Shown: in pieces, positions 1 through 55,647 of the stretch
Position numbering within the stretch: position 1 is the first letter of the stretch
How the letters are laid out: every line of letters begins with the position of its first letter
Assembly (NCBI GenBank): GCA_024398965.1
Contig: JAKSIF010000018.1
Span: forward strand, 1 to 55,647
DNA from: Fibrobacter sp.
GTDB lineage: Bacteria; Fibrobacterota; Fibrobacteria; Fibrobacterales; Fibrobacteraceae
DNA: 55,647 bases
Direction of reading: 5' to 3'
Made by a program: the position numbers and the translations under genes
Notes under the pieces: model-generated
Told to the model about the DNA's origin: nothing
Seen by the model: the letters and a program-made list of their open reading frames with translations, nothing else
The model's database searches: none

Positions 1-67
<67 letters not shown>

Positions 68-78
68 TTTGCTGCTCC

Positions 79-1491
79 TTACTTTGTACCTTCGAGGACG
101 GCACGAACGGCACCCAGCTTTTCGTTAGTTTCTTCAAATTCGCGTTCTGCGTTGGAGGCGGCCACAATGCCACCGCCGGCCTGCAGGCTAATCTTCTTGC
201 CCTGCTTGAGGCAGCAACGGATAGAAATGCAGAAGTCCAGGTCGCCATCGGATTCGATGTAGCCTACGGCACCAGCGTAGAAACGGCGCTTGACCTTTTC
301 CAGGCCAGAAAGGATTTCGATGGCGCTGATTTTGGGAGCGCCGCTCACCGTACCTGCAGGGAAACTGGAACGGAGCACTTCGATAGACTTCTTGAGGGGG
401 CTGACCTTGCCTTGGACGTCGGAAACCAGGTGGATCACATGGCTGTACTTTTCGCATTCCATGTACTTCACGGTGTCGACGGTGCCGGCAGAGCAGACGC
501 GGCCCAGGTCGTTACGAGCCAGGTCAACCAGCATCAGGTGTTCTGCGCGTTCCTTGGGGTCGGCCTTCAGTTCCTTCATCAATTCTTCATCTTCCAGGTC
601 GTTCTTGCCGCGGCGGCGGGTACCTGCGATGGGGTGGATGGTGGCAATACCGTCACGGACGCGGACCAGGCTTTCGGGAGATGCGCCGATAAACTGGTGG
701 GTGCCGTAATCCAGGTAGAACATGTAGGGGGAGGGGTTCACGGAGCGGAGGCGGCGGTAAATGTCCAGAGCCTCGATGTCGCTAGTGAACTGGATGCGGC
801 GGGAAGGCACTGCCTGAACGATGTTGCCTGCCACAATGTGCTTCTGCAGTTCCACCACCTTTTCGGTGTATTCTTCCTTGGACTTGGAAAGATCGGTAAC
901 GGTAACGCCCTTGGCCACTTCCGGTTCCGGAGCCAGGTAGCTGAAGTCCATGTCTGAAAGGCGCTTCTTCACGTTTTCGATTGCGGCAGGCAGGTCGATC
1001 TGGTGTTCTTCGTAGTTCAGGGCGAACAGGTGAAGCTTTTCGGTGTAGTGGTCGAATACGATGTAGATATGACCCACCATGAATTCGGCTTCAGGAATGT
1101 TCAGTTCATCTACCTGGGGTGCCAGGTTAATGGTATCGCAGCGGGCGCAGAATTCGTAACCCAGGTAGCCTACGCCAGAGGAGGGAATAGGAATCTGGTT
1201 AGGGGGCACGGTGTTTTCTGCGGAAATCTTCATGAGGGCGTCCAAAATGTCGCCTTCGCCTTCCTTGAGGAAAACGCTTTCCTTGCCATCGACGACGATG
1301 GACACGTCCTTTTCATTCTGGCGGAGACGGAAGCCTTCGTCCACCATCAGGGTGGAGTAACGGCTCTTGCCGTGGGCGAAAGAGGCGGATTCGAAGATAG
1401 CCTTTGCTCCCAGCTTCTTGCCGAGAGAGAAGGGTGTATAACGTTCGCCGGGGAGGGCGACGTAGATGCTGTCGGTACGAGGTTCAGTCAT
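79..1491 (-). CDS. trpE: Anthranilate synthase component I
   Basis: This 470-residue chorismate-utilising enzyme makes anthranilate from chorismate and ammonia, the first step of tryptophan synthesis. The C-terminal half carries the family signatures: IGASPE, PIAGTRRRG, the LVDLARNDLGRV stretch, FPAGTVSGAPK and the late QAGGGIVAASN. Length is normal for TrpE. Near the N-terminus IFESASF occupies the place of the LLES feedback-inhibition motif but matches it only partly. The start at 1491 has GAAGGA six nt upstream. Regulation is evident in the 270 nt upstream, where a Trp-rich leader peptide and attenuator sit in the same direction. PabB or isochorismate synthase are less likely given that leader. 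Confidence 0.93.
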   Translation of the reverse strand: MTEPRTDSIYVALPGERYTPFSLGKKLGAKAIFESASFAHGKSRYSTLMVDEGFRLRQNEKDVSIVVDGKESVFLKEGEGDILDALMKISAENTVPPNQIPIPSSGVGYLGYEFCARCDTINLAPQVDELNIPEAEFMVGHIYIVFDHYTEKLHLFALNYEEHQIDLPAAIENVKKRLSDMDFSYLAPEPEVAKGVTVTDLSKSKEEYTEKVVELQKHIVAGNIVQAVPSRRIQFTSDIEALDIYRRLRSVNPSPYMFYLDYGTHQFIGASPESLVRVRDGIATIHPIAGTRRRGKNDLEDEELMKELKADPKERAEHLMLVDLARNDLGRVCSAGTVDTVKYMECEKYSHVIHLVSDVQGKVSPLKKSIEVLRSSFPAGTVSGAPKISAIEILSGLEKVKRRFYAGAVGYIESDGDLDFCISIRCCLKQGKKISLQAGGGIVAASNAEREFEETNEKLGAVRAVLEGTK

Positions 1492-1516
1492 TTTTAATCC
1501 TTCGTTTTAAACTCGC

Positions 1517-1530
1517 TGGCCCGAGGGCCA
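1517..1530. other. Hairpin just upstream of trpE
   Basis: TGGCCC-GA-GGGCCA is a perfect 6-bp inverted repeat in the gap between the attenuator and the trpE ribosome-binding site. It has no T-run on the minus strand. Its role is unknown; it could stabilise the processed trpE mRNA or be chance. Confidence 0.35.
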
Positions 1531-1604
1531 AATTCTTTTTGGCGAGGCTTTACGACCCGAAACAGGGTAGTGGTTCCGACCCGGAGGATTTCAATTTGTC
1601 TTGG

Positions 1605-1639
1605 AAAAATTTAAGGCCTCCAGGGAGTCTGGAAGCCTT
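1605..1639 (-). terminator. Attenuator terminator (3:4 hairpin) of the trp leader
   Basis: On the minus strand AAGGCTTCCAG (1639-1629) pairs with CTGGAGGCCTT (1623-1613) over 11 bp with one U-G wobble and a 5-nt loop. It is followed by AAATTTTT (1612-1605). It lies between the leader peptide and trpE, so it would end transcription before the structural genes. Confidence 0.85.
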
Positions 1640-1705
1640 GCCGCTTTGCTCTTACGCTTTTGACGCGCGATACAATTTGCAAATACCAGACTCTATGTTA
1701 GAGTC
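1605..1705 (-). promoter_or_regulatory. trp operon transcription attenuator (segments 1-4)
   Basis: Four segments can be read on the minus strand. Segment 1 is GACTCTA (1705-1699) and overlaps the end of the leader peptide. It pairs perfectly with segment 2 TAGAGTC (1695-1689). Segment 2 extended, GAGTCTGG (1693-1686), is exactly complementary to CCAGACTC (1632-1625) in segment 3, forming an antiterminator. Segment 3 alternatively pairs with segment 4 (1623-1613) to form the terminator. Ribosome stalling at the two Trp codons (1715-1710) would cover segment 1 and free 2 to pair with 3. The complementarities are seen directly; the mechanism is inferred from the enterobacterial trp model. Confidence 0.85.
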
Positions 1706-1757
1706 CGCGCCACCATCGGCCGTCGAATGCAACTGTAAGAGCATAAATCATTTTCAT
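1698..1757 (-). CDS. trpL: trp operon leader peptide (19 aa)
   Basis: The reading frame encodes MKMIYALTVAFDGRWWRGL and then TAA. Tandem Trp codons TGG TGG lie at 1715-1710, four codons before the stop. The stop codon falls at the base of the 1:2 hairpin, as expected for a stalling sensor. A second in-frame ATG at 1751 is possible. No Shine-Dalgarno is obvious. A promoter-like pair of hexamers ends 6 nt before the first ATG, so the message may be leaderless. The frame is too short for standard gene calling, but the Trp codons, position and hairpins together make it convincing. Confidence 0.85.
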   Translation of the reverse strand: MKMIYALTVAFDGRWWRGL

Positions 1758-1763
1758 GTCCAA

Positions 1764-1792
1764 AATTTATGAATATCCCTACCTGTTGGCAA
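1764..1792 (-). promoter_or_regulatory. Promoter of the trp leader/operon
   Basis: On the minus strand TTGCCA (1792-1787) is followed after exactly 17 nt by TAAATT (1769-1764), a good match to a housekeeping sigma-70-type promoter. The -10 ends 6 nt before the leader-peptide ATG at 1757, so initiation would fall at or within a few nt of that ATG. Confidence 0.65.
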
Positions 1793-1974
1793 GGGATTTT
1801 CCCCAAAAAGTGGGAAAAATAGCTTGGATTTTGAAACCGTTTACAAAATTGTGGTTTTCTACCGTGAGAATTTGTATGTTCAAGCTGAGTTCGAACGAAC
1901 CATGTTCGTATATCCCCTGGCCGGGGGCGCTTTTTCAATAGCAAAAAAGCAAAGGCAGAACCTAAGAAGGTTTC

Positions 1975-3720
1975 TTGTATCTTCGACAGATTTTATTTGC
2001 AATCCTGGGGATTTTTTTCCAGGTTTCCATGGTTTTGGCCCAATCCATGGATTTTGTGGATACACCTCTGCAGGAGGTTATTCGCGCTGTTTCCCTTGCC
2101 TTTGATACGCCGATCCTTGTGGATGGAAATGTTGAACGCAAGGTGACTTTTCATTTGGATGGTCTTGGATTCCTGGAAGGGGTGACTGCCTTATGTGAGG
2201 CGAACGGGCTGGAACTGGTTCAAGATGGCAATGTTTATCGCGTTCGGAATAGGACTTGGCGGGGGGAGCATGAGTTCCGATGGATAGCCCCTCCCGAAGG
2301 AACGGCAGATTCCCTAGTGGATGTTTCTGTCAGGGAAAAGGATGTGCGGGAATTTGTCCGGGAGTATGCCCTGAACTCAGGATTGAATATCCTGATGTCG
2401 CCAGAGGTGCAGGGCCAGATTTCGGGCGAACTGCACCGGATGCAGCCCCGTAAGGCGTTTGTCAGCCTTATGCAATCCTGCGGTTTCCGTATTCGCGAGA
2501 TGAACGGCTATCTGTACGTCCAAATGCCCAAAGCGAAAAATTCCAATGACGGCTCCGGGGAAGACAAGGTCCGTATCGAGCGAAATGATTCGTTGTACTC
2601 CGCCAGCATCAAGGACGCTCCCTTGATGGATGTACTGGTGGAGTTGTCCGAAGTGGCTGCCTTGAATTTGGCAATGTATGGCGATGTTCGTGAAACGGTG
2701 CGCCTGAAATTTGAGGACGTTTCCTTGCAGGTTCTGATTGAAGCCCTTTTCAAGGGGCGTGGCCTCAGTTATGCCCTGGATGGAGGAACGTTGTACGTTT
2801 CCGAAGGTGGTTCGCGGAACGCCCTTATGAGTACAAGGCTGTATCCGTTAAAACACGTTCATTCCGAGAAGGCCTTGAATTATCTGGGAAAATTTTCATC
2901 GGGGTCCAATTATGTTGCTACGGAAATCAAGGAGCAGAATGCTTTGCTTTTAGGCGGGTCCGCTGCAGAAATCCAAATGGCGGAAGCCATCTTGTCGCAG
3001 ATAGATGTTCCAGCCCTGCAGGTCACGCTTTCCTGCATTATCGTGGAATTCAAGAAAGGCAATCTGTTTGAAATCGGGCTTCGTGGGGGCGCTGCTAGAA
3101 AATCTGCCGCGGGAGATTTAAACCTAAGGGGCTATCTGGATTTCTTGGGGAAGGATCGTTCCGGAGTTGGAGCTGTTGGAAAAATCGGTCTTCTGCCGGA
3201 CCGCTTCGAGATGGAGCTTGCCTCCATGGAAGAACGTAACGAGGCCGAGATTCTTGCCCGCCCAAAGCTGACCACCTTGAATGGGAACAAGGCGGAACTT
3301 AATGTGACCAATACGGTTTATTACCTGGTGAGCCAAGTTTCTGCCGAGGGTTATCCCATTACGGATTATCGCTCCTTCAATGATGGCATTTCGTTGGAGT
3401 TGACCCCCTCCGTAACTCAGGAGGGGAGCATTACGCTGGAGGTTTCTCCCGAGATTAAAACAGCGGGGCGAAGCTCTGGCGATGGCCCAAGGGATATTAG
3501 CACAAGAAACTTGAAAACGATGGTGCGGCTGAAGGATGGAGAAACCCTGTGCCTAGGAGGATTGATTCGAAAGAATAAATCGGAGGTTCGTTCCGCAGTA
3601 CCGTTCCTAGGGAGCCTGCCTTTTATTGGAAGACTGTTCAGCTATACTTCCGAGGAAGAGGAGACCAACGAGCTGGCCATTTTCATAACGCCCAAGGTGG
3701 AATCTCATGGTGCTCCGTAG
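1975..3720 (+). CDS. Secretin (GspD/PilQ family outer-membrane channel)
   Basis: A 581-residue secretin forming a gated outer-membrane ring for type II secretion or type IV pili. The start is TTG at 1975, chosen because AAGAAGG sits four nt upstream and the result is a clean signal peptide (ILFAILGIFFQVSMVLAQ). It begins with an STN-like domain (MDFVDTPLQEVIRAVS), then further N-domains including YPLKHVHSEKAL. The C-terminal secretin core contains LLLGGSAAEIQMAE, ILARPKLTTLNGNKAEL, LGGLIRKN and VPFLGSLPFIGRLF. It is the first gene of a five-gene overlapping cluster. GspD and PilQ cannot be separated with confidence; no GspE- or GspF-like genes are in the window. Confidence 0.88.
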   Translation: MYLRQILFAILGIFFQVSMVLAQSMDFVDTPLQEVIRAVSLAFDTPILVDGNVERKVTFHLDGLGFLEGVTALCEANGLELVQDGNVYRVRNRTWRGEHEFRWIAPPEGTADSLVDVSVREKDVREFVREYALNSGLNILMSPEVQGQISGELHRMQPRKAFVSLMQSCGFRIREMNGYLYVQMPKAKNSNDGSGEDKVRIERNDSLYSASIKDAPLMDVLVELSEVAALNLAMYGDVRETVRLKFEDVSLQVLIEALFKGRGLSYALDGGTLYVSEGGSRNALMSTRLYPLKHVHSEKALNYLGKFSSGSNYVATEIKEQNALLLGGSAAEIQMAEAILSQIDVPALQVTLSCIIVEFKKGNLFEIGLRGGAARKSAAGDLNLRGYLDFLGKDRSGVGAVGKIGLLPDRFEMELASMEERNEAEILARPKLTTLNGNKAELNVTNTVYYLVSQVSAEGYPITDYRSFNDGISLELTPSVTQEGSITLEVSPEIKTAGRSSGDGPRDISTRNLKTMVRLKDGETLCLGGLIRKNKSEVRSAVPFLGSLPFIGRLFSYTSEEEETNELAIFITPKVESHGAP

Positions 3721-4753
3721 AAGAATCAAAGGGGCGAAAGCGAAGATTTTGACTTGGGAGTGGACCACGAATTTTGACGGGATTCCGTCCCAGTCTGTAC
3801 TGGAAAAGGCCTTTGCCAAGGATTTCCCCAAGACTTGCAAACGTCTGGAGAATGGCGGTAGCTATACGCTTTTACCCATGATCAGTTTCAATTCCCAGGA
3901 AGGACGAAAATTCCGCTACATGGTTATAGTCAGGGACAATGACGGAGAAACCTTAGGTGAGGAAAATTCCAGACGTATTCCTTATCAGGCCCAGGTATTC
4001 GGGGCGGCTGATTGTGCGATTCGGAATCTCGCCAAAACGGATAATACAGGAAATTATTTTGTCTGGAATCTGTTGGGCGAAGTCCTGTATCTATTGGTGT
4101 TTAGTGGTGGTCGATTGGTTCACTGGTCCGAGGAAACCTGGTTCCCGGAACAGGATGGGAGTATGCTGGAAAATAGGCTTCAACGGTTTAGGCGGTTTAT
4201 GAAAAAGGATGATTTGTTATCGCGAAATGAAAGGTATGAGGAATTGGAACTTTCCCTTGAAAAGGGCACCTCTGATTTTTTGAAGATTGCGGCAAGGGAT
4301 CCTTTCTGGAAAAATTGCTCAGGGAATGCCGCTAACGAAAATTTTGTAAGGACGTGGGGCTTGTGCGGTCTCCTTGCCTTGGCTTTGGGAGTAGTCGCCT
4401 GTTTCTGGAACTGGGATGGGTTCCTTAAGATTCCGGAAATCAAGGATGCAACTCCTGTGGAACTGGATCGGCCTGCCTTGATTTCGGAGCCTGGTGAGGC
4501 TGATGAACCTCGGCTTGTTGGCCAGTCTTCAGAAAAAAATTCGGCTGTGAAAAGGTTCAATCAAAGGTGTGATTCCTTGGATGTGCGGATAAGGGGGATT
4601 GTCCAGAATAGATTGATTCTAGGGTCTCTCGATGGTAGGTCGGGAAGTTGGCGTTTAGGGGATTCCTTGGGAAAGTTCAGGGTGGAAGAAATAACTAGAG
4701 ACCAGGCGGTATTGGCGTGCGGATCGGAACGGATGAATTTGACGGTAAGGTAG
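3707..4753 (+). CDS. Inner-membrane assembly protein with GspC/PilP-like periplasmic end (tentative)
   Basis: A 348-residue protein overlapping the secretin by 14 nt, with AAGGTGG upstream of its ATG. It has a cytoplasmic N-terminal region, one membrane helix at about residues 216-235 (WGLCGLLALALGVVACFW), a variable linker, and a small C-terminal beta domain (about 290-348: IRGIVQNRLILGSLDGRSG). That domain's pattern resembles the homology region of GspC/PilP, which contacts the secretin. The N-terminal part (YFVWNLLGEVLYLLVFSGGR) faintly recalls the actin-like fold of GspL/PilM. I suspect a fused GspL-like plus GspC-like protein. The topology is clear; the family calls are inference. Confidence 0.5.
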   Translation: MVLRRRIKGAKAKILTWEWTTNFDGIPSQSVLEKAFAKDFPKTCKRLENGGSYTLLPMISFNSQEGRKFRYMVIVRDNDGETLGEENSRRIPYQAQVFGAADCAIRNLAKTDNTGNYFVWNLLGEVLYLLVFSGGRLVHWSEETWFPEQDGSMLENRLQRFRRFMKKDDLLSRNERYEELELSLEKGTSDFLKIAARDPFWKNCSGNAANENFVRTWGLCGLLALALGVVACFWNWDGFLKIPEIKDATPVELDRPALISEPGEADEPRLVGQSSEKNSAVKRFNQRCDSLDVRIRGIVQNRLILGSLDGRSGSWRLGDSLGKFRVEEITRDQAVLACGSERMNLTVR

Positions 4754-5592
4754 GGGCGGCGCTGCCCATGGTTCTTGGAATCGTTCTGGCGGTATCGCTG
4801 GTGCTTACGTCCTTGACCCACTTGCCAGGAGGGGTGCGTCGGATTGCTATGCGGCTGGAACGGGAACAGCAGGAAATCTACGACGGGGAGTCCGCTTTGC
4901 TTGCCCGAATGGAACATCTGCCCGAGGGATATTTTGACAGGGAACCTTGGAACTTGAGGCTGCCGAAGGTTGCGGAAAGTAGCCGCGGCCCCTGGCGGGA
5001 ACTGACCGCGGGAAGAGTCCATGTGCTAGCGGGAGCCGAACCTTACGAGATGTCCCGAAGGGAGCTTCTCCAGATGGGGGAGGACTTCTCGAAATCGCTG
5101 GACGAATCCATCTTGAACGCCCCCTTCCTGACGATAAAATCCGGAAACCGCCGGATGATGGGACCCGCTCGTAGCATGAGCCTTTACGTTCAGGATGGGG
5201 ACCTGCTGGTAGATTTGGACGGTTCCGCATCCGTAGGGAACTTCAAATCCAGCGGCAGCCTGACGGTTCGCGGGACCGCGGGGTACGACACCCTGCGGCT
5301 CTATTCCTCGGGCCCAATGTCTTTGTCAGGCCATGTGACCGCCAGATGGTTGGAGGCCTATTCCGCCGACCGCATTGAGGTGCGTCAGGACTTCGCCTTC
5401 TCTGGCGTTATAATCTCTCGGGCTGGCGTCGACTTTCGGGACAAGTCCCGCGGGCTATTTCCGGCGGTAGCCTTTTCCCTCGGGCAGCCTCTTGACTCGG
5501 GGGAAGTACGTCGGGCCGGCCGCCTGCCCCAGGCGCCTTATCCGGCTTTTACGTCTGGCAACCTTCAACCCTTCGAATGGAGCATCCCGTGA
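4717..5592 (+). CDS. PilX/GspK-like pilus or secretion component (tentative)
   Basis: A 291-residue protein from a GTG at 4717, overlapping the previous gene by 37 nt. After a short polar start it has KVGAALPMVLGIVLAVSLVL. That is the pattern of PilX-type and GspK-type minor pilins, whose first helix follows a 'G-ALP-VL' start. The rest is soluble, and residues 160-250 look beta-rich, with repeated glycine/serine turns (SGSLTVRGTAGYDTLRLYSS, MSLSGHVTARW) that may form a small beta-helix. Nothing catalytic is visible. Position between the secretin/assembly genes and two prepilins supports a role in the same machine. The start codon is uncertain. Confidence 0.5.
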   Translation: MRIGTDEFDGKVGAALPMVLGIVLAVSLVLTSLTHLPGGVRRIAMRLEREQQEIYDGESALLARMEHLPEGYFDREPWNLRLPKVAESSRGPWRELTAGRVHVLAGAEPYEMSRRELLQMGEDFSKSLDESILNAPFLTIKSGNRRMMGPARSMSLYVQDGDLLVDLDGSASVGNFKSSGSLTVRGTAGYDTLRLYSSGPMSLSGHVTARWLEAYSADRIEVRQDFAFSGVIISRAGVDFRDKSRGLFPAVAFSLGQPLDSGEVRRAGRLPQAPYPAFTSGNLQPFEWSIP

Positions 5593-5951
5593 AAGGCTTT
5601 ACTCTGATGGAAGTACTGGTGGCCCTTGCTATCCTCAGTACCAGTTCCGTTGTATTCGGGACAATCGTAGGCTTTTTCAATCAACAGCGTTCTCTGGAAA
5701 GATCACGGGCGAACGCCTTCGTCTGTGCTGTGGAGACCATGGAGTCCCTGGTAGATAATCCGCCTTCTTGCGAAGTCAGTACGCGTCCATCCTCTCATGG
5801 CCCGGCAACATCCCGAAATGTGGATTCAGGAATACCTTGCGATTCTGCAATCGTAACCTTTAGTCCTGTTCCCGGCGTAGTTCCTCTTTCGTGGGCCCAG
5901 GTGCAGGTTTCTACGGTGTCCTTCCGGAGGCTTGTCAAATGCGTCAAGTAG
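5577..5951 (+). CDS. Prepilin-type pseudopilin (GspI/PilV-like)
   Basis: A 124-residue prepilin whose start overlaps the preceding stop. The N-terminus MEHPVKGFTLMEVLVALAI has the prepilin peptidase site (G, then N-methylated F), Glu at +5, and the hydrophobic helix (MEVLVALAILSTSSVVFGTI). The length is typical of GspI minor pseudopilins. The C-terminal part contains two cysteines (FVCAVE, PSCEVS) that could form a disulfide. It would be cleaved in the inner membrane and assembled into a short pseudopilus with its cluster partners. Confidence 0.8.
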   Translation: MEHPVKGFTLMEVLVALAILSTSSVVFGTIVGFFNQQRSLERSRANAFVCAVETMESLVDNPPSCEVSTRPSSHGPATSRNVDSGIPCDSAIVTFSPVPGVVPLSWAQVQVSTVSFRRLVKCVK

Positions 5952-6205
5952 TCAAGGGCTTTACCTTGCTTGAATTGATGGTAGCCATTGCGGTTTCTTC
6001 CATTCTGATGCTTGTGGCCCTTGGCGCCTTCCGCAGTTATCACAGGATGGCGATGACCTTGTATTCCAGCTATCAAAGGGAGTCTTCTTTTTTGATTGAC
6101 AAGATGCACTCGGTACAGCCGTACCAGCGCACGACACTCTCGGTTGGGGATTCCCTACGACCGATGACAATAAAAAAACGCCCGCCGTGTGGCGAGCGTC
6201 TTTAA
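5939..6205 (+). CDS. Short prepilin-type protein, probably truncated (GspJ/PilW-like)
   Basis: An 88-residue frame from ATG 5939, with CCGGAGG eight nt upstream and a 13-nt overlap with the previous gene. It starts MRQVVKGFTLLELMVAIAVS, a textbook prepilin cleavage site and helix. GspJ/PilW proteins are usually about 200 residues. Here the last 13 codons run through the hairpin at 6178-6199 that terminates the opposite gene. So the protein looks cut short, perhaps after a deletion that joined this cluster to the converging glycosyltransferase. The N-terminal call is firm; the truncation is inference. Confidence 0.65.
   Translation: MRQVVKGFTLLELMVAIAVSSILMLVALGAFRSYHRMAMTLYSSYQRESSFLIDKMHSVQPYQRTTLSVGDSLRPMTIKKRPPCGERL
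6172..6199. terminator. Rho-independent terminator between converging genes
   Basis: ACGC-C-CGCC (6178-6186), loop GTGT, GGCG-A-GCGT (6191-6199). On the minus strand the mismatch becomes a U-G pair and the stem is followed by seven T (6178-6172). It is therefore a strong terminator for the glycosyltransferase at 6221-7792, and it lies inside the end of the short prepilin frame. Confidence 0.8.
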
Positions 6206-6220
6206 AAGTCTTGGCTTGAA

Positions 6221-7792
6221 TTAGCCCTGGCCCTTGTCCACGTCTTCCACGTGGTGGTTTTCGTCCTTACGGGCCTTGTGGACTTCGACCAGGTTGCCCA
6301 GGTAGTGCATGAAGCTCAGCACGCCCACAGAGAGGAAACCGATGGAATAGAGGGCGAGGAACGGTCCGATGATGAACTTCTGTGCGCCGATGTATTCCAG
6401 CATACCGAAGATACAGTAGACGCCAACGCCAAGTTCCAGGATTGCCTGCCAGGGGAACTTCTGCTTGTAGTGGCTGGTAGCCTTCTTCTTCTGACCCACA
6501 CCGCTCTTCGGGGTGCGGACGAAGCCGCTCTTGCGACCGGTGATGGCGGCAAACACTGCCTTTGAGTTACTTACTGCGATACCAACGCCCAGAGCCATCA
6601 AGATCGGCATGCTGAGGAGGCGAACCTTCCAACCGGTGTAGCCGGAGCAACGCTGAGCAACGAAGTAAAGGACAGAAGGAGCGATTGCAGCAAGGAAGAT
6701 GAAAGTAAATCCGATGCTGTAAACCCAAGCCGGCAGGTGTGCCACGGGTTCGAAGAATGCCAGCAGGGGCCATGCGCAGAGGGCGGTAAAGAGCATGCAG
6801 GGGTGAATAGAATAATGGGTCGTATGCAGGATGGCGCCGATCTTTACGCGGGTCGGAACGTCAGCCTTGAGAACGCGGGGAAGAATCTTGATTGCGGTCT
6901 GGATAGAACCCTTAGCCCAGCGGAACTGCTGTGCCTTGAAGGAGTTGATATCGTTGGGAAGTTCTGCAGGAACGATCACGTCGAACACGAACTTCATCTT
7001 CCAACCAGCAAGCTGAGAACGGTAGGAGAGGTCCATGTCTTCGGTAAGGGTATCGCCTTCCCAGCCGCCACCGCCATAGATGGCCTGCTTGCGCCAGACA
7101 CCTGCGGTACCGTTGAAGTTCATGAAGAGCTTGCCCCAGCTACGTGCGGACTGTTCCACCACGAAGTGGCCATCGATACCGATGGACTGAGCAAGAGTAA
7201 GACCGGATTCGGTGCGGTTCAAGTGGCCCCAACGACCCTGGACCAGGCCCACCTGTTCGTCCATTACCATGTAGGGGATGGTCTTCAGGAGGAAGTCCTT
7301 CTCAGGTACGAAGTCGGCGTCGAAAATGGCAAGGAAGTCGCCCTTGGCTACAGCCATGGCTTCCTTAAGTGCACCGGCCTTGAATTCCTGACGGTTGGTA
7401 CGATGGATGAGCTTGATATCGTAACCCTTGGCAGCCAGTTCCTCGACCTTCTTCTTTGCAACTTCGTAGCACTCGTCGGTAGAGTCGTCCAGAACCTGGA
7501 TTTCGTGCTTGTTCTTGGGGTAGTCTATGGCGCACACTGCCTCAAGGAGACGTTCTACACAGTTAGCTTCATTGAATACGGGGAGCTGGGTGGTGACCTG
7601 GGGCAGGTCGTCCATGGAATGTTCACGATAGAACTGAAGAATCTTCTTTCTGTCGGTAAGACGGGTTGTGCGGCTGTTCTTGAGGAACAAGTAGATGCTA
7701 TAGTAGCAGCTGAAACCGTAAATAACGAGGCCGACACCTGCGATCACATAGACCACGAACATGATGTCTAGCAAGATTGTACTGATTGCCAT
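6221..7792 (-). CDS. Membrane family-2 glycosyltransferase (cellulose/mannan-synthase-like)
   Basis: A 523-residue processive GT2 enzyme. Membrane helix at about 10-37; then the catalytic domain with PVFNE (71-75), DDS (102-104), FDADF (157-161), TED (250-252) and QQFRW (288-292). These are the D, DxD, TED and QxxRW motifs of processive beta-glycan synthases. Several C-terminal helices follow from about 320. The lack of a PilZ domain and the size resemble plant CslA mannan/glucomannan synthases and bacterial relatives more than BcsA. Substrate cannot be read from sequence. It appears to be a single-gene unit with its own terminator; no cellulose-export partners are adjacent. Confidence 0.85.
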   Translation of the reverse strand: MAISTILLDIMFVVYVIAGVGLVIYGFSCYYSIYLFLKNSRTTRLTDRKKILQFYREHSMDDLPQVTTQLPVFNEANCVERLLEAVCAIDYPKNKHEIQVLDDSTDECYEVAKKKVEELAAKGYDIKLIHRTNRQEFKAGALKEAMAVAKGDFLAIFDADFVPEKDFLLKTIPYMVMDEQVGLVQGRWGHLNRTESGLTLAQSIGIDGHFVVEQSARSWGKLFMNFNGTAGVWRKQAIYGGGGWEGDTLTEDMDLSYRSQLAGWKMKFVFDVIVPAELPNDINSFKAQQFRWAKGSIQTAIKILPRVLKADVPTRVKIGAILHTTHYSIHPCMLFTALCAWPLLAFFEPVAHLPAWVYSIGFTFIFLAAIAPSVLYFVAQRCSGYTGWKVRLLSMPILMALGVGIAVSNSKAVFAAITGRKSGFVRTPKSGVGQKKKATSHYKQKFPWQAILELGVGVYCIFGMLEYIGAQKFIIGPFLALYSIGFLSVGVLSFMHYLGNLVEVHKARKDENHHVEDVDKGQG

Positions 7793-7911
7793 AATAACCG
7801 TATAACCTATTTAAAACTCTGAGCTTGAAAAAAGCATTGGCGGCAAATATAGAAACCCTTTGTGATGTTTGCTACATTTTAATGTGATTTTTAACAAAAA
7901 AAAGACTAATT

Positions 7912-8442
7912 ATGGCCGATGAAATGCAAAATAGCCCGATTAGGCGTTGGTTTTTTACAAATAAAGGATCCGAGGGGTTTGACGCTGCCTTGCAAAAATT
8001 GATGTCCTTTGCCTGTGCGGACTGGATTTGGCGTGAGTCCGGGGTGGTTTTGCCTCCTGAGGAAGCCTTGGCCAAGGTTGTTTCTGTAAAGATTCCAGGA
8101 ATATCCCTTGGGGAATGGATGGATTCTCCCCAGGAATATCTGGACGAAATTGCTGGTTTTTGCGAAAAATCAAAGATTTTGCCGTTGCCGGAATCCCTGA
8201 AGGGTCGCTTTCCCGATGTGCTGGACCTGCGGGGTGTGGTATGCCCCCGGAATGCAGCCAGGAGCCGTCTAGTCATGGCGGGTGCTCCTGCTGGCCATAG
8301 ACTACATATATATCTAGACGACGGATCTCCCATCGAAAATGTGCCCCAGGCGCTGGTGGCAGACGGCCATATTGTGGAAAATCGGCAAAAAAAAGAAGAT
8401 TTTTGGGTTTTGACAGTGGTCAAACGAGATGCAAGAGTGTAG
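7912..8442 (+). CDS. TusA/SirA-like sulfur-carrier-fold protein with N-terminal extension
   Basis: A 176-residue protein. The last 75 residues match the TusA fold: LDLRGVVCPRNAARSRL (Cys111-Pro112 at the start of helix 1), PAGHRLHIYLDDGSPIENVP, then ADGHIVENRQ and WVLTVVKR. TusA proteins carry persulfide on the Cys of a CPxP motif. Here the motif reads CPRN, so the second proline is missing while Cys is kept. The first 100 residues match nothing I recognise and include two more cysteines (residues 35 and 84). The next gene starts 10 nt downstream, so the two are probably co-transcribed. Sulfur transfer is plausible, not proven. Confidence 0.65.
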   Translation: MADEMQNSPIRRWFFTNKGSEGFDAALQKLMSFACADWIWRESGVVLPPEEALAKVVSVKIPGISLGEWMDSPQEYLDEIAGFCEKSKILPLPESLKGRFPDVLDLRGVVCPRNAARSRLVMAGAPAGHRLHIYLDDGSPIENVPQALVADGHIVENRQKKEDFWVLTVVKRDARV

Positions 8443-8452
8443 ATTATGACCA

Positions 8453-9034
8453 GTGGAAAATCGTATACTCCTCATAGGTGACGAACTTTTTGGCGATCAG
8501 GGCGAGGCTGCTAACCGCTTCACCGAGCTTTTGCTGTGTACCGAGGCCAACCGACCTATCCAGTTTTTCATAAACGCGCCTGTCATCTTGTCTATTTCCC
8601 AGCTTACCGGCAGGGCCTCCTCCGACATTATCGGGAAAAGGGCTGGCAGAATGATTTTTGGGCTGGGTCTTCGTGAATTGAGACGGAGCGCTGATGCCAA
8701 CCTGGTCTTTGAGCAGTATGCCGCCCTGGCAGACGAAGTCCTGGGCAATACTATGTCTCCTGTCCATTTTCTGACTATTCCTGCCGAGGCGCTTCCCCAG
8801 GCTCCGGAACAGGTGGGGCTGTTTAACCAGCTGGTTATGTCCCTGGAACAAAAGAACCCCAAGCGGGTCAAGGTCTTTGATTTTGCGCTCCATGCGGAGC
8901 AGTACAAGGAAAAACAGATGGAACGAGGCAAGTTCGGCCGTAGCCTCTTTACAGAAAAGGGCGCGCCCACGTCCTTGTGCAATATGCTGCTTGCCCTGTA
9001 TCTGCATAACGAAGTTTTGAAAGAAATAAAATAA
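8453..9034 (+). CDS. Unknown protein, possible degenerate ClpP-like fold
   Basis: A 193-residue soluble protein with no motif I can assign firmly. The start (GTG at 8453) is uncertain and has no clear ribosome-binding site. The opening, NRILLIGDELF followed by a helix and RPIQFFINAP, has the spacing of the first strand, helix and second strand of ClpP (compare RIIFLGEEI then IYLYINSP). The glycine-rich loop and catalytic Ser, His and Asp are not recognisable. If related, it would be an inactive paralogue. It sits between the TusA-like gene and a zinc-ribbon gene with short gaps, suggesting one transcript. Confidence 0.4.
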   Translation: MENRILLIGDELFGDQGEAANRFTELLLCTEANRPIQFFINAPVILSISQLTGRASSDIIGKRAGRMIFGLGLRELRRSADANLVFEQYAALADEVLGNTMSPVHFLTIPAEALPQAPEQVGLFNQLVMSLEQKNPKRVKVFDFALHAEQYKEKQMERGKFGRSLFTEKGAPTSLCNMLLALYLHNEVLKEIK

Positions 9035-9045
9035 GGAAGGTTAAT

Positions 9046-9381
9046 ATGAGCTTAACAGACGATCATTTCGCACGTAAAATTGCCGCCCAGAGCAAGGCCT
9101 GGGAAGACACCAGCGACAAGAAGAAGGCCCGTGAGCCGCGCGAACCGGCTGTTCCCCAGATGGGTATTTGCGACAAGTGCAAGACCGAAGCCCTTCTCCG
9201 TAAGTTCCGTTTCAAGGAAACTTCTGTTTCCAATGGTGCGGCTAGCTTTGGTACAGTGGTCAAGCGCCTTTGCGAAAATTGCGCTCCCAAATCCCGCCGT
9301 GACAAGGACGCCGATGTGCCCCAGATGGATAAAAAACAGGTCAAGAGCCTGATGCGCGCCGCAAAGAAAGGCCTTTTGTAA
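9046..9381 (+). CDS. Small zinc-ribbon protein
   Basis: A 111-residue, highly charged protein with ATG at 9046 and AAGGAAGG upstream. Four cysteines are arranged as ICDKC (Cys42, Cys45) and LCENC (Cys76, Cys79), a typical treble-clef or zinc-ribbon spacing. Charged tails on both sides and a basic C-terminus (KSLMRAAKKGLL) suggest nucleic-acid or ribosome contact, but no family is recognised. It is probably the last gene of the transcript starting at 7912. Confidence 0.6.
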   Translation: MSLTDDHFARKIAAQSKAWEDTSDKKKAREPREPAVPQMGICDKCKTEALLRKFRFKETSVSNGAASFGTVVKRLCENCAPKSRRDKDADVPQMDKKQVKSLMRAAKKGLL

Positions 9382-9383
9382 AG

Positions 9384-9492
9384 CGTAAAGCGGAAAGATT
9401 AAAGCGTTAATTAGCGTAAAGCGGAAAGTTTAAAGCGTAAAGAAATATCTTTAACCTTTCTCCTTTAACCATTAACCTTTATCCTTTAACCT
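9384..9492. repeat. Degenerate repeat tract (AAAGCGGAAAG / CTTTAACC type)
   Basis: The left half repeats AAAGCGTAAAGCGGAAAG-like units and the right half is made of TTTAACCTTT-like units, roughly its reverse complement. The RNA could fold into a long imperfect hairpin. Related tracts occur at 12280-12304 and 23614-23646. Confidence 0.6.
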
Positions 9493-9528
9493 AAAAAATC
9501 CCCCTTAACAAGAAAGGGGGATTTTTTT
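9493..9528 (+). terminator. Rho-independent terminator
   Basis: AAAAAATCCCCCTT, short loop, AAGGGGGATTTTTTT. A long stem with a seven-T tail closes the 7912-9381 transcript; the A/T flanks could let it act in both directions. Confidence 0.85.
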
Positions 9529-9565
9529 AAATTTGGCGCGCTCTTTTAAGAACGGAGAAGCCCAA

Positions 9566-11467
9566 ATGTCTAATATAAACGCCAAGGATTCTATCAAGAA
9601 TTTTTTGAAGGAATCTGTAGCTACCGTTACCCCTGAACTGGTAAAATCCATCAAGAGGGGATATACCAAGCAAAATCTGATTAGCGACCTTATGTCTGGC
9701 GTTATCGTCGGCATTTTGGCCTTGCCTCTGGCAATCGCTTTCGCAATCGCTTCTGGCGTTGGTCCGGAACAGGGCCTCTACACAGCCATTATCGCTGGCT
9801 TTACCATCAGCCTTTTGGGCGGCTCCCGCTTCCAGATTGGTGGCCCTACTGGCGCCTTCATCGTGATTGTTTACGGCATTGTGAGCCAGTACGGCTACGA
9901 CGGCCTGGCTTCCGCTACACTTTTGGCTGGTATCATCCTTATTGTGATGGGCCTTGCCAAGTTTGGCGCCATCATCAAGTTCATTCCTTATCCGGTGACC
10001 GTGGGCTTTACCGCAGGTATCGCCGTGATTATCGCCCTGGGCCAGGTGCCCAACTTCTTCGGTCTTCGCTTCTTGGCTAAGGACCCGGCTGATGCAGTTG
10101 GTAAGATCAAGCTGTACGCCTCCTCCATGGACACCATCAATATCTACTCCGTGATTATCGGCTTGATCGCCTTGGCTGTTTGCATTTTCTGGCCCAAGAT
10201 TACCAACAAGGTTCCGGGTTCCCTTATTGCTATTATCGTTGCTACCGTCATCGTGAAGGTCCTTGGCTGGGATGATCCTGTGAACGGCCACGGTGTTGTG
10301 ACCATCGGCATGAAGAACCACATTCCGTCTGGTTTCCCCACACCGCATCTGCCCAACATTAGCCTTGCCATGATGCGTGAAGTGTTCCAGCCGGCCTTGA
10401 CTATCGCCATCCTCGGTGCTATTGAATCCCTGCTTTCTGCAGTGGTGGCCGACGGTATGACTTCTACCAAGCACCGCTCCAATACTGAACTTTTCGGTCA
10501 GGGTGTGGCAAACCTCCTTTCTCCGGTATTCGGTGGTATTCCTGCAACGGGCGCTATCGCACGTACTGCAACCAACATCCGTAACGGAGCTGTTTCCCCG
10601 ATTTCTGGCCTCATTCACGCTGTGGTGCTTCTCCTTATTATGCTGGTTCTCGGTAAGTACGCCGAAATGATCCCCATGGCTGCCCTTGCTGCAGTGCTTT
10701 TCCAGGTATCCTTCAATATGTGTGGCTACCGCGCTGTGATCAAGATGTTCAAGCTCCCCAAGAGCGACGTGATGGTGATGCTTGTTGCCTTCTTCCTCAC
10801 CGTGATTATCGACCTGACCGTTGCCATCGAAGTGGGTGTTCTCCTGGCTGCAATCCTCTTCATCAAGCGTATGAGCGAAGTTGCCGAAGTGGATGCCGTT
10901 ACCGATGCAATCCGTGCTGACGACGAAGAAGTGACCCATACCGAATTTGCACGCCAGGTTCCCAAGGGTGTGGTGGTTTACGAACTTGCCGGTTCCCTGT
11001 TCTTTGGCGCTGTAGACAAGTTCAAGGAAACCCTGAACCGCATCGCTGTGAAGCCCAAGATTCTTATCCTCCGCATGCGTAGCGTTTCCAGTATCGATGC
11101 TGCCGGTATCAACATGATTGAAGACTTGCTGAACCACTGCAAGGCCGACGGTACCCAGCTGTTGCTTTCTGGTGTGCATGCCCAGCCGGTGGTTGCCTTG
11201 ACTCGCGCAGGTGTCATGGCTCAGCTTGGTGAAGAAAACGCCCTGGGTAACATTGACGCTGCCCTGAACCGCGCCCGCGAACTCCTGGGCCTGCCTGTGG
11301 TCGATGTTTCTGTGGATCCGAACCCCACTGTGAGCTGGGAAAAGGGTCTCGATAAGCCTTGGCTGCCTGAAGAATCCAACGCAGCCGTGGCCGAAGGCAC
11401 TCCCGAAGTCATCGCAGAGAAGGTTTCCGAGGAACCTGTCTGGAAGATTGAAGACGAAAAGAAATAG
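9566..11467 (+). CDS. SulP-family anion transporter with STAS domain
   Basis: A 633-residue inner-membrane permease. The start is ATG at 9566 with GGAGAAG upstream; an in-frame TTG 33 nt earlier is less likely. The membrane core begins with LISDLMSGVIVGILALPLAIAFAIASG and continues FQIGGPTGAFIVIVYGIV, both typical of SulP/SLC26. A C-terminal STAS domain (about 455-570: VVVYELAGSLFFGAVDKF, LRMRSVSSIDAAGINMIEDL) follows. SulP proteins move sulfate, bicarbonate or dicarboxylates; the substrate cannot be told. The last 50 residues are an acidic tail. It is followed by two hairpins, the second a terminator. Confidence 0.92.
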   Translation: MSNINAKDSIKNFLKESVATVTPELVKSIKRGYTKQNLISDLMSGVIVGILALPLAIAFAIASGVGPEQGLYTAIIAGFTISLLGGSRFQIGGPTGAFIVIVYGIVSQYGYDGLASATLLAGIILIVMGLAKFGAIIKFIPYPVTVGFTAGIAVIIALGQVPNFFGLRFLAKDPADAVGKIKLYASSMDTINIYSVIIGLIALAVCIFWPKITNKVPGSLIAIIVATVIVKVLGWDDPVNGHGVVTIGMKNHIPSGFPTPHLPNISLAMMREVFQPALTIAILGAIESLLSAVVADGMTSTKHRSNTELFGQGVANLLSPVFGGIPATGAIARTATNIRNGAVSPISGLIHAVVLLLIMLVLGKYAEMIPMAALAAVLFQVSFNMCGYRAVIKMFKLPKSDVMVMLVAFFLTVIIDLTVAIEVGVLLAAILFIKRMSEVAEVDAVTDAIRADDEEVTHTEFARQVPKGVVVYELAGSLFFGAVDKFKETLNRIAVKPKILILRMRSVSSIDAAGINMIEDLLNHCKADGTQLLLSGVHAQPVVALTRAGVMAQLGEENALGNIDAALNRARELLGLPVVDVSVDPNPTVSWEKGLDKPWLPEESNAAVAEGTPEVIAEKVSEEPVWKIEDEKK

Positions 11468-11520
11468 TGTTGCGCGAAAAGGGGCGCAGTCGCGCCCCTC
11501 AAAGTAACGTTTTGTTAACT

Positions 11521-11558
11521 GTGACGGCTGTCTCATTGTGAGAGCTGTCACTTTTTAT
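11521..11558 (+). terminator. Terminator after the SulP gene
   Basis: GTGACGGCTGTCTCA pairs imperfectly with TGAGAGCTGTCAC and is followed by TTTTTATTT. A GC-rich perfect hairpin GGGGCGC-AGTC-GCGCCCC at 11481-11498 precedes it but lacks a T-run. Confidence 0.75.
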
Positions 11559-11586
11559 TTGGGTGGCTTAGGGATATATTATGGAC

Positions 11587-11670
11587 ATGAAGATCACCCC
11601 GACATTCATTCTCAGCTATGCAACCGTCTTTCTGGGTGTTGCCTTGATGCTGACTTCCTTCATGTCCTAA
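11587..11670 (+). CDS. Small single-helix membrane protein (27 aa)
   Basis: A short frame encoding MKITPTFILSYATVFLGVAL and then MLTSFMS. It has a basic start, one hydrophobic segment long enough to span a membrane, and a stop at 11668-11670. An in-frame ATG at 11581 would add Met-Asp. I prefer 11587 because TATATT at 11575-11580 then ends exactly six nt upstream, as for other leaderless-looking genes here. It sits alone between the sulP terminator and purN. Function unknown. Confidence 0.5.
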   Translation: MKITPTFILSYATVFLGVALMLTSFMS

Positions 11671-11691
11671 AATCTTTCTATTTTTAGGCCT

Positions 11692-12279
11692 ATGTTCAAG
11701 ATAGGCGTAATGGCTTCCGGTGGCGGAAGTAATTTTAAGGCGATCATCGACCACATTGGTGAAGGTGATCTAGAAGCACAGTGCAAGTTCCTGATTACCA
11801 ATAACGGGGGCTGTGGTGCTGTTGGTCATGCAACCACTTACGGTATCCCTGTGTACCATATTTCGGGTAAGACGCATCCCGACGAAGCCGAGTACGAGAA
11901 GGCTCTTTGTGCTGTGCTGGATGAACGCCCGGTGGACCTGCTGATTTTGGCCGGCTACATGAAGAAGTTGCCGGATTGCCTTATCGAGAAAATGCCGGAC
12001 CGCATTTTGAATATTCATCCTTCGCTCTTGCCCAAGTTTGGCGGTAAGGGCTTTTGGGGACTGCACGTTCACGAAGCCGTGCTTGCCGCCGGCGAAACGG
12101 AATCTGGCCCTACAGTGCATCTGGTTTCCAACGAAATTGACAAAGGCCGCATTCTTGCCCAGCGCAAGGTGCCTGTGATGCCAGACGATACTCCCGAGGT
12201 GCTTCAGGCCCGCGTTCTGGAGCAGGAACACGACATTTACTGGCGTACGATCAAGGAGTACGGGGAAAGTTTAGTTTAA
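11692..12279 (+). CDS. purN: Phosphoribosylglycinamide formyltransferase
   Basis: A 195-residue GART enzyme using 10-formyltetrahydrofolate to formylate GAR in purine synthesis. Signatures: IGVMASGGGSNFKAII at the N-terminus (phosphate loop), LAGYMKKL, and NIHPSLLPKFGG with the catalytic Asn-His pair. The later ESGPTVHLVSNEIDKGRILAQ gives the conserved Asp region. Length is standard. TATTTT at 11679-11684 ends 7 nt before the ATG and no strong ribosome-binding site is seen. No other pur genes are adjacent; rnhB follows 25 nt downstream. Confidence 0.93.
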   Translation: MFKIGVMASGGGSNFKAIIDHIGEGDLEAQCKFLITNNGGCGAVGHATTYGIPVYHISGKTHPDEAEYEKALCAVLDERPVDLLILAGYMKKLPDCLIEKMPDRILNIHPSLLPKFGGKGFWGLHVHEAVLAAGETESGPTVHLVSNEIDKGRILAQRKVPVMPDDTPEVLQARVLEQEHDIYWRTIKEYGESLV

Positions 12280-12304
12280 AGCGGAAAGGATAAAGGTTAA
12301 AGGG
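12280..12304. repeat. Short purine repeat tract
   Basis: AGCGGAAAGGATAAAGG-type sequence, the same family as 9384-9492, fills the whole purN-rnhB gap and probably supplies the G-rich ribosome-binding site of rnhB. Confidence 0.5.
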
Positions 12305-13057
12305 GTGAAGTTTAAACCACCTGCATTTCTTGATGGAATAGAATCTCCTGTAGAGGGGGAGGTTGCTATCCGTGGTAACTTCCCAGGAAAAATTATTGTA
12401 GGCATTGACGAAGTTGGCCGAGGCCCCCTGGCTGGCCCTGTGGTGGCTTGTGCTGCTGTTCTAAAAAGCCCCGATGCGCTTTTGACGCTGAATGACTCCA
12501 AGAAGCTGACCCGCCCTAAGCGCGAAGCCATGTTCGATGCGGTGAAGGACGCTTGTTCCTGCTATGCCATCGCCAGCGCTAGTGTTGCAGAAATCGATGA
12601 AATCAACATTCTTGAGGCTGACTTTCTTGCCATGCGTCGGGCTTTGCAGGCTCTAGGCTTGGCTGGAATCCAGGAGTCTGCGCCGGAAATTCCTGTGGAA
12701 GTAAAGGGCTCCTTTGCAGAAGCTGCAGGCCTTGGCACTGGAGAGAATCCCCAGGTTTTGATTGCTGTGGATGGAAATTTGAAAATCCGCGGAATCCCCC
12801 AGGATATCCAGATTCCTGTGGTCAAGGGTGACGGGCATATCGCAAGTATTTCTGCGGCATCCATCTTGGCGAAGGTCTTCCGTGACCGCTATATGGATGA
12901 ACTTGAAAAGAAGTTCCCTGGCTACGGGTTTGATAAGCACGCTGGTTACGGCACCAAGGCTCATCTTGATGCCATCAAGAAACAGGGCTATACCCCTGAG
13001 CATCGCATGAGTTTCCATCCTAAGAGTCTCCAGACAGAACTGGATTTCTCTGCCTAA
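12305..13057 (+). CDS. rnhB: Ribonuclease HII
   Basis: A 250-residue RNase HII that cleaves the RNA strand of RNA-DNA hybrids and single ribonucleotides in DNA. The motif IVGIDEVGRGPLAGPVVACA at about residues 36-55 supplies the first Asp-Glu of the DEDD site. Later residues LIAVDGN, VKGDGHIASISAASILAKV and the closing YGTKAHLDAI are family hallmarks. The GTG start at 12305 follows AAAGGTTAAAGGG. A stretch of roughly 25 residues around 128-150 (ESAPEIPVEVKGSFAEAAG) before the VDGN strand seems longer than usual. A terminator follows. Confidence 0.92.
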   Translation: MKFKPPAFLDGIESPVEGEVAIRGNFPGKIIVGIDEVGRGPLAGPVVACAAVLKSPDALLTLNDSKKLTRPKREAMFDAVKDACSCYAIASASVAEIDEINILEADFLAMRRALQALGLAGIQESAPEIPVEVKGSFAEAAGLGTGENPQVLIAVDGNLKIRGIPQDIQIPVVKGDGHIASISAASILAKVFRDRYMDELEKKFPGYGFDKHAGYGTKAHLDAIKKQGYTPEHRMSFHPKSLQTELDFSA

Positions 13058-13090
13058 GTTTCCCTAAATTGTAAGAATAAAAACACATTG

Positions 13091-13112
13091 TACCCGCAAG
13101 GCGGGTATTTTT
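13091..13112 (+). terminator. Rho-independent terminator after rnhB
   Basis: TACCCGC-AAG-GCGGGTA followed by TTTTTG. A compact 7-bp stem and T-run separates rnhB from the tol cluster; a leader of about 150 nt then precedes tolQ, in which I find no convincing promoter hexamers. Confidence 0.85.
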
Positions 13113-13264
13113 GTAGATTGTGGATACTAGGTTGAAAAACTCTTGATGAAAATATTGCTATCTTATTGTCTATCAACGAGTTACGTATTTTCGAGGACGG
13201 ACCTCGGGGCGTGGCTTGACCTGGAATTAGTGGGCTTTTCTACAAGAAAACTGGGAGGTTTATC

Positions 13265-13957
13265 TTGAATAACTCGATTCCTTTAGTCCAAATGGTGACC
13301 CAGTCGGACATCGCTACTATCGTTGTCCTTTGCATTTTGGCAATTATGTCCCTGGGCTCCTGGGGCATTATCATTGTCAAGTACATCGTGAACAAGAAGA
13401 ATCAGCGTGCAAACGTGATTTTCTTCCGTAAGTTCAGCAATGTTCAGCAGTTCGTTGAATTGCAGGCCTTGTGCGAAACTGCAGACGAAAGTGCCCTGCG
13501 TCGCCTTACCGACGAAGTTCTTAAGGAAGCCTCCAAGTTCAGTAACTTCGTGAGTTACGACTCTATCCAGCATCGTGCTTCCTTGCTGGAAGACACAATT
13601 CAGCGTTCTATCGAAGGCCTGCGCCTAACAGAAGACCGTTACCTCAGCTTCCTTGCAACTTGCTCTAACCTGGCTCCCTTCTTTGGCCTGCTTGGTACCG
13701 TGTGGGGAATTATGGTGGCCTTCTTCCAGATTGGCCAGCACGGCTCTGCAGACCTTACCGTGGTTGCTCCCGGTATCGCCATGGCCTTGATCACCACTGT
13801 TGGCGGCCTCGTGGTTGCTATTCCCGCTTCTGCCGGTTATAACTACTTTACCTCCCATAACGGACAGAACGAAATCTCCTACTATAACTTTGGTTCCCAG
13901 GTGCTGAGCTTGTTCAAGCGCGGCGACTTGCTGGCATTGGAAGAAGTAGCCGGCTAG
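13265..13957 (+). CDS. tolQ: Tol-Pal proton channel subunit TolQ
   Basis: A 230-residue MotA/TolQ/ExbB protein. The start is TTG at 13265, chosen for GGGAGG six nt upstream. Three membrane helices: about 13-37, about 130-155 (LSFLATCSNLAPFFGLLGTV) and about 170-190 (IAMALITTVGGLVVAIPASA). The second and third carry the GLLGTVWGIM and TTVGGLVVAIPA motifs that line the proton path. With TolR it powers TolA to pull on Pal and keep the outer membrane attached during division. It is first in the cluster tolQ-tolR-tolA-tolB-pal-cpoB. Confidence 0.92.
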   Translation: MNNSIPLVQMVTQSDIATIVVLCILAIMSLGSWGIIIVKYIVNKKNQRANVIFFRKFSNVQQFVELQALCETADESALRRLTDEVLKEASKFSNFVSYDSIQHRASLLEDTIQRSIEGLRLTEDRYLSFLATCSNLAPFFGLLGTVWGIMVAFFQIGQHGSADLTVVAPGIAMALITTVGGLVVAIPASAGYNYFTSHNGQNEISYYNFGSQVLSLFKRGDLLALEEVAG

Positions 13958-13966
13958 GAGGCTTGA

Positions 13967-14374
13967 GTGAAGCGTAGCCGCGGAAAAGAACTTAAGCAGG
14001 AGATGAACCTGACGAACATGATCGACATCGTGTTCGCCATCTTGATCGTGTTCATCATTTCTGCACCGCTCATGAGCCAGGGCGTCAAGGTTGACTTGCC
14101 CAAGGCTGAAGCGCCCACCATGGAGCAAGAAAAGCTCCTGAAGGTGTCTATCACCAAGCAGGAAGAACTTTACATCGCCGATATGATGGTTGACTTCAAG
14201 AGTTTTAACAATGTGTTCAAGTCCTTGTGGAATGGCGAGATGGCTGTGGTCATCAATGCCGACGAGGATGTGAACTATGGCCTTGTGATGAAGGTCGTGA
14301 CCCAGGTGCAAAAGCTGGGCGTGACCAAGCTTGGTTTCCTTACCATGAACCCTAAGGAACAGCCGGGTAAATAG
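13967..14374 (+). CDS. tolR: Tol-Pal biopolymer transport protein TolR
   Basis: A 135-residue ExbD/TolR protein from GTG 13967, with AGGAGG five nt upstream. One membrane helix (MIDIVFAILIVFIISAP) contains the essential proton-carrying Asp in NLTNMIDIVF. The periplasmic part has VKVDLPKAEAP and VVINADEDVNYGLVM, typical of the TolR dimer domain. The stop overlaps the next start by one nt, so translation is probably coupled. Confidence 0.92.
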   Translation: MKRSRGKELKQEMNLTNMIDIVFAILIVFIISAPLMSQGVKVDLPKAEAPTMEQEKLLKVSITKQEELYIADMMVDFKSFNNVFKSLWNGEMAVVINADEDVNYGLVMKVVTQVQKLGVTKLGFLTMNPKEQPGK

Positions 14375-15150
14375 TGGCAAAAGAAAAGGGACAGGTACAG
14401 TATTTCGCCAGTAGCGATAACGGGATGATGTTCAAGATCATCCTGTGTGCCGTACTGTTCCATGCTCTCCTAGTGGGCGTTTGCATCGGTATTCATTATA
14501 TCGACTTTAAGAAGGAACCGGAGCCTATTCCCGTGTTTGAAATGGTCCAGGTCCAGCAACCTCCCAGGGTGCGTCCGACTCCGCCGAAGCCAAAGCCCCC
14601 TGAACCTAAGCCGGAGCCGCAGGAGCCCAAGCCCGATGTAAAGCCTAAGCCCACGCCGAAGCCCAAGGTGAATAAGCAGCTTCCGCCGGACATCAAGCCC
14701 GAAGAAAATAAACCGGACCCAGAACCGGAACAGCAGCCGGATCCTGAGCCGCAGCCAGAACCGGAGCCGGAACCGCAGGAACCTGTAGACGATTTTGAAA
14801 TTGACGATATGGATTTGCCTACGGCTGTGGAAGCGCCTAGCTTGAATCCGGTTGGTTCTGTGGATATGGACCCCTTGATGCAAGTTTATCTGGAACGGTT
14901 GAAACAGATTATTATGGGTAATTTCAATCCGCCCAGCAACTTGAAGATCCGTAAGGATATCAAGACCACAGTTCAGTTTACGGTGGACCGCTTTGGTGGA
15001 ATTACCGCGATCACGTTGAAGCGCTCCTCTGGAAACAAGACCTGGGATCATTTGTCTGTTAGAGCTGTTCAAATTTCCAAGGTTCCGGAGCTTCCGCCCA
15101 ACTATCGCGCCCCTTCGTTGATTTTGCACTTTAACTTTACTCCTAACTAG
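14374..15150 (+). CDS. TolA/TonB-like periplasm-spanning protein
   Basis: A 258-residue protein from a GTG overlapping the tolR stop. Membrane anchor at about 20-40 (MFKIILCAVLFHALLVGVCI); then about 100 residues of Pro-Lys and Pro-Glu repeats, basic first (PKPPEPKPEP) and acidic later (PEPQPEPEPEP). The C-terminal TonB/TolA domain is at about 165-258 (YLERLKQIIMGNFNPPSNL, TTVQFTVDRFGGITAITLKR). Position says TolA, but E. coli TolA has an alanine-rich helical stalk, whereas this rigid Pro-rich linker is TonB-style. I infer it does the TolA job here. Confidence 0.85.
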   Translation: MAKEKGQVQYFASSDNGMMFKIILCAVLFHALLVGVCIGIHYIDFKKEPEPIPVFEMVQVQQPPRVRPTPPKPKPPEPKPEPQEPKPDVKPKPTPKPKVNKQLPPDIKPEENKPDPEPEQQPDPEPQPEPEPEPQEPVDDFEIDDMDLPTAVEAPSLNPVGSVDMDPLMQVYLERLKQIIMGNFNPPSNLKIRKDIKTTVQFTVDRFGGITAITLKRSSGNKTWDHLSVRAVQISKVPELPPNYRAPSLILHFNFTPN

Positions 15151-15183
15151 GACCTGACTACCGTTTAGAGGATTCTGAATTTT

Positions 15184-16503
15184 ATGTTGTCGAAGATTAA
15201 ACAGTTGCTTTCTTTTGCATCGCTGGTGCTCTTTGCATACTTGCTGTTCTCGCCGGTAATGAGCTTTGCCGCCATTGATACCATTGCCGTAGATGTGGGT
15301 ATCTCTGTGTTCAAGACCATGCCTATTGGCGTTGTTCCTTTTACTGAAACCAAGGGAATTGAATGGATTGAAGAAAAGCCTCATCAGATTGTGACCCGTG
15401 ATGCGGAACTTTCTGGTCGCTTTGAAGTAATTGCCTCTGACAAGTTTAATCTTGCCTTGTTCAGCCGTAGCCGAGCCAAGCATTATATCACAGGCAAGGT
15501 GACTCCTGTTGATGGTGGCAAACTGAAGTTGGAATGCTTCTTGTATGTCTCTCAAACCAAGGACCTGCTGTTGGGCGAAGCTTATACCATTACCCAGCAG
15601 GACTTGCGCCGTGCCATGCACAAGTTCTTTGACCAGGTGATTTATCGCCTTTGGGGCGAACGTGGTGTCGCCTCCACAAAGCTAGCCTATGTTTCCAAGA
15701 TGGATGGAATCAAGCAGGTTGTGATTTCTGATTATGACGGATTCCATCGTTCCCAGATTACTCGTGATACGACCATTAGCATGATGCCTGTGTGGATGAC
15801 GGGTAACAAGGGCTTGATCTATGTGAACTTCAAGACTCATCGCCCGAAGCTTTATTCCAAGATGTTTGGCGGCAGTGAAAAGTCCCTGTTCCCCCAGCTG
15901 GATCAGACATACAGCCCTGCGGTGAATCCGAAAACAGGCGAATTGCTTTTCTCTTCTACGGTTGATGGAAAGACTGATTTGTATATCGGTAATCCAGCTA
16001 CAGGCAAAGCCAAGAAGTTTGCATACCTTAAGAGCAACCAGACTAGCCCTGCATGGAGCCCCTATGCTACCGAAGTCCTGTTTACCAGTGACCGCGGTGG
16101 TGGTCCCCAGATTTTTGTAATGGGTAAGGACGGTAGCGATATGCGTCGAGTGACTTTCATGGGACGCTATAATGAACGTGCCAGCTGGTCTCCGGAAGGT
16201 GATCGTATTGCCTATACCTCTATGGACAATGGCAAGATGAATATCTACACCTGCGCACTCGATGGTTCTGACATTATTCAGTTGACCAATAACGCAGGCA
16301 ATAATGAGCATCCTACCTGGTCTCCTGATGGCAAGCTCATCGCTTTCGCAAGCAACCGTAGTGGTACTTATCAAATTTATATCATGAGAAAGGACGGTTC
16401 CAATGTGACCCGTATTACCAATTCCGGTGAGAATACTTCTCCCACTTGGTCTTTCTTCTATGATGATGAAAATAAACAACAAACAAAAGAAGGTGCAAAA
16501 TGA
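15184..16503 (+). CDS. tolB: Tol-Pal periplasmic beta-propeller TolB
   Basis: A 439-residue exported protein: signal peptide about 1-30 (LLSFASLVLFAYLLFSPVMS), an N-terminal TolB domain (IGVVPFTETKGIEWIEEKP), then a six-bladed propeller. The blade repeats are clear: TSPAWSPYATEVLFTSDRGG, ASWSPEGDRIAYTSMDNG and PTWSPDGKLIAFASNRSG. TolB binds Pal and TolA. The stop overlaps the pal start (ATGA), showing tight coupling. Confidence 0.93.
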   Translation: MLSKIKQLLSFASLVLFAYLLFSPVMSFAAIDTIAVDVGISVFKTMPIGVVPFTETKGIEWIEEKPHQIVTRDAELSGRFEVIASDKFNLALFSRSRAKHYITGKVTPVDGGKLKLECFLYVSQTKDLLLGEAYTITQQDLRRAMHKFFDQVIYRLWGERGVASTKLAYVSKMDGIKQVVISDYDGFHRSQITRDTTISMMPVWMTGNKGLIYVNFKTHRPKLYSKMFGGSEKSLFPQLDQTYSPAVNPKTGELLFSSTVDGKTDLYIGNPATGKAKKFAYLKSNQTSPAWSPYATEVLFTSDRGGGPQIFVMGKDGSDMRRVTFMGRYNERASWSPEGDRIAYTSMDNGKMNIYTCALDGSDIIQLTNNAGNNEHPTWSPDGKLIAFASNRSGTYQIYIMRKDGSNVTRITNSGENTSPTWSFFYDDENKQQTKEGAK

Positions 16504-17102
16504 AAAACATCGTAAAACTCGCTTTGGTGGCATCCGCCGCTGGTCTCTTTTTTGCTGCTTGCTCCAAGCCGCAGCCTCCTGCAACAGAACCTGCTGCAGC
16601 CCCGGCTCCCGTTGCTGAAGCAGCTCCTGCAGCAGCCCCGGTTGCAGAACCTAACGCAGACTCCCTGGCTGCAGAACAGGCTCGTCTTGAAGCTGAACGC
16701 ATTGCCCAGGAACGTGCTCGTCTCGAAGCAGAACGTGCTCGCCTGGAACAGCTCATCAACCAGATCATGAGCGAAGATGTGTACTTCGACTTTGACCGTT
16801 CCGAACTGACTGAAAAGGCTAAGGAATTGCTGGCTCAGGTTGGCGAACTCCTGATTAAGGAAGAACGTTTCACTGTGACTATTGAAGGTCATACCGATGC
16901 TCGCGGTACTGAAGACTACAACTTCACCCTGGGTGCAAAGCGTGCTATGAAGGTGAAGGAATTCCTGGCTGCCTACGGTATCGATGGCAAACGCATGGAA
17001 TCTGTCAGCTATGGTAAGGAAGCTCCCAAGGCAGAAGGTGCTACTGAAGAAGCTTATTCTCAGAACCGTCGTGCCAACTTCCGCGTGAACATCAAGGAGT
17101 AA
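16500..17102 (+). CDS. pal: Peptidoglycan-associated lipoprotein Pal
   Basis: A 200-residue outer-membrane lipoprotein. The lipobox FAAC (Cys21) follows a short signal (LALVASAAGLFFAAC). An Ala-Pro-rich linker and a predicted coiled coil (AEQARLEAERIAQERARLEA) lead into an OmpA-type peptidoglycan-binding domain at about 95-200: VYFDFDRSELTEKAKELL, TIEGHTDARGTEDYN, and the Arg in QNRRANFRVN. The coiled-coil insert before the OmpA domain is longer than in E. coli Pal. It is the penultimate gene of the Tol cluster. Confidence 0.93.
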   Translation: MKNIVKLALVASAAGLFFAACSKPQPPATEPAAAPAPVAEAAPAAAPVAEPNADSLAAEQARLEAERIAQERARLEAERARLEQLINQIMSEDVYFDFDRSELTEKAKELLAQVGELLIKEERFTVTIEGHTDARGTEDYNFTLGAKRAMKVKEFLAAYGIDGKRMESVSYGKEAPKAEGATEEAYSQNRRANFRVNIKE

Positions 17103-17196
17103 TAAACTGGGTGTTGTGGGCAAGTTTACTTGTCCTTGACCAAGGTTGAATTCTTGAATTGCAAAACGACAACGTGATTTAATTACTGAGGCGTAT

Positions 17197-18240
17197 ATGA
17201 AACGTTTGGCTAGTGGTTTTATTTGCTTGGCTGCCATTTCCATGGCTTTGACCGGTTGTAGCAAGGTGACTATGCTTCGTACCGAGGAGATGAAGTCCGT
17301 CGGAAACGATGTGCAGACAACGGTTCAGCAGAATGCTGCCTACACTGTTGAAACTCTGAGTGCGCAGAATGATTCTTTGCGTGCAGAACTTGATTCTGTC
17401 AATGCTCGACTGAATGCTGCATCTCTTGCACAGAAGCGAATGCAGGCTGAAATCACGATGCTTTCTCGTCGCGTATCCGACGAATCCGAACGCAATGACT
17501 CTAGACAGGAAGAAATCATCTACCGTCTGGATATGCTGTTAGGCAAGTCCGACAAGATTCTTGCCAAGAAAGTGGTGGTTAGCGGTGCTCCTGCTGCTCC
17601 CATGTCCTTGGATAGTCTTGAACGCGAAGCTGAAAAGCTGGTGGAAGCCGAGGCCATGTTCAATACAGCCCGTTCAGATTATCACCGCGGTGAATACAAG
17701 CTAGCTTACTCCGGCTTCAAGCAGGTCTACGAACAGATGAAGACTGGCGAACTTGCCGAGAATTCTCTGTACTGGATGGCAATCTGCCTGATTGATGTAA
17801 ATCAGATGGACAAGGCAAAGAAGGTTTTCGCTCGTATGTCTGAAGCCTTCCCGGACGGTCAGAAGACTTGCCCTGCCATGTTCAAGCTTGCTAACATCTA
17901 CGGTGATGAATGCGATATCGATATGCAGAAGCAGTATCTGCAGAAGATCCTTTCCAACAAGACTTGCGAGGCATCCGGCGAATTTGAACAAGCTGCCGAA
18001 ATGCTTCAGGAAATTCTTGAAAAGGAAGAAAAGAAGAATGAGGACGGTACTCCTGCCGAAGTTTGCGTTCCTAAGGAACAGCCTGCAGAACAGAATGCTA
18101 CGGAAAATGCACCTGCCGCAGCACCTGCTACAGAACCGGCTCCCAATGCAAACGCAACTCCTGCAACAGAAAGTGCCGCTCCCGCTGCTGCTCCGGCTGC
18201 AGCACCGGCTACAACTTCTGCACCGGTTCCTGCAAACTAA
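17197..18240 (+). CDS. cpoB: Tol-Pal associated TPR lipoprotein CpoB/YbgF
   Basis: A 347-residue lipoprotein (lipobox LTGC after MKRLASGFICLAAISMALTG) with GAGG upstream of the ATG. A coiled coil at about 45-115 (QNDSLRAELDSVNARLNAA) trimerises CpoB in E. coli. TPR-like helices follow at about 145-275 (MFNTARSDYHRGEYKLAYSG, AENSLYWMAICLIDVNQMDK). A long Ala/Pro/Thr tail from about 290 is unlike E. coli and may reach through peptidoglycan. CpoB links cell-wall synthesis to Tol constriction. It lies 94 nt after pal, in a gap containing a small hairpin (GGGCAAG / CTTGTCC). Confidence 0.88.
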   Translation: MKRLASGFICLAAISMALTGCSKVTMLRTEEMKSVGNDVQTTVQQNAAYTVETLSAQNDSLRAELDSVNARLNAASLAQKRMQAEITMLSRRVSDESERNDSRQEEIIYRLDMLLGKSDKILAKKVVVSGAPAAPMSLDSLEREAEKLVEAEAMFNTARSDYHRGEYKLAYSGFKQVYEQMKTGELAENSLYWMAICLIDVNQMDKAKKVFARMSEAFPDGQKTCPAMFKLANIYGDECDIDMQKQYLQKILSNKTCEASGEFEQAAEMLQEILEKEEKKNEDGTPAEVCVPKEQPAEQNATENAPAAAPATEPAPNANATPATESAAPAAAPAAAPATTSAPVPAN

Positions 18241-18272
18241 AACCTCATAGTTTTTTCTAGAAGAGAACAAAA

Positions 18273-18305
18273 GTGCCGTTGGTCCTAGGATCAACGGCAT
18301 TTTTA
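18273..18305. terminator. Bidirectional terminator between cpoB and murA
   Basis: GTGCCGTTG and CAACGGCAT flank a 10-nt loop, followed by TTTTT on the plus strand. On the minus strand the same stem is followed by CTTTTG. It separates the converging tol cluster and murA. Confidence 0.85.
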
Positions 18306-18339
18306 TATCGATTTTGCCAGTGGCGGTATCGCGAATTAT

Positions 18340-19617
18340 TTACGGTTCGTCAGCGTCAATGATGACGCGTTCCACCTTGGCACCAAGATTTGCCATCTTT
18401 GCTTCGAAGTCTTCATAACCGCGGTCCAGATGGTAGATTCGACTGATCTTGGTTTCGCCGTCGGCAATGAGGGCGGCAAGGACCATGGCCATGCTGGCGC
18501 GAAGGTCGGTACCCATGACTTCGGCACCTTCCAGCGGGAGGCCGCCCTTGATGGTGGCTGTATTACCGCTGATGGTTATGTTTGCTCCAAGACGTTCCAG
18601 TTCGGCCACATGCTTGAAGCGGTCGTTATAGACGGTGTCCTGGATAACGCTGTTGCCTGGGATGGAAAGAAGGGTTGCCATTAGGGGTGCCTGCATGTCC
18701 GTGGGATATCCCGGGAAGGGCAACGTCTGGATGGTGATGGGCTTCAGTTCCTGACCGCGGGCGTCCACTTCGGCCCAGTCGGCGCCTACGTTCACCTTGC
18801 AGCCCATTTCGCGGAAGGCGTCCAGGGTGGAGGCGATATGTTCGGGAATGATCTTGTTTACCTTGACGCAGCCGCGGGTAATGGCGGCGCAGCAAAGGAA
18901 GGAGCCTGCCTCGATACGGTCTGGAATAGTGTAGCCATTACCGGGGCGGAGGGTTTCGACGCCCTGCACCGTAAGGGTACGGGTGCCGCGGCCCTGGATC
19001 TTTGCGCCCATGCCGATGAGGAAGTCCACCAGGTTGTCGATTTCAGGTTCCAGAGCTGCATTTTGCAGCACGCTTGTACCCTTGGCGAGGGTTGCTGCCA
19101 TCAAGACATTTACGGTGGCGCCGACGCTGGAAATAGGGAAGTGGAACGTACCGCCGGGAAGGCGTCCGTCGCAGGTTGCTTCTACGTAACCGCGGGTCAA
19201 AGTAATCTTTGCGCCGAGAGCTTCAAGGCCCTTCAGATGCAAGTCGACAGGGCGGGGGCCCCAGGCGCATCCGCCAGGAAGAGAAACGCGGCAACGGCCA
19301 AAGCGGGCCACCAGAGGTCCAAGCACATAGAAACTTGCTCTCATGGTCTTGACCAGTTCATAGGGTGCTTCAAGATGGTCGGCACCGCGAGTGTCGATCT
19401 TCAGCGTGTGGGCTTCGCCACTAATGCGGCAACCGATGACGCGAAGCACGTCGGACATTGTCTTCATGTCTTTCAGATGCGGAACATTGGTGATTTCGGA
19501 AACACCGTCTGCCAGGAGGGCTGCTGCCATTACGGCGAGCACGGCGTTCTTTGCGCCTGAAACTTCAACTTCGCCGACCAGCGGCTGCTTAACTTGGGGA
19601 ACAATAAACTGGTACAT
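18340..19617 (-). CDS. murA: UDP-N-acetylglucosamine 1-carboxyvinyltransferase
   Basis: A 425-residue MurA, which transfers enolpyruvate from PEP to UDP-GlcNAc in the first committed step of peptidoglycan synthesis. Signatures: EVSGAKNAVLAVMAAALLA (substrate Lys-Asn), TMRASFYVLGPLVARFG, and the catalytic loop LPGGCAWGPRPVDLHL with Cys117. That Cys predicts sensitivity to fosfomycin-type alkylation. The loop usually reads GGCAIGARP; Trp and Pro here are unusual. The late PYPTDMQ-type stretch is present as GYPTDMQAPLMA. It is a single gene between two intergenic hairpins. Confidence 0.95.
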   Translation of the reverse strand: MYQFIVPQVKQPLVGEVEVSGAKNAVLAVMAAALLADGVSEITNVPHLKDMKTMSDVLRVIGCRISGEAHTLKIDTRGADHLEAPYELVKTMRASFYVLGPLVARFGRCRVSLPGGCAWGPRPVDLHLKGLEALGAKITLTRGYVEATCDGRLPGGTFHFPISSVGATVNVLMAATLAKGTSVLQNAALEPEIDNLVDFLIGMGAKIQGRGTRTLTVQGVETLRPGNGYTIPDRIEAGSFLCCAAITRGCVKVNKIIPEHIASTLDAFREMGCKVNVGADWAEVDARGQELKPITIQTLPFPGYPTDMQAPLMATLLSIPGNSVIQDTVYNDRFKHVAELERLGANITISGNTATIKGGLPLEGAEVMGTDLRASMAMVLAALIADGETKISRIYHLDRGYEDFEAKMANLGAKVERVIIDADEP

Positions 19618-19689
19618 TTCAAGTCTCTTTAATTTACACGCCCAAATCTAGAAATTTTACCATATCTTGCAGGCTTTGTATATGAGAAT

Positions 19690-19711
19690 AGCAAGCTTAA
19701 AAAAGCTTGCT
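19690..19711. repeat. Inverted repeat between murA and the RDD gene
   Basis: AGCAAGCTT-AAAA-AAGCTTGCT, a 9-bp perfect stem. It lies downstream of the RDD gene and upstream of murA on the minus strand. There is no T-run after it, so a terminator role is uncertain; it could also be a protein-binding site in front of murA. Confidence 0.45.
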
Positions 19712-19761
19712 TATAAGGCCCCCTTTAGGGAGACTGTTTTTATGTGGGTCTTGTTCAGCCC

Positions 19762-20538
19762 CTATTTTAATTTTGCTTTGCTAACGGTAATGACCTTGGC
19801 TTCGTGGACAACGCGGGTTCTTGCAACAAAGTCGTGGAGAGCTCGACGCTTGGGGTCCAGAATGACAATAAGGTAGCCCAGTCCGTAGAACATCAGTGTG
19901 AACTGGGTAAAAATGCTTGCCACGTAGCGGACGATGGCGGAAAGCCAGGTCAGTTTTTCTCCGTCAAAGGTCTCGATATGAATTCTGAAAAGTCTTTTGC
20001 CGGGGGTGGAGGAGGTTAGCGCATTGAATACGATAAAGTAGATTGCCTGGACGATACCCCAGATGGTAAGGAAGAGATGCATACCGGTGGCGCCGAGCAG
20101 GTTGTTCAGGGCGGATTCGGAATTGGGGTCGGTAATGTAGGCGTTCATGGCGTCAGAAATTGCTGCCAGATCAACCAGCTGCATCTGGTTCATTACTAAC
20201 AACATAACAACACCGAAGGCAGACAGGATGAAGTTGTCTACGAAGTAGGCGAGGGCTCGAGTAAGGAAGGTGGCGTAGCGCTTGCCAGTCTTATGCTGGG
20301 CAAGGATTGCCTCAAGGGCTGCCTTCACCTGTTCCTCTTCGGTCATGTTTTCTGCGGCGGCTTCCTTGGCTTCTTCGGTTTCTGCCCAGGTGACCCAGGC
20401 TTCCATTCCAGAATGCCATACCAAGGTTTCGGGCTTTATGGTGCCGGCCTTTACAAAATCCTTGATTTCATCGATAGAGAAGGGGCCTTTGCGTCGGTCG
20501 CCCTCTGTTACGGTTTCGTCTATGTAATACCAAATCAT
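19762..20538 (-). CDS. GYF-domain plus RDD-family membrane protein
   Basis: A 258-residue protein using ATG 20538. It begins IWYYIDETVTEGDRRKGPFS and continues to GMEAWVTWAE. This is a GYF_2-type domain, a small fold found at the N-terminus of many bacterial membrane proteins. After a helical linker comes an RDD domain with RYATFLTRALAYFVDNFILS (Arg and Asp kept), helices at about 105-125 and 155-175, and TSSTPGKRLFRIHI. Function is not established; RDD proteins are linked to ion antiport in some bacteria. TACATT ends 8 nt before the start, divergent from rapA. Confidence 0.75.
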   Translation of the reverse strand: MIWYYIDETVTEGDRRKGPFSIDEIKDFVKAGTIKPETLVWHSGMEAWVTWAETEEAKEAAAENMTEEEQVKAALEAILAQHKTGKRYATFLTRALAYFVDNFILSAFGVVMLLVMNQMQLVDLAAISDAMNAYITDPNSESALNNLLGATGMHLFLTIWGIVQAIYFIVFNALTSSTPGKRLFRIHIETFDGEKLTWLSAIVRYVASIFTQFTLMFYGLGYLIVILDPKRRALHDFVARTRVVHEAKVITVSKAKLK

Positions 20539-20622
20539 ACGAACTAAATGTAGTAAAAAAGCGGCTAGGAACTGCATTGACGTAAAAGCCGAAATTTTGA
20601 AAAAAAACTAGATTTGGGGCTT

Positions 20623-23613
20623 ATGATGAACTTTAAGGTTGGCCAACGTTACGTAAGTCAATCGGAACCTTCTCTGGGGCTTGGCATAGTCACAGAGGTG
20701 CAGGACCGTATTGTCAAGATTTCTTTCCCTGCCGTGAACGATGTGCGCATGTACCGTTCCATGGGGGCTCCCGTTGATCGTTTTGTTTTGGAAGCTGGCG
20801 AAACCGCCAAGAGTGAAAAGGGTGTTTCTTTTACCGTAGAAAAAGCGACCGAAGTGGACGGTATCATGGTCTATGAGGGCCGTGCCGGTAGATCCATGAA
20901 GGAGTCTGAGCTGAATGCAAAGATTTCCATTGCAAGGCCTGCGGACCTTTTCCGAGCTTTGACCGAGAATCGCGTATCCAATAGCGAACAGTTCCAGCGT
21001 CGCGAACAGTCCATGGACCTTTCCTGCAAGTGGATGTCCTCGACCGTACGCGGTATGATTGGACCTCGTGTCAGCAAGATTCCCCATCAGTATTACCTTT
21101 GCCAACGCGCCTGCTCCAGCTCCGCGCTGCCCCGCCTAATGCTTTCTGATGAAGTGGGGTTGGGTAAGACTATTGAGGCGGGCATGATCTGGCATGCCCT
21201 GAAGGCCCGCGGTCGCTTGACCCGAACCCTGATTATCGTTCCCGAGACTTTGAAGCACCAGTGGCTTATCGAAATGAAGCGTCGTTTCAACCACCTGTTT
21301 ACCTTGGTGGACGAAGGCTACCTGAAGGGACTTTTCGTGGCCGATGACGACGATAAGCCCAATCCGTTCTCTGTGGCCAACGATATTATCTGCTCCATCG
21401 ATTTCCTGATCAAACAGCCTGCCCTTATCGAAGACTTGCTGAAGACCAAGTGGGACATGGTGATTATCGATGAAGCCCACCACCTGGTTTGTGAAGATGG
21501 CTTTACCAGCCACGAGTACCTTTTGGCCAATGCGGTTATCCAGCGTTCCAAGGGTGTATTGCTCCTGACGGGTACGCCGCTGCAGTTCCATCCGGAATCC
21601 CAGTTCAATCGTCTTAAGATGCTGGACCCGGTTCGTTTTGCCGACTATAACAACTTTATCAAGGACCAGGATGCCTACCGCAAGCTGGTTAATGAACTGA
21701 ACAAGCTGCCGACGGATCCTGGTCAGCAGATGAGCTGGGACGACCTGAACGAAATCGTTCCCAAGAAGTCCATGATCCGCCCCTGGCTGGAACAGGAAAG
21801 TGCCAAGTCCATGTCTGCGGACGAATGGATTCGCCGTATCGTGGACGCCGTGGGCACTGGTTCTGTGGTGTTCCGCAATACCCGTAAGGGTGTGGGCGGA
21901 TTCCCCAAGCGTGTTCTCGACGAAGTTGCCCTGGAACCGGACCTTGAGTATCGCGACATGGTGAACGCTGCTGCGGAGCAGGATCTGGATATGTCTACCG
22001 ACATTCAGGAAAACGGCCTGCTTTGCACGTCCTATTCCGATGCGTGGGCTAGGGACGAACGATACGTCTGGCTCAAGAAGTTCCTTAAGGAACATAAGAA
22101 CGACAAGGTTCTCCTGATTTGTGAATCTATGCAGGTGGTGCTAGCTCTTGAAGCGCTCCTGACGGAATACATGGGCGAGGGCGCCTTCTCCATGTTCCAT
22201 GAGAACATGACCATTATGGCCCGCGACAAGGCTGCCGCCAACTTCAGTAGACCCGATGGTGCCAACCTGTTGATCGCTTCTGAAATCGGTTCCGAAGGCC
22301 GTAACTTCCAGTTTGCCCATCATCTGATTCTCTTTGACCTGCCGTTGGACGCCTCCTTGGTGGAACAGCGTATTGGCCGTCTGGACCGTATCGGTCAGAC
22401 AGAGGACATTATCATTCACGTTCCTTATGTGAAGGGCTCTGGTCAGGAAGTCATGTTCCGCTGGTACCACAACGGCTTGAACGCCTTTGGTACTCCTATG
22501 ATGAGCGGTGGCGAACTGTTCATGAAGTATACCGACGAACTGATTGCCTCTTTGGCTGAACCTCAGGAACTGCTCCAGAATTTCATCGACAACGTGATTC
22601 CCAAGGTCAAGAAAGACAGCGATGCCATGCGCAAGAACATCGAGAAGGGTCGCGACCGTCTGTTGGAATTTAACTCCCGCAATCCGGCCAAGGCCAAGGA
22701 AATTACCGACGAAATTGAACGTATCGATGCCGTTCCCGATCTGCAGACCTTGGTGTTCTCCTCTTTGATGGACCGCGGTCTTGAAATTGAGAAGAGCAAG
22801 ATCCCCGGCTGTTTCGTGATTACCATGGGAACCCAGGTGGAAGCTGGCTCCGTTCCGGGCATGCCTGAATCCGTGGGCGGTATTCCGGGAAGCAGCAGTG
22901 CTGGCGGTCGTGTGGTCCAGGAAGTGGGAACCTTTGACGAAGGAACCGGTGGCGGTGACGAAGATGCCCGCTACAGCGATTCCTCCAGCTTGACCGTGAC
23001 TTTCGACCGTAAGGTCGCCATGATTCACGATGAAGTGGACTTTGTCAGCCTTGAACATCCCTTGTCTCAGGGTGTGATGGATTTTGAAACCACGCTGGAC
23101 AATGGCGCTGTAGCTTGCAACATCTGGCCCAACTCTGGTATGCGCGGCCTTTTGATGCAGTACAACTTTGCCGTAGACTTTTCCATTTCCGAGGAATGGG
23201 GCGTGTCTGATATTGCTGGCCCCAAGTACCTCAGCGTGTTGGTAAGCCCTACCGGCGAAGACATGTCTGCCAAGTTGGAAGATCTTTCCAAGGCTTCTTT
23301 CAAGGACGTTCCTGTGCCTCAGGGTAATCCTGCCGTAAATATGACCCTTAAGTACTTTGGTAAGGATGGCCTTGCCATTGCTCGTCGAGTGGTTATGACC
23401 CAGGCTAAGGAACTGGCTGAAGTTGCAGCAGAAGCCGTGGAAGCTAGAGCCGAACAGGAATACCAGCGAATGAACCATTTGCTGATGATGCGCGGCAAGG
23501 CGGGTAACAACGAACAGTTGAAACAGCTCCGCAAGAACGCCCAGGAATGGAAGAAGATTATTTCCAACCCGCAGCTCCGCTTGGATGCCATCCGTCTTCT
23601 GGTTTGCCGCTAA
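20623..23613 (+). CDS. rapA: RNA-polymerase-associated SWI2/SNF2 helicase-like protein RapA
   Basis: About 996 residues. N-terminal Tudor-like region (VGQRYVSQSEPSLGLGIVTE), then the SNF2 ATPase: Walker A SDEVGLGKTIEAGMIW, Walker B/DEAH as VIIDEAHHLV, motif III LLTGTPLQFH, and the second lobe with LIASEIGSEGRNFQFAHHLI and QRIGRLDRIGQ. A long C-terminal region follows, as in E. coli RapA (968 aa), which recycles stalled RNA polymerase. ATGs at 20623 and 20626 are both possible. A stretch around residues 745-775 is Gly/Ser-rich and probably flexible. Confidence 0.88.
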   Translation: MMNFKVGQRYVSQSEPSLGLGIVTEVQDRIVKISFPAVNDVRMYRSMGAPVDRFVLEAGETAKSEKGVSFTVEKATEVDGIMVYEGRAGRSMKESELNAKISIARPADLFRALTENRVSNSEQFQRREQSMDLSCKWMSSTVRGMIGPRVSKIPHQYYLCQRACSSSALPRLMLSDEVGLGKTIEAGMIWHALKARGRLTRTLIIVPETLKHQWLIEMKRRFNHLFTLVDEGYLKGLFVADDDDKPNPFSVANDIICSIDFLIKQPALIEDLLKTKWDMVIIDEAHHLVCEDGFTSHEYLLANAVIQRSKGVLLLTGTPLQFHPESQFNRLKMLDPVRFADYNNFIKDQDAYRKLVNELNKLPTDPGQQMSWDDLNEIVPKKSMIRPWLEQESAKSMSADEWIRRIVDAVGTGSVVFRNTRKGVGGFPKRVLDEVALEPDLEYRDMVNAAAEQDLDMSTDIQENGLLCTSYSDAWARDERYVWLKKFLKEHKNDKVLLICESMQVVLALEALLTEYMGEGAFSMFHENMTIMARDKAAANFSRPDGANLLIASEIGSEGRNFQFAHHLILFDLPLDASLVEQRIGRLDRIGQTEDIIIHVPYVKGSGQEVMFRWYHNGLNAFGTPMMSGGELFMKYTDELIASLAEPQELLQNFIDNVIPKVKKDSDAMRKNIEKGRDRLLEFNSRNPAKAKEITDEIERIDAVPDLQTLVFSSLMDRGLEIEKSKIPGCFVITMGTQVEAGSVPGMPESVGGIPGSSSAGGRVVQEVGTFDEGTGGGDEDARYSDSSSLTVTFDRKVAMIHDEVDFVSLEHPLSQGVMDFETTLDNGAVACNIWPNSGMRGLLMQYNFAVDFSISEEWGVSDIAGPKYLSVLVSPTGEDMSAKLEDLSKASFKDVPVPQGNPAVNMTLKYFGKDGLAIARRVVMTQAKELAEVAAEAVEARAEQEYQRMNHLLMMRGKAGNNEQLKQLRKNAQEWKKIISNPQLRLDAIRLLVCR

Positions 23614-23646
23614 CCTTTAAACTTTAACCTCTCCGCTTTACGCTAA
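23614..23646. repeat. Pyrimidine repeat tract
   Basis: CTTTAAACTTTAACCTCTCC followed by GCTTTACGC, the reverse-complement flavour of the 9384-9492 tract, fills the rapA-proB gap. Confidence 0.5.
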
Positions 23647-23648
23647 TT

Positions 23649-24788
23649 ATGAGTGAATTAAGAAAGAACATTTTGAATGAAGCCCATCGCATTGTGGTGA
23701 AGATCGGTTCCCGCATTTTGGTGGATTCCGAGAAGGGTGGCGTCCGTACCCGTTACATCCAGAAACTGGCTGATTCCGTGGCTCGCCTTATGGAAGCTGG
23801 CAAGGAAGTGGTGATTGTGACTTCCGGTGCTGTAGGTACCGGCATGAGCCAGCTGGGCTACAAGGAAAAGCCCACGGTTATCGCCGAGAAGCAGGCTTGC
23901 GCCGCTGTGGGCCAGATCGACCTGATGTACGCTTACCGCGAAATGTTCCGCTGGTGTCAACTTTCCGTTGGCCAGATTCTTTTGTCTGCCGAGGACTTCC
24001 GCGACCGTAACCGCTACAAGAACTTGCAGAACACCATCAAGGCCATGCTTACCCGTAAGATTGTTCCCATCATTAACGAGAACGACTCCTTGGCGGTTGC
24101 CGAAATCAAGGTGGGCGATAACGACAAGCTGTCTTCCGACGTTGCATTGTTCCTTGATGCCGACTTGCTCTTGATCTTTACCGACGAAGACGGCCTCTTC
24201 GATGACAATCCCAAGAAGAATCCCAACGCACGCTTGCTGCGTTTCGTTCCCGAGATTACTCCTGCGGTTCTCGCCTTGGCAGGCAAGCCCGGTGAAGCGG
24301 GCTCCGCTGTAAGTACCGGCGGTATGCGTAGTAAGCTTGAGGCCATCCGCAACGTAACCAAGAGCGGCTGCAATGCGTTCCTTGCTTGCGGTATGCGCGT
24401 GCTGCCCCACGAAGTGATTCTGGAACAGGCCGAGGGAACTTTGTTCGTAGGTTCCAAGAAGAAACTTAACAGCCGTCAGCGTTGGCTCAGCTTTATTACC
24501 ACTCCCCGCGGAAGCGTGGTGGTGGACGAAGGTGGCGTGAAGGCACTCCGCGAAAAGCATTCCAGCCTGCTGCCTGTGGGTGTTGTTTCTGTGAAGAAGC
24601 ATTTCGACAAGGGTGACCTGATTGAAGTGCTCTGCGAATCAGGCGAAGCCGTAGCCCGCGGTGTTGCCAAGTTCGATAGCGAAACCCTGAAGCTGGTGCT
24701 TCACAAGAAGACCGCGGAAATCCATGCCTTGCTGGGTAAGGACGTTGCCGACGAACTTGTACACAAAAACGACTTGGTAGTATTTTAA
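23649..24788 (+). CDS. proB: Glutamate 5-kinase
   Basis: A 379-residue kinase making glutamyl-5-phosphate, the first step of proline synthesis. The amino-acid kinase domain has VVKIGSRILVD, VIVTSGAVGTGMSQLG, INENDSLAVAEIKVGDND and GTGGM-like VSTGGMRSKLEA. A C-terminal PUA domain at about 280-360 (RGSVVVDEGGVKALREKHSS) makes it the long form. The other proline gene, proC, lies at 50194-51000 on the opposite strand, so the pathway is split; proA is not in the window. Confidence 0.95.
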   Translation: MSELRKNILNEAHRIVVKIGSRILVDSEKGGVRTRYIQKLADSVARLMEAGKEVVIVTSGAVGTGMSQLGYKEKPTVIAEKQACAAVGQIDLMYAYREMFRWCQLSVGQILLSAEDFRDRNRYKNLQNTIKAMLTRKIVPIINENDSLAVAEIKVGDNDKLSSDVALFLDADLLLIFTDEDGLFDDNPKKNPNARLLRFVPEITPAVLALAGKPGEAGSAVSTGGMRSKLEAIRNVTKSGCNAFLACGMRVLPHEVILEQAEGTLFVGSKKKLNSRQRWLSFITTPRGSVVVDEGGVKALREKHSSLLPVGVVSVKKHFDKGDLIEVLCESGEAVARGVAKFDSETLKLVLHKKTAEIHALLGKDVADELVHKNDLVVF

Positions 24789-24838
24789 ATGAACAATGTA
24801 TAAATTCTTCATTTTTCATACTTAATTTTTAACTGGTA
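24789..24838. repeat. A/T-rich degenerate repeat (ATGAACAATG type)
   Basis: ATGAACAATGTATAAATTC followed by TTCATTTTTCATACTTAA. The first half is partly the reverse complement of the second. The same words recur at 28201-28230, 43861-43905 and 51010-51125. Confidence 0.5.
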
Positions 24839-24843
24839 AGATT

Positions 24844-25551
24844 ATGGCAGAAGATCAGAACATCGATGATTTGGCCGAAGAATCGGCGGAACTCCCGAAA
24901 GTTGAAAGCCAGGAAGATCTGGCTCGCATTATCCAGGCATTGGTTTTTGCCTCTCCGGATATTGTGACTTTAAAGAAGCTGCGCGAAATCCTTGGCGATT
25001 TTTTGGATGCTCGTCTGGTGTCCGATGCCTTGATTGCCGCCAATGATTCCCTGAACAAGATTAACTCTCCCTTTGAGATTGTGGAACAGGCTGGCGGTTA
25101 TCGCTTTAGAACTCGAGCCAAGTATTATCCCTGGGTACGCAAGCTGTTCCCCGAGGCAAATGCCCGCCGCTTGAGCCAGGCCGCTTTGGAAACCCTGGCC
25201 GTGATTGCCTACCAGCAGCCCATTACCAAGGCCGCCATTGAACAGGTCCGTGGCGTTTCTTCTGTGGATGGTCCTATCCGTAACCTGCTGGACAAGGGCT
25301 TTATTGCTCTGGGCTCCCGCGCCGAAACGGTGGGCAACCCTTACACTTATGTTACCACTCAGGAATTCATGAAGTATTTCGGAATCAACCGCATTCCCGA
25401 AGACTTGCCGCGCTTGCGTGAATTCAGTGAACTTCTGGAAGCCGGAGCCTTGGTGCCCCAGTACGCCAAGCCGGAATCCATTGCCGCCGAAGAACCCGTT
25501 GAGCCGGAAGAAAACCCGGATCAGGTTGAACTTTCCATGGGAGATCTGTAA
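24844..25551 (+). CDS. scpB: Segregation and condensation protein B
   Basis: A 235-residue ScpB, the winged-helix partner of ScpA in the SMC condensin complex. The two winged-helix repeats are visible: LARIIQALVFASPDIVTLKK with FEIVEQAGGYRFRT, then RLSQAALETLAVIAYQQPIT and IEQVRGVSSVDGPIRNLLDK. That last run is the most conserved ScpB signature. A Glu-rich tail follows. RBS-like GGTAAG precedes the ATG. The stop overlaps the mutS start by one nt, so the two are coupled; scpA is not in the window. Confidence 0.92.
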   Translation: MAEDQNIDDLAEESAELPKVESQEDLARIIQALVFASPDIVTLKKLREILGDFLDARLVSDALIAANDSLNKINSPFEIVEQAGGYRFRTRAKYYPWVRKLFPEANARRLSQAALETLAVIAYQQPITKAAIEQVRGVSSVDGPIRNLLDKGFIALGSRAETVGNPYTYVTTQEFMKYFGINRIPEDLPRLREFSELLEAGALVPQYAKPESIAAEEPVEPEENPDQVELSMGDL

Positions 25552-28199
25552 TGGCCTGCACTCCCTTAATGCAACAGTATTACGATATCAAGGCGCAGAA
25601 CCCTGGTTGTATTCTGTTCTTTAGAATGGGTGACTTCTTTGAACTTTTCGAAGAAGACGCTGTTATCGCTTCTAAGATTTTGGGCATTACCTTGACCAGC
25701 CGCAATAACGGCGCGTCCGGTGCAACGCCCCTTTGCGGCTTCCCGCACCACGCTGCTGAACGTTATGTTCCCAAGATGGTTGCTGCTGGTTACCGTGTGG
25801 CTATTTGCGAACAGGTGGAAGACCCGAAACTCGCCAAGGGGATTGTCAAGCGCGACATTGTGGAAATCATCAGTGCCGGTACCGCTATGAACGAAGCTAA
25901 CCTGGATGCCAAGGAAGCAAACTACCTTTGCGCCTACATTCCGGGAACCTTTGAAGAAAAATCCGAAGGCAAGGGCGCCGAAGAAGCCGCCGTGTTTGCC
26001 ATCGCCGATGTGACCACCGGTTATTTGGCAACTTGCAAGAGTTCTGTGCAGGCTTTTGAATGTGAATTCTGCCGTCGCATGCCCAAGGAAATTCTCGTTC
26101 CCGAGGGAACCAAGATTCCGGCAGGCGTCATGGATCTGGTAAAGTCCGAAAATATTTTGATTACGGAGTTGCCTGCTTTCCAGTTTGGGGAAGAAGCTGC
26201 CCGCGATACTTTGTTCAGCCACTTCAAGGTGGAAGCCTTGGACGGCCTCGGTCTGGATGGCCGCCCCGAAGAAACTTCTGTGACTGGCGCCATGCTTCAG
26301 TACCTTATGTACCAGAAGAAATCCGAGCTGTCTCATTTTACAGCTCTCGAGATTTTGAATCTGGACGACTACATGACGCTGGATCCCAGCACCTTGCGTA
26401 ACCTGGAACTGGTGCGCCCGCTGAACGCCGACGACATCAGCAGCACCCTCTGCTATGTGCTGGACTTTACCGTTACCGCCATGGGTGGCCGTACTTTGAA
26501 GGACTGGGTCAGCCATCCGCTGATTTCCGTGGACCGCATCAAGGAACGCGAAGAAGCCGTTGACGAACTGGTGAACAATCCTGTTGCCCTTGACGAACTG
26601 AAGGAATCCCTCACTTCCATTTTGGATATGGAACGTTTGATGGGCCGTGTAGGCTCTGGCCGCGCCAACGCTCGTGACTTGGCTGGTATGGGCCGCTCCC
26701 TGGCTCAGGCTTCCAAGGTGGCCGAAGTTTTGGAAGGTTTGCGTTCACCCATTTTCGAACCTATGCGTGAGGCTTTGATTCGCGCCCAGGGCAGGGGAGA
26801 GGAACTTCTCAACCAGTTTAACGAAGACCTGCCTTTGACTGTCCGCGAAGGCGGCATGATTCGTGAAGGTGCCAACGCCGAGTTGGACGCCATGAATGCC
26901 GACATCAAGGATCGTCGCCAGTGGATTGCTTCCCTTGAATCTCGCGAAAAGGAACGCCTGGGAATCCCCAGCCTGAAGGTGGGGTACAACAAGGTCTTCG
27001 GTTACTACATCGAAGTGACCCGCGCCGCCATGGCCAAGGCGACGAATCCCATTCCCGACGAATATATTCGTAAGCAGACCACGGTAAATGCCGAACGCTA
27101 CATCACTCCGGAAATGAAGGAATGCGAATCCATCATCAGCAACGCCGAAGTGAACATCCACGCTCTGGAATACAAGATTTTCTCTGAACTCCGTGACCGC
27201 GTCAACTCCTGGCGTGCAGAACTTCAGGAAATTGCCAACGCCATTGCCCGCGTGGATACGCTGTACAGTTTCGGCCGCGCCGCCCGCAAGTACAACTACG
27301 TCTGCCCCGAAGTTTTCGAAGGCTCCGGCATCGAAATCAAGGGCGGTTTCCATCCGGTGATTGTTGCTGTAAATCCCGACCTGGACTTCATCAGCAACGA
27401 CGTAACGCTGTCGCCGGAAGCTACCCGACTGATGCTTATCACCGGCCCCAACATGGCTGGTAAATCTACGTACCTGCGTCAGACCGGCCTCATTGTGCTG
27501 ATGGCGCAAATCGGCTGTTTCGTGCCTGCGGAATCTGCCCGCATTGGCGTTGTGGACCGCATCTTTACCCGTGTGGGTGCCAGCGACCGCCTGAGCCGCG
27601 GCCTTTCTACCTTCATGGTGGAAATGATCGAGACCGCAAATATTTTGCGTAACGCCACCGCCCACAGCCTGGTGCTGCTTGACGAAATCGGACGCGGTAC
27701 CAGTACCTTCGACGGCCTCTCCATTGCCTGGGCTATCGTGGAGACTTTGCACGACGAGCCGGCCCGCGCTGCCCTAACGCTCTTTGCCACCCACTACCAC
27801 GAATTGACTGGCCTGGTGGAAGATCTGGAGCACGCCGGCAACTACCAGGTAGCCGTTCAGGAGAAGGGCGACAAACTGATTTTCCTGCACAAGATTCTGG
27901 AAGGCGCCTGCGACTCCAGCTACGGTATCCATGTGGCTGAAATGGCTGGCCTTCCCAACAACGTGCTGCGCCGCGCCCGCAAGATCTTGATGCGTCTTGA
28001 AAAGCACAAGATTGACCCCAGCGACGAAGCCGCCAACAAGAAGTTGAAGGAAAAGCCTCAGGTTGATCTGTTCGCTCCTCCCGACGAAAGCACCATGCTC
28101 CTGAAGGAAGAAGTTCGCCGCCTCCGTCCCGAAGAAATGACCCCCATGCAGGCTCTCCAATACCTCATGGACTTGAAGGAGAACTACGGGAACAATTAA
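25551..28199 (+). CDS. mutS: DNA mismatch repair protein MutS
   Basis: An 882-residue MutS (E. coli 853). Mismatch-reading domain with MGDFFELFEEDA, giving the Phe-x-Glu wedge; connector and lever domains; clamp with IPDEYIRKQTTVNAERYIT; ATPase with Walker A ITGPNMAGKSTYLRQ, ASDRLSRGLSTFMVEM, Walker B LVLLDEIGRGTSTFDG and the His switch in LFATHYHEL. The C-terminal helix-turn-helix region includes SYGIHVAEMAGLP. All key residues are intact. It is translationally linked to scpB; no mutL is adjacent. Confidence 0.97.
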   Translation: MACTPLMQQYYDIKAQNPGCILFFRMGDFFELFEEDAVIASKILGITLTSRNNGASGATPLCGFPHHAAERYVPKMVAAGYRVAICEQVEDPKLAKGIVKRDIVEIISAGTAMNEANLDAKEANYLCAYIPGTFEEKSEGKGAEEAAVFAIADVTTGYLATCKSSVQAFECEFCRRMPKEILVPEGTKIPAGVMDLVKSENILITELPAFQFGEEAARDTLFSHFKVEALDGLGLDGRPEETSVTGAMLQYLMYQKKSELSHFTALEILNLDDYMTLDPSTLRNLELVRPLNADDISSTLCYVLDFTVTAMGGRTLKDWVSHPLISVDRIKEREEAVDELVNNPVALDELKESLTSILDMERLMGRVGSGRANARDLAGMGRSLAQASKVAEVLEGLRSPIFEPMREALIRAQGRGEELLNQFNEDLPLTVREGGMIREGANAELDAMNADIKDRRQWIASLESREKERLGIPSLKVGYNKVFGYYIEVTRAAMAKATNPIPDEYIRKQTTVNAERYITPEMKECESIISNAEVNIHALEYKIFSELRDRVNSWRAELQEIANAIARVDTLYSFGRAARKYNYVCPEVFEGSGIEIKGGFHPVIVAVNPDLDFISNDVTLSPEATRLMLITGPNMAGKSTYLRQTGLIVLMAQIGCFVPAESARIGVVDRIFTRVGASDRLSRGLSTFMVEMIETANILRNATAHSLVLLDEIGRGTSTFDGLSIAWAIVETLHDEPARAALTLFATHYHELTGLVEDLEHAGNYQVAVQEKGDKLIFLHKILEGACDSSYGIHVAEMAGLPNNVLRRARKILMRLEKHKIDPSDEAANKKLKEKPQVDLFAPPDESTMLLKEEVRRLRPEEMTPMQALQYLMDLKENYGNN

Positions 28200-28311
28200 A
28201 AAGTGAACAATGAAAAATGAACAATGAAAAGAATGCGAGCGACGCTCGCTACATTATGATGCGGCGAAGCCGCGTGTATAAACATTGTTAACTGTTCATT
28301 ATAAATTCCCT
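28200..28311. repeat. Repeat tract with paired GC hairpins upstream of the HD gene
   Basis: AATGAACAATG-type repeats are followed by hairpin GCGAGC-GAC-GCTCGC (28235-28249). After an 11-nt spacer comes hairpin GCGGC-GAA-GCCGC (28261-28273), then ACATTGTTAACTGTTCATT, a mirrored repeat end. The layout matches the two units at 43911-44025. The right end contains TATAAA (28300-28305), six nt before the next gene's ATG, so the repeat may supply its promoter. Confidence 0.65.
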
Positions 28312-28815
28312 ATGATCGATTTCGCAGCATTACAGGACTACGTTTTTGAGGACCGTATTTACGATTCCGAAATCCACGGGCTGGCCCATTGGCGCCAGGT
28401 GGAGTTTAACGGCCTATTGCTTGCGAAAAAGACGGGTGCCGATATTACGGTTGTGCGCTTGTTTGCGCTCTTTCACGATTCCAAGCGGGAAAGTGATGGC
28501 TACGACGAAACCCATGGTGGCCGCGGCGCGGAATTTGCTAAGAAGTGCCGTGAAGAAAAGCTTTTTGAAATTACCGATGAACAGTTTGAAAAGTTGTATC
28601 ATGCCTGCACACATCACACTACGGAACGACACAACGGTGATATCACCATTGACACTTGCTATGACGCTGACCGCCTAGACCTAGGCCGTGTTGGCTTTAA
28701 CCTTAATCCAGTGAAAATGGCATCGACTGTCGGCGCTTTTATTGCAACTCAATCTCGCAAGAAACAAATCCCGCCTAATAAAATGCGGGAGTGGCTTCAA
28801 AAATTTGAATTCTAA
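28312..28815 (+). CDS. HD-domain metal-dependent phosphohydrolase
   Basis: A 167-residue protein from ATG 28312. HD-fold metal ligands can be read: His in IHGLAHWRQV, His-Asp in FALFHDSKRE, His in HACTHHT, and Asp in TCYDADRLDLGRVG. The YDETHGGRGAEFA run is typical of a small HD subfamily annotated as nucleotide hydrolases. The substrate is unknown. It is a single-gene unit with a terminator after it. Confidence 0.8.
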   Translation: MIDFAALQDYVFEDRIYDSEIHGLAHWRQVEFNGLLLAKKTGADITVVRLFALFHDSKRESDGYDETHGGRGAEFAKKCREEKLFEITDEQFEKLYHACTHHTTERHNGDITIDTCYDADRLDLGRVGFNLNPVKMASTVGAFIATQSRKKQIPPNKMREWLQKFEF

Positions 28816-28821
28816 AAATGA

Positions 28822-28852
28822 AAACGCCGTTCTAAGCAGAACGACGTTTTTT
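28822..28852. terminator. Bidirectional terminator
   Basis: AACG-C-CGTTCT, loop AAGC, AGAACG-A-CGTT followed by TTTTC. On the minus strand the mismatch pairs as G-U and TTTTC follows. It separates the converging HD and RidA-like genes. Confidence 0.8.
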
Positions 28853-28888
28853 CATATAGGTTGATTGCGATTCTCGAATGCGATAATA

Positions 28889-29395
28889 CTACGGTTCGAT
28901 CCAGTTCATACGTCCCTGGAATTTAGCCTCGCTCTTGATAACTTGGAAAGTACAGCTGATTTCCACGCCTGCATTCTTGGGCAGTGCGGCTACGCCAACT
29001 GCGGTGCGGGCGTGCTTGCCGTTATCCCCAAGAATCTTTACTGCCAATTCACTGGCGCCGTTGAGAATTGCCGGCTGTTCCTTGAAGTCGGGGGAGGATT
29101 GGACAAAACCCTGCATTTGCACTAGCTTCAATGTTTCGCCATCTTCCAGCATGCTCATGGCTGCGGCTATGTTGTTCAACAGGCAAATGGCGGCGCCTTC
29201 CGTAGCCTTCTCCTGAGAAAGGGCCGTGGGCACGATGCCTGTATATGCAGAAAAATCACCGTTTACGGAGGGCAGCTGTCCCGAAACAAAAACAATGTCG
29301 CCTGCGCGAGTGGCGGGAACGTATGCGGCCAAAGGTGCTGCAACGGCGGGCATTACCAAACCCAATTCTTCAACTTTCTTGATTATGTTCTGCAT
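28889..29395 (-). CDS. RidA/YjgF-family enamine/imine deaminase-like protein
   Basis: A 168-residue protein from ATG 29395 with AGAAGG eight nt upstream. Family motifs: GDIVFVSGQLPSVNGDF, VQMQGFVQSSPDFKEQPAIL, and RTAVGVAALPKNAGVEISC, where Arg contacts the substrate carboxylate and Glu lies near the active site. RidA removes reactive 2-aminoacrylate and related enamines. At 168 residues with an extra segment near the start it fits the longer YjgF subgroup rather than classic RidA (about 128), so the exact activity is open. Confidence 0.85.
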   Translation of the reverse strand: MQNIIKKVEELGLVMPAVAAPLAAYVPATRAGDIVFVSGQLPSVNGDFSAYTGIVPTALSQEKATEGAAICLLNNIAAAMSMLEDGETLKLVQMQGFVQSSPDFKEQPAILNGASELAVKILGDNGKHARTAVGVAALPKNAGVEISCTFQVIKSEAKFQGRMNWIEP

Positions 29396-29419
29396 AAAAA
29401 GACCTTCTTGTTTTCGCTT

Positions 29420-29448
29420 AATATACAATTTAAAAAAGCTCCCGACAA
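29420..29448 (-). promoter_or_regulatory. Promoter of the RidA-family gene
   Basis: TTGTCG (29448-29443), 17-nt spacer, TATATT (29425-29420) on the minus strand. The predicted transcript starts near 29413, with an ordinary leader and the AGAAGG site. The -35 lies inside the terminator hairpin of the upstream gene. Confidence 0.55.
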
Positions 29449-29463
29449 TTTGTCGGGAGCTCT
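29431..29463 (-). terminator. Terminator of the MFS-acyltransferase-ligase gene
   Basis: AGCTCCCGACAA and TTGTCGGGAGCT form a 12-bp stem followed on the minus strand by six T. It ends the 34665-29482 transcript. Confidence 0.88.
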
Positions 29464-29481
29464 TAATGATGATACTTTGCT

Positions 29482-32400
29482 TTATTTCTTAGTTCCGTCT
29501 ACCAGTTCGATGGCCATTTTCTTCATGTTGGTGAAGTCCCACTTGCCGGAACCCAGCTTGGGAATATTGTTCACCTTGAACACGGAACCCGGAATCATGA
29601 GCGGCGGAATGCCGGACTTGCGGATCTTGCGAGACAGATCCTCTTCGTCGAAGTTTCCGTTGACGAGAAGAACGATGCGTTCACCCTTGACGGAGTCTGG
29701 TACTGCGGTAACGGCGAATTCCATGCCTTCCAGCAGCTTGGTTTCTGCAAGGCGAAGTTCCACGGCAGTCAGGGAAATCATTTCGCCGCCAAGCTTGGCG
29801 AATCGGCTGTATCGACCGAGAATCTGTACGAAGCCGTCGGGGGTGTGGGTGCCCTTGTCGCCGGTTTTGTACCAGCGGCGTCCATCCTTCTCGAATACAA
29901 CGCTTGCGGTCTTTTCGGGATCCTTCAGGTAACCCTTCATTACCTGGGGGCCGCTGACCACAATCATGCCTTCGGAGGAGGGATCCAGGAACTCATTGGT
30001 TTCCGGGTCGATAATTGCAGTAATGGAACCAGGAATAGCCATGCCGATACTGGATGTATCGTTGCACTTGCCCATGGTCAGGAAGTCGTCCAACAGCACG
30101 TTGGGAGCGTTCAGGGTGGCCAGGGGAGAAAGTTCTGTACAGCCGTAGGCTTCGTAGATGTCCTTACCGAACTTCAGCTTGAAGGCTTCGCGCATTTCGG
30201 GGCGGAGTTTTTCTGCGCCGGCAACAATGTATCGCAAGGTGTCGAGACACATGGGGTGAACCCAGCGGTTGATGGCGATGGCGCGGAGGAAGGTGGGGGT
30301 ACCCATAAGGATGGTTGTCTTGTACTGGGCGCAAACACGTGCCAAGGTCTTGATATCGGTGGGGTCGGGGCAAAGCACCATGGGAACACCGTCAAGCATG
30401 GGGGCCATGAAGGTCATGGTGAAACCGAAGGAGTGGAACAGCGGCAATAGAGATGTCATTACGTCACCGCGGTGCAGCTTGATGATATAATCCATCTGCT
30501 GGGCGTTGGCGACGATGTTCTTATGAGTCAGCTGTACACCCTTGGGAGTACCTTCGGAACCCGAGCTGAAGAGAATCAAGGCGTCGTCGTTAAGTTTGCC
30601 GGATTTAAACCACAGGAACTTCAGCAATTTCGCCGGGAAGAACTTAATCTTGGCAGCATCCAGCAGGCGGCCGATGGAACCGAGATTTTCTTCTTCCTCG
30701 TCAAGATAGATCATCTTGCAGCGTTTGGCGATTTCATCGAAGGCCGAGTTCTTGCTGGAAAGTTTTGTGAGGAAGGCGCGGGTGGTAACCACCGTAGAAA
30801 CGTCGGCCTTCTCGATACATCCAAGGACGGTGTCCACAGGGGCGGTGTAGTTCAAGTTTACGGAGGTCTTGCCGGTACCGAGAATGGACATGATGCCGAG
30901 AGCTGCATCGCGACTGGTGGGGAGCATGAAGCCTACGCGGCGTTCGCCCTTGGCGACAGAGTGAATCTTGTCGCCAAAGCGGTGGCAGAGGCGGAGCATG
31001 CCGTGACCAGAAACGTGGTTGCCTGCGGGATCAATCAAAATGGGACGGTTGCGACGCTTGCGCATTGCCCTAAACCAGAGGGGAACGATGGGCTTGGAAT
31101 GATCCATAGCCATGTTCCAAACGTCAGCACTCAGTGCCTGCAAATCAGCACGGATTTGTTCCTCAGAGTCCGTTACGGGACGAGCCTTGGAGAAACCTAC
31201 GCTAACGATACGATTGTAATACTGGGGACGATTGACGGACTCGGAGGCATGGCTGTAACGGCTGCCCCAAAGGCCCTGAATGTAGAAGGGAATAATCTGT
31301 GCGCCGGTGTCGTTAACGGCTTCGGAATAGCTGAGGGAGAACTTTGAAATGAAGGGTGACTTGGATACTTCACCTTCGGGGAAGATAACCACCACTTCTC
31401 CGTTGAGCAATGCTTGGTGGATTTCGTCCATGGCGGGCTTGGGATCGCGGCGGTTGATGGGAATCAGGAACTTGCCGTGGAACAGCCAACGCTGGTACCA
31501 GTCTGCAAAGGTGTTGCGGTTGCTTGCAATGCGAAGAGGACGGGGACTTGCCATCTGGAGCACTGCCCAGTCGATGTAGCTGAAGTGAGGACCAATCAAG
31601 AGGGCAGGACCACTTTCGGGAATGTTTTCGCTACCCTTTACGATTACGCGGTAACGGAATACAAAGCTGAAGGCAAAGCGGAGGCCTGCGCGTAAAAGAG
31701 TCATGTGATTACTTCTTAGAGTCAGGATGAAAGTCAAGGTGAACATCACTGCTAGAATTAGGAAACAGTGACGTACTTCGCACCTTGTAAAGATGAGCAG
31801 CAGGGTCTGTCCACCCATAAGAATGGAAAGAACTATCATCTGGATCATGTTCGATACTGCATGAATTCGCCCAGCCGTATTGGGCTTGGTCAAATTCTGG
31901 ATTGTTGCACGAAGAATCACGAATGCAGCACCGGTGCTGATGCCAAGAATACTGTAAAGAATAGCCTGCAGCCAATCAATCTGTACAAAGGGAATCAGAT
32001 ACATAACCAGGGCGGAGGCGATGGCTGCAAAGGGGATAAGCCCAGTTTCCACAAAGCCCTTGGAAGAGGCGCTGGCAATGATCGCTCCGATAATAATGCC
32101 TGCTCCTGTAAGGGTTACTGTAACGATAAATCCTGCAGAGGTAAGGCTGAAGGTGTTGTCAACACTGTGGCTTGTCATGTGCTGAGCTAAAAGCATCAGA
32201 ATCTGCATTACACCCCAGAAGGCAGACAATCCCAGAATGGCAAGCTTTGCGCTGGGTATCTTCCATGTGGCACTGAATACGCGACGTGCAGAACGATACT
32301 TTGCTGAATCATCTCGCTTACCAACACGGCTAAAGAAGCTGAATATCGTGGTAGCCACAGCTGCGCCCAGGTATATGAACAGGATCTGGTTGAATCCGGT

Positions 32401-32874
32401 GAAGCCTAGGTAGGCTGCCAGGGCAACTCCCAGCACGTAGTAGATCATGAACCAGGCGTTGGCCTTTACCAGATCACTCCCGTCAAAGATTTCCTTCATG
32501 GCACTAAGTCGTGCGGGAACGTGCAAGGCGTAGGCAAGACCGTAGACGCCAACTAGCCCGAAGGCGACCCAGTTGCAGTCTGTCACATAACAGACCGAGA
32601 TGGCAATAAGGGCTGCTACGGCAATGATGCCTGACCATCCCATGGCTCGGCTCTTTGATTGCTTGCCGACAAAGTAGCTGGCAATTGGCATCATGATGAT
32701 GCTTGGCACGAACATGGCCACCTGTAGTAGGAAACTTCTCCAAATGAAGGCTGAATCCTGGTAGTTGGCGCTAAGCCAGGTCTGGAAGTGGACAAAGATT
32801 CCCATCTGGGTGAATGCCCCGAAGAACACAGCAAAAAAGAAGGGAATGGCTCCGTGGTACTTATACAACTTCAT
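29482..32874 (-). CDS. Three-domain fusion: MFS (LplT-like) transporter, acyltransferase and acyl-ACP/CoA ligase (Aas-like)
   Basis: An 1130-residue protein from ATG 32874. Residues about 1-390: twelve-helix major-facilitator transporter (AIPFFFAVFFGAFTQMGIF onward). Residues about 400-600: PlsC acyltransferase with HFSYID (430-435, the HX4D motif) and FPEGE (498-502). Residues about 610-1130: AMP-forming ligase with LFSSGSEGTPKG (768-779), YEAYGCTELSP and WYKTGDKG. In E. coli LplT flips lysophospholipid inward and the separate Aas re-acylates it; here both are one chain. I infer lysophospholipid salvage at the inner membrane. It follows the NSS transporter genes with a 22-nt gap. Confidence 0.9.
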   Translation of the reverse strand: MKLYKYHGAIPFFFAVFFGAFTQMGIFVHFQTWLSANYQDSAFIWRSFLLQVAMFVPSIIMMPIASYFVGKQSKSRAMGWSGIIAVAALIAISVCYVTDCNWVAFGLVGVYGLAYALHVPARLSAMKEIFDGSDLVKANAWFMIYYVLGVALAAYLGFTGFNQILFIYLGAAVATTIFSFFSRVGKRDDSAKYRSARRVFSATWKIPSAKLAILGLSAFWGVMQILMLLAQHMTSHSVDNTFSLTSAGFIVTVTLTGAGIIIGAIIASASSKGFVETGLIPFAAIASALVMYLIPFVQIDWLQAILYSILGISTGAAFVILRATIQNLTKPNTAGRIHAVSNMIQMIVLSILMGGQTLLLIFTRCEVRHCFLILAVMFTLTFILTLRSNHMTLLRAGLRFAFSFVFRYRVIVKGSENIPESGPALLIGPHFSYIDWAVLQMASPRPLRIASNRNTFADWYQRWLFHGKFLIPINRRDPKPAMDEIHQALLNGEVVVIFPEGEVSKSPFISKFSLSYSEAVNDTGAQIIPFYIQGLWGSRYSHASESVNRPQYYNRIVSVGFSKARPVTDSEEQIRADLQALSADVWNMAMDHSKPIVPLWFRAMRKRRNRPILIDPAGNHVSGHGMLRLCHRFGDKIHSVAKGERRVGFMLPTSRDAALGIMSILGTGKTSVNLNYTAPVDTVLGCIEKADVSTVVTTRAFLTKLSSKNSAFDEIAKRCKMIYLDEEEENLGSIGRLLDAAKIKFFPAKLLKFLWFKSGKLNDDALILFSSGSEGTPKGVQLTHKNIVANAQQMDYIIKLHRGDVMTSLLPLFHSFGFTMTFMAPMLDGVPMVLCPDPTDIKTLARVCAQYKTTILMGTPTFLRAIAINRWVHPMCLDTLRYIVAGAEKLRPEMREAFKLKFGKDIYEAYGCTELSPLATLNAPNVLLDDFLTMGKCNDTSSIGMAIPGSITAIIDPETNEFLDPSSEGMIVVSGPQVMKGYLKDPEKTASVVFEKDGRRWYKTGDKGTHTPDGFVQILGRYSRFAKLGGEMISLTAVELRLAETKLLEGMEFAVTAVPDSVKGERIVLLVNGNFDEEDLSRKIRKSGIPPLMIPGSVFKVNNIPKLGSGKWDFTNMKKMAIELVDGTKK

Positions 32875-32896
32875 AAAAACTCTAACAAACGAATCG

Positions 32897-32998
32897 TTAT
32901 TTCTTCTTGAAGACCTTGCCAAAGCAGAATGCGCAAAGGCCAACAATGACAGTCCAGGAGCCGACCATGAAGATGATTCCACCAATAGAAAGTTCCAT
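32897..32998 (-). CDS. Small single-span subunit of the NSS transporter (MetS-like, 33 aa)
   Basis: A 33-codon frame starting MELSIGGIIFMVGSWTVIVG and ending GKVFKKK. It has one hydrophobic helix and a basic cytoplasmic tail. The ATG is two nt after the stop of the NSS symporter, and AAGGAGG in the symporter's last codons is at the right distance. Some NSS symporters, such as corynebacterial MetP, need a tiny one-helix partner (MetS). Length, topology and position all fit, though sequence identity with MetS cannot be judged by eye. Confidence 0.75.
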   Translation of the reverse strand: MELSIGGIIFMVGSWTVIVGLCAFCFGKVFKKK

Positions 32999-33000
32999 GA

Positions 33001-34665
33001 CTAGGCCTCCTTGACCTTAGGTTCAATAACATCGGAATCGCCGACGGGCATGTTCTGCTTGTGAGTGGGGGTGGGGGGCTGGTCAGCGGGATCGCCCTTG
33101 CGCCAGGCAAGATAGATCAGCACGTTCAGGAGAACGGTGCAGAGCAGCAGGAAGATTCTCACTCCCCAGGTAAATGAAATCTGGCTCATCTGGTGGCCAA
33201 GGAAGGTCACCATGGCGTCGGCAGGAACTCCCTGCAGGCTTACAACGGCCCAACCGTCATGGATAAGCCAAGCTACCAGCACGATGGCCAGGTATGTTGG
33301 GCAGACATAGCGGATGATGAATCTAAAGAACTTGGGAAGCTTGAGGGCGGCGCCCTCGTTCATCAGGGCGAATGCCTCGGATTCTTCTGAGCCATCGTCA
33401 AGCTTGACTTTACGCTTACCTAGGATGAAGGAGAAGATGAATGCCTGGATCGTTCCGATGAACACCAGGAGGAAGCTTCCTCCCCAGAAGTCGAATTCGT
33501 CAACGGCGCCGGCGGCGAGGCCGAAAATGCCTACAAGGCCACCAAGGAAGGTGACGATACTGACGGAAGTGATGGCGCCCTTGCGGCTCTGCTTCAGGTC
33601 GTCTTCGCAGAAACTGATAAGGGGTTGGATAATGGAAATAGCGCTAGTGACGCCGGCAATAAATAACATGCCGAACCACAAAGTCTGGAAGAATCCGCCA
33701 AAGGGCAGCTGGCCGAATACGAAAGGCATGGTCTGGAAACCAAGTCCGAAGGTGCCAAGCTTGGCGCATTCCTCGATGTTGGCTCCGGCGATAAGAACAG
33801 CCATGGGAATCACGATGGTGCCGCCCAGGATGATTTCTGCGAAACCGTTGGTAGAGGCTGCTGTGAGGGAGGAAAGAACCAGGTCTTCCTTGGGCTTAAG
33901 GTAGCTTGCGTAGCAGAACACAATACCCATGCCAAGGCTCATGGTAAAGAACACCTGGCCCGAGGCGGCTAGCCAAACGGTGGGGTTGGTGATTTCAGAA
34001 AGGTTGGGGTTCCAAACAAAGGCAAGACCCTTGCCGATGCCATCGATAGTCAGTACACGTCCAACGAGAATAAGTCCCATAACCAAGAGTATCGGCATGG
34101 TAATCTTGTTGACGCGTTCAATGCCCTTGCGGACACCGAAACTGAGCAGGCCCATGTTGCAGGCGAAGGTAATGAGGAAGAACAGGATTGCTGCGGGGAA
34201 GGGACCAATTTGGGTGTTCAGCATAATGTAGTTGCCGAAGAATTCCTTCATGGGGCCGTAGCCGCCAGCAACAACTTCCATCAACTTTCCGGTTGCGGAA
34301 TAGTATGTGAATGCAAGAATCCAGGACTGGATGAACATGTAGTAGAAACTGATGAACAGCGGGGGCAGAATACAGAGGGAGCCCAGGTGCTTTGCCCAAG
34401 GCTTCTTTCCCAGGATATAGTGGAATCCGCCCGGAGCCGTTCCGTGACGCTTACCGCCTGCTGCACGTCCCAAGGTCCATTCCATCCAGGAAAGGGGAAT
34501 GCCCAGGAGCAGGAAAGCTATCAGGTAGGGGATAATGAAGGAGCCGCCGCCGTTTGTGGCTGCCTGCACCGGGAATCGAAGAAAATTGCCAAGACCGACG
34601 GCAGACCCTGCCACCGCCAAAATGACTCCAAGTTTGGAGCCCCAGTTATCGCGATTTTTATTCAT
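33001..34665 (-). CDS. Sodium-dependent NSS-family symporter
   Basis: A 554-residue neurotransmitter:sodium symporter with a LeuT fold. It opens WGSKLGVILAVAGSAVGLGN then FLRFPVQAATNGGGSF, the helix-1 sodium and substrate site and the loop before helix 2. Further family pieces are IPLSWMEWTLGR, FFTMSLGMGIVFCYASYL (helix 6 region) and GVTSAISIIQPLISFCEDD. About twelve helices are predicted. NSS proteins import amino acids with Na+. The adjacent 33-residue gene looks like its small subunit, which points to the methionine/alanine-type branch by analogy only. Confidence 0.9.
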   Translation of the reverse strand: MNKNRDNWGSKLGVILAVAGSAVGLGNFLRFPVQAATNGGGSFIIPYLIAFLLLGIPLSWMEWTLGRAAGGKRHGTAPGGFHYILGKKPWAKHLGSLCILPPLFISFYYMFIQSWILAFTYYSATGKLMEVVAGGYGPMKEFFGNYIMLNTQIGPFPAAILFFLITFACNMGLLSFGVRKGIERVNKITMPILLVMGLILVGRVLTIDGIGKGLAFVWNPNLSEITNPTVWLAASGQVFFTMSLGMGIVFCYASYLKPKEDLVLSSLTAASTNGFAEIILGGTIVIPMAVLIAGANIEECAKLGTFGLGFQTMPFVFGQLPFGGFFQTLWFGMLFIAGVTSAISIIQPLISFCEDDLKQSRKGAITSVSIVTFLGGLVGIFGLAAGAVDEFDFWGGSFLLVFIGTIQAFIFSFILGKRKVKLDDGSEESEAFALMNEGAALKLPKFFRFIIRYVCPTYLAIVLVAWLIHDGWAVVSLQGVPADAMVTFLGHQMSQISFTWGVRIFLLLCTVLLNVLIYLAWRKGDPADQPPTPTHKQNMPVGDSDVIEPKVKEA

Positions 34666-34867
34666 TGTTATTCCAATAGAATATTTTCGCAGAAATTTAG
34701 AAATTGCTGTGAACAGGATTTTTTTTAGTCTTCAAAAAGGACTCGTAAAGGGCGCTAAATGGGGCTGTTACGGCTGTAACCAAAAAGATTTGGGAAAATA
34801 CGCTCATTCGTACTTGAAAAGGCTATCTTATTCGTATAACGCAACCGAAGTTGCAAAGGATTGGAAA

Positions 34868-35602
34868 ATGACTGACGTTAAGGGCAAATGGACCTTGATT
34901 ACTGGCGGCTGCCGTGGTGTAGGTCGCCTCACCGCCATCGAAATGGCAAAGCTTGGTGCAAATATCATTCTGCAGGGACGTGATAAGGCTCACGCTGAAC
35001 CTGTGATTGCAGAACTTAAGCAGTATGGTGTAGAAGTCCGTGCAGTTGGCTGCAATTTGGAAAATGAATCCGAAATTGACGCCGCTTTGGCCGAAATCGA
35101 CTCCTGGGGCATCCAGGTAGACTTTGTCTACAATAACGCTGGTCTTATGAGCCATTATTTCCAGGATTATTTGACCAACACCATGTGTGATTTCCGTCAC
35201 GCCATGGAAGTTAATTTCTTCGCGCCCGTAAAAATTTGCTATCATTTCTTGCCGGGTATGGTAAAGCGTGGTTTTGGTCGCATGCAGCTTACTACAAGTG
35301 GCATCGCCAACGAACCGGAACTTTCTGGTTACGCAGCAGCCAAGGCAGCCCTCACGAAGTTTGTTCAAGATTTTGCATGCAAACTAAATGGGACTGACGT
35401 GATGATGAACCTTATGGACCCGGGTTGGCTTCGTACCGATCTTGGTGGTCCTAACGCTCCCAACGCACCCGAGACGGTTATTCCGGGCTCCATGATGGGC
35501 GTTCTTCTGGACGACAAGAAGAGTGGCCGCTGGTTCTCCGCTCAGGAATTTACCGGAATGAGTTTGACTGACGCATTGGCAAAGGCTGCCAAGGTTCAGT
35601 AA
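34868..35602 (+). CDS. Short-chain dehydrogenase/reductase
   Basis: A 244-residue SDR from ATG 34868, with AAAGGA six nt upstream. Rossmann motif LITGGCRGVGRLTAIEMAK (TGxxxGxG), NNAG at about 91-94, catalytic Ser in LTTSGIAN, and YAAAK for the Tyr-x3-Lys pair. LMDPGWLRTDLGG follows the active site, as in classical SDRs. The cofactor is probably NADP(H), since Arg rather than Asp follows the second strand (LQGRDKA). Substrate unknown. The 200-nt gap shared with the divergent NSS gene holds no other gene. Confidence 0.88.
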   Translation: MTDVKGKWTLITGGCRGVGRLTAIEMAKLGANIILQGRDKAHAEPVIAELKQYGVEVRAVGCNLENESEIDAALAEIDSWGIQVDFVYNNAGLMSHYFQDYLTNTMCDFRHAMEVNFFAPVKICYHFLPGMVKRGFGRMQLTTSGIANEPELSGYAAAKAALTKFVQDFACKLNGTDVMMNLMDPGWLRTDLGGPNAPNAPETVIPGSMMGVLLDDKKSGRWFSAQEFTGMSLTDALAKAAKVQ

Positions 35603-35626
35603 AAGGATCCTCCTAACCCCCAAAAG

Positions 35627-35658
35627 CTGGTGGTGGCTTCGGCTGCCACCAGTTTCTT
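35627..35658 (+). terminator. Terminator with UUCG loop after the SDR gene
   Basis: CTGGTGGTGGC-TTCG-GCTGCCACCAG, an 11-bp stem with two wobble pairs closed by a UUCG tetraloop, then TTTCTTT. Confidence 0.82.
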
Positions 35659-35676
35659 TATGTTATATTTAATGCC

Positions 35677-36237
35677 ATGAATAGCAATTCTTCTCGTGCA
35701 AAGCTCCGCGACGAAGTCTACACCCAGATGATGGTGGCGCAGGCTCGTCTTTCTAAAGATCAGAACACCCAGATGGGCGCAATCCTCGTGTCTGCTGACG
35801 GCCGAGTCATCAGTACGGGCTACAATGGCGCTCCCGCTGGTTTTGACGACGAAACCGTTCCCTATACCCGCGAAAAGCAGCTGTTGGCCTACGACCTTCT
35901 GGATGCCGATTCCGGGGAACTGATCAGCCATCACGAATTCGAGGCCAACAAGTATCCCTTCATGGTTCATGCCGAGATCAATGCCCTGCATTACGCCCGC
36001 GGCAAGGTACCTGAAGGATCCAAGCTTTATGTCATCGGCTTCCCTTGTGAACGCTGCGCTTTGGATGTGAGCCTTTCCGGCGTATCCGAAGTGTTTGTTA
36101 CAAAGGATGATTACGATCCCAAGTCCACCTTGAACAACAGCCGCGATACCGCCTACTACATGTTTGCACAGGCAGGTATTGTTGTTACCTTGTGCGGTAA
36201 GCGCGTTCGCCCGGTGGTGAGCAAGCCCAATAAGTAA
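35677..36237 (+). CDS. Deoxycytidylate (dCMP) deaminase family protein
   Basis: A 186-residue zinc deaminase. Zinc site: MVHAEINAL (His and catalytic Glu) and GFPCERCALDV (two Cys). DQNTQMGAILVSADGRVIST and GYNGAPAGFDD are the family's nucleotide-binding stretch. dCMP deaminase makes dUMP for thymidylate synthesis; the ComEB name is used in Gram-positives. About 30 residues lie between GYNG and HAE, longer than a minimal cytidine deaminase and normal for dCMP deaminases. TATATT (35664-35669) ends 7 nt before the ATG and no Shine-Dalgarno is seen. Confidence 0.88.
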   Translation: MNSNSSRAKLRDEVYTQMMVAQARLSKDQNTQMGAILVSADGRVISTGYNGAPAGFDDETVPYTREKQLLAYDLLDADSGELISHHEFEANKYPFMVHAEINALHYARGKVPEGSKLYVIGFPCERCALDVSLSGVSEVFVTKDDYDPKSTLNNSRDTAYYMFAQAGIVVTLCGKRVRPVVSKPNK

Positions 36238-36261
36238 AACCTGCTGGCTTGGTTGAATGTC

Positions 36262-36295
36262 AAAGGGTGCCTCATACGAGGCGCCTTTTCTTTAC
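36262..36295 (+). terminator. Rho-independent terminator
   Basis: AAAGGGTGCCTC-ATAC-GAGGCGCCTTTT followed by CTTTACTTC; a 12-bp stem with wobble pairs closes the dCMP deaminase transcript. Confidence 0.8.
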
Positions 36296-36393
36296 TTCTT
36301 TTACAGGGCGATATTAGGGAAAAACTTTGCGTTTTTAGCACAATAGAGTATATTTCTTACGGGTTAGTATAAAATAGCAAGGTGTTTAGGATT

Positions 36394-38067
36394 ATGGAGA
36401 AAAAGTTCCTTTTTGCGGGGCTCGCCCTGTGCGCAGTCCATGCTTTCAGTTCGGTTTATTATGTAGCAACCGATGGTAGCGATAGTGCAGTCGGTTCCAA
36501 GGAAAAGCCTTTCGCTTCCCTCAACAAGGCGAATGCCGTTGTGCATGCTGGCGATACGGTCTGGATTCGTGGGGGCGTGTACGACCTGAACGACACGGTT
36601 TACTACAAGCGCTACGAGATGACGGCGGGCATTCTTTTGACCGCCAGCGGCGAAAGCGACAACAAGCGCATTTATTACTTCGCATACCCTGGGGAGCGCC
36701 CGATTTTTGACGGCACAAATCTCCCTATCGGTCAAGCCTGCAGGAACAAGGGAACCATCGACAGCGTCATGACGACGTCTCCCATTGTGGTGGCGGCAAA
36801 ATACCTGCATCTGAAAGGTTTTGAAGTCCGTAACACTCCCATGAAGTGCAATTCCAATTCCGGAATTTTCCTTTACGCCAGTAAGCATATTATTCTGGAA
36901 CAAATCGACAGCCATCATAATGCGGGCCCGGGAATTTTCATTCATGACGGAGCCTCTGGAGGCGGTGGCCATCTTGTGTTGAACTGCGACGCCCACGACA
37001 ATTACGACCCCACGGGCTGGCAGGGCGATGGCGAAAACGCCGATGGCTTTGGCGTACATTATCAGCACGACGGCGATACTACAAGATTTGTGGGATGCCG
37101 TTCCTGGTGGAACAGCGACGACGGCTATGACGTTCTTGCGCAGGAATTCCCTGTCATTGTAGAAAACAGCTATGCCATGGGCAATGGTTATATCAAGTAT
37201 GGAACTGCAACGCCTCCGGGAGTAAATGGCCACGGCTTTAAGATGGGTTACAGTCGCACAGGTGCCGGCCATCATATCATTAAAAATTGTGTGGCCTGGA
37301 AAAACGTAGCTAACGGTTTCTATTCCAATTATACCAATGCTGGCTGCACTTGGATCAACAACACCGCTTATAAAAATGGAGACCGCTCATTCGGTATGGC
37401 CTCCACTACTTATGATGCAGATCTGAATCGCACCGCAGATGTGATGCCCTTGTTTGGCGATAACGCCCACGTGCTGAAGAACAACATCGCCATCCCGAAT
37501 AAGAATTCCCAGATTGGATCTTGCTGGATGAAGGATGCAACTCATGATGAGTATGTGGATTGTCCTACCGGCGAAAACAACACCTGGAACTTTAAGCTGG
37601 ATTTGACGGAAGACGACTTCATGAGTCTCGATGATCCCAGCTTGACGGTGACGGGCGAGGACCTCTCCAAGATTCCTGGAATTTTAGGCCCGCGAAATCC
37701 TGATGGTAGTGTTCCCGATTTGAACTTCCTGAAGCTGAAGGAAGGCAGCCGCGCCATCGACAAGGGCGAAGACATTGGCCAGTCTTTTGTTGGCGCAGCA
37801 CCTGATTTGGGAGCCTATGAATTCGGAATGATCAAGTCCAGCAGCTCCGACAACACAACTTCCATCAAGGCAGATTTCGCCGCATCTGTGGAGGTCTCTG
37901 GGGAAGTATCCGTATTTGACATGCAGGGGCGTTTCCTGGGTTCCTTGCGTGTAGAACAGTTTGGAGGAATAACGGTTGCCGACGTCTTAAAGGCTAAATT
38001 CAAAACGCCAGGACTCTATCTGGTTCGAAAGGGAAATCTTTCTCAGAAAATTGCTGTAGGGTTCTAG
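36394..38067 (+). CDS. Secreted right-handed beta-helix protein, pectate-lyase (PL9-like), with C-terminal sorting-type domain
   Basis: A 557-residue exported protein (signal LFAGLALCAVHAFSS) from ATG 36394. The mature start YYVATDGSDSAVGSKEKPFA begins a parallel beta-helix. WQGDGENADGFGVHY and SWWNSDDGYDVLAQ give the Asp-rich calcium site seen in PL9 pectate lyases. NGHGFKMG may hold the catalytic Lys. From about residue 480 a Ser-rich linker leads to a small beta domain (VSVFDMQGRFLGSL, then TPGLYLVRKG) resembling type IX secretion sorting domains. I infer a cell-surface or secreted pectin-degrading enzyme. TATAAA (36369-36374) gives a normal leader. Confidence 0.78.
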   Translation: MEKKFLFAGLALCAVHAFSSVYYVATDGSDSAVGSKEKPFASLNKANAVVHAGDTVWIRGGVYDLNDTVYYKRYEMTAGILLTASGESDNKRIYYFAYPGERPIFDGTNLPIGQACRNKGTIDSVMTTSPIVVAAKYLHLKGFEVRNTPMKCNSNSGIFLYASKHIILEQIDSHHNAGPGIFIHDGASGGGGHLVLNCDAHDNYDPTGWQGDGENADGFGVHYQHDGDTTRFVGCRSWWNSDDGYDVLAQEFPVIVENSYAMGNGYIKYGTATPPGVNGHGFKMGYSRTGAGHHIIKNCVAWKNVANGFYSNYTNAGCTWINNTAYKNGDRSFGMASTTYDADLNRTADVMPLFGDNAHVLKNNIAIPNKNSQIGSCWMKDATHDEYVDCPTGENNTWNFKLDLTEDDFMSLDDPSLTVTGEDLSKIPGILGPRNPDGSVPDLNFLKLKEGSRAIDKGEDIGQSFVGAAPDLGAYEFGMIKSSSSDNTTSIKADFAASVEVSGEVSVFDMQGRFLGSLRVEQFGGITVADVLKAKFKTPGLYLVRKGNLSQKIAVGF

Positions 38068-38100
38068 ACACTCTCAGGTAAGATAGTTGTATTTTAATTC

Positions 38101-38130
38101 ACCCCATGACACAAATTGTCATGGGGTTTT
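38101..38130 (+). terminator. Terminator after the lyase gene
   Basis: CCCCATGACA-CAAAT-TGTCATGGGG followed by TTTT, ending 16 nt before the radA start. The radA promoter must overlap it. Confidence 0.85.
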
Positions 38131-38146
38131 ATCTATATTAGTGCAC

Positions 38147-39544
38147 ATGGTAGCAGTAAATAAGTCTAAAGCAAAAAAAGAAATTGAGTTCCTTTGTACC
38201 GAGTGCGGAAACACGACTCCCAAGTGGGCGGGCAAGTGCCCCTTCTGCGGGGCATGGAGCAGCCTGAAGGAGCATGTGGTTGAACCGGTGGATCCATCTG
38301 CCGGCCGCGGCGGGCGAGGGCTGGGCGGCCCCGTTCATAAGGTGGTTGCGTTAAAGGATGTGGCAACGGAAGACACCAAGCGCCTTAGTACCGCTAATTC
38401 CGAGTTTGACCGTGTGTTGGGAGGCGGATTTGCTCCAGGTTCGCTGGTGCTTATTGGTGGTGACCCGGGTATTGGCAAGTCCACCCTGGTGCTTTCTACC
38501 TTGGCTACCATGAACGCTGCCGGAGTCAAGGCTTTGTACGTCAGCGGCGAAGAAAGCGCTGTACAGGTCAAGCTTCGTAGCGAACGCTTGAATGTGGCTG
38601 GTTCCGACATGCTGCTGCTGTGTGAAACAAACCTGAACAAGATATTGCAGATGGCGGGGGAAGTCAAGCCCCAGGTTTTGGTCATAGACTCTATCCAGAC
38701 TGTTTATAAGGACGATCTTACGGGCACCCCGGGAGCAGCTAGCCAGTTGCGAGAATGTACGCTGGACCTGATGGTCTTTGCCAAGAATACGGGCTGCATA
38801 ACCATTGTCATTGGTCATGTGACCAAGGACGGACAGATTGCAGGCCCCCGCATTTTGGAGCACATGGTAGATACCGTCGCCTACTTCGAAGGCGACCGAA
38901 ACCACCAGTACCGTCTGCTGCGCACAATCAAGAACCGCTTTGGGGCCACCGACGAAATCGGGGTCTTCGAGATGACCAGCCATGGCCTTTCGCCCGTGGC
39001 CAACCCCAGCAAGGTGTTCCTGCAGGAGAATACTCCGCCTACGCCGGGCAGTGTAGTCTGTTGTACGCTGGAAGGTTCCCGAGCCCTCCTGTTCGAAACA
39101 CAGGCTTTAGTGAATCAGACCACGTTTGCGGTCCCGCAGAGGGTGGCCGCGGGTATCGACCCCAAACGTCTCACCATCATTCTTGCCCTGCTGGAGAAGT
39201 TCGGCGGCATCACTATCGGCGCATCCGACATCTTTGCCAGCATTGCTGGCGGTATGAAGGTCAACGACACCTCCTCTGACCTGGCCCTGGCGCTTGCTGT
39301 GGCCAGCAACCACCTGGGCATTCCGCTTAGCCGTCAGACCATCGCCGTAGGTGAACTAGGCCTTTCTGGCGAGATCCGCAGCGTAAGCCTGCTGGACCAG
39401 CGACTTAAGGAAGCCGCCCGCCTGGGAATGACCGAAGCCATAGTGCCGGCCTCGGGTAACCTTCCTGAAAGGGCGGGAAACATGAAGATTACCCGAGTCC
39501 ATAACCTAGGGCAGGCAATCGCCTGGCTGATGGACAAGAAGTAG
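38147..39544 (+). CDS. radA: DNA repair protein RadA
   Basis: A 465-residue RadA/Sms, a RecA-like motor for branch migration in recombination. Four-Cys zinc finger FLCTECGNTTPKWAGKCPFC; Walker A LIGGDPGIGKSTLVLS; RadA-specific KNRFGATDEIGVFEM; and a C-terminal Lon-like domain (GSVVCCTLEGSRALLFETQA) whose catalytic pair is not expected to be active. ATG 38147 is preferred; an in-frame GTG lies 6 nt earlier. TATATT (38134-38139) ends 7 nt upstream, suggesting a leaderless message. Confidence 0.95.
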   Translation: MVAVNKSKAKKEIEFLCTECGNTTPKWAGKCPFCGAWSSLKEHVVEPVDPSAGRGGRGLGGPVHKVVALKDVATEDTKRLSTANSEFDRVLGGGFAPGSLVLIGGDPGIGKSTLVLSTLATMNAAGVKALYVSGEESAVQVKLRSERLNVAGSDMLLLCETNLNKILQMAGEVKPQVLVIDSIQTVYKDDLTGTPGAASQLRECTLDLMVFAKNTGCITIVIGHVTKDGQIAGPRILEHMVDTVAYFEGDRNHQYRLLRTIKNRFGATDEIGVFEMTSHGLSPVANPSKVFLQENTPPTPGSVVCCTLEGSRALLFETQALVNQTTFAVPQRVAAGIDPKRLTIILALLEKFGGITIGASDIFASIAGGMKVNDTSSDLALALAVASNHLGIPLSRQTIAVGELGLSGEIRSVSLLDQRLKEAARLGMTEAIVPASGNLPERAGNMKITRVHNLGQAIAWLMDKK

Positions 39545-39549
39545 GAAAC

Positions 39550-39582
39550 AAAAAAGAGACGCTCAAGTGAGCGCCTCTTTTT
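39550..39582. terminator. Bidirectional terminator between radA and the pentapeptide gene
   Basis: AAAAAGAG-A-CGCTCA, loop AG, TGAGCG-C-CTCTTTTT. Five T on one side and five A on the other allow use in both directions. Confidence 0.87.
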
Positions 39583-39604
39583 AATAAATCCGTTATAGGG
39601 AAGA

Positions 39605-41041
39605 TTACTCGTCGTCGTCTTCTTCAGCGGCTTTCTTCTTCTTTTTCTTCTTCTTCTTCGGCTGATCTTCATCGTCGCCGTCGTCGGAACGCTTCTTCTT
39701 CTTGCCTTCGACCTTGATGTCGGCAGCCTTTTCACCGCGCTTGGTGAAGCCGTACTGACGAGGGTCGAAACCAGACGGGAAGGTGGTCTTGTTATCGTAG
39801 ATAACCTTCTTGGCGGTGAACTTTTCGATCTTAGCGCCTTCCAGATTTGCACCGGAGAAGTCAACGTCGTTCATCTTGGTGTCGGCGTCGATCTTGATGC
39901 CCTGCATGTTGGCGTTGGTGAAGTTAACCTTTTCCAGCTTTGCACCGGCGAAGCTTACACCACCCAGCTGAGCCAGGATGAAGTCGGAACGTTCGATGGT
40001 GGAGTTGGCGAAGTTTGCCTTGGTAAGGTCGGCCTTGTCGAAGATGTTCTTACGGACGTAAGCACCGTCGAAGACTGCCTTGAGGAGTTCTGCTTCCTTG
40101 AAGTCGTTCTTGCTGACTTCGGTATCGAAGAAGGATGCCTTGGAAAGCTTGGTCTTCTGGAATTCGCTCTTGGAGACGGAGCCCTTATCGAAAATCACAC
40201 CAGTGAGGTCCTGGTTGTTGAAGTTCATGTTCTTAAGGGTGGACTGAGCGAACTTGGCCTTCTGGAGCTGGGTCTTGGAAAGGTCAACGTCGTTAAAGGT
40301 GGTCAGAGAAAGGTCTGCTTCCTGGAGGTTGACGTTCTTGAATTCAACACCGCCAAATTCCGCCTGGGAAAGACCGGCCTTGGCGAAGTTCACGTCGATA
40401 AGGTCGTTGCCCTTGAAGTTTGCTGCAATCAGGTTACAGGCGGTAAAGTCGGTCTTGACCAAGGTGGCCTTGCGGAGGTCGCTGTTTGCCATCAAGGAGC
40501 GAGAGAAATTTGCATTGGTCAGGTTTGCCTTGCTGAAGTCAGCTGCGGTCAAGTCTACGTCCATGACGGATGCCATGGTGAGGTCTGCCTTGCTGAAGTT
40601 TGCCTGGTCGGAAACCTTCATGGCGTCCAGACGGGCATTCTTGAGGTTGGCCTGGGGGAATTCGCTATCCAGCAAGGTTGCACGGTAGAGGTTTGCACCT
40701 TCCATGTTTGCACCCTTGAAGGAAGAAGAACGGATGTCGGCGCCGCTAATGACAACCTTTTCGAGGTTGGCGTTCTTGAAGCTTGCGCCGCTGATCACAG
40801 CGTTCTGGAAAGAAACTTCGGGGAGCTTTGCACCGGTGAAGTCCGGGCTTTCGCCAGTAGCACGACGGAAGTCGGTGGTGTTCTTGACAGCCTTGGCGTT
40901 GCTGAAATTGAAACCGTCGATACGCTTGTTACTAAAAGAAACGTTCAAGTCCTTGCCTTCCCAGTTATCCTGAGCGAAGACGTTCAGCGCAAGGGCGCTG
41001 ATAAGGCAGAGACCAAACTTGGATACTCTCTTCATATTCAT
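39605..41041 (-). CDS. Exported pentapeptide-repeat protein with charged tail
   Basis: About 478 residues from ATG 41041 (41035 also possible), with AAAGGG upstream. Signal peptide FGLCLISALALNVFA. Residues about 25-410 are pentapeptide repeats of A(D/N)LXX type, for example ADLTMASVMDVDLTAADFSK and ANLTNANFSRSLMANSDLRK, which coil into a square beta-helix. The tail switches to KKKKRSDDGDDEDQ, a run of nine Lys, then AAEEDDDE. Most pentapeptide proteins are cytoplasmic; here a signal peptide implies periplasm or surface. The role is unknown; the highly charged tail may bind a polymer or the envelope. Confidence 0.85.
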   Translation of the reverse strand: MNMKRVSKFGLCLISALALNVFAQDNWEGKDLNVSFSNKRIDGFNFSNAKAVKNTTDFRRATGESPDFTGAKLPEVSFQNAVISGASFKNANLEKVVISGADIRSSSFKGANMEGANLYRATLLDSEFPQANLKNARLDAMKVSDQANFSKADLTMASVMDVDLTAADFSKANLTNANFSRSLMANSDLRKATLVKTDFTACNLIAANFKGNDLIDVNFAKAGLSQAEFGGVEFKNVNLQEADLSLTTFNDVDLSKTQLQKAKFAQSTLKNMNFNNQDLTGVIFDKGSVSKSEFQKTKLSKASFFDTEVSKNDFKEAELLKAVFDGAYVRKNIFDKADLTKANFANSTIERSDFILAQLGGVSFAGAKLEKVNFTNANMQGIKIDADTKMNDVDFSGANLEGAKIEKFTAKKVIYDNKTTFPSGFDPRQYGFTKRGEKAADIKVEGKKKKRSDDGDDEDQPKKKKKKKKKAAEEDDDE

Positions 41042-41160
41042 ATACAATTTTCCCTTTAAGGATAAACCAAATAACGGATAGCCCTAAAATAACTAAAAAA
41101 AATGAAAAACTACAACATATTTAAAAAAAGTCTATAAATAAAAGCTAACTTATAGTCGAA

Positions 41161-42357
41161 ATGAGTTTTTTTGCATCAAATCAGTATGATGTAGTTGTTT
41201 GTGGTGCCGGTCCCGCCGGCCTCATGGCCGCTTGCACCCTTGGACGTTTGACCGCCGGTGCTAGACGGGTCCTGCTTTTGGATAAGAAGGAACCCTGGAA
41301 GGAACCTATTTTCTGTGCCGAGGCCGTTTCTGCAAGGCGTTTTAGGGCTTTGTGGCCCATAGATCCGTCTTTTGTCCGTGGTAACCTTTCCGGCATATAT
41401 TTTACCTCGCCAAAGCGGTTCAAGGCTGAATTCTATAGTAAGGACTGCGGTTTGCAGTTGAATAGGGCCGTTTTCCATAAGAGCATTGCTGACGCCTGTG
41501 TCCAGGCCGGGGTGGAATGCCGCTTTGATTCCGTAGTCCAGAAGCTTTCCCGTGTAGATGGCGGCTGGGAGCTCAAGGTGGGCGTGGGTGATGAAGTGTT
41601 CGACCTGAAGTCCACGTTGGTTATTGATACTACGGGTCCTGGTGCAAAGCTTACCCGCGGCATCGAGTGCCTTCAGGGTATTGAATCTGGCGATACTGAT
41701 CTGGAACCGGCCATTTTTGCTGTGGCAGAGGGTATTGAACACAGCCGTGAGCATATTGATCTGTTCTTTGGCAGTGAGTTCAAGGATGGCTACGGATGGA
41801 TTTTCCCCCGCGATGGCAAGGAAGTGAACATTGGTCTTGTCTTGGGCAAGGATGTTAAGCTTGATAAGCCTATCCGCCAGATTCTGTTGGATTTTATAAA
41901 GAAGGATTACCCGAAGGCTACAATTAAGGCCATCTATGGCGGCAAGATTGCCTGCGGCCAGTCCGAAAAGCCCTTGGCCAAGTGCGGTTTGTTTAAGGCA
42001 GGCGATTCCGCCAGCTGCGTGAACCCCATTAGCCGTTCTGGCATTACGGAATCCTTGCTGTGCGGCAAGATTGTGGCAGAAGCTGCTCACAAGTGGCTTC
42101 AGGATTCTGGTGAAAATCGTGAGGCAATCGAAGCGGAGGTCTATACCCGCTGGATGGCTGAGATGGGCAACTCCCATAGGCAGATTGCTCGAGCCAAGGT
42201 TGGCTTTAACAAAATTACCGATGAACAGTTTGATAGGGCTGCCGAGAAACTGTCTAAGCTTCCCCGTGAAAAGCAGACTATATTCCGTATCTTCTTTACG
42301 GTTCTCTGGGCTTGCCCGTCCCTCATTTGGAAGATGCGTTCCTTCTTGCACTGGTAG
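41161..42357 (+). CDS. FAD-dependent oxidoreductase, geranylgeranyl-reductase family
   Basis: A 398-residue flavoprotein. It starts YDVVVCGAGPAGLMAACTLG, the FAD dinucleotide-binding motif. LVIDTTGPG and GLFKAGDSASCVNPISRSGI are the second and third FAD motifs, as in the GGR/FixC-like family. DGYGWIFPRDGKEVNIGLVL is a strong signature of geranylgeranyl-reductase-like enzymes, which saturate isoprenoid or lipid double bonds. The substrate is unknown. A C-terminal hydrophobic segment (FFTVLWACPSLIW) may touch the membrane. sufE follows 11 nt downstream, and a third gene after it. Confidence 0.82.
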   Translation: MSFFASNQYDVVVCGAGPAGLMAACTLGRLTAGARRVLLLDKKEPWKEPIFCAEAVSARRFRALWPIDPSFVRGNLSGIYFTSPKRFKAEFYSKDCGLQLNRAVFHKSIADACVQAGVECRFDSVVQKLSRVDGGWELKVGVGDEVFDLKSTLVIDTTGPGAKLTRGIECLQGIESGDTDLEPAIFAVAEGIEHSREHIDLFFGSEFKDGYGWIFPRDGKEVNIGLVLGKDVKLDKPIRQILLDFIKKDYPKATIKAIYGGKIACGQSEKPLAKCGLFKAGDSASCVNPISRSGITESLLCGKIVAEAAHKWLQDSGENREAIEAEVYTRWMAEMGNSHRQIARAKVGFNKITDEQFDRAAEKLSKLPREKQTIFRIFFTVLWACPSLIWKMRSFLHW

Positions 42358-42368
42358 GTTGACTGAGC

Positions 42369-42812
42369 ATGTCTAGTATCGTAGAACGTCAGAATCTGAT
42401 TCGCGAAAAGTTCGGGAGTTTTACCGATCCCGATGATAAGTGGAAGTTCCTGTTGGATCTGGCCAAGGCTCATCCTGGAATGGATGCAAGTCTCAAGGCT
42501 GAAAAGTTCATTATTGTTGGCTGTGCTTCTACCATGTACCTGGTTCCCAGCTTCGATGGCCAGGTAATCCATTTTGAGATGGACGTGGAAGGCGGTACCA
42601 CGAATCCTCTGATCAGCCGCGGTCTTGGAGCCCTGGCTCTCAAGGTCTATAATGATATGGCTCCTGCTGAGATCCTTTCTATGGATCCGGCCTTCTTCCA
42701 GGATATCGGTTTGAACGTTGGCCTTTCTCCTACAAGATCCAACGGTTTTGCCAGCCTGATCAAGCAGATTTATTTGTACGCTAGGGTGTACTCAGCCCTT
42801 GCAAAGAAGTAA
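42369..42812 (+). CDS. sufE: Cysteine-desulfurase partner SufE
   Basis: A 147-residue SufE, which accepts persulfide sulfur from SufS and stimulates Fe-S cluster assembly. The acceptor Cys is in FIIVGCASTMYLVP, matching the usual VxGCxS motif. Other conserved runs are DPDDKWKFLLDLAK near the start and NVGLSPTRSNGFASLI near the end. No sufS, sufB or sufC genes are nearby. The AT-rich 20-nt gap to the next gene suggests co-transcription. Confidence 0.9.
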   Translation: MSSIVERQNLIREKFGSFTDPDDKWKFLLDLAKAHPGMDASLKAEKFIIVGCASTMYLVPSFDGQVIHFEMDVEGGTTNPLISRGLGALALKVYNDMAPAEILSMDPAFFQDIGLNVGLSPTRSNGFASLIKQIYLYARVYSALAKK

Positions 42813-42831
42813 TAACAAACGGAATAATAAA

Positions 42832-43398
42832 ATGGCATTTAGTTTTTTGAATGGTAAGAGCCCCTTCGATGAGGCTGAAGAACGTCTTGAAGCTGGCGAA
42901 GTCGTTAACGGCAAGCCCAAGCTGCCTACTGCGCCTGTGATGGGCTGGCAGGATGGTGTTTTCCTCCTGGTCATTATCGGCTTGATTGTTGGTGGTTACC
43001 AGTACTACCAGTATGCCAAGCGCTCTAGCGCCGAAGCCTTTACTGCTTGCGATGCCCTGTATGTGGCCGCCGGTCAGGATGCTACCAAGTATGTCGAAGT
43101 AGAAAAGTGCTACGAGGCTACCTGGGATCTGGGCTTTGTAAGCGATTCCATGGAAGTCCTTCGCCAGAATCGTCTGGGCGAAATCGAAGACATGCGTAAC
43201 CAGATGAAGGATCTTTATGCAAATGTCTCTGCTGCCTTGAACAAGCAGGACTCTGCTACCGCCCTGAAGATTGTCGGCGACTACAAGGGCGCTGTGCTTC
43301 TGTATGGTGGCGAAAAGGAAGAATGGGAAGAACTGGCTGTCATTGCCAAGTCTCGCACAGCCGAAGTTCCGGCTGCAGATAGCTCTGCTGCAAAGTAA
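42832..43398 (+). CDS. Single-span membrane protein of unknown function
   Basis: A 188-residue protein from ATG 42832. A short cytoplasmic start (MAFSFLNGKSPFDEAEERLE) is followed by one helix at about 46-65 (GVFLLVIIGLIVGGYQYYQY). The remainder is a soluble, mostly helical domain (AEAFTACDALYVAAGQDATK) that looks periplasmic. Two cysteines (about residues 75 and 94) could pair. The arrangement recalls TPR-like membrane adaptors such as YfgM but I see no clear repeat. Likely the third gene of the FAD-reductase/sufE unit. Confidence 0.6.
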   Translation: MAFSFLNGKSPFDEAEERLEAGEVVNGKPKLPTAPVMGWQDGVFLLVIIGLIVGGYQYYQYAKRSSAEAFTACDALYVAAGQDATKYVEVEKCYEATWDLGFVSDSMEVLRQNRLGEIEDMRNQMKDLYANVSAALNKQDSATALKIVGDYKGAVLLYGGEKEEWEELAVIAKSRTAEVPAADSSAAK

Positions 43399-43420
43399 TT
43401 CCTTGTAATAGGTCAAAAGA

Positions 43421-43454
43421 AAGCCTCTCGGTTGAACCGGGAGGCTTCTTTTTT
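43421..43454. terminator. Terminator between converging genes
   Basis: AAGCCTCTCGGTT and AACCGGGAGGCTT form a 13-bp arm with one wobble, then CTTTTTT. The T-run overlaps the stop of tsaE on the other strand. Confidence 0.87.
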
Positions 43455-43860
43455 AAAGTTTTTCCAGGATAATCTCTCGCTCCGTTTCGGATAGAATATT
43501 GATGGTTATCCTATGGGTAATGCCTGGGTCGTTGTCTTCCAGACGCTCGGGCCATTCGATGAGGCTGATGCCTTGGGCGAGATAATCGGGGTCCAGACCG
43601 ACTTCATAAAGGTCAGCGCCTCCTTCTAGGCGGTAAAGATCAAAGTGGAAAATGGGCGGGTTGTTGGGATACTCATGAAGAATTGTATAGGTGGGAGAGC
43701 AAACGGAACCGCTAAATCCAAGCCCTTTGCACACGCCGCGACTGATGACGGTCTTGCCAGCGCCAAGGTTTCCGTACATGGCAACCTTATCGCCTGGCTT
43801 CAGGGTCTTCCCGAATTCAATCGCCCAGTTGTAAGTATCTTCTTCTGATGTAAACTTCAT
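43453..43860 (-). CDS. tsaE: tRNA threonylcarbamoyladenosine biosynthesis ATPase TsaE
   Basis: A 135-residue P-loop protein needed for the t6A modification of tRNAs together with TsaB, TsaC and TsaD. Walker A MYGNLGAGKTVISRGV, then SPTYTILHEY and FHFDLYRLEGGADLYEVG, the TsaE hallmarks, and LIEWPERLED near the end. ATG 43860 is chosen over upstream frames because they lie in repeat DNA. None of its partners is nearby. Confidence 0.93.
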   Translation of the reverse strand: MKFTSEEDTYNWAIEFGKTLKPGDKVAMYGNLGAGKTVISRGVCKGLGFSGSVCSPTYTILHEYPNNPPIFHFDLYRLEGGADLYEVGLDPDYLAQGISLIEWPERLEDNDPGITHRITINILSETEREIILEKL

Positions 43861-44061
43861 ATCAATTAACAAATAACAATTAACAATGAACAATGAACAA
43901 TTTAGACAAAGGCGCTTCGCGCTCAATATAGAACGGCGAAGCCGTGATTACAATTAAAAATTAAGAATTAAAGATTAAAAATGTAGATAATGGCGCTTCG
44001 CGCTTATTATAAAACGGCGAAGCCGGATTATTATCATTTTTCATCCTTCATCCTTCATTAT
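43861..44061. repeat. Intergenic repeat region with two copies of a paired-hairpin unit
   Basis: TTAACAATGAACAATGAACAA-like repeats are followed by two units. Unit 1: GGCGCTTCGCGCT (43911-43923), 10 nt, CGGCGAAGCCG (43934-43944). Unit 2: the same words at 43992-44004 and 44015-44025 with the same 10-nt spacer. Between and after are ATTAAAAATTAAGAATTAAAG and CATCCTTCATCCTTCATT tracts. The tail of the left tract forms the leader of tsaE. Confidence 0.7.
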
Positions 44062-45189
44062 TTAAAGTTTGTCCTTGAACTGCTGGTAGGTGAACTTGTG
44101 AAGCAGGTGGAACTTGCCCTGTTCGTCGAACTTGCCGATGCTTGGATGACGAACACCATTAAAGAAGGTTGTCTTCACCATGGTGTAGTGGATCATGTCC
44201 TCGAAGATGATCTTTTCGCCTACTTCAAGGGGATGGTCAAAGGAGAAGTCGCCTAATTGGTCGCCAGCCAGGCAGGAATTGCCTGCTAGTTTGTACGTAA
44301 ACTTCTTTTCGCCGGGCATGCCTGCTCCGGTAATGGCGGGGCGATAGGGCATTTCGAGGCAGTCGGGCATGTGGTCGCTGATGGAAACGTTCAGTACGGC
44401 GATATCCATTTCGTTGTGGACGATGTCGCCGACGGAAGCCACCAGTTCACCGGTCTGCCAACCTACGGCTTCGCCCGGTTCCATGATGACGGTCAGGTGG
44501 GGGTAGCGGGCCATGAAGTCTTTCAGGATGCGCACCAGTTCGTCGCGGTGGTAATCCTTACGGGTGATATGGTGCCCGCCGCCGAAGTTCACCCATTTCA
44601 TCTGGGGGAGGTACTTCCCGAAGTGCTGCTCGAAGGCGGCGAGGACGCCTTCCAAGGCGTCCGCATCCTGTTCACAGAGGGCGTGGAAGTGCAAACCTTC
44701 GATTCCGTCCAAAAGTTCCGGCTTGAATTCGGCCTCGGTAACGCCCAGACGGCTGAACTTGCCACAGGGATTGTAGAGGTCCGTGTCTACCGTAGAGAAC
44801 TGGGGGTTCACGCGGATGCCTGCGGAGACACCTGCCTTAAGGGTCTTTTCCTTGAAACGCTGCCACTGGCTAAAGCTGTTGAAACTGATGTGGCCTGCGT
44901 AGGAGAGAATTTCGTCGATTTCGTCGTCTTCGTATACCGGGGCGAAGACATGGACTTCCTTTCCCATTTCTTCTTTTGCGAGCCTAGCCTCGTTCAGGGA
45001 GCTTGCTGTTGCCCCTGCCAGGTATTGGCCGACCAGGGGGAAAGATCTCCAAAAGCTGTAGCCTTTCAGGGCGCAGATGATCTTTACGCCTGTTTTTTTC
45101 TGAATATCGTCAAGAATTTCCATATTTCGGCGAAGACGGGCTTCGTCCAAAACATAGCAGGGGGAAGGAACTTGGGTATAATCGAGCAT
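44062..45189 (-). CDS. nspC: Carboxynorspermidine decarboxylase
   Basis: A 375-residue PLP enzyme of the alanine-racemase fold. It decarboxylates carboxyspermidine or carboxynorspermidine in the alternative polyamine route. PLP Lys in IICALKGYSFW; GLHFHALCEQDADAL; VNFGGGHHITRKDY; IMEPGEAVGW; and the C-terminal NVSISDHMPDCLEMPYRP with GNSCLAGDQLGDF, where Cys and Asp complete the site across the dimer. These separate NspC from diaminopimelate decarboxylase. The partner dehydrogenase is not in the window. It has its own promoter at 45197-45226. Confidence 0.93.
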   Translation of the reverse strand: MLDYTQVPSPCYVLDEARLRRNMEILDDIQKKTGVKIICALKGYSFWRSFPLVGQYLAGATASSLNEARLAKEEMGKEVHVFAPVYEDDEIDEILSYAGHISFNSFSQWQRFKEKTLKAGVSAGIRVNPQFSTVDTDLYNPCGKFSRLGVTEAEFKPELLDGIEGLHFHALCEQDADALEGVLAAFEQHFGKYLPQMKWVNFGGGHHITRKDYHRDELVRILKDFMARYPHLTVIMEPGEAVGWQTGELVASVGDIVHNEMDIAVLNVSISDHMPDCLEMPYRPAITGAGMPGEKKFTYKLAGNSCLAGDQLGDFSFDHPLEVGEKIIFEDMIHYTMVKTTFFNGVRHPSIGKFDEQGKFHLLHKFTYQQFKDKL

Positions 45190-45196
45190 AAATCCA

Positions 45197-45226
45197 AAGA
45201 TAGCCTTTTTTTTACGTTTTTCTCAA
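45197..45226 (-). promoter_or_regulatory. Promoter of nspC
   Basis: TTGAGA (45226-45221), 18-nt spacer, TATCTT (45202-45197) on the minus strand. The -10 ends 7 nt before the nspC ATG at 45189, so the mRNA would start at or next to the start codon. It lies in a 71-nt gap with a divergent gene. Confidence 0.6.
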
Positions 45227-45260
45227 CCTTTTTTAAAATCCTTTAACTAGATTTAAGTTG

Positions 45261-46073
45261 ATGAGTTTCTCTACGTATAAGCATGTTGTTTTGTCGGCTT
45301 TGTCCCTGGCTTTCGTTAGCATGGCCATGGCTCAACCGGCAGCCCAGGCTCAGCCTGCTCCTGCTGCTGCGGTTAGCGCTCCAGCTCCTACTAAAGTTGA
45401 ATCCCAGGTGGTGGCAGCCCCTCGCGGAGCTTCTACCCTTGACGACATGATTCAGGCAAAGCTTGATTCCATGAATCGAGCAGTTCCCTCTGCTGGCCCC
45501 CGCAACTCCGATAGCCTAGCCAAGGCTCAGGCCGATAGTGTTCGCAGCCTTATCCAGCAGGGTAAGTACGTTCAGCGTGCCAAGTACGATAAGAAGAATT
45601 TTGACCACTGGAATGTGGATACCACTCTCCAGAAGACCATGAAGGAAAAGCTCTTTGGCGTATGGCGCACTCCCATTGTTGCCCACGGCCACGCTTTCCG
45701 CGATGCTGAACTCCGGTTTGGCATGAACGACACCTTAGTTGGCGTCACTCGCACTTATTCCGACTCTGGTCGTTACCAGATGACCGGTGAGTATACCTTC
45801 AAGGCTCGCTACCGCTTTGATTCCGAAACAGCCCTGGTTAGCCGTGAAGTGTTCAGCGATCGTAAGGTTATCCGTTGGGACTTTATCACCTTTGATGTAG
45901 TCAACGATTCCTTGGTATACAGCCTCAACAAGTTGGAATTCCGCGATCTTAACGATAACTGGCTCAACGCTCTTCAGGGCTTTGACAACGTGCCGCCCGA
46001 AGTTTATCGTCGCGACGACAAGGGTTCTGCCGAGATGAAGCAGGACTTCGAGAATAGCAAGAAGAAAAAATAA
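45261..46073 (+). CDS. Exported protein of unknown function
   Basis: A 270-residue protein with signal peptide KHVVLSALSLAFVSMAMA, an Ala/Pro/Gln-rich spacer (QPAAQAQPAPAAA), and a conserved-looking domain from about 105 (NFDHWNVDTTLQKTMKEKLF). The region GRYQMTGEYTFKARYRFDSE reads as an antiparallel beta-sheet of lipocalin or calycin style, but this is a guess. TAGATT ends 7 nt before the ATG. It ends 11 nt before the ABC permease gene, so it is probably the first gene of that operon and may bind the transported ligand; that role is inferred only from position. Confidence 0.6.
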   Translation: MSFSTYKHVVLSALSLAFVSMAMAQPAAQAQPAPAAAVSAPAPTKVESQVVAAPRGASTLDDMIQAKLDSMNRAVPSAGPRNSDSLAKAQADSVRSLIQQGKYVQRAKYDKKNFDHWNVDTTLQKTMKEKLFGVWRTPIVAHGHAFRDAELRFGMNDTLVGVTRTYSDSGRYQMTGEYTFKARYRFDSETALVSREVFSDRKVIRWDFITFDVVNDSLVYSLNKLEFRDLNDNWLNALQGFDNVPPEVYRRDDKGSAEMKQDFENSKKKK

Positions 46074-46084
46074 GGACTGAGCCA

Positions 46085-47032
46085 ATGCCCAGTCGTCAAA
46101 TTCGAGCAAGAGTCTGCTTTGTTGTGCTGACCTTGCTCGTTTTTTTATTCATGGCACTTACCTTGGGCGCCGGTTCTGTGGAACTGGATGGCTCCGAGAT
46201 GGCTCGTCGAATCTTTTGGGAAATAAGATTCCCGAGAATGATGGCAGCCTTGCTTTCTGGTGTAGCGCTTTCTGTGTCCGGTCTTGCACTGCAGACCTTG
46301 TTTAGAAATCCCCTGGCGGGTCCCTTTGTTCTTGGCATCAGCAGTGGCGCAAGCCTGGGTGTTGCGTTGTCCCTTTTGGCGGGTTTAAGCTTTGGACATC
46401 TTGGGGTTCTTGGGGCAGCAGCTGCTGGATCCCTGGTGGTGACCTGTCTTGTTATGATGGTCGCAGTACGGTTCCGCAGTTCCTCTGTACTTTTGATTGT
46501 TGGTTTGCTGACAGGATATTTTATCGATGCCTTGATCAGCATGCTGATTGTGAATACGGATGCAGAGGCTCTAAGGGTCTATGTCAGCTGGGGTATGGGT
46601 AGCTTTGGACGGTTAACCTACGATGGTGTTGCTCTTTTTGGAGTTGCAGTGGCTGCCGGAGTTTCTTTGATTCTAGTTTCAGTCAAGTATTTGAATGGAG
46701 TGCGCCTAGGGGAGGACTTTGCCAAGGGCCTTGGAGTCAACGTAAAACTTGGACGTAGGCTTGTACTGCTGGGGGCTTCTATTCTGGCCGCTGCGGCAAC
46801 GGCATTCTGTGGACCGGTTGCCTTTGTGGGTATCGCGGTTCCTCATCTTGCCTATATGCTTTTTAGAACTTCGAATCATCGGGTGCTTCTGCCTGGTGCT
46901 AGTTTGTGTGGAATGGTTCTTTGCCTCGTTGCCTCCTTGTTCGGTACAGTGCCGCTGAACGCTGTCCTTAGTCTTGTGGGTGTTCCCGTAATATTATGGG
47001 TTATTGTTCGTGGCCATGGAGGCTTGAAGTGA
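46085..47032 (+). CDS. FecCD/BtuC-family ABC transporter permease
   Basis: A 315-residue permease of the iron-siderophore, heme or cobalamin import family. About nine helices. Signatures: FPRMMAALLSGVALSVSGLA, then LQTLFRNPLAGPFVLGISSG, and late GPVAFVGIAVPHLAYMLF, the cytoplasmic coupling helix. AAGGAC lies upstream of the ATG. The stop overlaps the ATPase start (GTGA). No classic periplasmic binding protein is adjacent. Confidence 0.9.
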   Translation: MPSRQIRARVCFVVLTLLVFLFMALTLGAGSVELDGSEMARRIFWEIRFPRMMAALLSGVALSVSGLALQTLFRNPLAGPFVLGISSGASLGVALSLLAGLSFGHLGVLGAAAAGSLVVTCLVMMVAVRFRSSSVLLIVGLLTGYFIDALISMLIVNTDAEALRVYVSWGMGSFGRLTYDGVALFGVAVAAGVSLILVSVKYLNGVRLGEDFAKGLGVNVKLGRRLVLLGASILAAAATAFCGPVAFVGIAVPHLAYMLFRTSNHRVLLPGASLCGMVLCLVASLFGTVPLNAVLSLVGVPVILWVIVRGHGGLK

Positions 47033-47745
47033 CTTTGCTGCAGTGTACTGGGCTCGCCTTTGGCTATGGTAAGGCTTTTGCTGCGCCCTTTGATTTTTCT
47101 TTGGACGAAGGACAGGTTGTTGCTTTGATGGGCCGCAATGGTTCCGGCAAGAGTACCCTGTTAAAGACTCTGGCAGGAATTATTCCGTTGTTGGAAGGTT
47201 CGCTTGAAATTCAGGGCACGCAAATCAAGAGCTTGCCCGCAAGGGAGTTGGCAAAGAGGGTTGCCTATATTTCCATTAGCAAGGCTGCCCCCGACCGCAT
47301 GACGGTTCGCGATTTCGTAAGCTTGGGACGCATGCCCTACAGCGGCTTGTTTGACGGACGGAATGAAGAGGACGAGAAAATTGTTGATGATGCAATCTCA
47401 TTGATGCAGTTGGATCGATACGAACAAAAACTCGTAAGTGAACTTAGCGACGGTGAACGAACTCGTGTCTATTTGGCAGAAGCTGTTGCGCAGCAAGCGA
47501 AGATTCTTTTGCTTGATGAGCCCAATGCATTTCTTGACATTCCCTGGAGCCATTCTCTTTTCAGAACGTTGCGTCAATTGGCTGCAGAAAAAGGGATAGG
47601 AATTATCGTGTCCACACATTCGTTGGAATATGCATCCAGATATTGTGATCGATTCCTGGTTGTTGCGAACGGTGCTTTGAATATGGGCTCCCTGGATGAA
47701 GTGAAAAAACAGGGTGGACTGGATTGGATCAATGAAATTGCTTAG
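47029..47745 (+). CDS. FecE/BtuD-family ABC transporter ATPase
   Basis: A 238-residue ATPase from GTG 47029, with GGAGG six nt upstream and overlapping the permease stop. Walker A LMGRNGSGKSTLLKTLAG; signature helix SELSDGERTRVYLAEA (LSDGE instead of the common LSGGE); Walker B ILLLDEPNAFLD; switch His in IIVSTHSLE. With the permease it forms the importer core. The loop after Walker A (RVAYISISKAAPDRMTVRDF) is typical of FecE-type proteins. Confidence 0.9.
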   Translation: MTLLQCTGLAFGYGKAFAAPFDFSLDEGQVVALMGRNGSGKSTLLKTLAGIIPLLEGSLEIQGTQIKSLPARELAKRVAYISISKAAPDRMTVRDFVSLGRMPYSGLFDGRNEEDEKIVDDAISLMQLDRYEQKLVSELSDGERTRVYLAEAVAQQAKILLLDEPNAFLDIPWSHSLFRTLRQLAAEKGIGIIVSTHSLEYASRYCDRFLVVANGALNMGSLDEVKKQGGLDWINEIA

Positions 47746-48676
47746 CCTTTTTTCGGTACTGCTCCTGGTTTTGGTGGGATGTGCGGGAACTACTCTTCAA
47801 AAGGACGAATCTCTTCCGAATGTTCCCGAGGTTGGAAAGCATTTCTTCTGGCAGGTGTCGGACGATAATTCTAGCGTTTGGATTCTTGGTAGCGTACACT
47901 TTGCGGATTCTACGTTCTACCCTTTGGATTCCGTTATTGAAACGGCTTATGTGAATGCTGAGGAATTGGCTGTAGAAATTGACTTGAGTGATGATTCCGT
48001 CAGTAACGAGGTTGCCACGAAGTCTTTGCAGCAGGGAATGCTTCCGGCGGGAACCACCCTTAACCAGGTGCTGCCTCGAGCTATGTGGAATACCTTGGAT
48101 AGTATTTGTGCTGCTTGGAATTTTCCTGTTATGGGACTAATGCGTCTGCGTCCCTGGTTCGCAGCCACAACATTGTCTGTGATCGCCTTGCAACGTGCAG
48201 GAATCAATCCGGAGTATGGCGTGGACGTGGTCATGATGGATCGTGCTGCCATAGACGGCAAGGCCATTGTTGGCCTGGAAACTGCGGATGAACAGGTTGG
48301 AGCCTTGGCTGATACCAGCGACTCGGATTCTGCAGGAATCTACTACCTTAAGACAACTTTGAATGAAATTTCAATGTTGGATTCCATGGTTGCCCAAATG
48401 ATGCGCGCATGGAAAACGGGCGATGAAGAACTTCTTCGTAGCGTGATGGATGATGACCGCGGAAAGCCTTCTGATGAAGGGGAAGAAAAAATTCGAAAGG
48501 ATATGGAAGACAGGGTCTATACAAGTCGAAATGGGAAAATGGCAAAATCCATTGCCCGCTTCCTTGTGGAAGATAGGAATGTCTTTGTAGTTATTGGTGC
48601 CGCCCACCTGGTTCTTGACGAAGACAACGTAATTGAACAATTACGGAATAGCGGCTATAAGGTAACTCGTTACTAG
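47732..48676 (+). CDS. TraB/GumN-family lipoprotein
   Basis: A 314-residue protein from ATG 47732, overlapping the ATPase gene by 14 nt. The lipobox LVGC follows a short signal (KLLSLFSVLLLVLVGC). The TraB/GumN domain begins FFWQVSDDNSSVWILGSVHF and closes VFVVIGAAHLVLDEDNVIEQ. The two conserved His-containing motifs (GSVHF and GAAHL) are presumed metal sites by analogy with metal-dependent TIKI/TraB proteases. Tight coupling with the FecCD-type importer suggests a part in ligand capture or processing. Its stop overlaps that of the convergent sigma-54 gene. Confidence 0.8.
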   Translation: MKLLSLFSVLLLVLVGCAGTTLQKDESLPNVPEVGKHFFWQVSDDNSSVWILGSVHFADSTFYPLDSVIETAYVNAEELAVEIDLSDDSVSNEVATKSLQQGMLPAGTTLNQVLPRAMWNTLDSICAAWNFPVMGLMRLRPWFAATTLSVIALQRAGINPEYGVDVVMMDRAAIDGKAIVGLETADEQVGALADTSDSDSAGIYYLKTTLNEISMLDSMVAQMMRAWKTGDEELLRSVMDDDRGKPSDEGEEKIRKDMEDRVYTSRNGKMAKSIARFLVEDRNVFVVIGAAHLVLDEDNVIEQLRNSGYKVTRY

Positions 48677-50064
48677 ATTTCCTTGATACTAATGCCCAGT
48701 CGGGTAAGACGGTTGTAAAGAGCCGTTCTCAGCATTCCCAAATTGGTCGCAGTCTGGCTTATGGAATTATTGTTTTCGTGAATTTTTGCCTTTAGGAATT
48801 CTCGTTCCTGGTCAAGCTGTTTTTCACGAAATTCCTCGTAGAGATCTGCATCGGGATAAGTGCAGCCCCTTGATTTTTCAAAGTTCGCAGCCGATTCTAT
48901 GTTGGGGGCTTCATAGAAATTGCTTCTGGGCAGAGATTCTCCCAGAAATTCGCGATCTATTTGGAAATCTTCGGGTTGTAGGATGCCTGAGTTGGTAAAG
49001 CAGAGCGTGCGCTGGATAACATTCTCTAGTTCTCGGATGTTGCCGGGCCAGCTGTGACTTTGAAGGTGTTGCAAAGCTTCCTTAGACAAGGTGTAGCTTT
49101 CGCCTTCACCCTTGTATAACTGAATGAAGTAGTTTGCCAGGTCTTCGATATCCTCTGTACGCTCTCTTAGGGGGTGCACTGAGAGAGGAATGACGTTCAG
49201 ACGATAGTATAGATCTTCGCGGAACTTTTTTTCGAGGACAGCCTTCTTTAGGTCTCTGTTTGTTGCGGCAATGATTCGCACGTTGATGTGCTTGCTCTTG
49301 TTGGCTCCAATGGGGCGGATTTCTTTGTCCTGTAGGACGCGGAGAAGCTTGACCTGGGCATGTAAAGGCATGTCGCCAATTTCATCCAGGAATATGGCGC
49401 CTCCATCTGCTGCTTCAAACAAACCGATTCGCTCGTTCTGGGCGCCAGTGAAGGCTCCGCGGGTATGGCCGAAAAGTTCGCTTTCAAAAAGATTGTCAGG
49501 AATAGCGCTGCAGTTTACCGTTATAAGCTTGTCGTAGGTGCAGGCAACGGCTCGAGCAATTAGTTCCTTGCCAACGCCAGTTTCTCCTTGGATCAATACC
49601 GGTCCGGAGTGAATCATTGCCTTGAGAACGTTGTTTCTGAGTTGTTCCATGGCGGGGCTTTTGCCCACCAGGTGGCTCATGCTCTCCTTGAAGGTTTGCC
49701 TTGCAGAAATGATTCTCTTCAACTTGGCTATCTGACTCATGAGATGAACTCGCACAGCGGCGGAATTCATGCAGATATCCAATAGAGGGCTGAGGTTGTT
49801 GTAATTTGTAATGTCTTCGGCGTAGGCGAAGATCATTATGTCGGGCTTGATTTGTTTAAGAACCTTTAAATGAGGCTCATTCTCGGTTCCGAATGCGTCA
49901 AGATCCCACAGGGCGATGTTGGAAAGGTCCTGTACAGGAAGCATTTCCTTGCCAAGATAGTATCTGCTAGGATCGTAGATTTTTACATCATAATTTACAG
50001 TAGAAAGCACGTCCACGATGAACGAGGACATGTTTGATTCATGGGCGAAAAAATCTATACGCAT
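48673..50064 (-). CDS. Sigma-54-dependent transcriptional activator (NtrC-like)
   Basis: A 463-residue activator. N-terminal about 120 residues look like a degenerate receiver (NIALWDLDAFG at the strand-3 place of the phospho-Asp). AAA+ domain at about 130-370 with Walker A LIQGETGVGKELIARA, the sigma-54 contact loop ELFGHTRGAFTGA, Walker B GGAIFLDEIGDM, and RLNVIPLSVHPLRER. C-terminal Fis-type helix-turn-helix SISQTATNLGMLRTALYNRL. GAFTGA is intact, so it should work with RpoN. No sensor kinase is adjacent, and its targets are unknown. Confidence 0.92.
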   Translation of the reverse strand: MRIDFFAHESNMSSFIVDVLSTVNYDVKIYDPSRYYLGKEMLPVQDLSNIALWDLDAFGTENEPHLKVLKQIKPDIMIFAYAEDITNYNNLSPLLDICMNSAAVRVHLMSQIAKLKRIISARQTFKESMSHLVGKSPAMEQLRNNVLKAMIHSGPVLIQGETGVGKELIARAVACTYDKLITVNCSAIPDNLFESELFGHTRGAFTGAQNERIGLFEAADGGAIFLDEIGDMPLHAQVKLLRVLQDKEIRPIGANKSKHINVRIIAATNRDLKKAVLEKKFREDLYYRLNVIPLSVHPLRERTEDIEDLANYFIQLYKGEGESYTLSKEALQHLQSHSWPGNIRELENVIQRTLCFTNSGILQPEDFQIDREFLGESLPRSNFYEAPNIESAANFEKSRGCTYPDADLYEEFREKQLDQEREFLKAKIHENNNSISQTATNLGMLRTALYNRLTRLGISIKEI

Positions 50065-50193
50065 AATTTAGTTAAGAATTACGAATTACAAGTTACGAGA
50101 ATTAATCGTTTTATAGTGGGACTGCTTGTCGAAAAAAGATTCTATTATCTCATAATTCATAAATCATAATTCGTAATTGCAAATAAGCGGAGC
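50065..50193. repeat. Degenerate repeat tract with terminal hairpin
   Basis: AAGAATTACGAATTACAAG near the left end and ATAATTCATAAATCATAATT near the right are roughly reverse complements, flanking a central unique 45 nt. The right end CAAATAAGC-GGA-GCTTATTTG (50179-50199) is a 9-bp hairpin running into the proC stop. Confidence 0.5.
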
Positions 50194-51000
50194 TTATTTG
50201 CCCAGTTCCTTGCTGCGTTCGGTGCCGGCAACCACAGCCTTCATGACGGTGCTGCGGAAGGCGCCTTCTTCGAGAGCGTTGATGCCTGCGATGGTGGTTC
50301 CTGCAGGAGAGCAGACCATGGCGCAGAGGTCAGAGGGGCTCTTGCCGGACTGCTTCACCAGTTCCACGCTTCCTTCGATGGTGCCGAGGGCGAGCTTCAA
50401 AGCTACATCACGGGTAAGGCCTGCTTTCACGCCGCCGCGGGTCAGAGCTTCGATGAATTCGAATACGTAGGCGGGAGCGCTGCCGGAAAGACCGGTAACT
50501 GCGTCCATGAGGCTTTCTGCAACGCGGCAGGTAACGCCGATGTTGCCGAAGATCTTTTCTGCGGTAGCGAGGGTGGCTTCTGTAACGCCGTCAGTAGCAA
50601 GGCCAACGGAGCCCTTGCCCACGGTAAGGGGCAGGTTGGGCATGACGCGGAGAACCTGGTTCTTGTTCCCGAGAACTTCAATCAAAGCCTTGCGGGTAAC
50701 GCCAGCCATGATGCTGATGAAGGTCTTGGAAGTCTTGATGGACTTAACGGCGTTCTTCCATTCGGCGGCTACCAGCTTGAATATCTGGGGCTTTACGCAG
50801 AGGAAGGTGACGTCGGCCTTCTTGACACCTTCGGCAAAGTTCTTTACGCGGACGCAACCGAGGGCGGTTACTTCTGCGGCAGCCTTATCGCTGGGGTCGA
50901 AGAAGAAGATGGACTTGGGATCGTTACCGGCCTGCAGAAGACCGCGGAGAATTGCACCGCCCATGTTGCCGGTGCCAGCGAAGAAAATTTTTTCAGACAT
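50194..51000 (-). CDS. proC: Pyrroline-5-carboxylate reductase
   Basis: A 268-residue P5CR that reduces pyrroline-5-carboxylate to proline with NAD(P)H. Rossmann start IFFAGTGNMGGAILRGLLQA; VTFLCVKPQIF; RVMPNLPLTVGKGSVGLA; and the C-terminal signature LSGSAPAYVFEFIEALTRGG with VCSPAGTTIAGINALEEG. All active-site segments are intact. GAGG precedes the start. It is separated from proB by 25 kb. Confidence 0.95.
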   Translation of the reverse strand: MSEKIFFAGTGNMGGAILRGLLQAGNDPKSIFFFDPSDKAAAEVTALGCVRVKNFAEGVKKADVTFLCVKPQIFKLVAAEWKNAVKSIKTSKTFISIMAGVTRKALIEVLGNKNQVLRVMPNLPLTVGKGSVGLATDGVTEATLATAEKIFGNIGVTCRVAESLMDAVTGLSGSAPAYVFEFIEALTRGGVKAGLTRDVALKLALGTIEGSVELVKQSGKSPSDLCAMVCSPAGTTIAGINALEEGAFRSTVMKAVVAGTERSKELGK

Positions 51001-51158
51001 TTTAAACCTCGAATAAAAACTTAGTGTAATGAAAAATGAAAGATGAAGGATGAAGAATGCCTATGATTGCGGCAATGCCGCCTAATTTCAATTTTTCATA
51101 TTTCATTCTTCATCCTTCATTGATAAAATCGTTTTGCGATTGTAATCGCAAAGCGATT
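51001..51158. repeat. Purine/pyrimidine repeat tract between rho and proC
   Basis: ATGAAAAATGAAAGATGAAGG (51030-51050) mirrors TTTCATTCTTCATCCTTCATT further right, with ATTGCGGCAATGCCGCCTAA in the middle containing GCGGCAATGCCGC (51069-51081). The flanks could fold on each other. Same family as 43861-44061. Confidence 0.55.
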
Positions 51159-51161
51159 TTA
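51123..51161. repeat. Long hairpin overlapping the rho stop codon
   Basis: ATAAAATCGTTTTGCGATT and AATCGCAAAGCGATTTTAT form a 19-bp stem with one G-T pair and a 2-nt loop. The rho stop TAA lies within its edge and no T-run follows. It could protect the 3' end of the mRNA. Confidence 0.7.
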
Positions 51162-53186
51162 TCTCACGCTGTCCTTTGCTTTTGCCAAGAAGGAAAGCAG
51201 TTCGTCGTTGGTCTTGTACTGCTTCATCCACTTGATCAGCTTGTCCATGATGCCGTTTTCGGTATCGTTCTGCATACCCTGGCGAACACTCCAGATGATA
51301 TCCTGTTCGCGGAGGGAGAGCAGGCGGTCTTCCTTACGGGTGCCGGACTTGAATACGTCAATGGCGGGCCAGGTGCGCTTTTCTGCCAGTCGGCGGTCAA
51401 GCACCAGTTCCATGTTGCCGGTGCCCTTGAATTCTTCAAAGATCACTTCGTCCATGCGGCTGCCGGTTTCAATCAGGGCGGTACCGATAATGGTGAGGGA
51501 GCCGTTCTTCTGGACGATTTCGCGGACGGGTTCGCCAAAGATGGTCTGCACGATCTGGCCGTTGGAATCCTTCTGGAAGTCGCCCAGCTTGTCGGCAATC
51601 TTACGGGCGGCGCCGAAGAACTTCTTGGGGAACTGCATGGCCATGGCGTCCACACCGCCAGAAAGAATCTTGCCGGAGTGGGGGATGACCACGTTGTTTG
51701 CGCGGGCAAAGCGGGTGATGGAGTCCAGGAGCACTACGACATCCTTCTGCTGTTCTACCAGGCGCTTGGCCTTTTCCAGAACCATGGTGGCTACGCGGGC
51801 GTGATGGTCAGGAGGTTCGTCGAAAGTAGAGGCTACGACTTCTGCCTTGAGGGCCGGGTTCTTTTCCACCAGCTTGCCCACGATTTCGCGCATTTCCGTC
51901 ACTTCTTCAGGGCGTTCGTCAATGAGCAGCACCATGATGATCACTTCCGGGTGATTCACAGCGATGGCGCGAGTCATATTCTGCAGGAGGATGGTCTTAC
52001 CGGTACGGGGAGGAGCGAGAATAATGGAACGCTGACCCTTACCGATGGGGCTGAACAAGTCCATGACGCGGGTGGTCAATTCTTCCTGATCGTGTTCCAG
52101 ACGGATCTTTTCGTTAGGGTGGATCGGAGTCAGGTATTCGAAGGCCACACGGCGCTTGATCTTTTCGGGATCGTCAAAATTTACTTTGTCTACACGGCGC
52201 AAGGCGTAGAACTTGTCGCCATCGCGGGGCGGGCGTGCAAGACCTGCAACGGTGTCGCCAACCTTCAGGCCGAAACGGCGGATCAGGTTCTGGCTCACGT
52301 AAACGTCATCGGGGCCCTGCTGGTAGTTGAATTCCGTATTGCGGAGGAAGCCGTGACCCTGGGGGGTGACTTCCAGGAGGCCTTCGGCGTAGACGATGTT
52401 GTTTTCGTTTTCCAGACTCTGGAGCAAAAGACCCAGGGATTGTTTGCGGTAACGGCGGAAGTCCAGGTTTTCCTTCTGACTTGCCAGTTCCTGCAGGTCG
52501 CTCATGGTCATCTTGCGGTACTTGGCCCAGCAGTCGCGAGCCTTGCACCAGGCTTCGGAATCCGGTTCCGGCAGCGGAACGGCGTCTTCCTGCTCTTCCT
52601 GCTGCTGGCGGTTGTTATTGTTGTTGCGCTTGTCGAACTTGTTGAACTTATTGCGCTTGTCGAATTTGTTAAAGCGTTCGCGCTGCTGACCGTTGTTCTG
52701 CTGGTTGCTTTCGCCTTCGGCAGCCTGAGCATCTGCAGATTGATTTTCTACGGAGCCTTCAGAAGGCTGACCTTCGACGGATCCTTCGGCTGCGGTGGCT
52801 TCTGGCGTTGCTGTATAGGCAGTTGCAGTTTCGCTTGATGTTGCGTTAATGGGTGCGTCTACGGGTGTTTCGTTGCCAACTTCCGGAGCTGAGACTGCCT
52901 CGGTATTTGGTTCTGCATCAGGACGCTTATCAAACTTCTTCTTGAACTTCTTGTCGGGTTTGCCCTTATGTTCCACCTGGGCTGCGGAAACTTCTTCAAC
53001 AGAACTAGCTTCGGCTACATCCGTCTTGGCTTCTGCCTTGGGGGATTTGGGCCTTCCCGGTCGCTTGGCCTGCTTGGGGGAGGATTCGCCTTCTGCGGCT
53101 ATGGTCTGTTCGACGGGTGTTTCAACGTTAAGGTTTTCTTGTTCTGCCAAAGAATTGTTCTTGCTGTTCTTTTTTGTGGTCGCCAC
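51159..53186 (-). CDS. rho: Transcription termination factor Rho with N-terminal extension and ATPase-core insertion
   Basis: A 675-residue Rho (E. coli 419). GTG start at 53186 with AGGAAA upstream. Residues 1 to about 215 are low complexity: Glu/Ala/Ser first, then RFNKFDKRNKFNKFDKRNNN, a tandem repeat likely to bind RNA. The Rho core follows: GLLEVTPQGHGFLRN (primary RNA site), P-loop IILAPPRTGKT (388-398), LIDERPEEVTEM, LLDSITRFARANN and the R-loop region SGGVDAMAMQFPKKFFGAAR. About 28 extra residues (531-559, bases 51510-51596) sit between GAAR and GSLTII, where E. coli has five. Catalytic residues are intact. Confidence 0.95.
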   Translation of the reverse strand: MATTKKNSKNNSLAEQENLNVETPVEQTIAAEGESSPKQAKRPGRPKSPKAEAKTDVAEASSVEEVSAAQVEHKGKPDKKFKKKFDKRPDAEPNTEAVSAPEVGNETPVDAPINATSSETATAYTATPEATAAEGSVEGQPSEGSVENQSADAQAAEGESNQQNNGQQRERFNKFDKRNKFNKFDKRNNNNNRQQQEEQEDAVPLPEPDSEAWCKARDCWAKYRKMTMSDLQELASQKENLDFRRYRKQSLGLLLQSLENENNIVYAEGLLEVTPQGHGFLRNTEFNYQQGPDDVYVSQNLIRRFGLKVGDTVAGLARPPRDGDKFYALRRVDKVNFDDPEKIKRRVAFEYLTPIHPNEKIRLEHDQEELTTRVMDLFSPIGKGQRSIILAPPRTGKTILLQNMTRAIAVNHPEVIIMVLLIDERPEEVTEMREIVGKLVEKNPALKAEVVASTFDEPPDHHARVATMVLEKAKRLVEQQKDVVVLLDSITRFARANNVVIPHSGKILSGGVDAMAMQFPKKFFGAARKIADKLGDFQKDSNGQIVQTIFGEPVREIVQKNGSLTIIGTALIETGSRMDEVIFEEFKGTGNMELVLDRRLAEKRTWPAIDVFKSGTRKEDRLLSLREQDIIWSVRQGMQNDTENGIMDKLIKWMKQYKTNDELLSFLAKAKDSVR

Positions 53187-53503
53187 GATGGTTTCCTGTG
53201 AATATGTGAGATATATAGTAACCGGTTCGATTTTACTGCGCAGACGCGAGTGTCGATTGAAAGTTTGATTTAGAAATGCAGGTAACAGGTGGCGTGCTTC
53301 AAGCAGTTTACCCTGTAAGCAAATGACTTATAACAGCCTAGAAATTTACCTGATTATATATAGGGAATAACTGTCTCATCGAGACGGGTCATAAGATAAC
53401 TAAAAAAAACGTTTTTGTCATAGAAAATGGGGTTTTGACTGAAAAAAAGTCAAAAAAAGATGCTTGTCATTTTAGTGTCATTTTGAATAGTTATATTTAG
53501 GAA
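53187..53503. other. Divergent intergenic region between rho and folK
   Basis: No gene is seen in these 317 bases. The left end is the rho leader, AT-rich (TATATAT near 53210-53217) with the AGGAAA site. Two small inverted repeats are present: CTGTCTC-ATC-GAGACGG (53371-53387) and TTTTGACT / AGTCAAAA (53433-53440, 53448-53455). TATATT (53492-53497) ends 6 nt before the folK GTG. A rho autoregulatory leader would be expected here from other bacteria, but no structure proves it. Confidence 0.5.
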
Positions 53504-54013
53504 GTGGATTCATTAGAACGTGTATTTATCGCCCTGGGCTCCAATCTTCCAAATCGCTATAAGCATCTGGAAGAAGGTCGCGACATGCTTCGCAAGATCT
53601 CGGCGGGCGGGTGGCTGGAAAGCCCCATATACGAAACTCCTCCGGTTGGTCCGGAGGGGCAGGGTCCTTATTTTAACCAGGTTGTCTCGTTCTGGTATTC
53701 AGGAACCTCTACACGTTTGCTCAATTACTTAAAAGGTGCAGAATTTGTCCTTGGGCGCAAACCCCGTGGTCATTGGAATTCCAGGGAAATCGACTTGGAC
53801 CTGCTGTACTTTGGCAAGGAAATCCGCCAGGGGAGGCCCAACCTCCCGCATCCCCAGATTTTGAACCGTCAGTTTGTCCTTGTGCCGTTGAGCGACATTG
53901 CTCCGGAGTGGGAAGACCCGAGAACCGGTTCCAAGATCAAGGATTTGCTTTTGAATCTCCTCGCTAAGGAGGAGAAGATTCCCTTCCGCGTAATCACCTC
54001 GGAGGAACCTTAG
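53504..54013 (+). CDS. folK: 2-amino-4-hydroxy-6-hydroxymethyldihydropteridine pyrophosphokinase
   Basis: A 169-residue HPPK that pyrophosphorylates the pterin in folate synthesis. VFIALGSNLPNRYKHLEEG at the start, TPPVGPEGQGPYFNQVVSF, and the catalytic GHWNSREIDLDLLYFG with HPQILNRQFVLVPLSDIAPE afterwards. The start is GTG 53504; the only purine-rich stretch (AGGA) is too close for a normal ribosome site, while a TATATT six nt upstream fits a leaderless start. A ribosome site (GGAGG) for the next gene lies inside its last codons. Confidence 0.9.
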   Translation: MDSLERVFIALGSNLPNRYKHLEEGRDMLRKISAGGWLESPIYETPPVGPEGQGPYFNQVVSFWYSGTSTRLLNYLKGAEFVLGRKPRGHWNSREIDLDLLYFGKEIRQGRPNLPHPQILNRQFVLVPLSDIAPEWEDPRTGSKIKDLLLNLLAKEEKIPFRVITSEEP

Positions 54014-54014
54014 T

Positions 54015-54695
54015 ATGATGATAGACATGAGCCAGTACGGGAAGAAACTGACTGACAACGGTGTCCATTTCCTGGCCATCGAAGGCGTCATCGGTGTGGG
54101 TAAGACCACCCTGGCCAAGATTATCGCTGAACGTTGGAAAGCCATGTTCATCGAGGAAAACTTTGCCGAGAACCCCTTCCTGGAAAAATTCTACCAGAAC
54201 AAGGAAGCCTACGCCTTCCAGACCCAGCTGTTCTTCTTGCTGGATCGTCACAAGCAGTTGCAGCATTCTGCTCTTCAGAGTGACTTGTTCCATGACCTCC
54301 TGGTCAGCGACTACACCTACGAGAAGGATCAAATTTTTGCAGCCCAGAACCTGGTCGAAAACGAATACGCCATGTATGATCAGGTCGCAAAGGCTCTGAA
54401 CAAAGGTATTCCTCATCCTGACCTGGTTGTGTATCTCCAGGCTAGCGTGCCCACTCTGCTGAATCGTATCAAGGGCCGTGGTCGCGCCATGGAACGTACT
54501 ATCGAAGGCTCCTACCTGCAGTCTTTGATGGACCGTTACGATAGGCTGTTTTGGAATTATCCCTATGCGCCGGTGTTGATTATCAATACCGACAACATCG
54601 ATTTTGTTCACAACGAATCCCACCTGCAGCTTGTGCTAGACGCCATTGCGTCCTGTCCCAAGCAATCGACTTATTTTGTTCCAGAAGGTAAATAA
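54015..54695 (+). CDS. Deoxynucleoside kinase
   Basis: A 226-residue dNK-type kinase of the dGK/dAK family, for salvage of deoxynucleosides. P-loop AIEGVIGVGKTTLAKIIAER; ENPFLEKFYQNKEAYAFQTQ; the DYTYEKDQIFA stretch with catalytic Glu and Arg/Lys neighbours; lid region RIKGRGRAMERTI. ATG 54015 has GGAGG nine nt upstream; in-frame ATGs at 54018 and 54027 are alternatives. It starts one nt after folK stops and its stop overlaps panC, so the three genes form an operon although their pathways differ. Confidence 0.88.
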   Translation: MMIDMSQYGKKLTDNGVHFLAIEGVIGVGKTTLAKIIAERWKAMFIEENFAENPFLEKFYQNKEAYAFQTQLFFLLDRHKQLQHSALQSDLFHDLLVSDYTYEKDQIFAAQNLVENEYAMYDQVAKALNKGIPHPDLVVYLQASVPTLLNRIKGRGRAMERTIEGSYLQSLMDRYDRLFWNYPYAPVLIINTDNIDFVHNESHLQLVLDAIASCPKQSTYFVPEGK

Positions 54696-55549
54696 TGCAA
54701 ATCATTACTACAATCGATTCCCTACGTCAAGCTCTTAAGCCGCTGGCTAAGGAAGGCAAAACCATCGGTCTCGTACCGACCATGGGTGCTCTTCACGATG
54801 GTCACGGCTCTTTGATCAAGGCCTCGGTACGCGATTGTGATGTGACCGTGGTCAGCGTATTCCTGAATCCCATCCAGTTCGGCAAGAACGAGGATTTGGA
54901 CAAGTATCCCAAGCGCCTGGAAGCCGACGCCAAGTTGGCTGAGTCCATCGGTGCGGATTTCGTGTTCGCTCCCTCCGTTGCAGAAATGTATCCCGATGGC
55001 GATCCCCTTACCATGGTTCGCGATGAAACTCTCGAAAGCATGTATTGTGGTGCTTATCGTCCCGGTCATTTCCGCGGTGTTCTTACCGTGGTGTCCAAGC
55101 TGTTCCTGATTTCCGGTGCTGATCATGCCTACTTTGGCGAAAAGGACTATCAGCAGGTGTTCCTGATTGAGCGCATGGTGAAGGACTTGAATTTCGATAT
55201 CCAGATTCACCGCGTGAAGATCGTCCGCGAGGCATCCGGTCTTGCTCTTTCTAGCCGTAACGAATACCTGAGCGAAGAAGAAAAGGCTCGCTCTCTCGGT
55301 ATCAGTTCCGGCTTGAAGCAGGCCAAGGACGCTTACGACGCTGGCGAACGCAGCGTTGCAAGAATTCGCGATATGGTGGTAAAGTCTATTTTGGCTTCCC
55401 GCGGTACCGTACAGTTTGTAGAAGTCGTCAACCAGAAGAACCTCCAGAAGTTTGCTGCAGGCATGCTTGCTCCTGAGGACAAGGTCGTAATCTTGGTGGC
55501 TGCATTCTACGGCAAGACTCGTTTGATCGACAACATCGAATTGAATTAA
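54695..55549 (+). CDS. panC: Pantothenate synthetase
   Basis: A 284-residue PanC joining pantoate and beta-alanine with ATP. PTMGALHDGHGSLIKASV at the start holds the two His of the HIGH-like motif (usually GHLSL, here GHGSL). SVFLNPIQFGKNEDLDKYPK, FRGVLTVVSKLFLISGADHA, YFGEKDYQQVFLIERM and REASGLALSSRNEYLSEEE are all family signatures. The start overlaps the kinase stop by one nt. No panB or panD is visible. Confidence 0.95.
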   Translation: MQIITTIDSLRQALKPLAKEGKTIGLVPTMGALHDGHGSLIKASVRDCDVTVVSVFLNPIQFGKNEDLDKYPKRLEADAKLAESIGADFVFAPSVAEMYPDGDPLTMVRDETLESMYCGAYRPGHFRGVLTVVSKLFLISGADHAYFGEKDYQQVFLIERMVKDLNFDIQIHRVKIVREASGLALSSRNEYLSEEEKARSLGISSGLKQAKDAYDAGERSVARIRDMVVKSILASRGTVQFVEVVNQKNLQKFAAGMLAPEDKVVILVAAFYGKTRLIDNIELN

Positions 55550-55556
55550 GTAAAAG

Positions 55557-55570
55557 CCGGCTTCGCTGGA
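55557..55570. repeat. GGCTTCGC-type small hairpin
   Basis: CCGGC-TTC-GCTGG just after panC, a 5-bp stem with a three-nt loop like the GGC-GAA-GCC hairpins at 28261 and 43934. Confidence 0.4.
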
Positions 55571-55599
55571 TATTTAAAAAAGACCTCGGTAAAATGATG

Positions 55600-55647
55600 T
55601 GAACCCCGAAAGTTGGACACAACTTTCGGGGTTTTCATGTATAAAGA
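55600..55647 (+). mobile_element. Possible left end of an IS3-family element, or a terminator
   Basis: TGAACCCCGAAAGTTGGACA resembles the terminal inverted repeats of IS3-family (IS150-group) insertion sequences, which commonly read CCCCAAAAGTTGGACA. It is followed by AACTTTCGGGGTTTTC, making a perfect 13-bp hairpin (55602-55614 with 55621-55633), then ATGTATAAAGA at the window edge, which could open an orfA. The same hairpin with TTTT would also serve as the panC terminator. The transposase itself is outside the window. Confidence 0.35.

Follow-up and report, generated by a model that had tools for sequence, protein, structure and literature searches.

We describe here a leader upstream of trpE in a Fibrobacter sp. 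that is almost certainly a ribosome-mediated transcription attenuator of the E. coli trpL class. It lies in a window of 55,647 nucleotides (the whole stretch of DNA that was analysed), and every anatomical test applied to the sequence places it among the predicted ribosome-mediated trp attenuators. This reading is built on observations of five kinds, namely the anatomy of the element, its conservation, the co-variation of its arms, the spacing of its promoter and the thermodynamic states of its RNA. The parts of the locus are as follows.

79 to 1491, minus strand: trpE, anthranilate synthase component I, 470 aa, by profile match to TIGR00564
1787 to 1792, minus strand: -35 box TTGCCA, from sequence and comparison across leaders
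1764 to 1769, minus strand: -10 box TAAATT, its final base 6 nt before the leader ATG
1698 to 1757, minus strand: predicted trpL leader ORF of 19 codons, translated as MKMIYALTVAFDGRWWRGL and followed by a stop
1710 to 1715, minus strand: regulatory codons TGG TGG (W15, W16), invariant in the first-compared trpE and trpB leaders
1699 to 1706, minus strand: strand 1, GGACTCTA, which overlaps the leader stop codon
1686 to 1695, minus strand: strand 2, TAGAGTCTGG, with strand 1 or strand 3 as its partner
1625 to 1632, minus strand: strand 3, antiterminator part, CCAGACTC, conserved in its 2:3 pairing
1629 to 1639, minus strand: strand 3, 5' arm of the terminator, AAGGCTTCCAG, in 3:4 pairing with double changes at 6 of 9 pairs
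1613 to 1623, minus strand: strand 4, 3' arm of the terminator, CTGGAGGCCTT, in 3:4 pairing
1605 to 1609, minus strand: terminator U-run TTTTT, from sequence
1580 to 1592, minus strand: conserved element S5, GAAATCCTCCGGG, with strand 4 or the trpE Shine-Dalgarno sequence as its candidate partner
1498 to 1502, minus strand: trpE Shine-Dalgarno sequence AAGGA, from sequence

The NCBIfam profile TIGR00564 (trpE_most) matches the TrpE of the window with an E-value of 4.7e-143, below the curated cut-off. The contig begins just beyond the trpE stop codon; in relatives, a trpGD fusion follows trpE. On the other side, the plus strand carries a divergent neighbour at 1975-3720, an ORF of 581 aa that looks secretin-like by eye.

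An earlier note on this DNA had described a 19-codon frame with tandem Trp codons upstream of trpE, a 1:2 hairpin, an exact 2:3 antiterminator of 8 nt and a 3:4 terminator of 11 bp with a U-run, and all of these are present on the minus strand at the coordinates given. The frame runs from 1757 to 1698. In the 1:2 hairpin GACTCTA (1705-1699) pairs with TAGAGTC (1695-1689), with an additional outer G.U, and in the antiterminator GAGTCTGG (1693-1686) and CCAGACTC (1632-1625) form 8 exact base pairs. The terminator joins AAGGCTTCCAG (1639-1629) to CTGGAGGCCTT (1623-1613) in 11 bp that include one G.U, and its U-run is short: the sequence 3' of the stem reads AAATTTTTC, with just 5 U that begin 3 nt past the stem, after AAA. 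Strands 1 and 3 share the motif GGACTC, and both direct it at GAGTCC in strand 2.

When the window was scanned for a WW leader combined with a terminator and an antiterminator, the trpE leader was the only site found, while 150 first-order Markov shuffles gave on average 3.14 WW-ORFs each; a WW-ORF together with a terminator averaged 0.04 per shuffle, and the full set of three parts never appeared. The folding energy of the 201-nt region has a z of -2.69, equalled by 1 of 200 shuffles. Since the motif recurs in dozens of Fibrobacter genomes and its arms co-vary, it is no chance match.

The promoter stands at a fixed place relative to the leader ORF. Among 128 distinct leaders, a variant of the -35 box (TTGCCA, TTGACA or TTGCCG) occupies the -35 place in 116, the spacer measures 17 nt in 119, and the end of a sigma-70-type -10 box falls 6-7 nt upstream of the first in-frame ATG in 110, several of the exceptions to this last spacing being cases in which the scan picked another site. 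A Shine-Dalgarno core is absent from 138 of 147 leaders. Because the -10 box of the window ends 6 nt before the ATG, transcription is predicted to start at base 1757 (+/-1) and to yield a leaderless mRNA; that is, the leader transcript should start at the ATG itself. The earlier note had held that a start downstream of base 1600 would speak against attenuation, and the conserved promoter puts the predicted start at or beside 1757 instead.

The folding states of the leader were computed in silico, with a ribosome represented by masking a footprint whose length was assumed from established knowledge. In the unmasked RNA the pairing probabilities of 1:2 and 3:4 are 1.00 and 0.97. With a ribosome stalled on W15 or W16, 2:3 forms with a probability of 0.75-0.78, or of 1.00 as long as strand 4 has yet to be transcribed; a ribosome placed at the stop codon lets 3:4 form (0.95). 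Given the assumed footprint, the Trp codons are so placed that the masked stalled ribosome covers strand 1 and the terminating one strand 2.

From this we infer ribosome stalling, termination and a response to tryptophan, which would work as follows. RNA polymerase would initiate at the ATG of the leader, followed by a ribosome that translates the leaderless message into the leader peptide. Under a shortage of charged tRNA-Trp this ribosome would stall at codons 15-16 and cover strand 1, so that 2:3 pairs, the terminator is blocked and transcription runs on into trpE. With ample Trp it would reach the stop codon inside strand 1 and cover strand 2, upon which 3:4 would form and transcription terminate. 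If the leader is not translated at all, 1:2 and 3:4 would both form. A separate feature of the window clade is a perfect long-range pairing of GCTCTTAC with GTAAGAGC (window 1735-1742 and 1648-1655, minus strand), which links the leader ORF to the spacer between strands 2 and 3 and would need an untranslated leader to form.

A simpler account would take the hairpin as an ordinary terminator, whose role is to insulate trpE or to stop a transcript arriving from upstream, and the frame as a chance ORF that is left untranslated. Terminators are common, and a leader that lacks a Shine-Dalgarno sequence would suit this account. However, the neighbouring gene is divergent, conservation extends to the Trp codons and to all three pairings, three different trp genes are preceded by WW frames with terminators, and the distance from promoter to ATG is fixed, all of which makes an ordinary terminator extremely improbable.

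The co-variation of the arms bears directly on the attenuator reading. Pairs were counted on 56 distinct sequences aligned to a model because MAFFT shifted strand 4 by one base between the window clade and the rest; the 2:3 pairing is absent from the model and so receives the fairer test. In these counts, which are indicative since relatedness makes the sequences interdependent, pairing of 3:4 reaches 100% of cells, with 47 double-changed cells and 6 of 9 pairs changed on both sides; 2:3 is paired in 95.2% of cells, with 11 double-changed cells, and drops to at most 67% when slid by one; and 1:2 is paired in 93.6%. One position shared by 1:2 and 2:3 is mismatched in the main Fibrobacter trpE type (C.A in 10 of the 56 sequences). 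The columns S2-27, S3-71 and S4-78 switch jointly from C-G-C to U-A-U, and such a joint change in three strands is what mutually exclusive helices would demand. When strand 2 of each of 18 lineages was set against strand 3 of its own and of other lineages, own pairs reached -14.7 and cross-lineage pairs -10.5 kcal/mol (permutation p < 1e-5, subject to the same relatedness). The mutual exclusivity of the three helices, which the earlier note had claimed, is thus backed both by the pair counts and by this matrix. Its expectation that close relatives would keep the Trp codons and the pairings through compensatory changes is likewise borne out, strictly for 2:3 and 3:4 and somewhat less so for 1:2.

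Within the genus the element is general. Every Fibrobacter trpE upstream region first looked at has the leader, and 17 trpE leaders served to build a covariance model, with rough E-values, that finds a match in 70 of 80 Fibrobacter genomes and in 39 of the 40 with a completeness of 90% or more and a contamination of 5% or less. Four further matches of the model (L091, which is the G034 match with E 0.008, L093, L095 and L101) were rejected as false; they lie in or beside unrelated coding genes and have no tandem Trp codons. All collected leaders carry tandem Trp codons, two or three according to lineage, in a collection that was seeded on TGGTGG and of which the covariance-model search yields largely the same set.

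Beyond the genus, most of the other genera of the family that were examined have the element, and matches to the covariance model extend to other genera and to a sister family. In the genera g11, g12, g13, g15, g16 and g17 and in the sister family f2, trpE or trpB is preceded by a WW or WWW leader that has all three pairings. The genera g14 and g9 have leaders ending FWWWSLS and RRWWWPL before a divergent trpE (38-40% identity), and no attenuator was seen upstream of trpE in the six g10 genomes examined. Taken together, the predicted attenuator is family-wide in Fibrobacteraceae. The genomes examined of f3, in the same class, have no WW leader upstream of trpE. Elsewhere in the phylum two differently built WW leaders precede trpE, one (FWWRSF..., G110/L203) with a Shine-Dalgarno sequence and a terminator and the other (RPWWRWC..., G040/L032) with a terminator. 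The absence from f3 and these two WW attenuators of other build would be as compatible with turnover or repeated gain as with deep ancestry. Thus, while the earlier note had expected the element to bear on whether the mechanism is ancient or convergent, it supplies material for that question and does not by itself settle the origin. With roughly 150 leader loci, spread over at least nine genera, the collection is a natural data set for attenuator evolution, in which mutual exclusivity is kept while the number of codons, the place of the stop and the register of pairing all drift.

The attenuator is also repeated within genomes. The genome of the window has a second copy (G000:C20, L002), before trpB, whose leader reads MKMINVLCENFDGRWWRRL and then a stop; such a copy before trpB is general in Fibrobacter, mostly with three Trp codons (RFNRWWWGSRT). 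A further copy precedes the trpCF fusion in G078, G055, G079 and G017. In G008 and G042, in which trpCF follows a gene end resembling trpD, no separate attenuator was found before trpCF, and a search of the window's genome for trpCF gave no match. Where the genes downstream of attenuators could be identified, they serve only Trp synthesis (trpE, trpB, trpCF), and the copies would make trpB(A), as well as trpCF in some species, answer to the signal that governs trpE. In 21 genomes, no match over the cut-off was found to the trpR profile PF01371, nor any to the T-box family RF00230, while the E. coli control and the T-box positive controls were detected. For Fibrobacter, which is among the major degraders of fibre in the guts of herbivores, this amounts to a concrete and testable control circuit for all branches of Trp synthesis, apparently one without TrpR or T-boxes.

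The history of the copies is modular. The trpE genes of G156-G158 are 89% identical to that of the window and those of G153 and G154, of the same genus, 62-64%, and all five have a g12-type leader (...WWWRTS.SEYAC). In G164 trpE is 94% identical to that of the window, yet its leader reads RFWWWQAL, and its trpB leader is of the window type. Genes for trpE have been exchanged independently of their attenuators, which stayed. Fibrobacter-like trpE behind attenuators of another lineage was seen at L174-L176, L182 and L184 (g12) and at L173 and L090 (G164). Within the window clade, the leader of trpE resembles that of trpB (89% in G063, 76% in the window) more closely than either resembles its counterpart in other Fibrobacter (about 56-64%), which suggests exchange between copies.

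Some species carry an additional tandem copy upstream of the trpB attenuator, which keeps a strong promoter and a terminator and has no tandem Trp codons (L063:2480-2565, minus strand; L064, L066, L067, L068 and L137; weaker in L134, L139 and L069). Its leaders read, for example, MKLAIRFDACAACDEVLE... or MKWAIRFCRSRRSSREGI, the latter closed by a stop. This copy may be a decayed attenuator or the source of a small RNA.

Among known systems, E. coli trpL (Rfam Trp_leader) shares with the Fibrobacter element a pair of adjacent Trp codons shortly ahead of the stop, a trpE operon under regulation, which is predicted in Fibrobacter, and four strands whose 1:2, 2:3 and 3:4 pairings exclude one another. 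It differs in its predicted leaderless start, in its copies at trpB and at some trpCF, and in that no TrpR was found. The E. coli trp leader, too, resembles the WWR motif placed two or three codons before the stop. At the Rfam gathering score no family matched; at E up to 10, Trp_leader gave no match and the best match was a non-significant one to Phe_leader (E 1.6).

Horizontal acquisition of the attenuator from Proteobacteria has to be weighed, for this WWR motif also resembles the B. japonicum leader MSTAVAPARLWWRTS (PMC7298713). We consider such a transfer very unlikely. The TrpE of the window fits trpE_most (477 bits) and not trpE_proteo (270), and the lack of a Trp_leader match even at E 10 also speaks against it. 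Leaders of other genera end WWWQTQ, WWWPL and WWWSLS, so the shared WWR ending can reflect the spacing from codon to stop. Moreover, among 84,980 named species genomes the exact trpE motif occurs in 41 stretches, 40 of them from Fibrobacter and one from 'Fibrobacterales bacterium Fibro_02'.

Other parallels lie outside the enteric bacteria. In S. meliloti trpL is leaderless and begins at its ATG, and trpE attenuation has been reported without transcriptional repression (PMC7298713). Sinorhizobium meliloti trpLE(G) thus resembles the Fibrobacter element in its trpE attenuation and in a leaderless trpL, which is predicted in Fibrobacter; in contrast, it has another leader peptide, and only trpE(G) of its three trp operons is attenuated as against up to three here (PMC7298713). 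The full architecture does occur here outside Proteobacteria, as the earlier note had proposed, yet it does not lack precedent: classical trp attenuators are found in Corynebacterium and Streptomyces, in C. diphtheriae on two trp operons (PMC1262725). The actinobacterial attenuators likewise have two or three UGG codons and conserved complementary triples in antiterminator and terminator, their gGCC-rGCy-GGCC standing against the Fibrobacter GGACTC (strands 1 and 3) directed at GAGTCC in strand 2 (PMC1262725). Non-proteobacterial, multi-operon and leaderless trp attenuators are therefore each known already (PMC1262725, PMC7298713), as is the kind itself; new are the combination of features, the family-wide spread and S5. 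The portions of the literature accessible to us contain no report of a Fibrobacter attenuator, and an earlier prediction may exist, e.g. in Lopatovskaya 2010 (cited in PMC4833913).

The element S5 (GAAATCCTCCGGG) lies about 20 nt past the terminator in Fibrobacter trpE leaders, between variable flanks, and its positions -3 to +8 are 91-100% conserved. It could extend transcription attenuation to a second level, with its CCUCC also controlling the translation of trpE, and we put the chances of this somewhat below even. With 3:4 formed, S5 would pair with the trpE Shine-Dalgarno sequence (SD), and read-through mRNA would not be translated; with 2:3 formed, the free strand 4 would pair with S5 first and release the SD. 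That S5 is kept although its flanks vary speaks for such a switch, as does an SD:S5 pairing with a mean probability of 0.99 when 3:4 is formed (leaders <140 nt). The pairing is, moreover, matched by lineage: in G062, CAGTCCT/AGGACTG has a duplex energy of -14.1, as against about -4 with a Fibrobacter-type S5, and in f2, GCTCC/GGAGC reaches -15.1, as against about -3 to -4 for the f2 S5 with other SDs. Once strand 3 is removed, the probability of strand 4:S5 reaches 0.6 in the window clade, and in the window itself this pairing prevails (0.60); however, even with strand 3 removed S5:SD is the favoured equilibrium pairing in most species (mean 0.72), and release of the SD would therefore have to be kinetic. 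Also against the switch, the S5:SD pairing of the window itself is weak (probability 0.02; duplex -8.7), neither L050 nor the g17 trpE leader has an S5, none was seen in g11-g16, and composition alone lets SD and anti-SD pair easily. The full picture, a two-level leaderless attenuator of one Fibrobacterales lineage in which the ribosome's position would set transcription and the fate of strand 4 would set translation through S5 and the SD, with sister copies on other trp operons, is tentative, and slightly more doubtful than the switch itself.

Three minor observations concern inserted sequence and distant relatives. In some species (L006, L031, L107, L109) repeat-like inserts of ~90 bases lie between the terminator and trpE, and in L065 a repeat-like peptide, CHCEEQSDEAI, is found inside the TrpCF reading frame. 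Lastly, in G165 (L171, near 1149, minus strand) a leader reading MKNVTSINFWWWQAL, closed by a stop, lies upstream of a distant TrpB-like gene of 36% identity.
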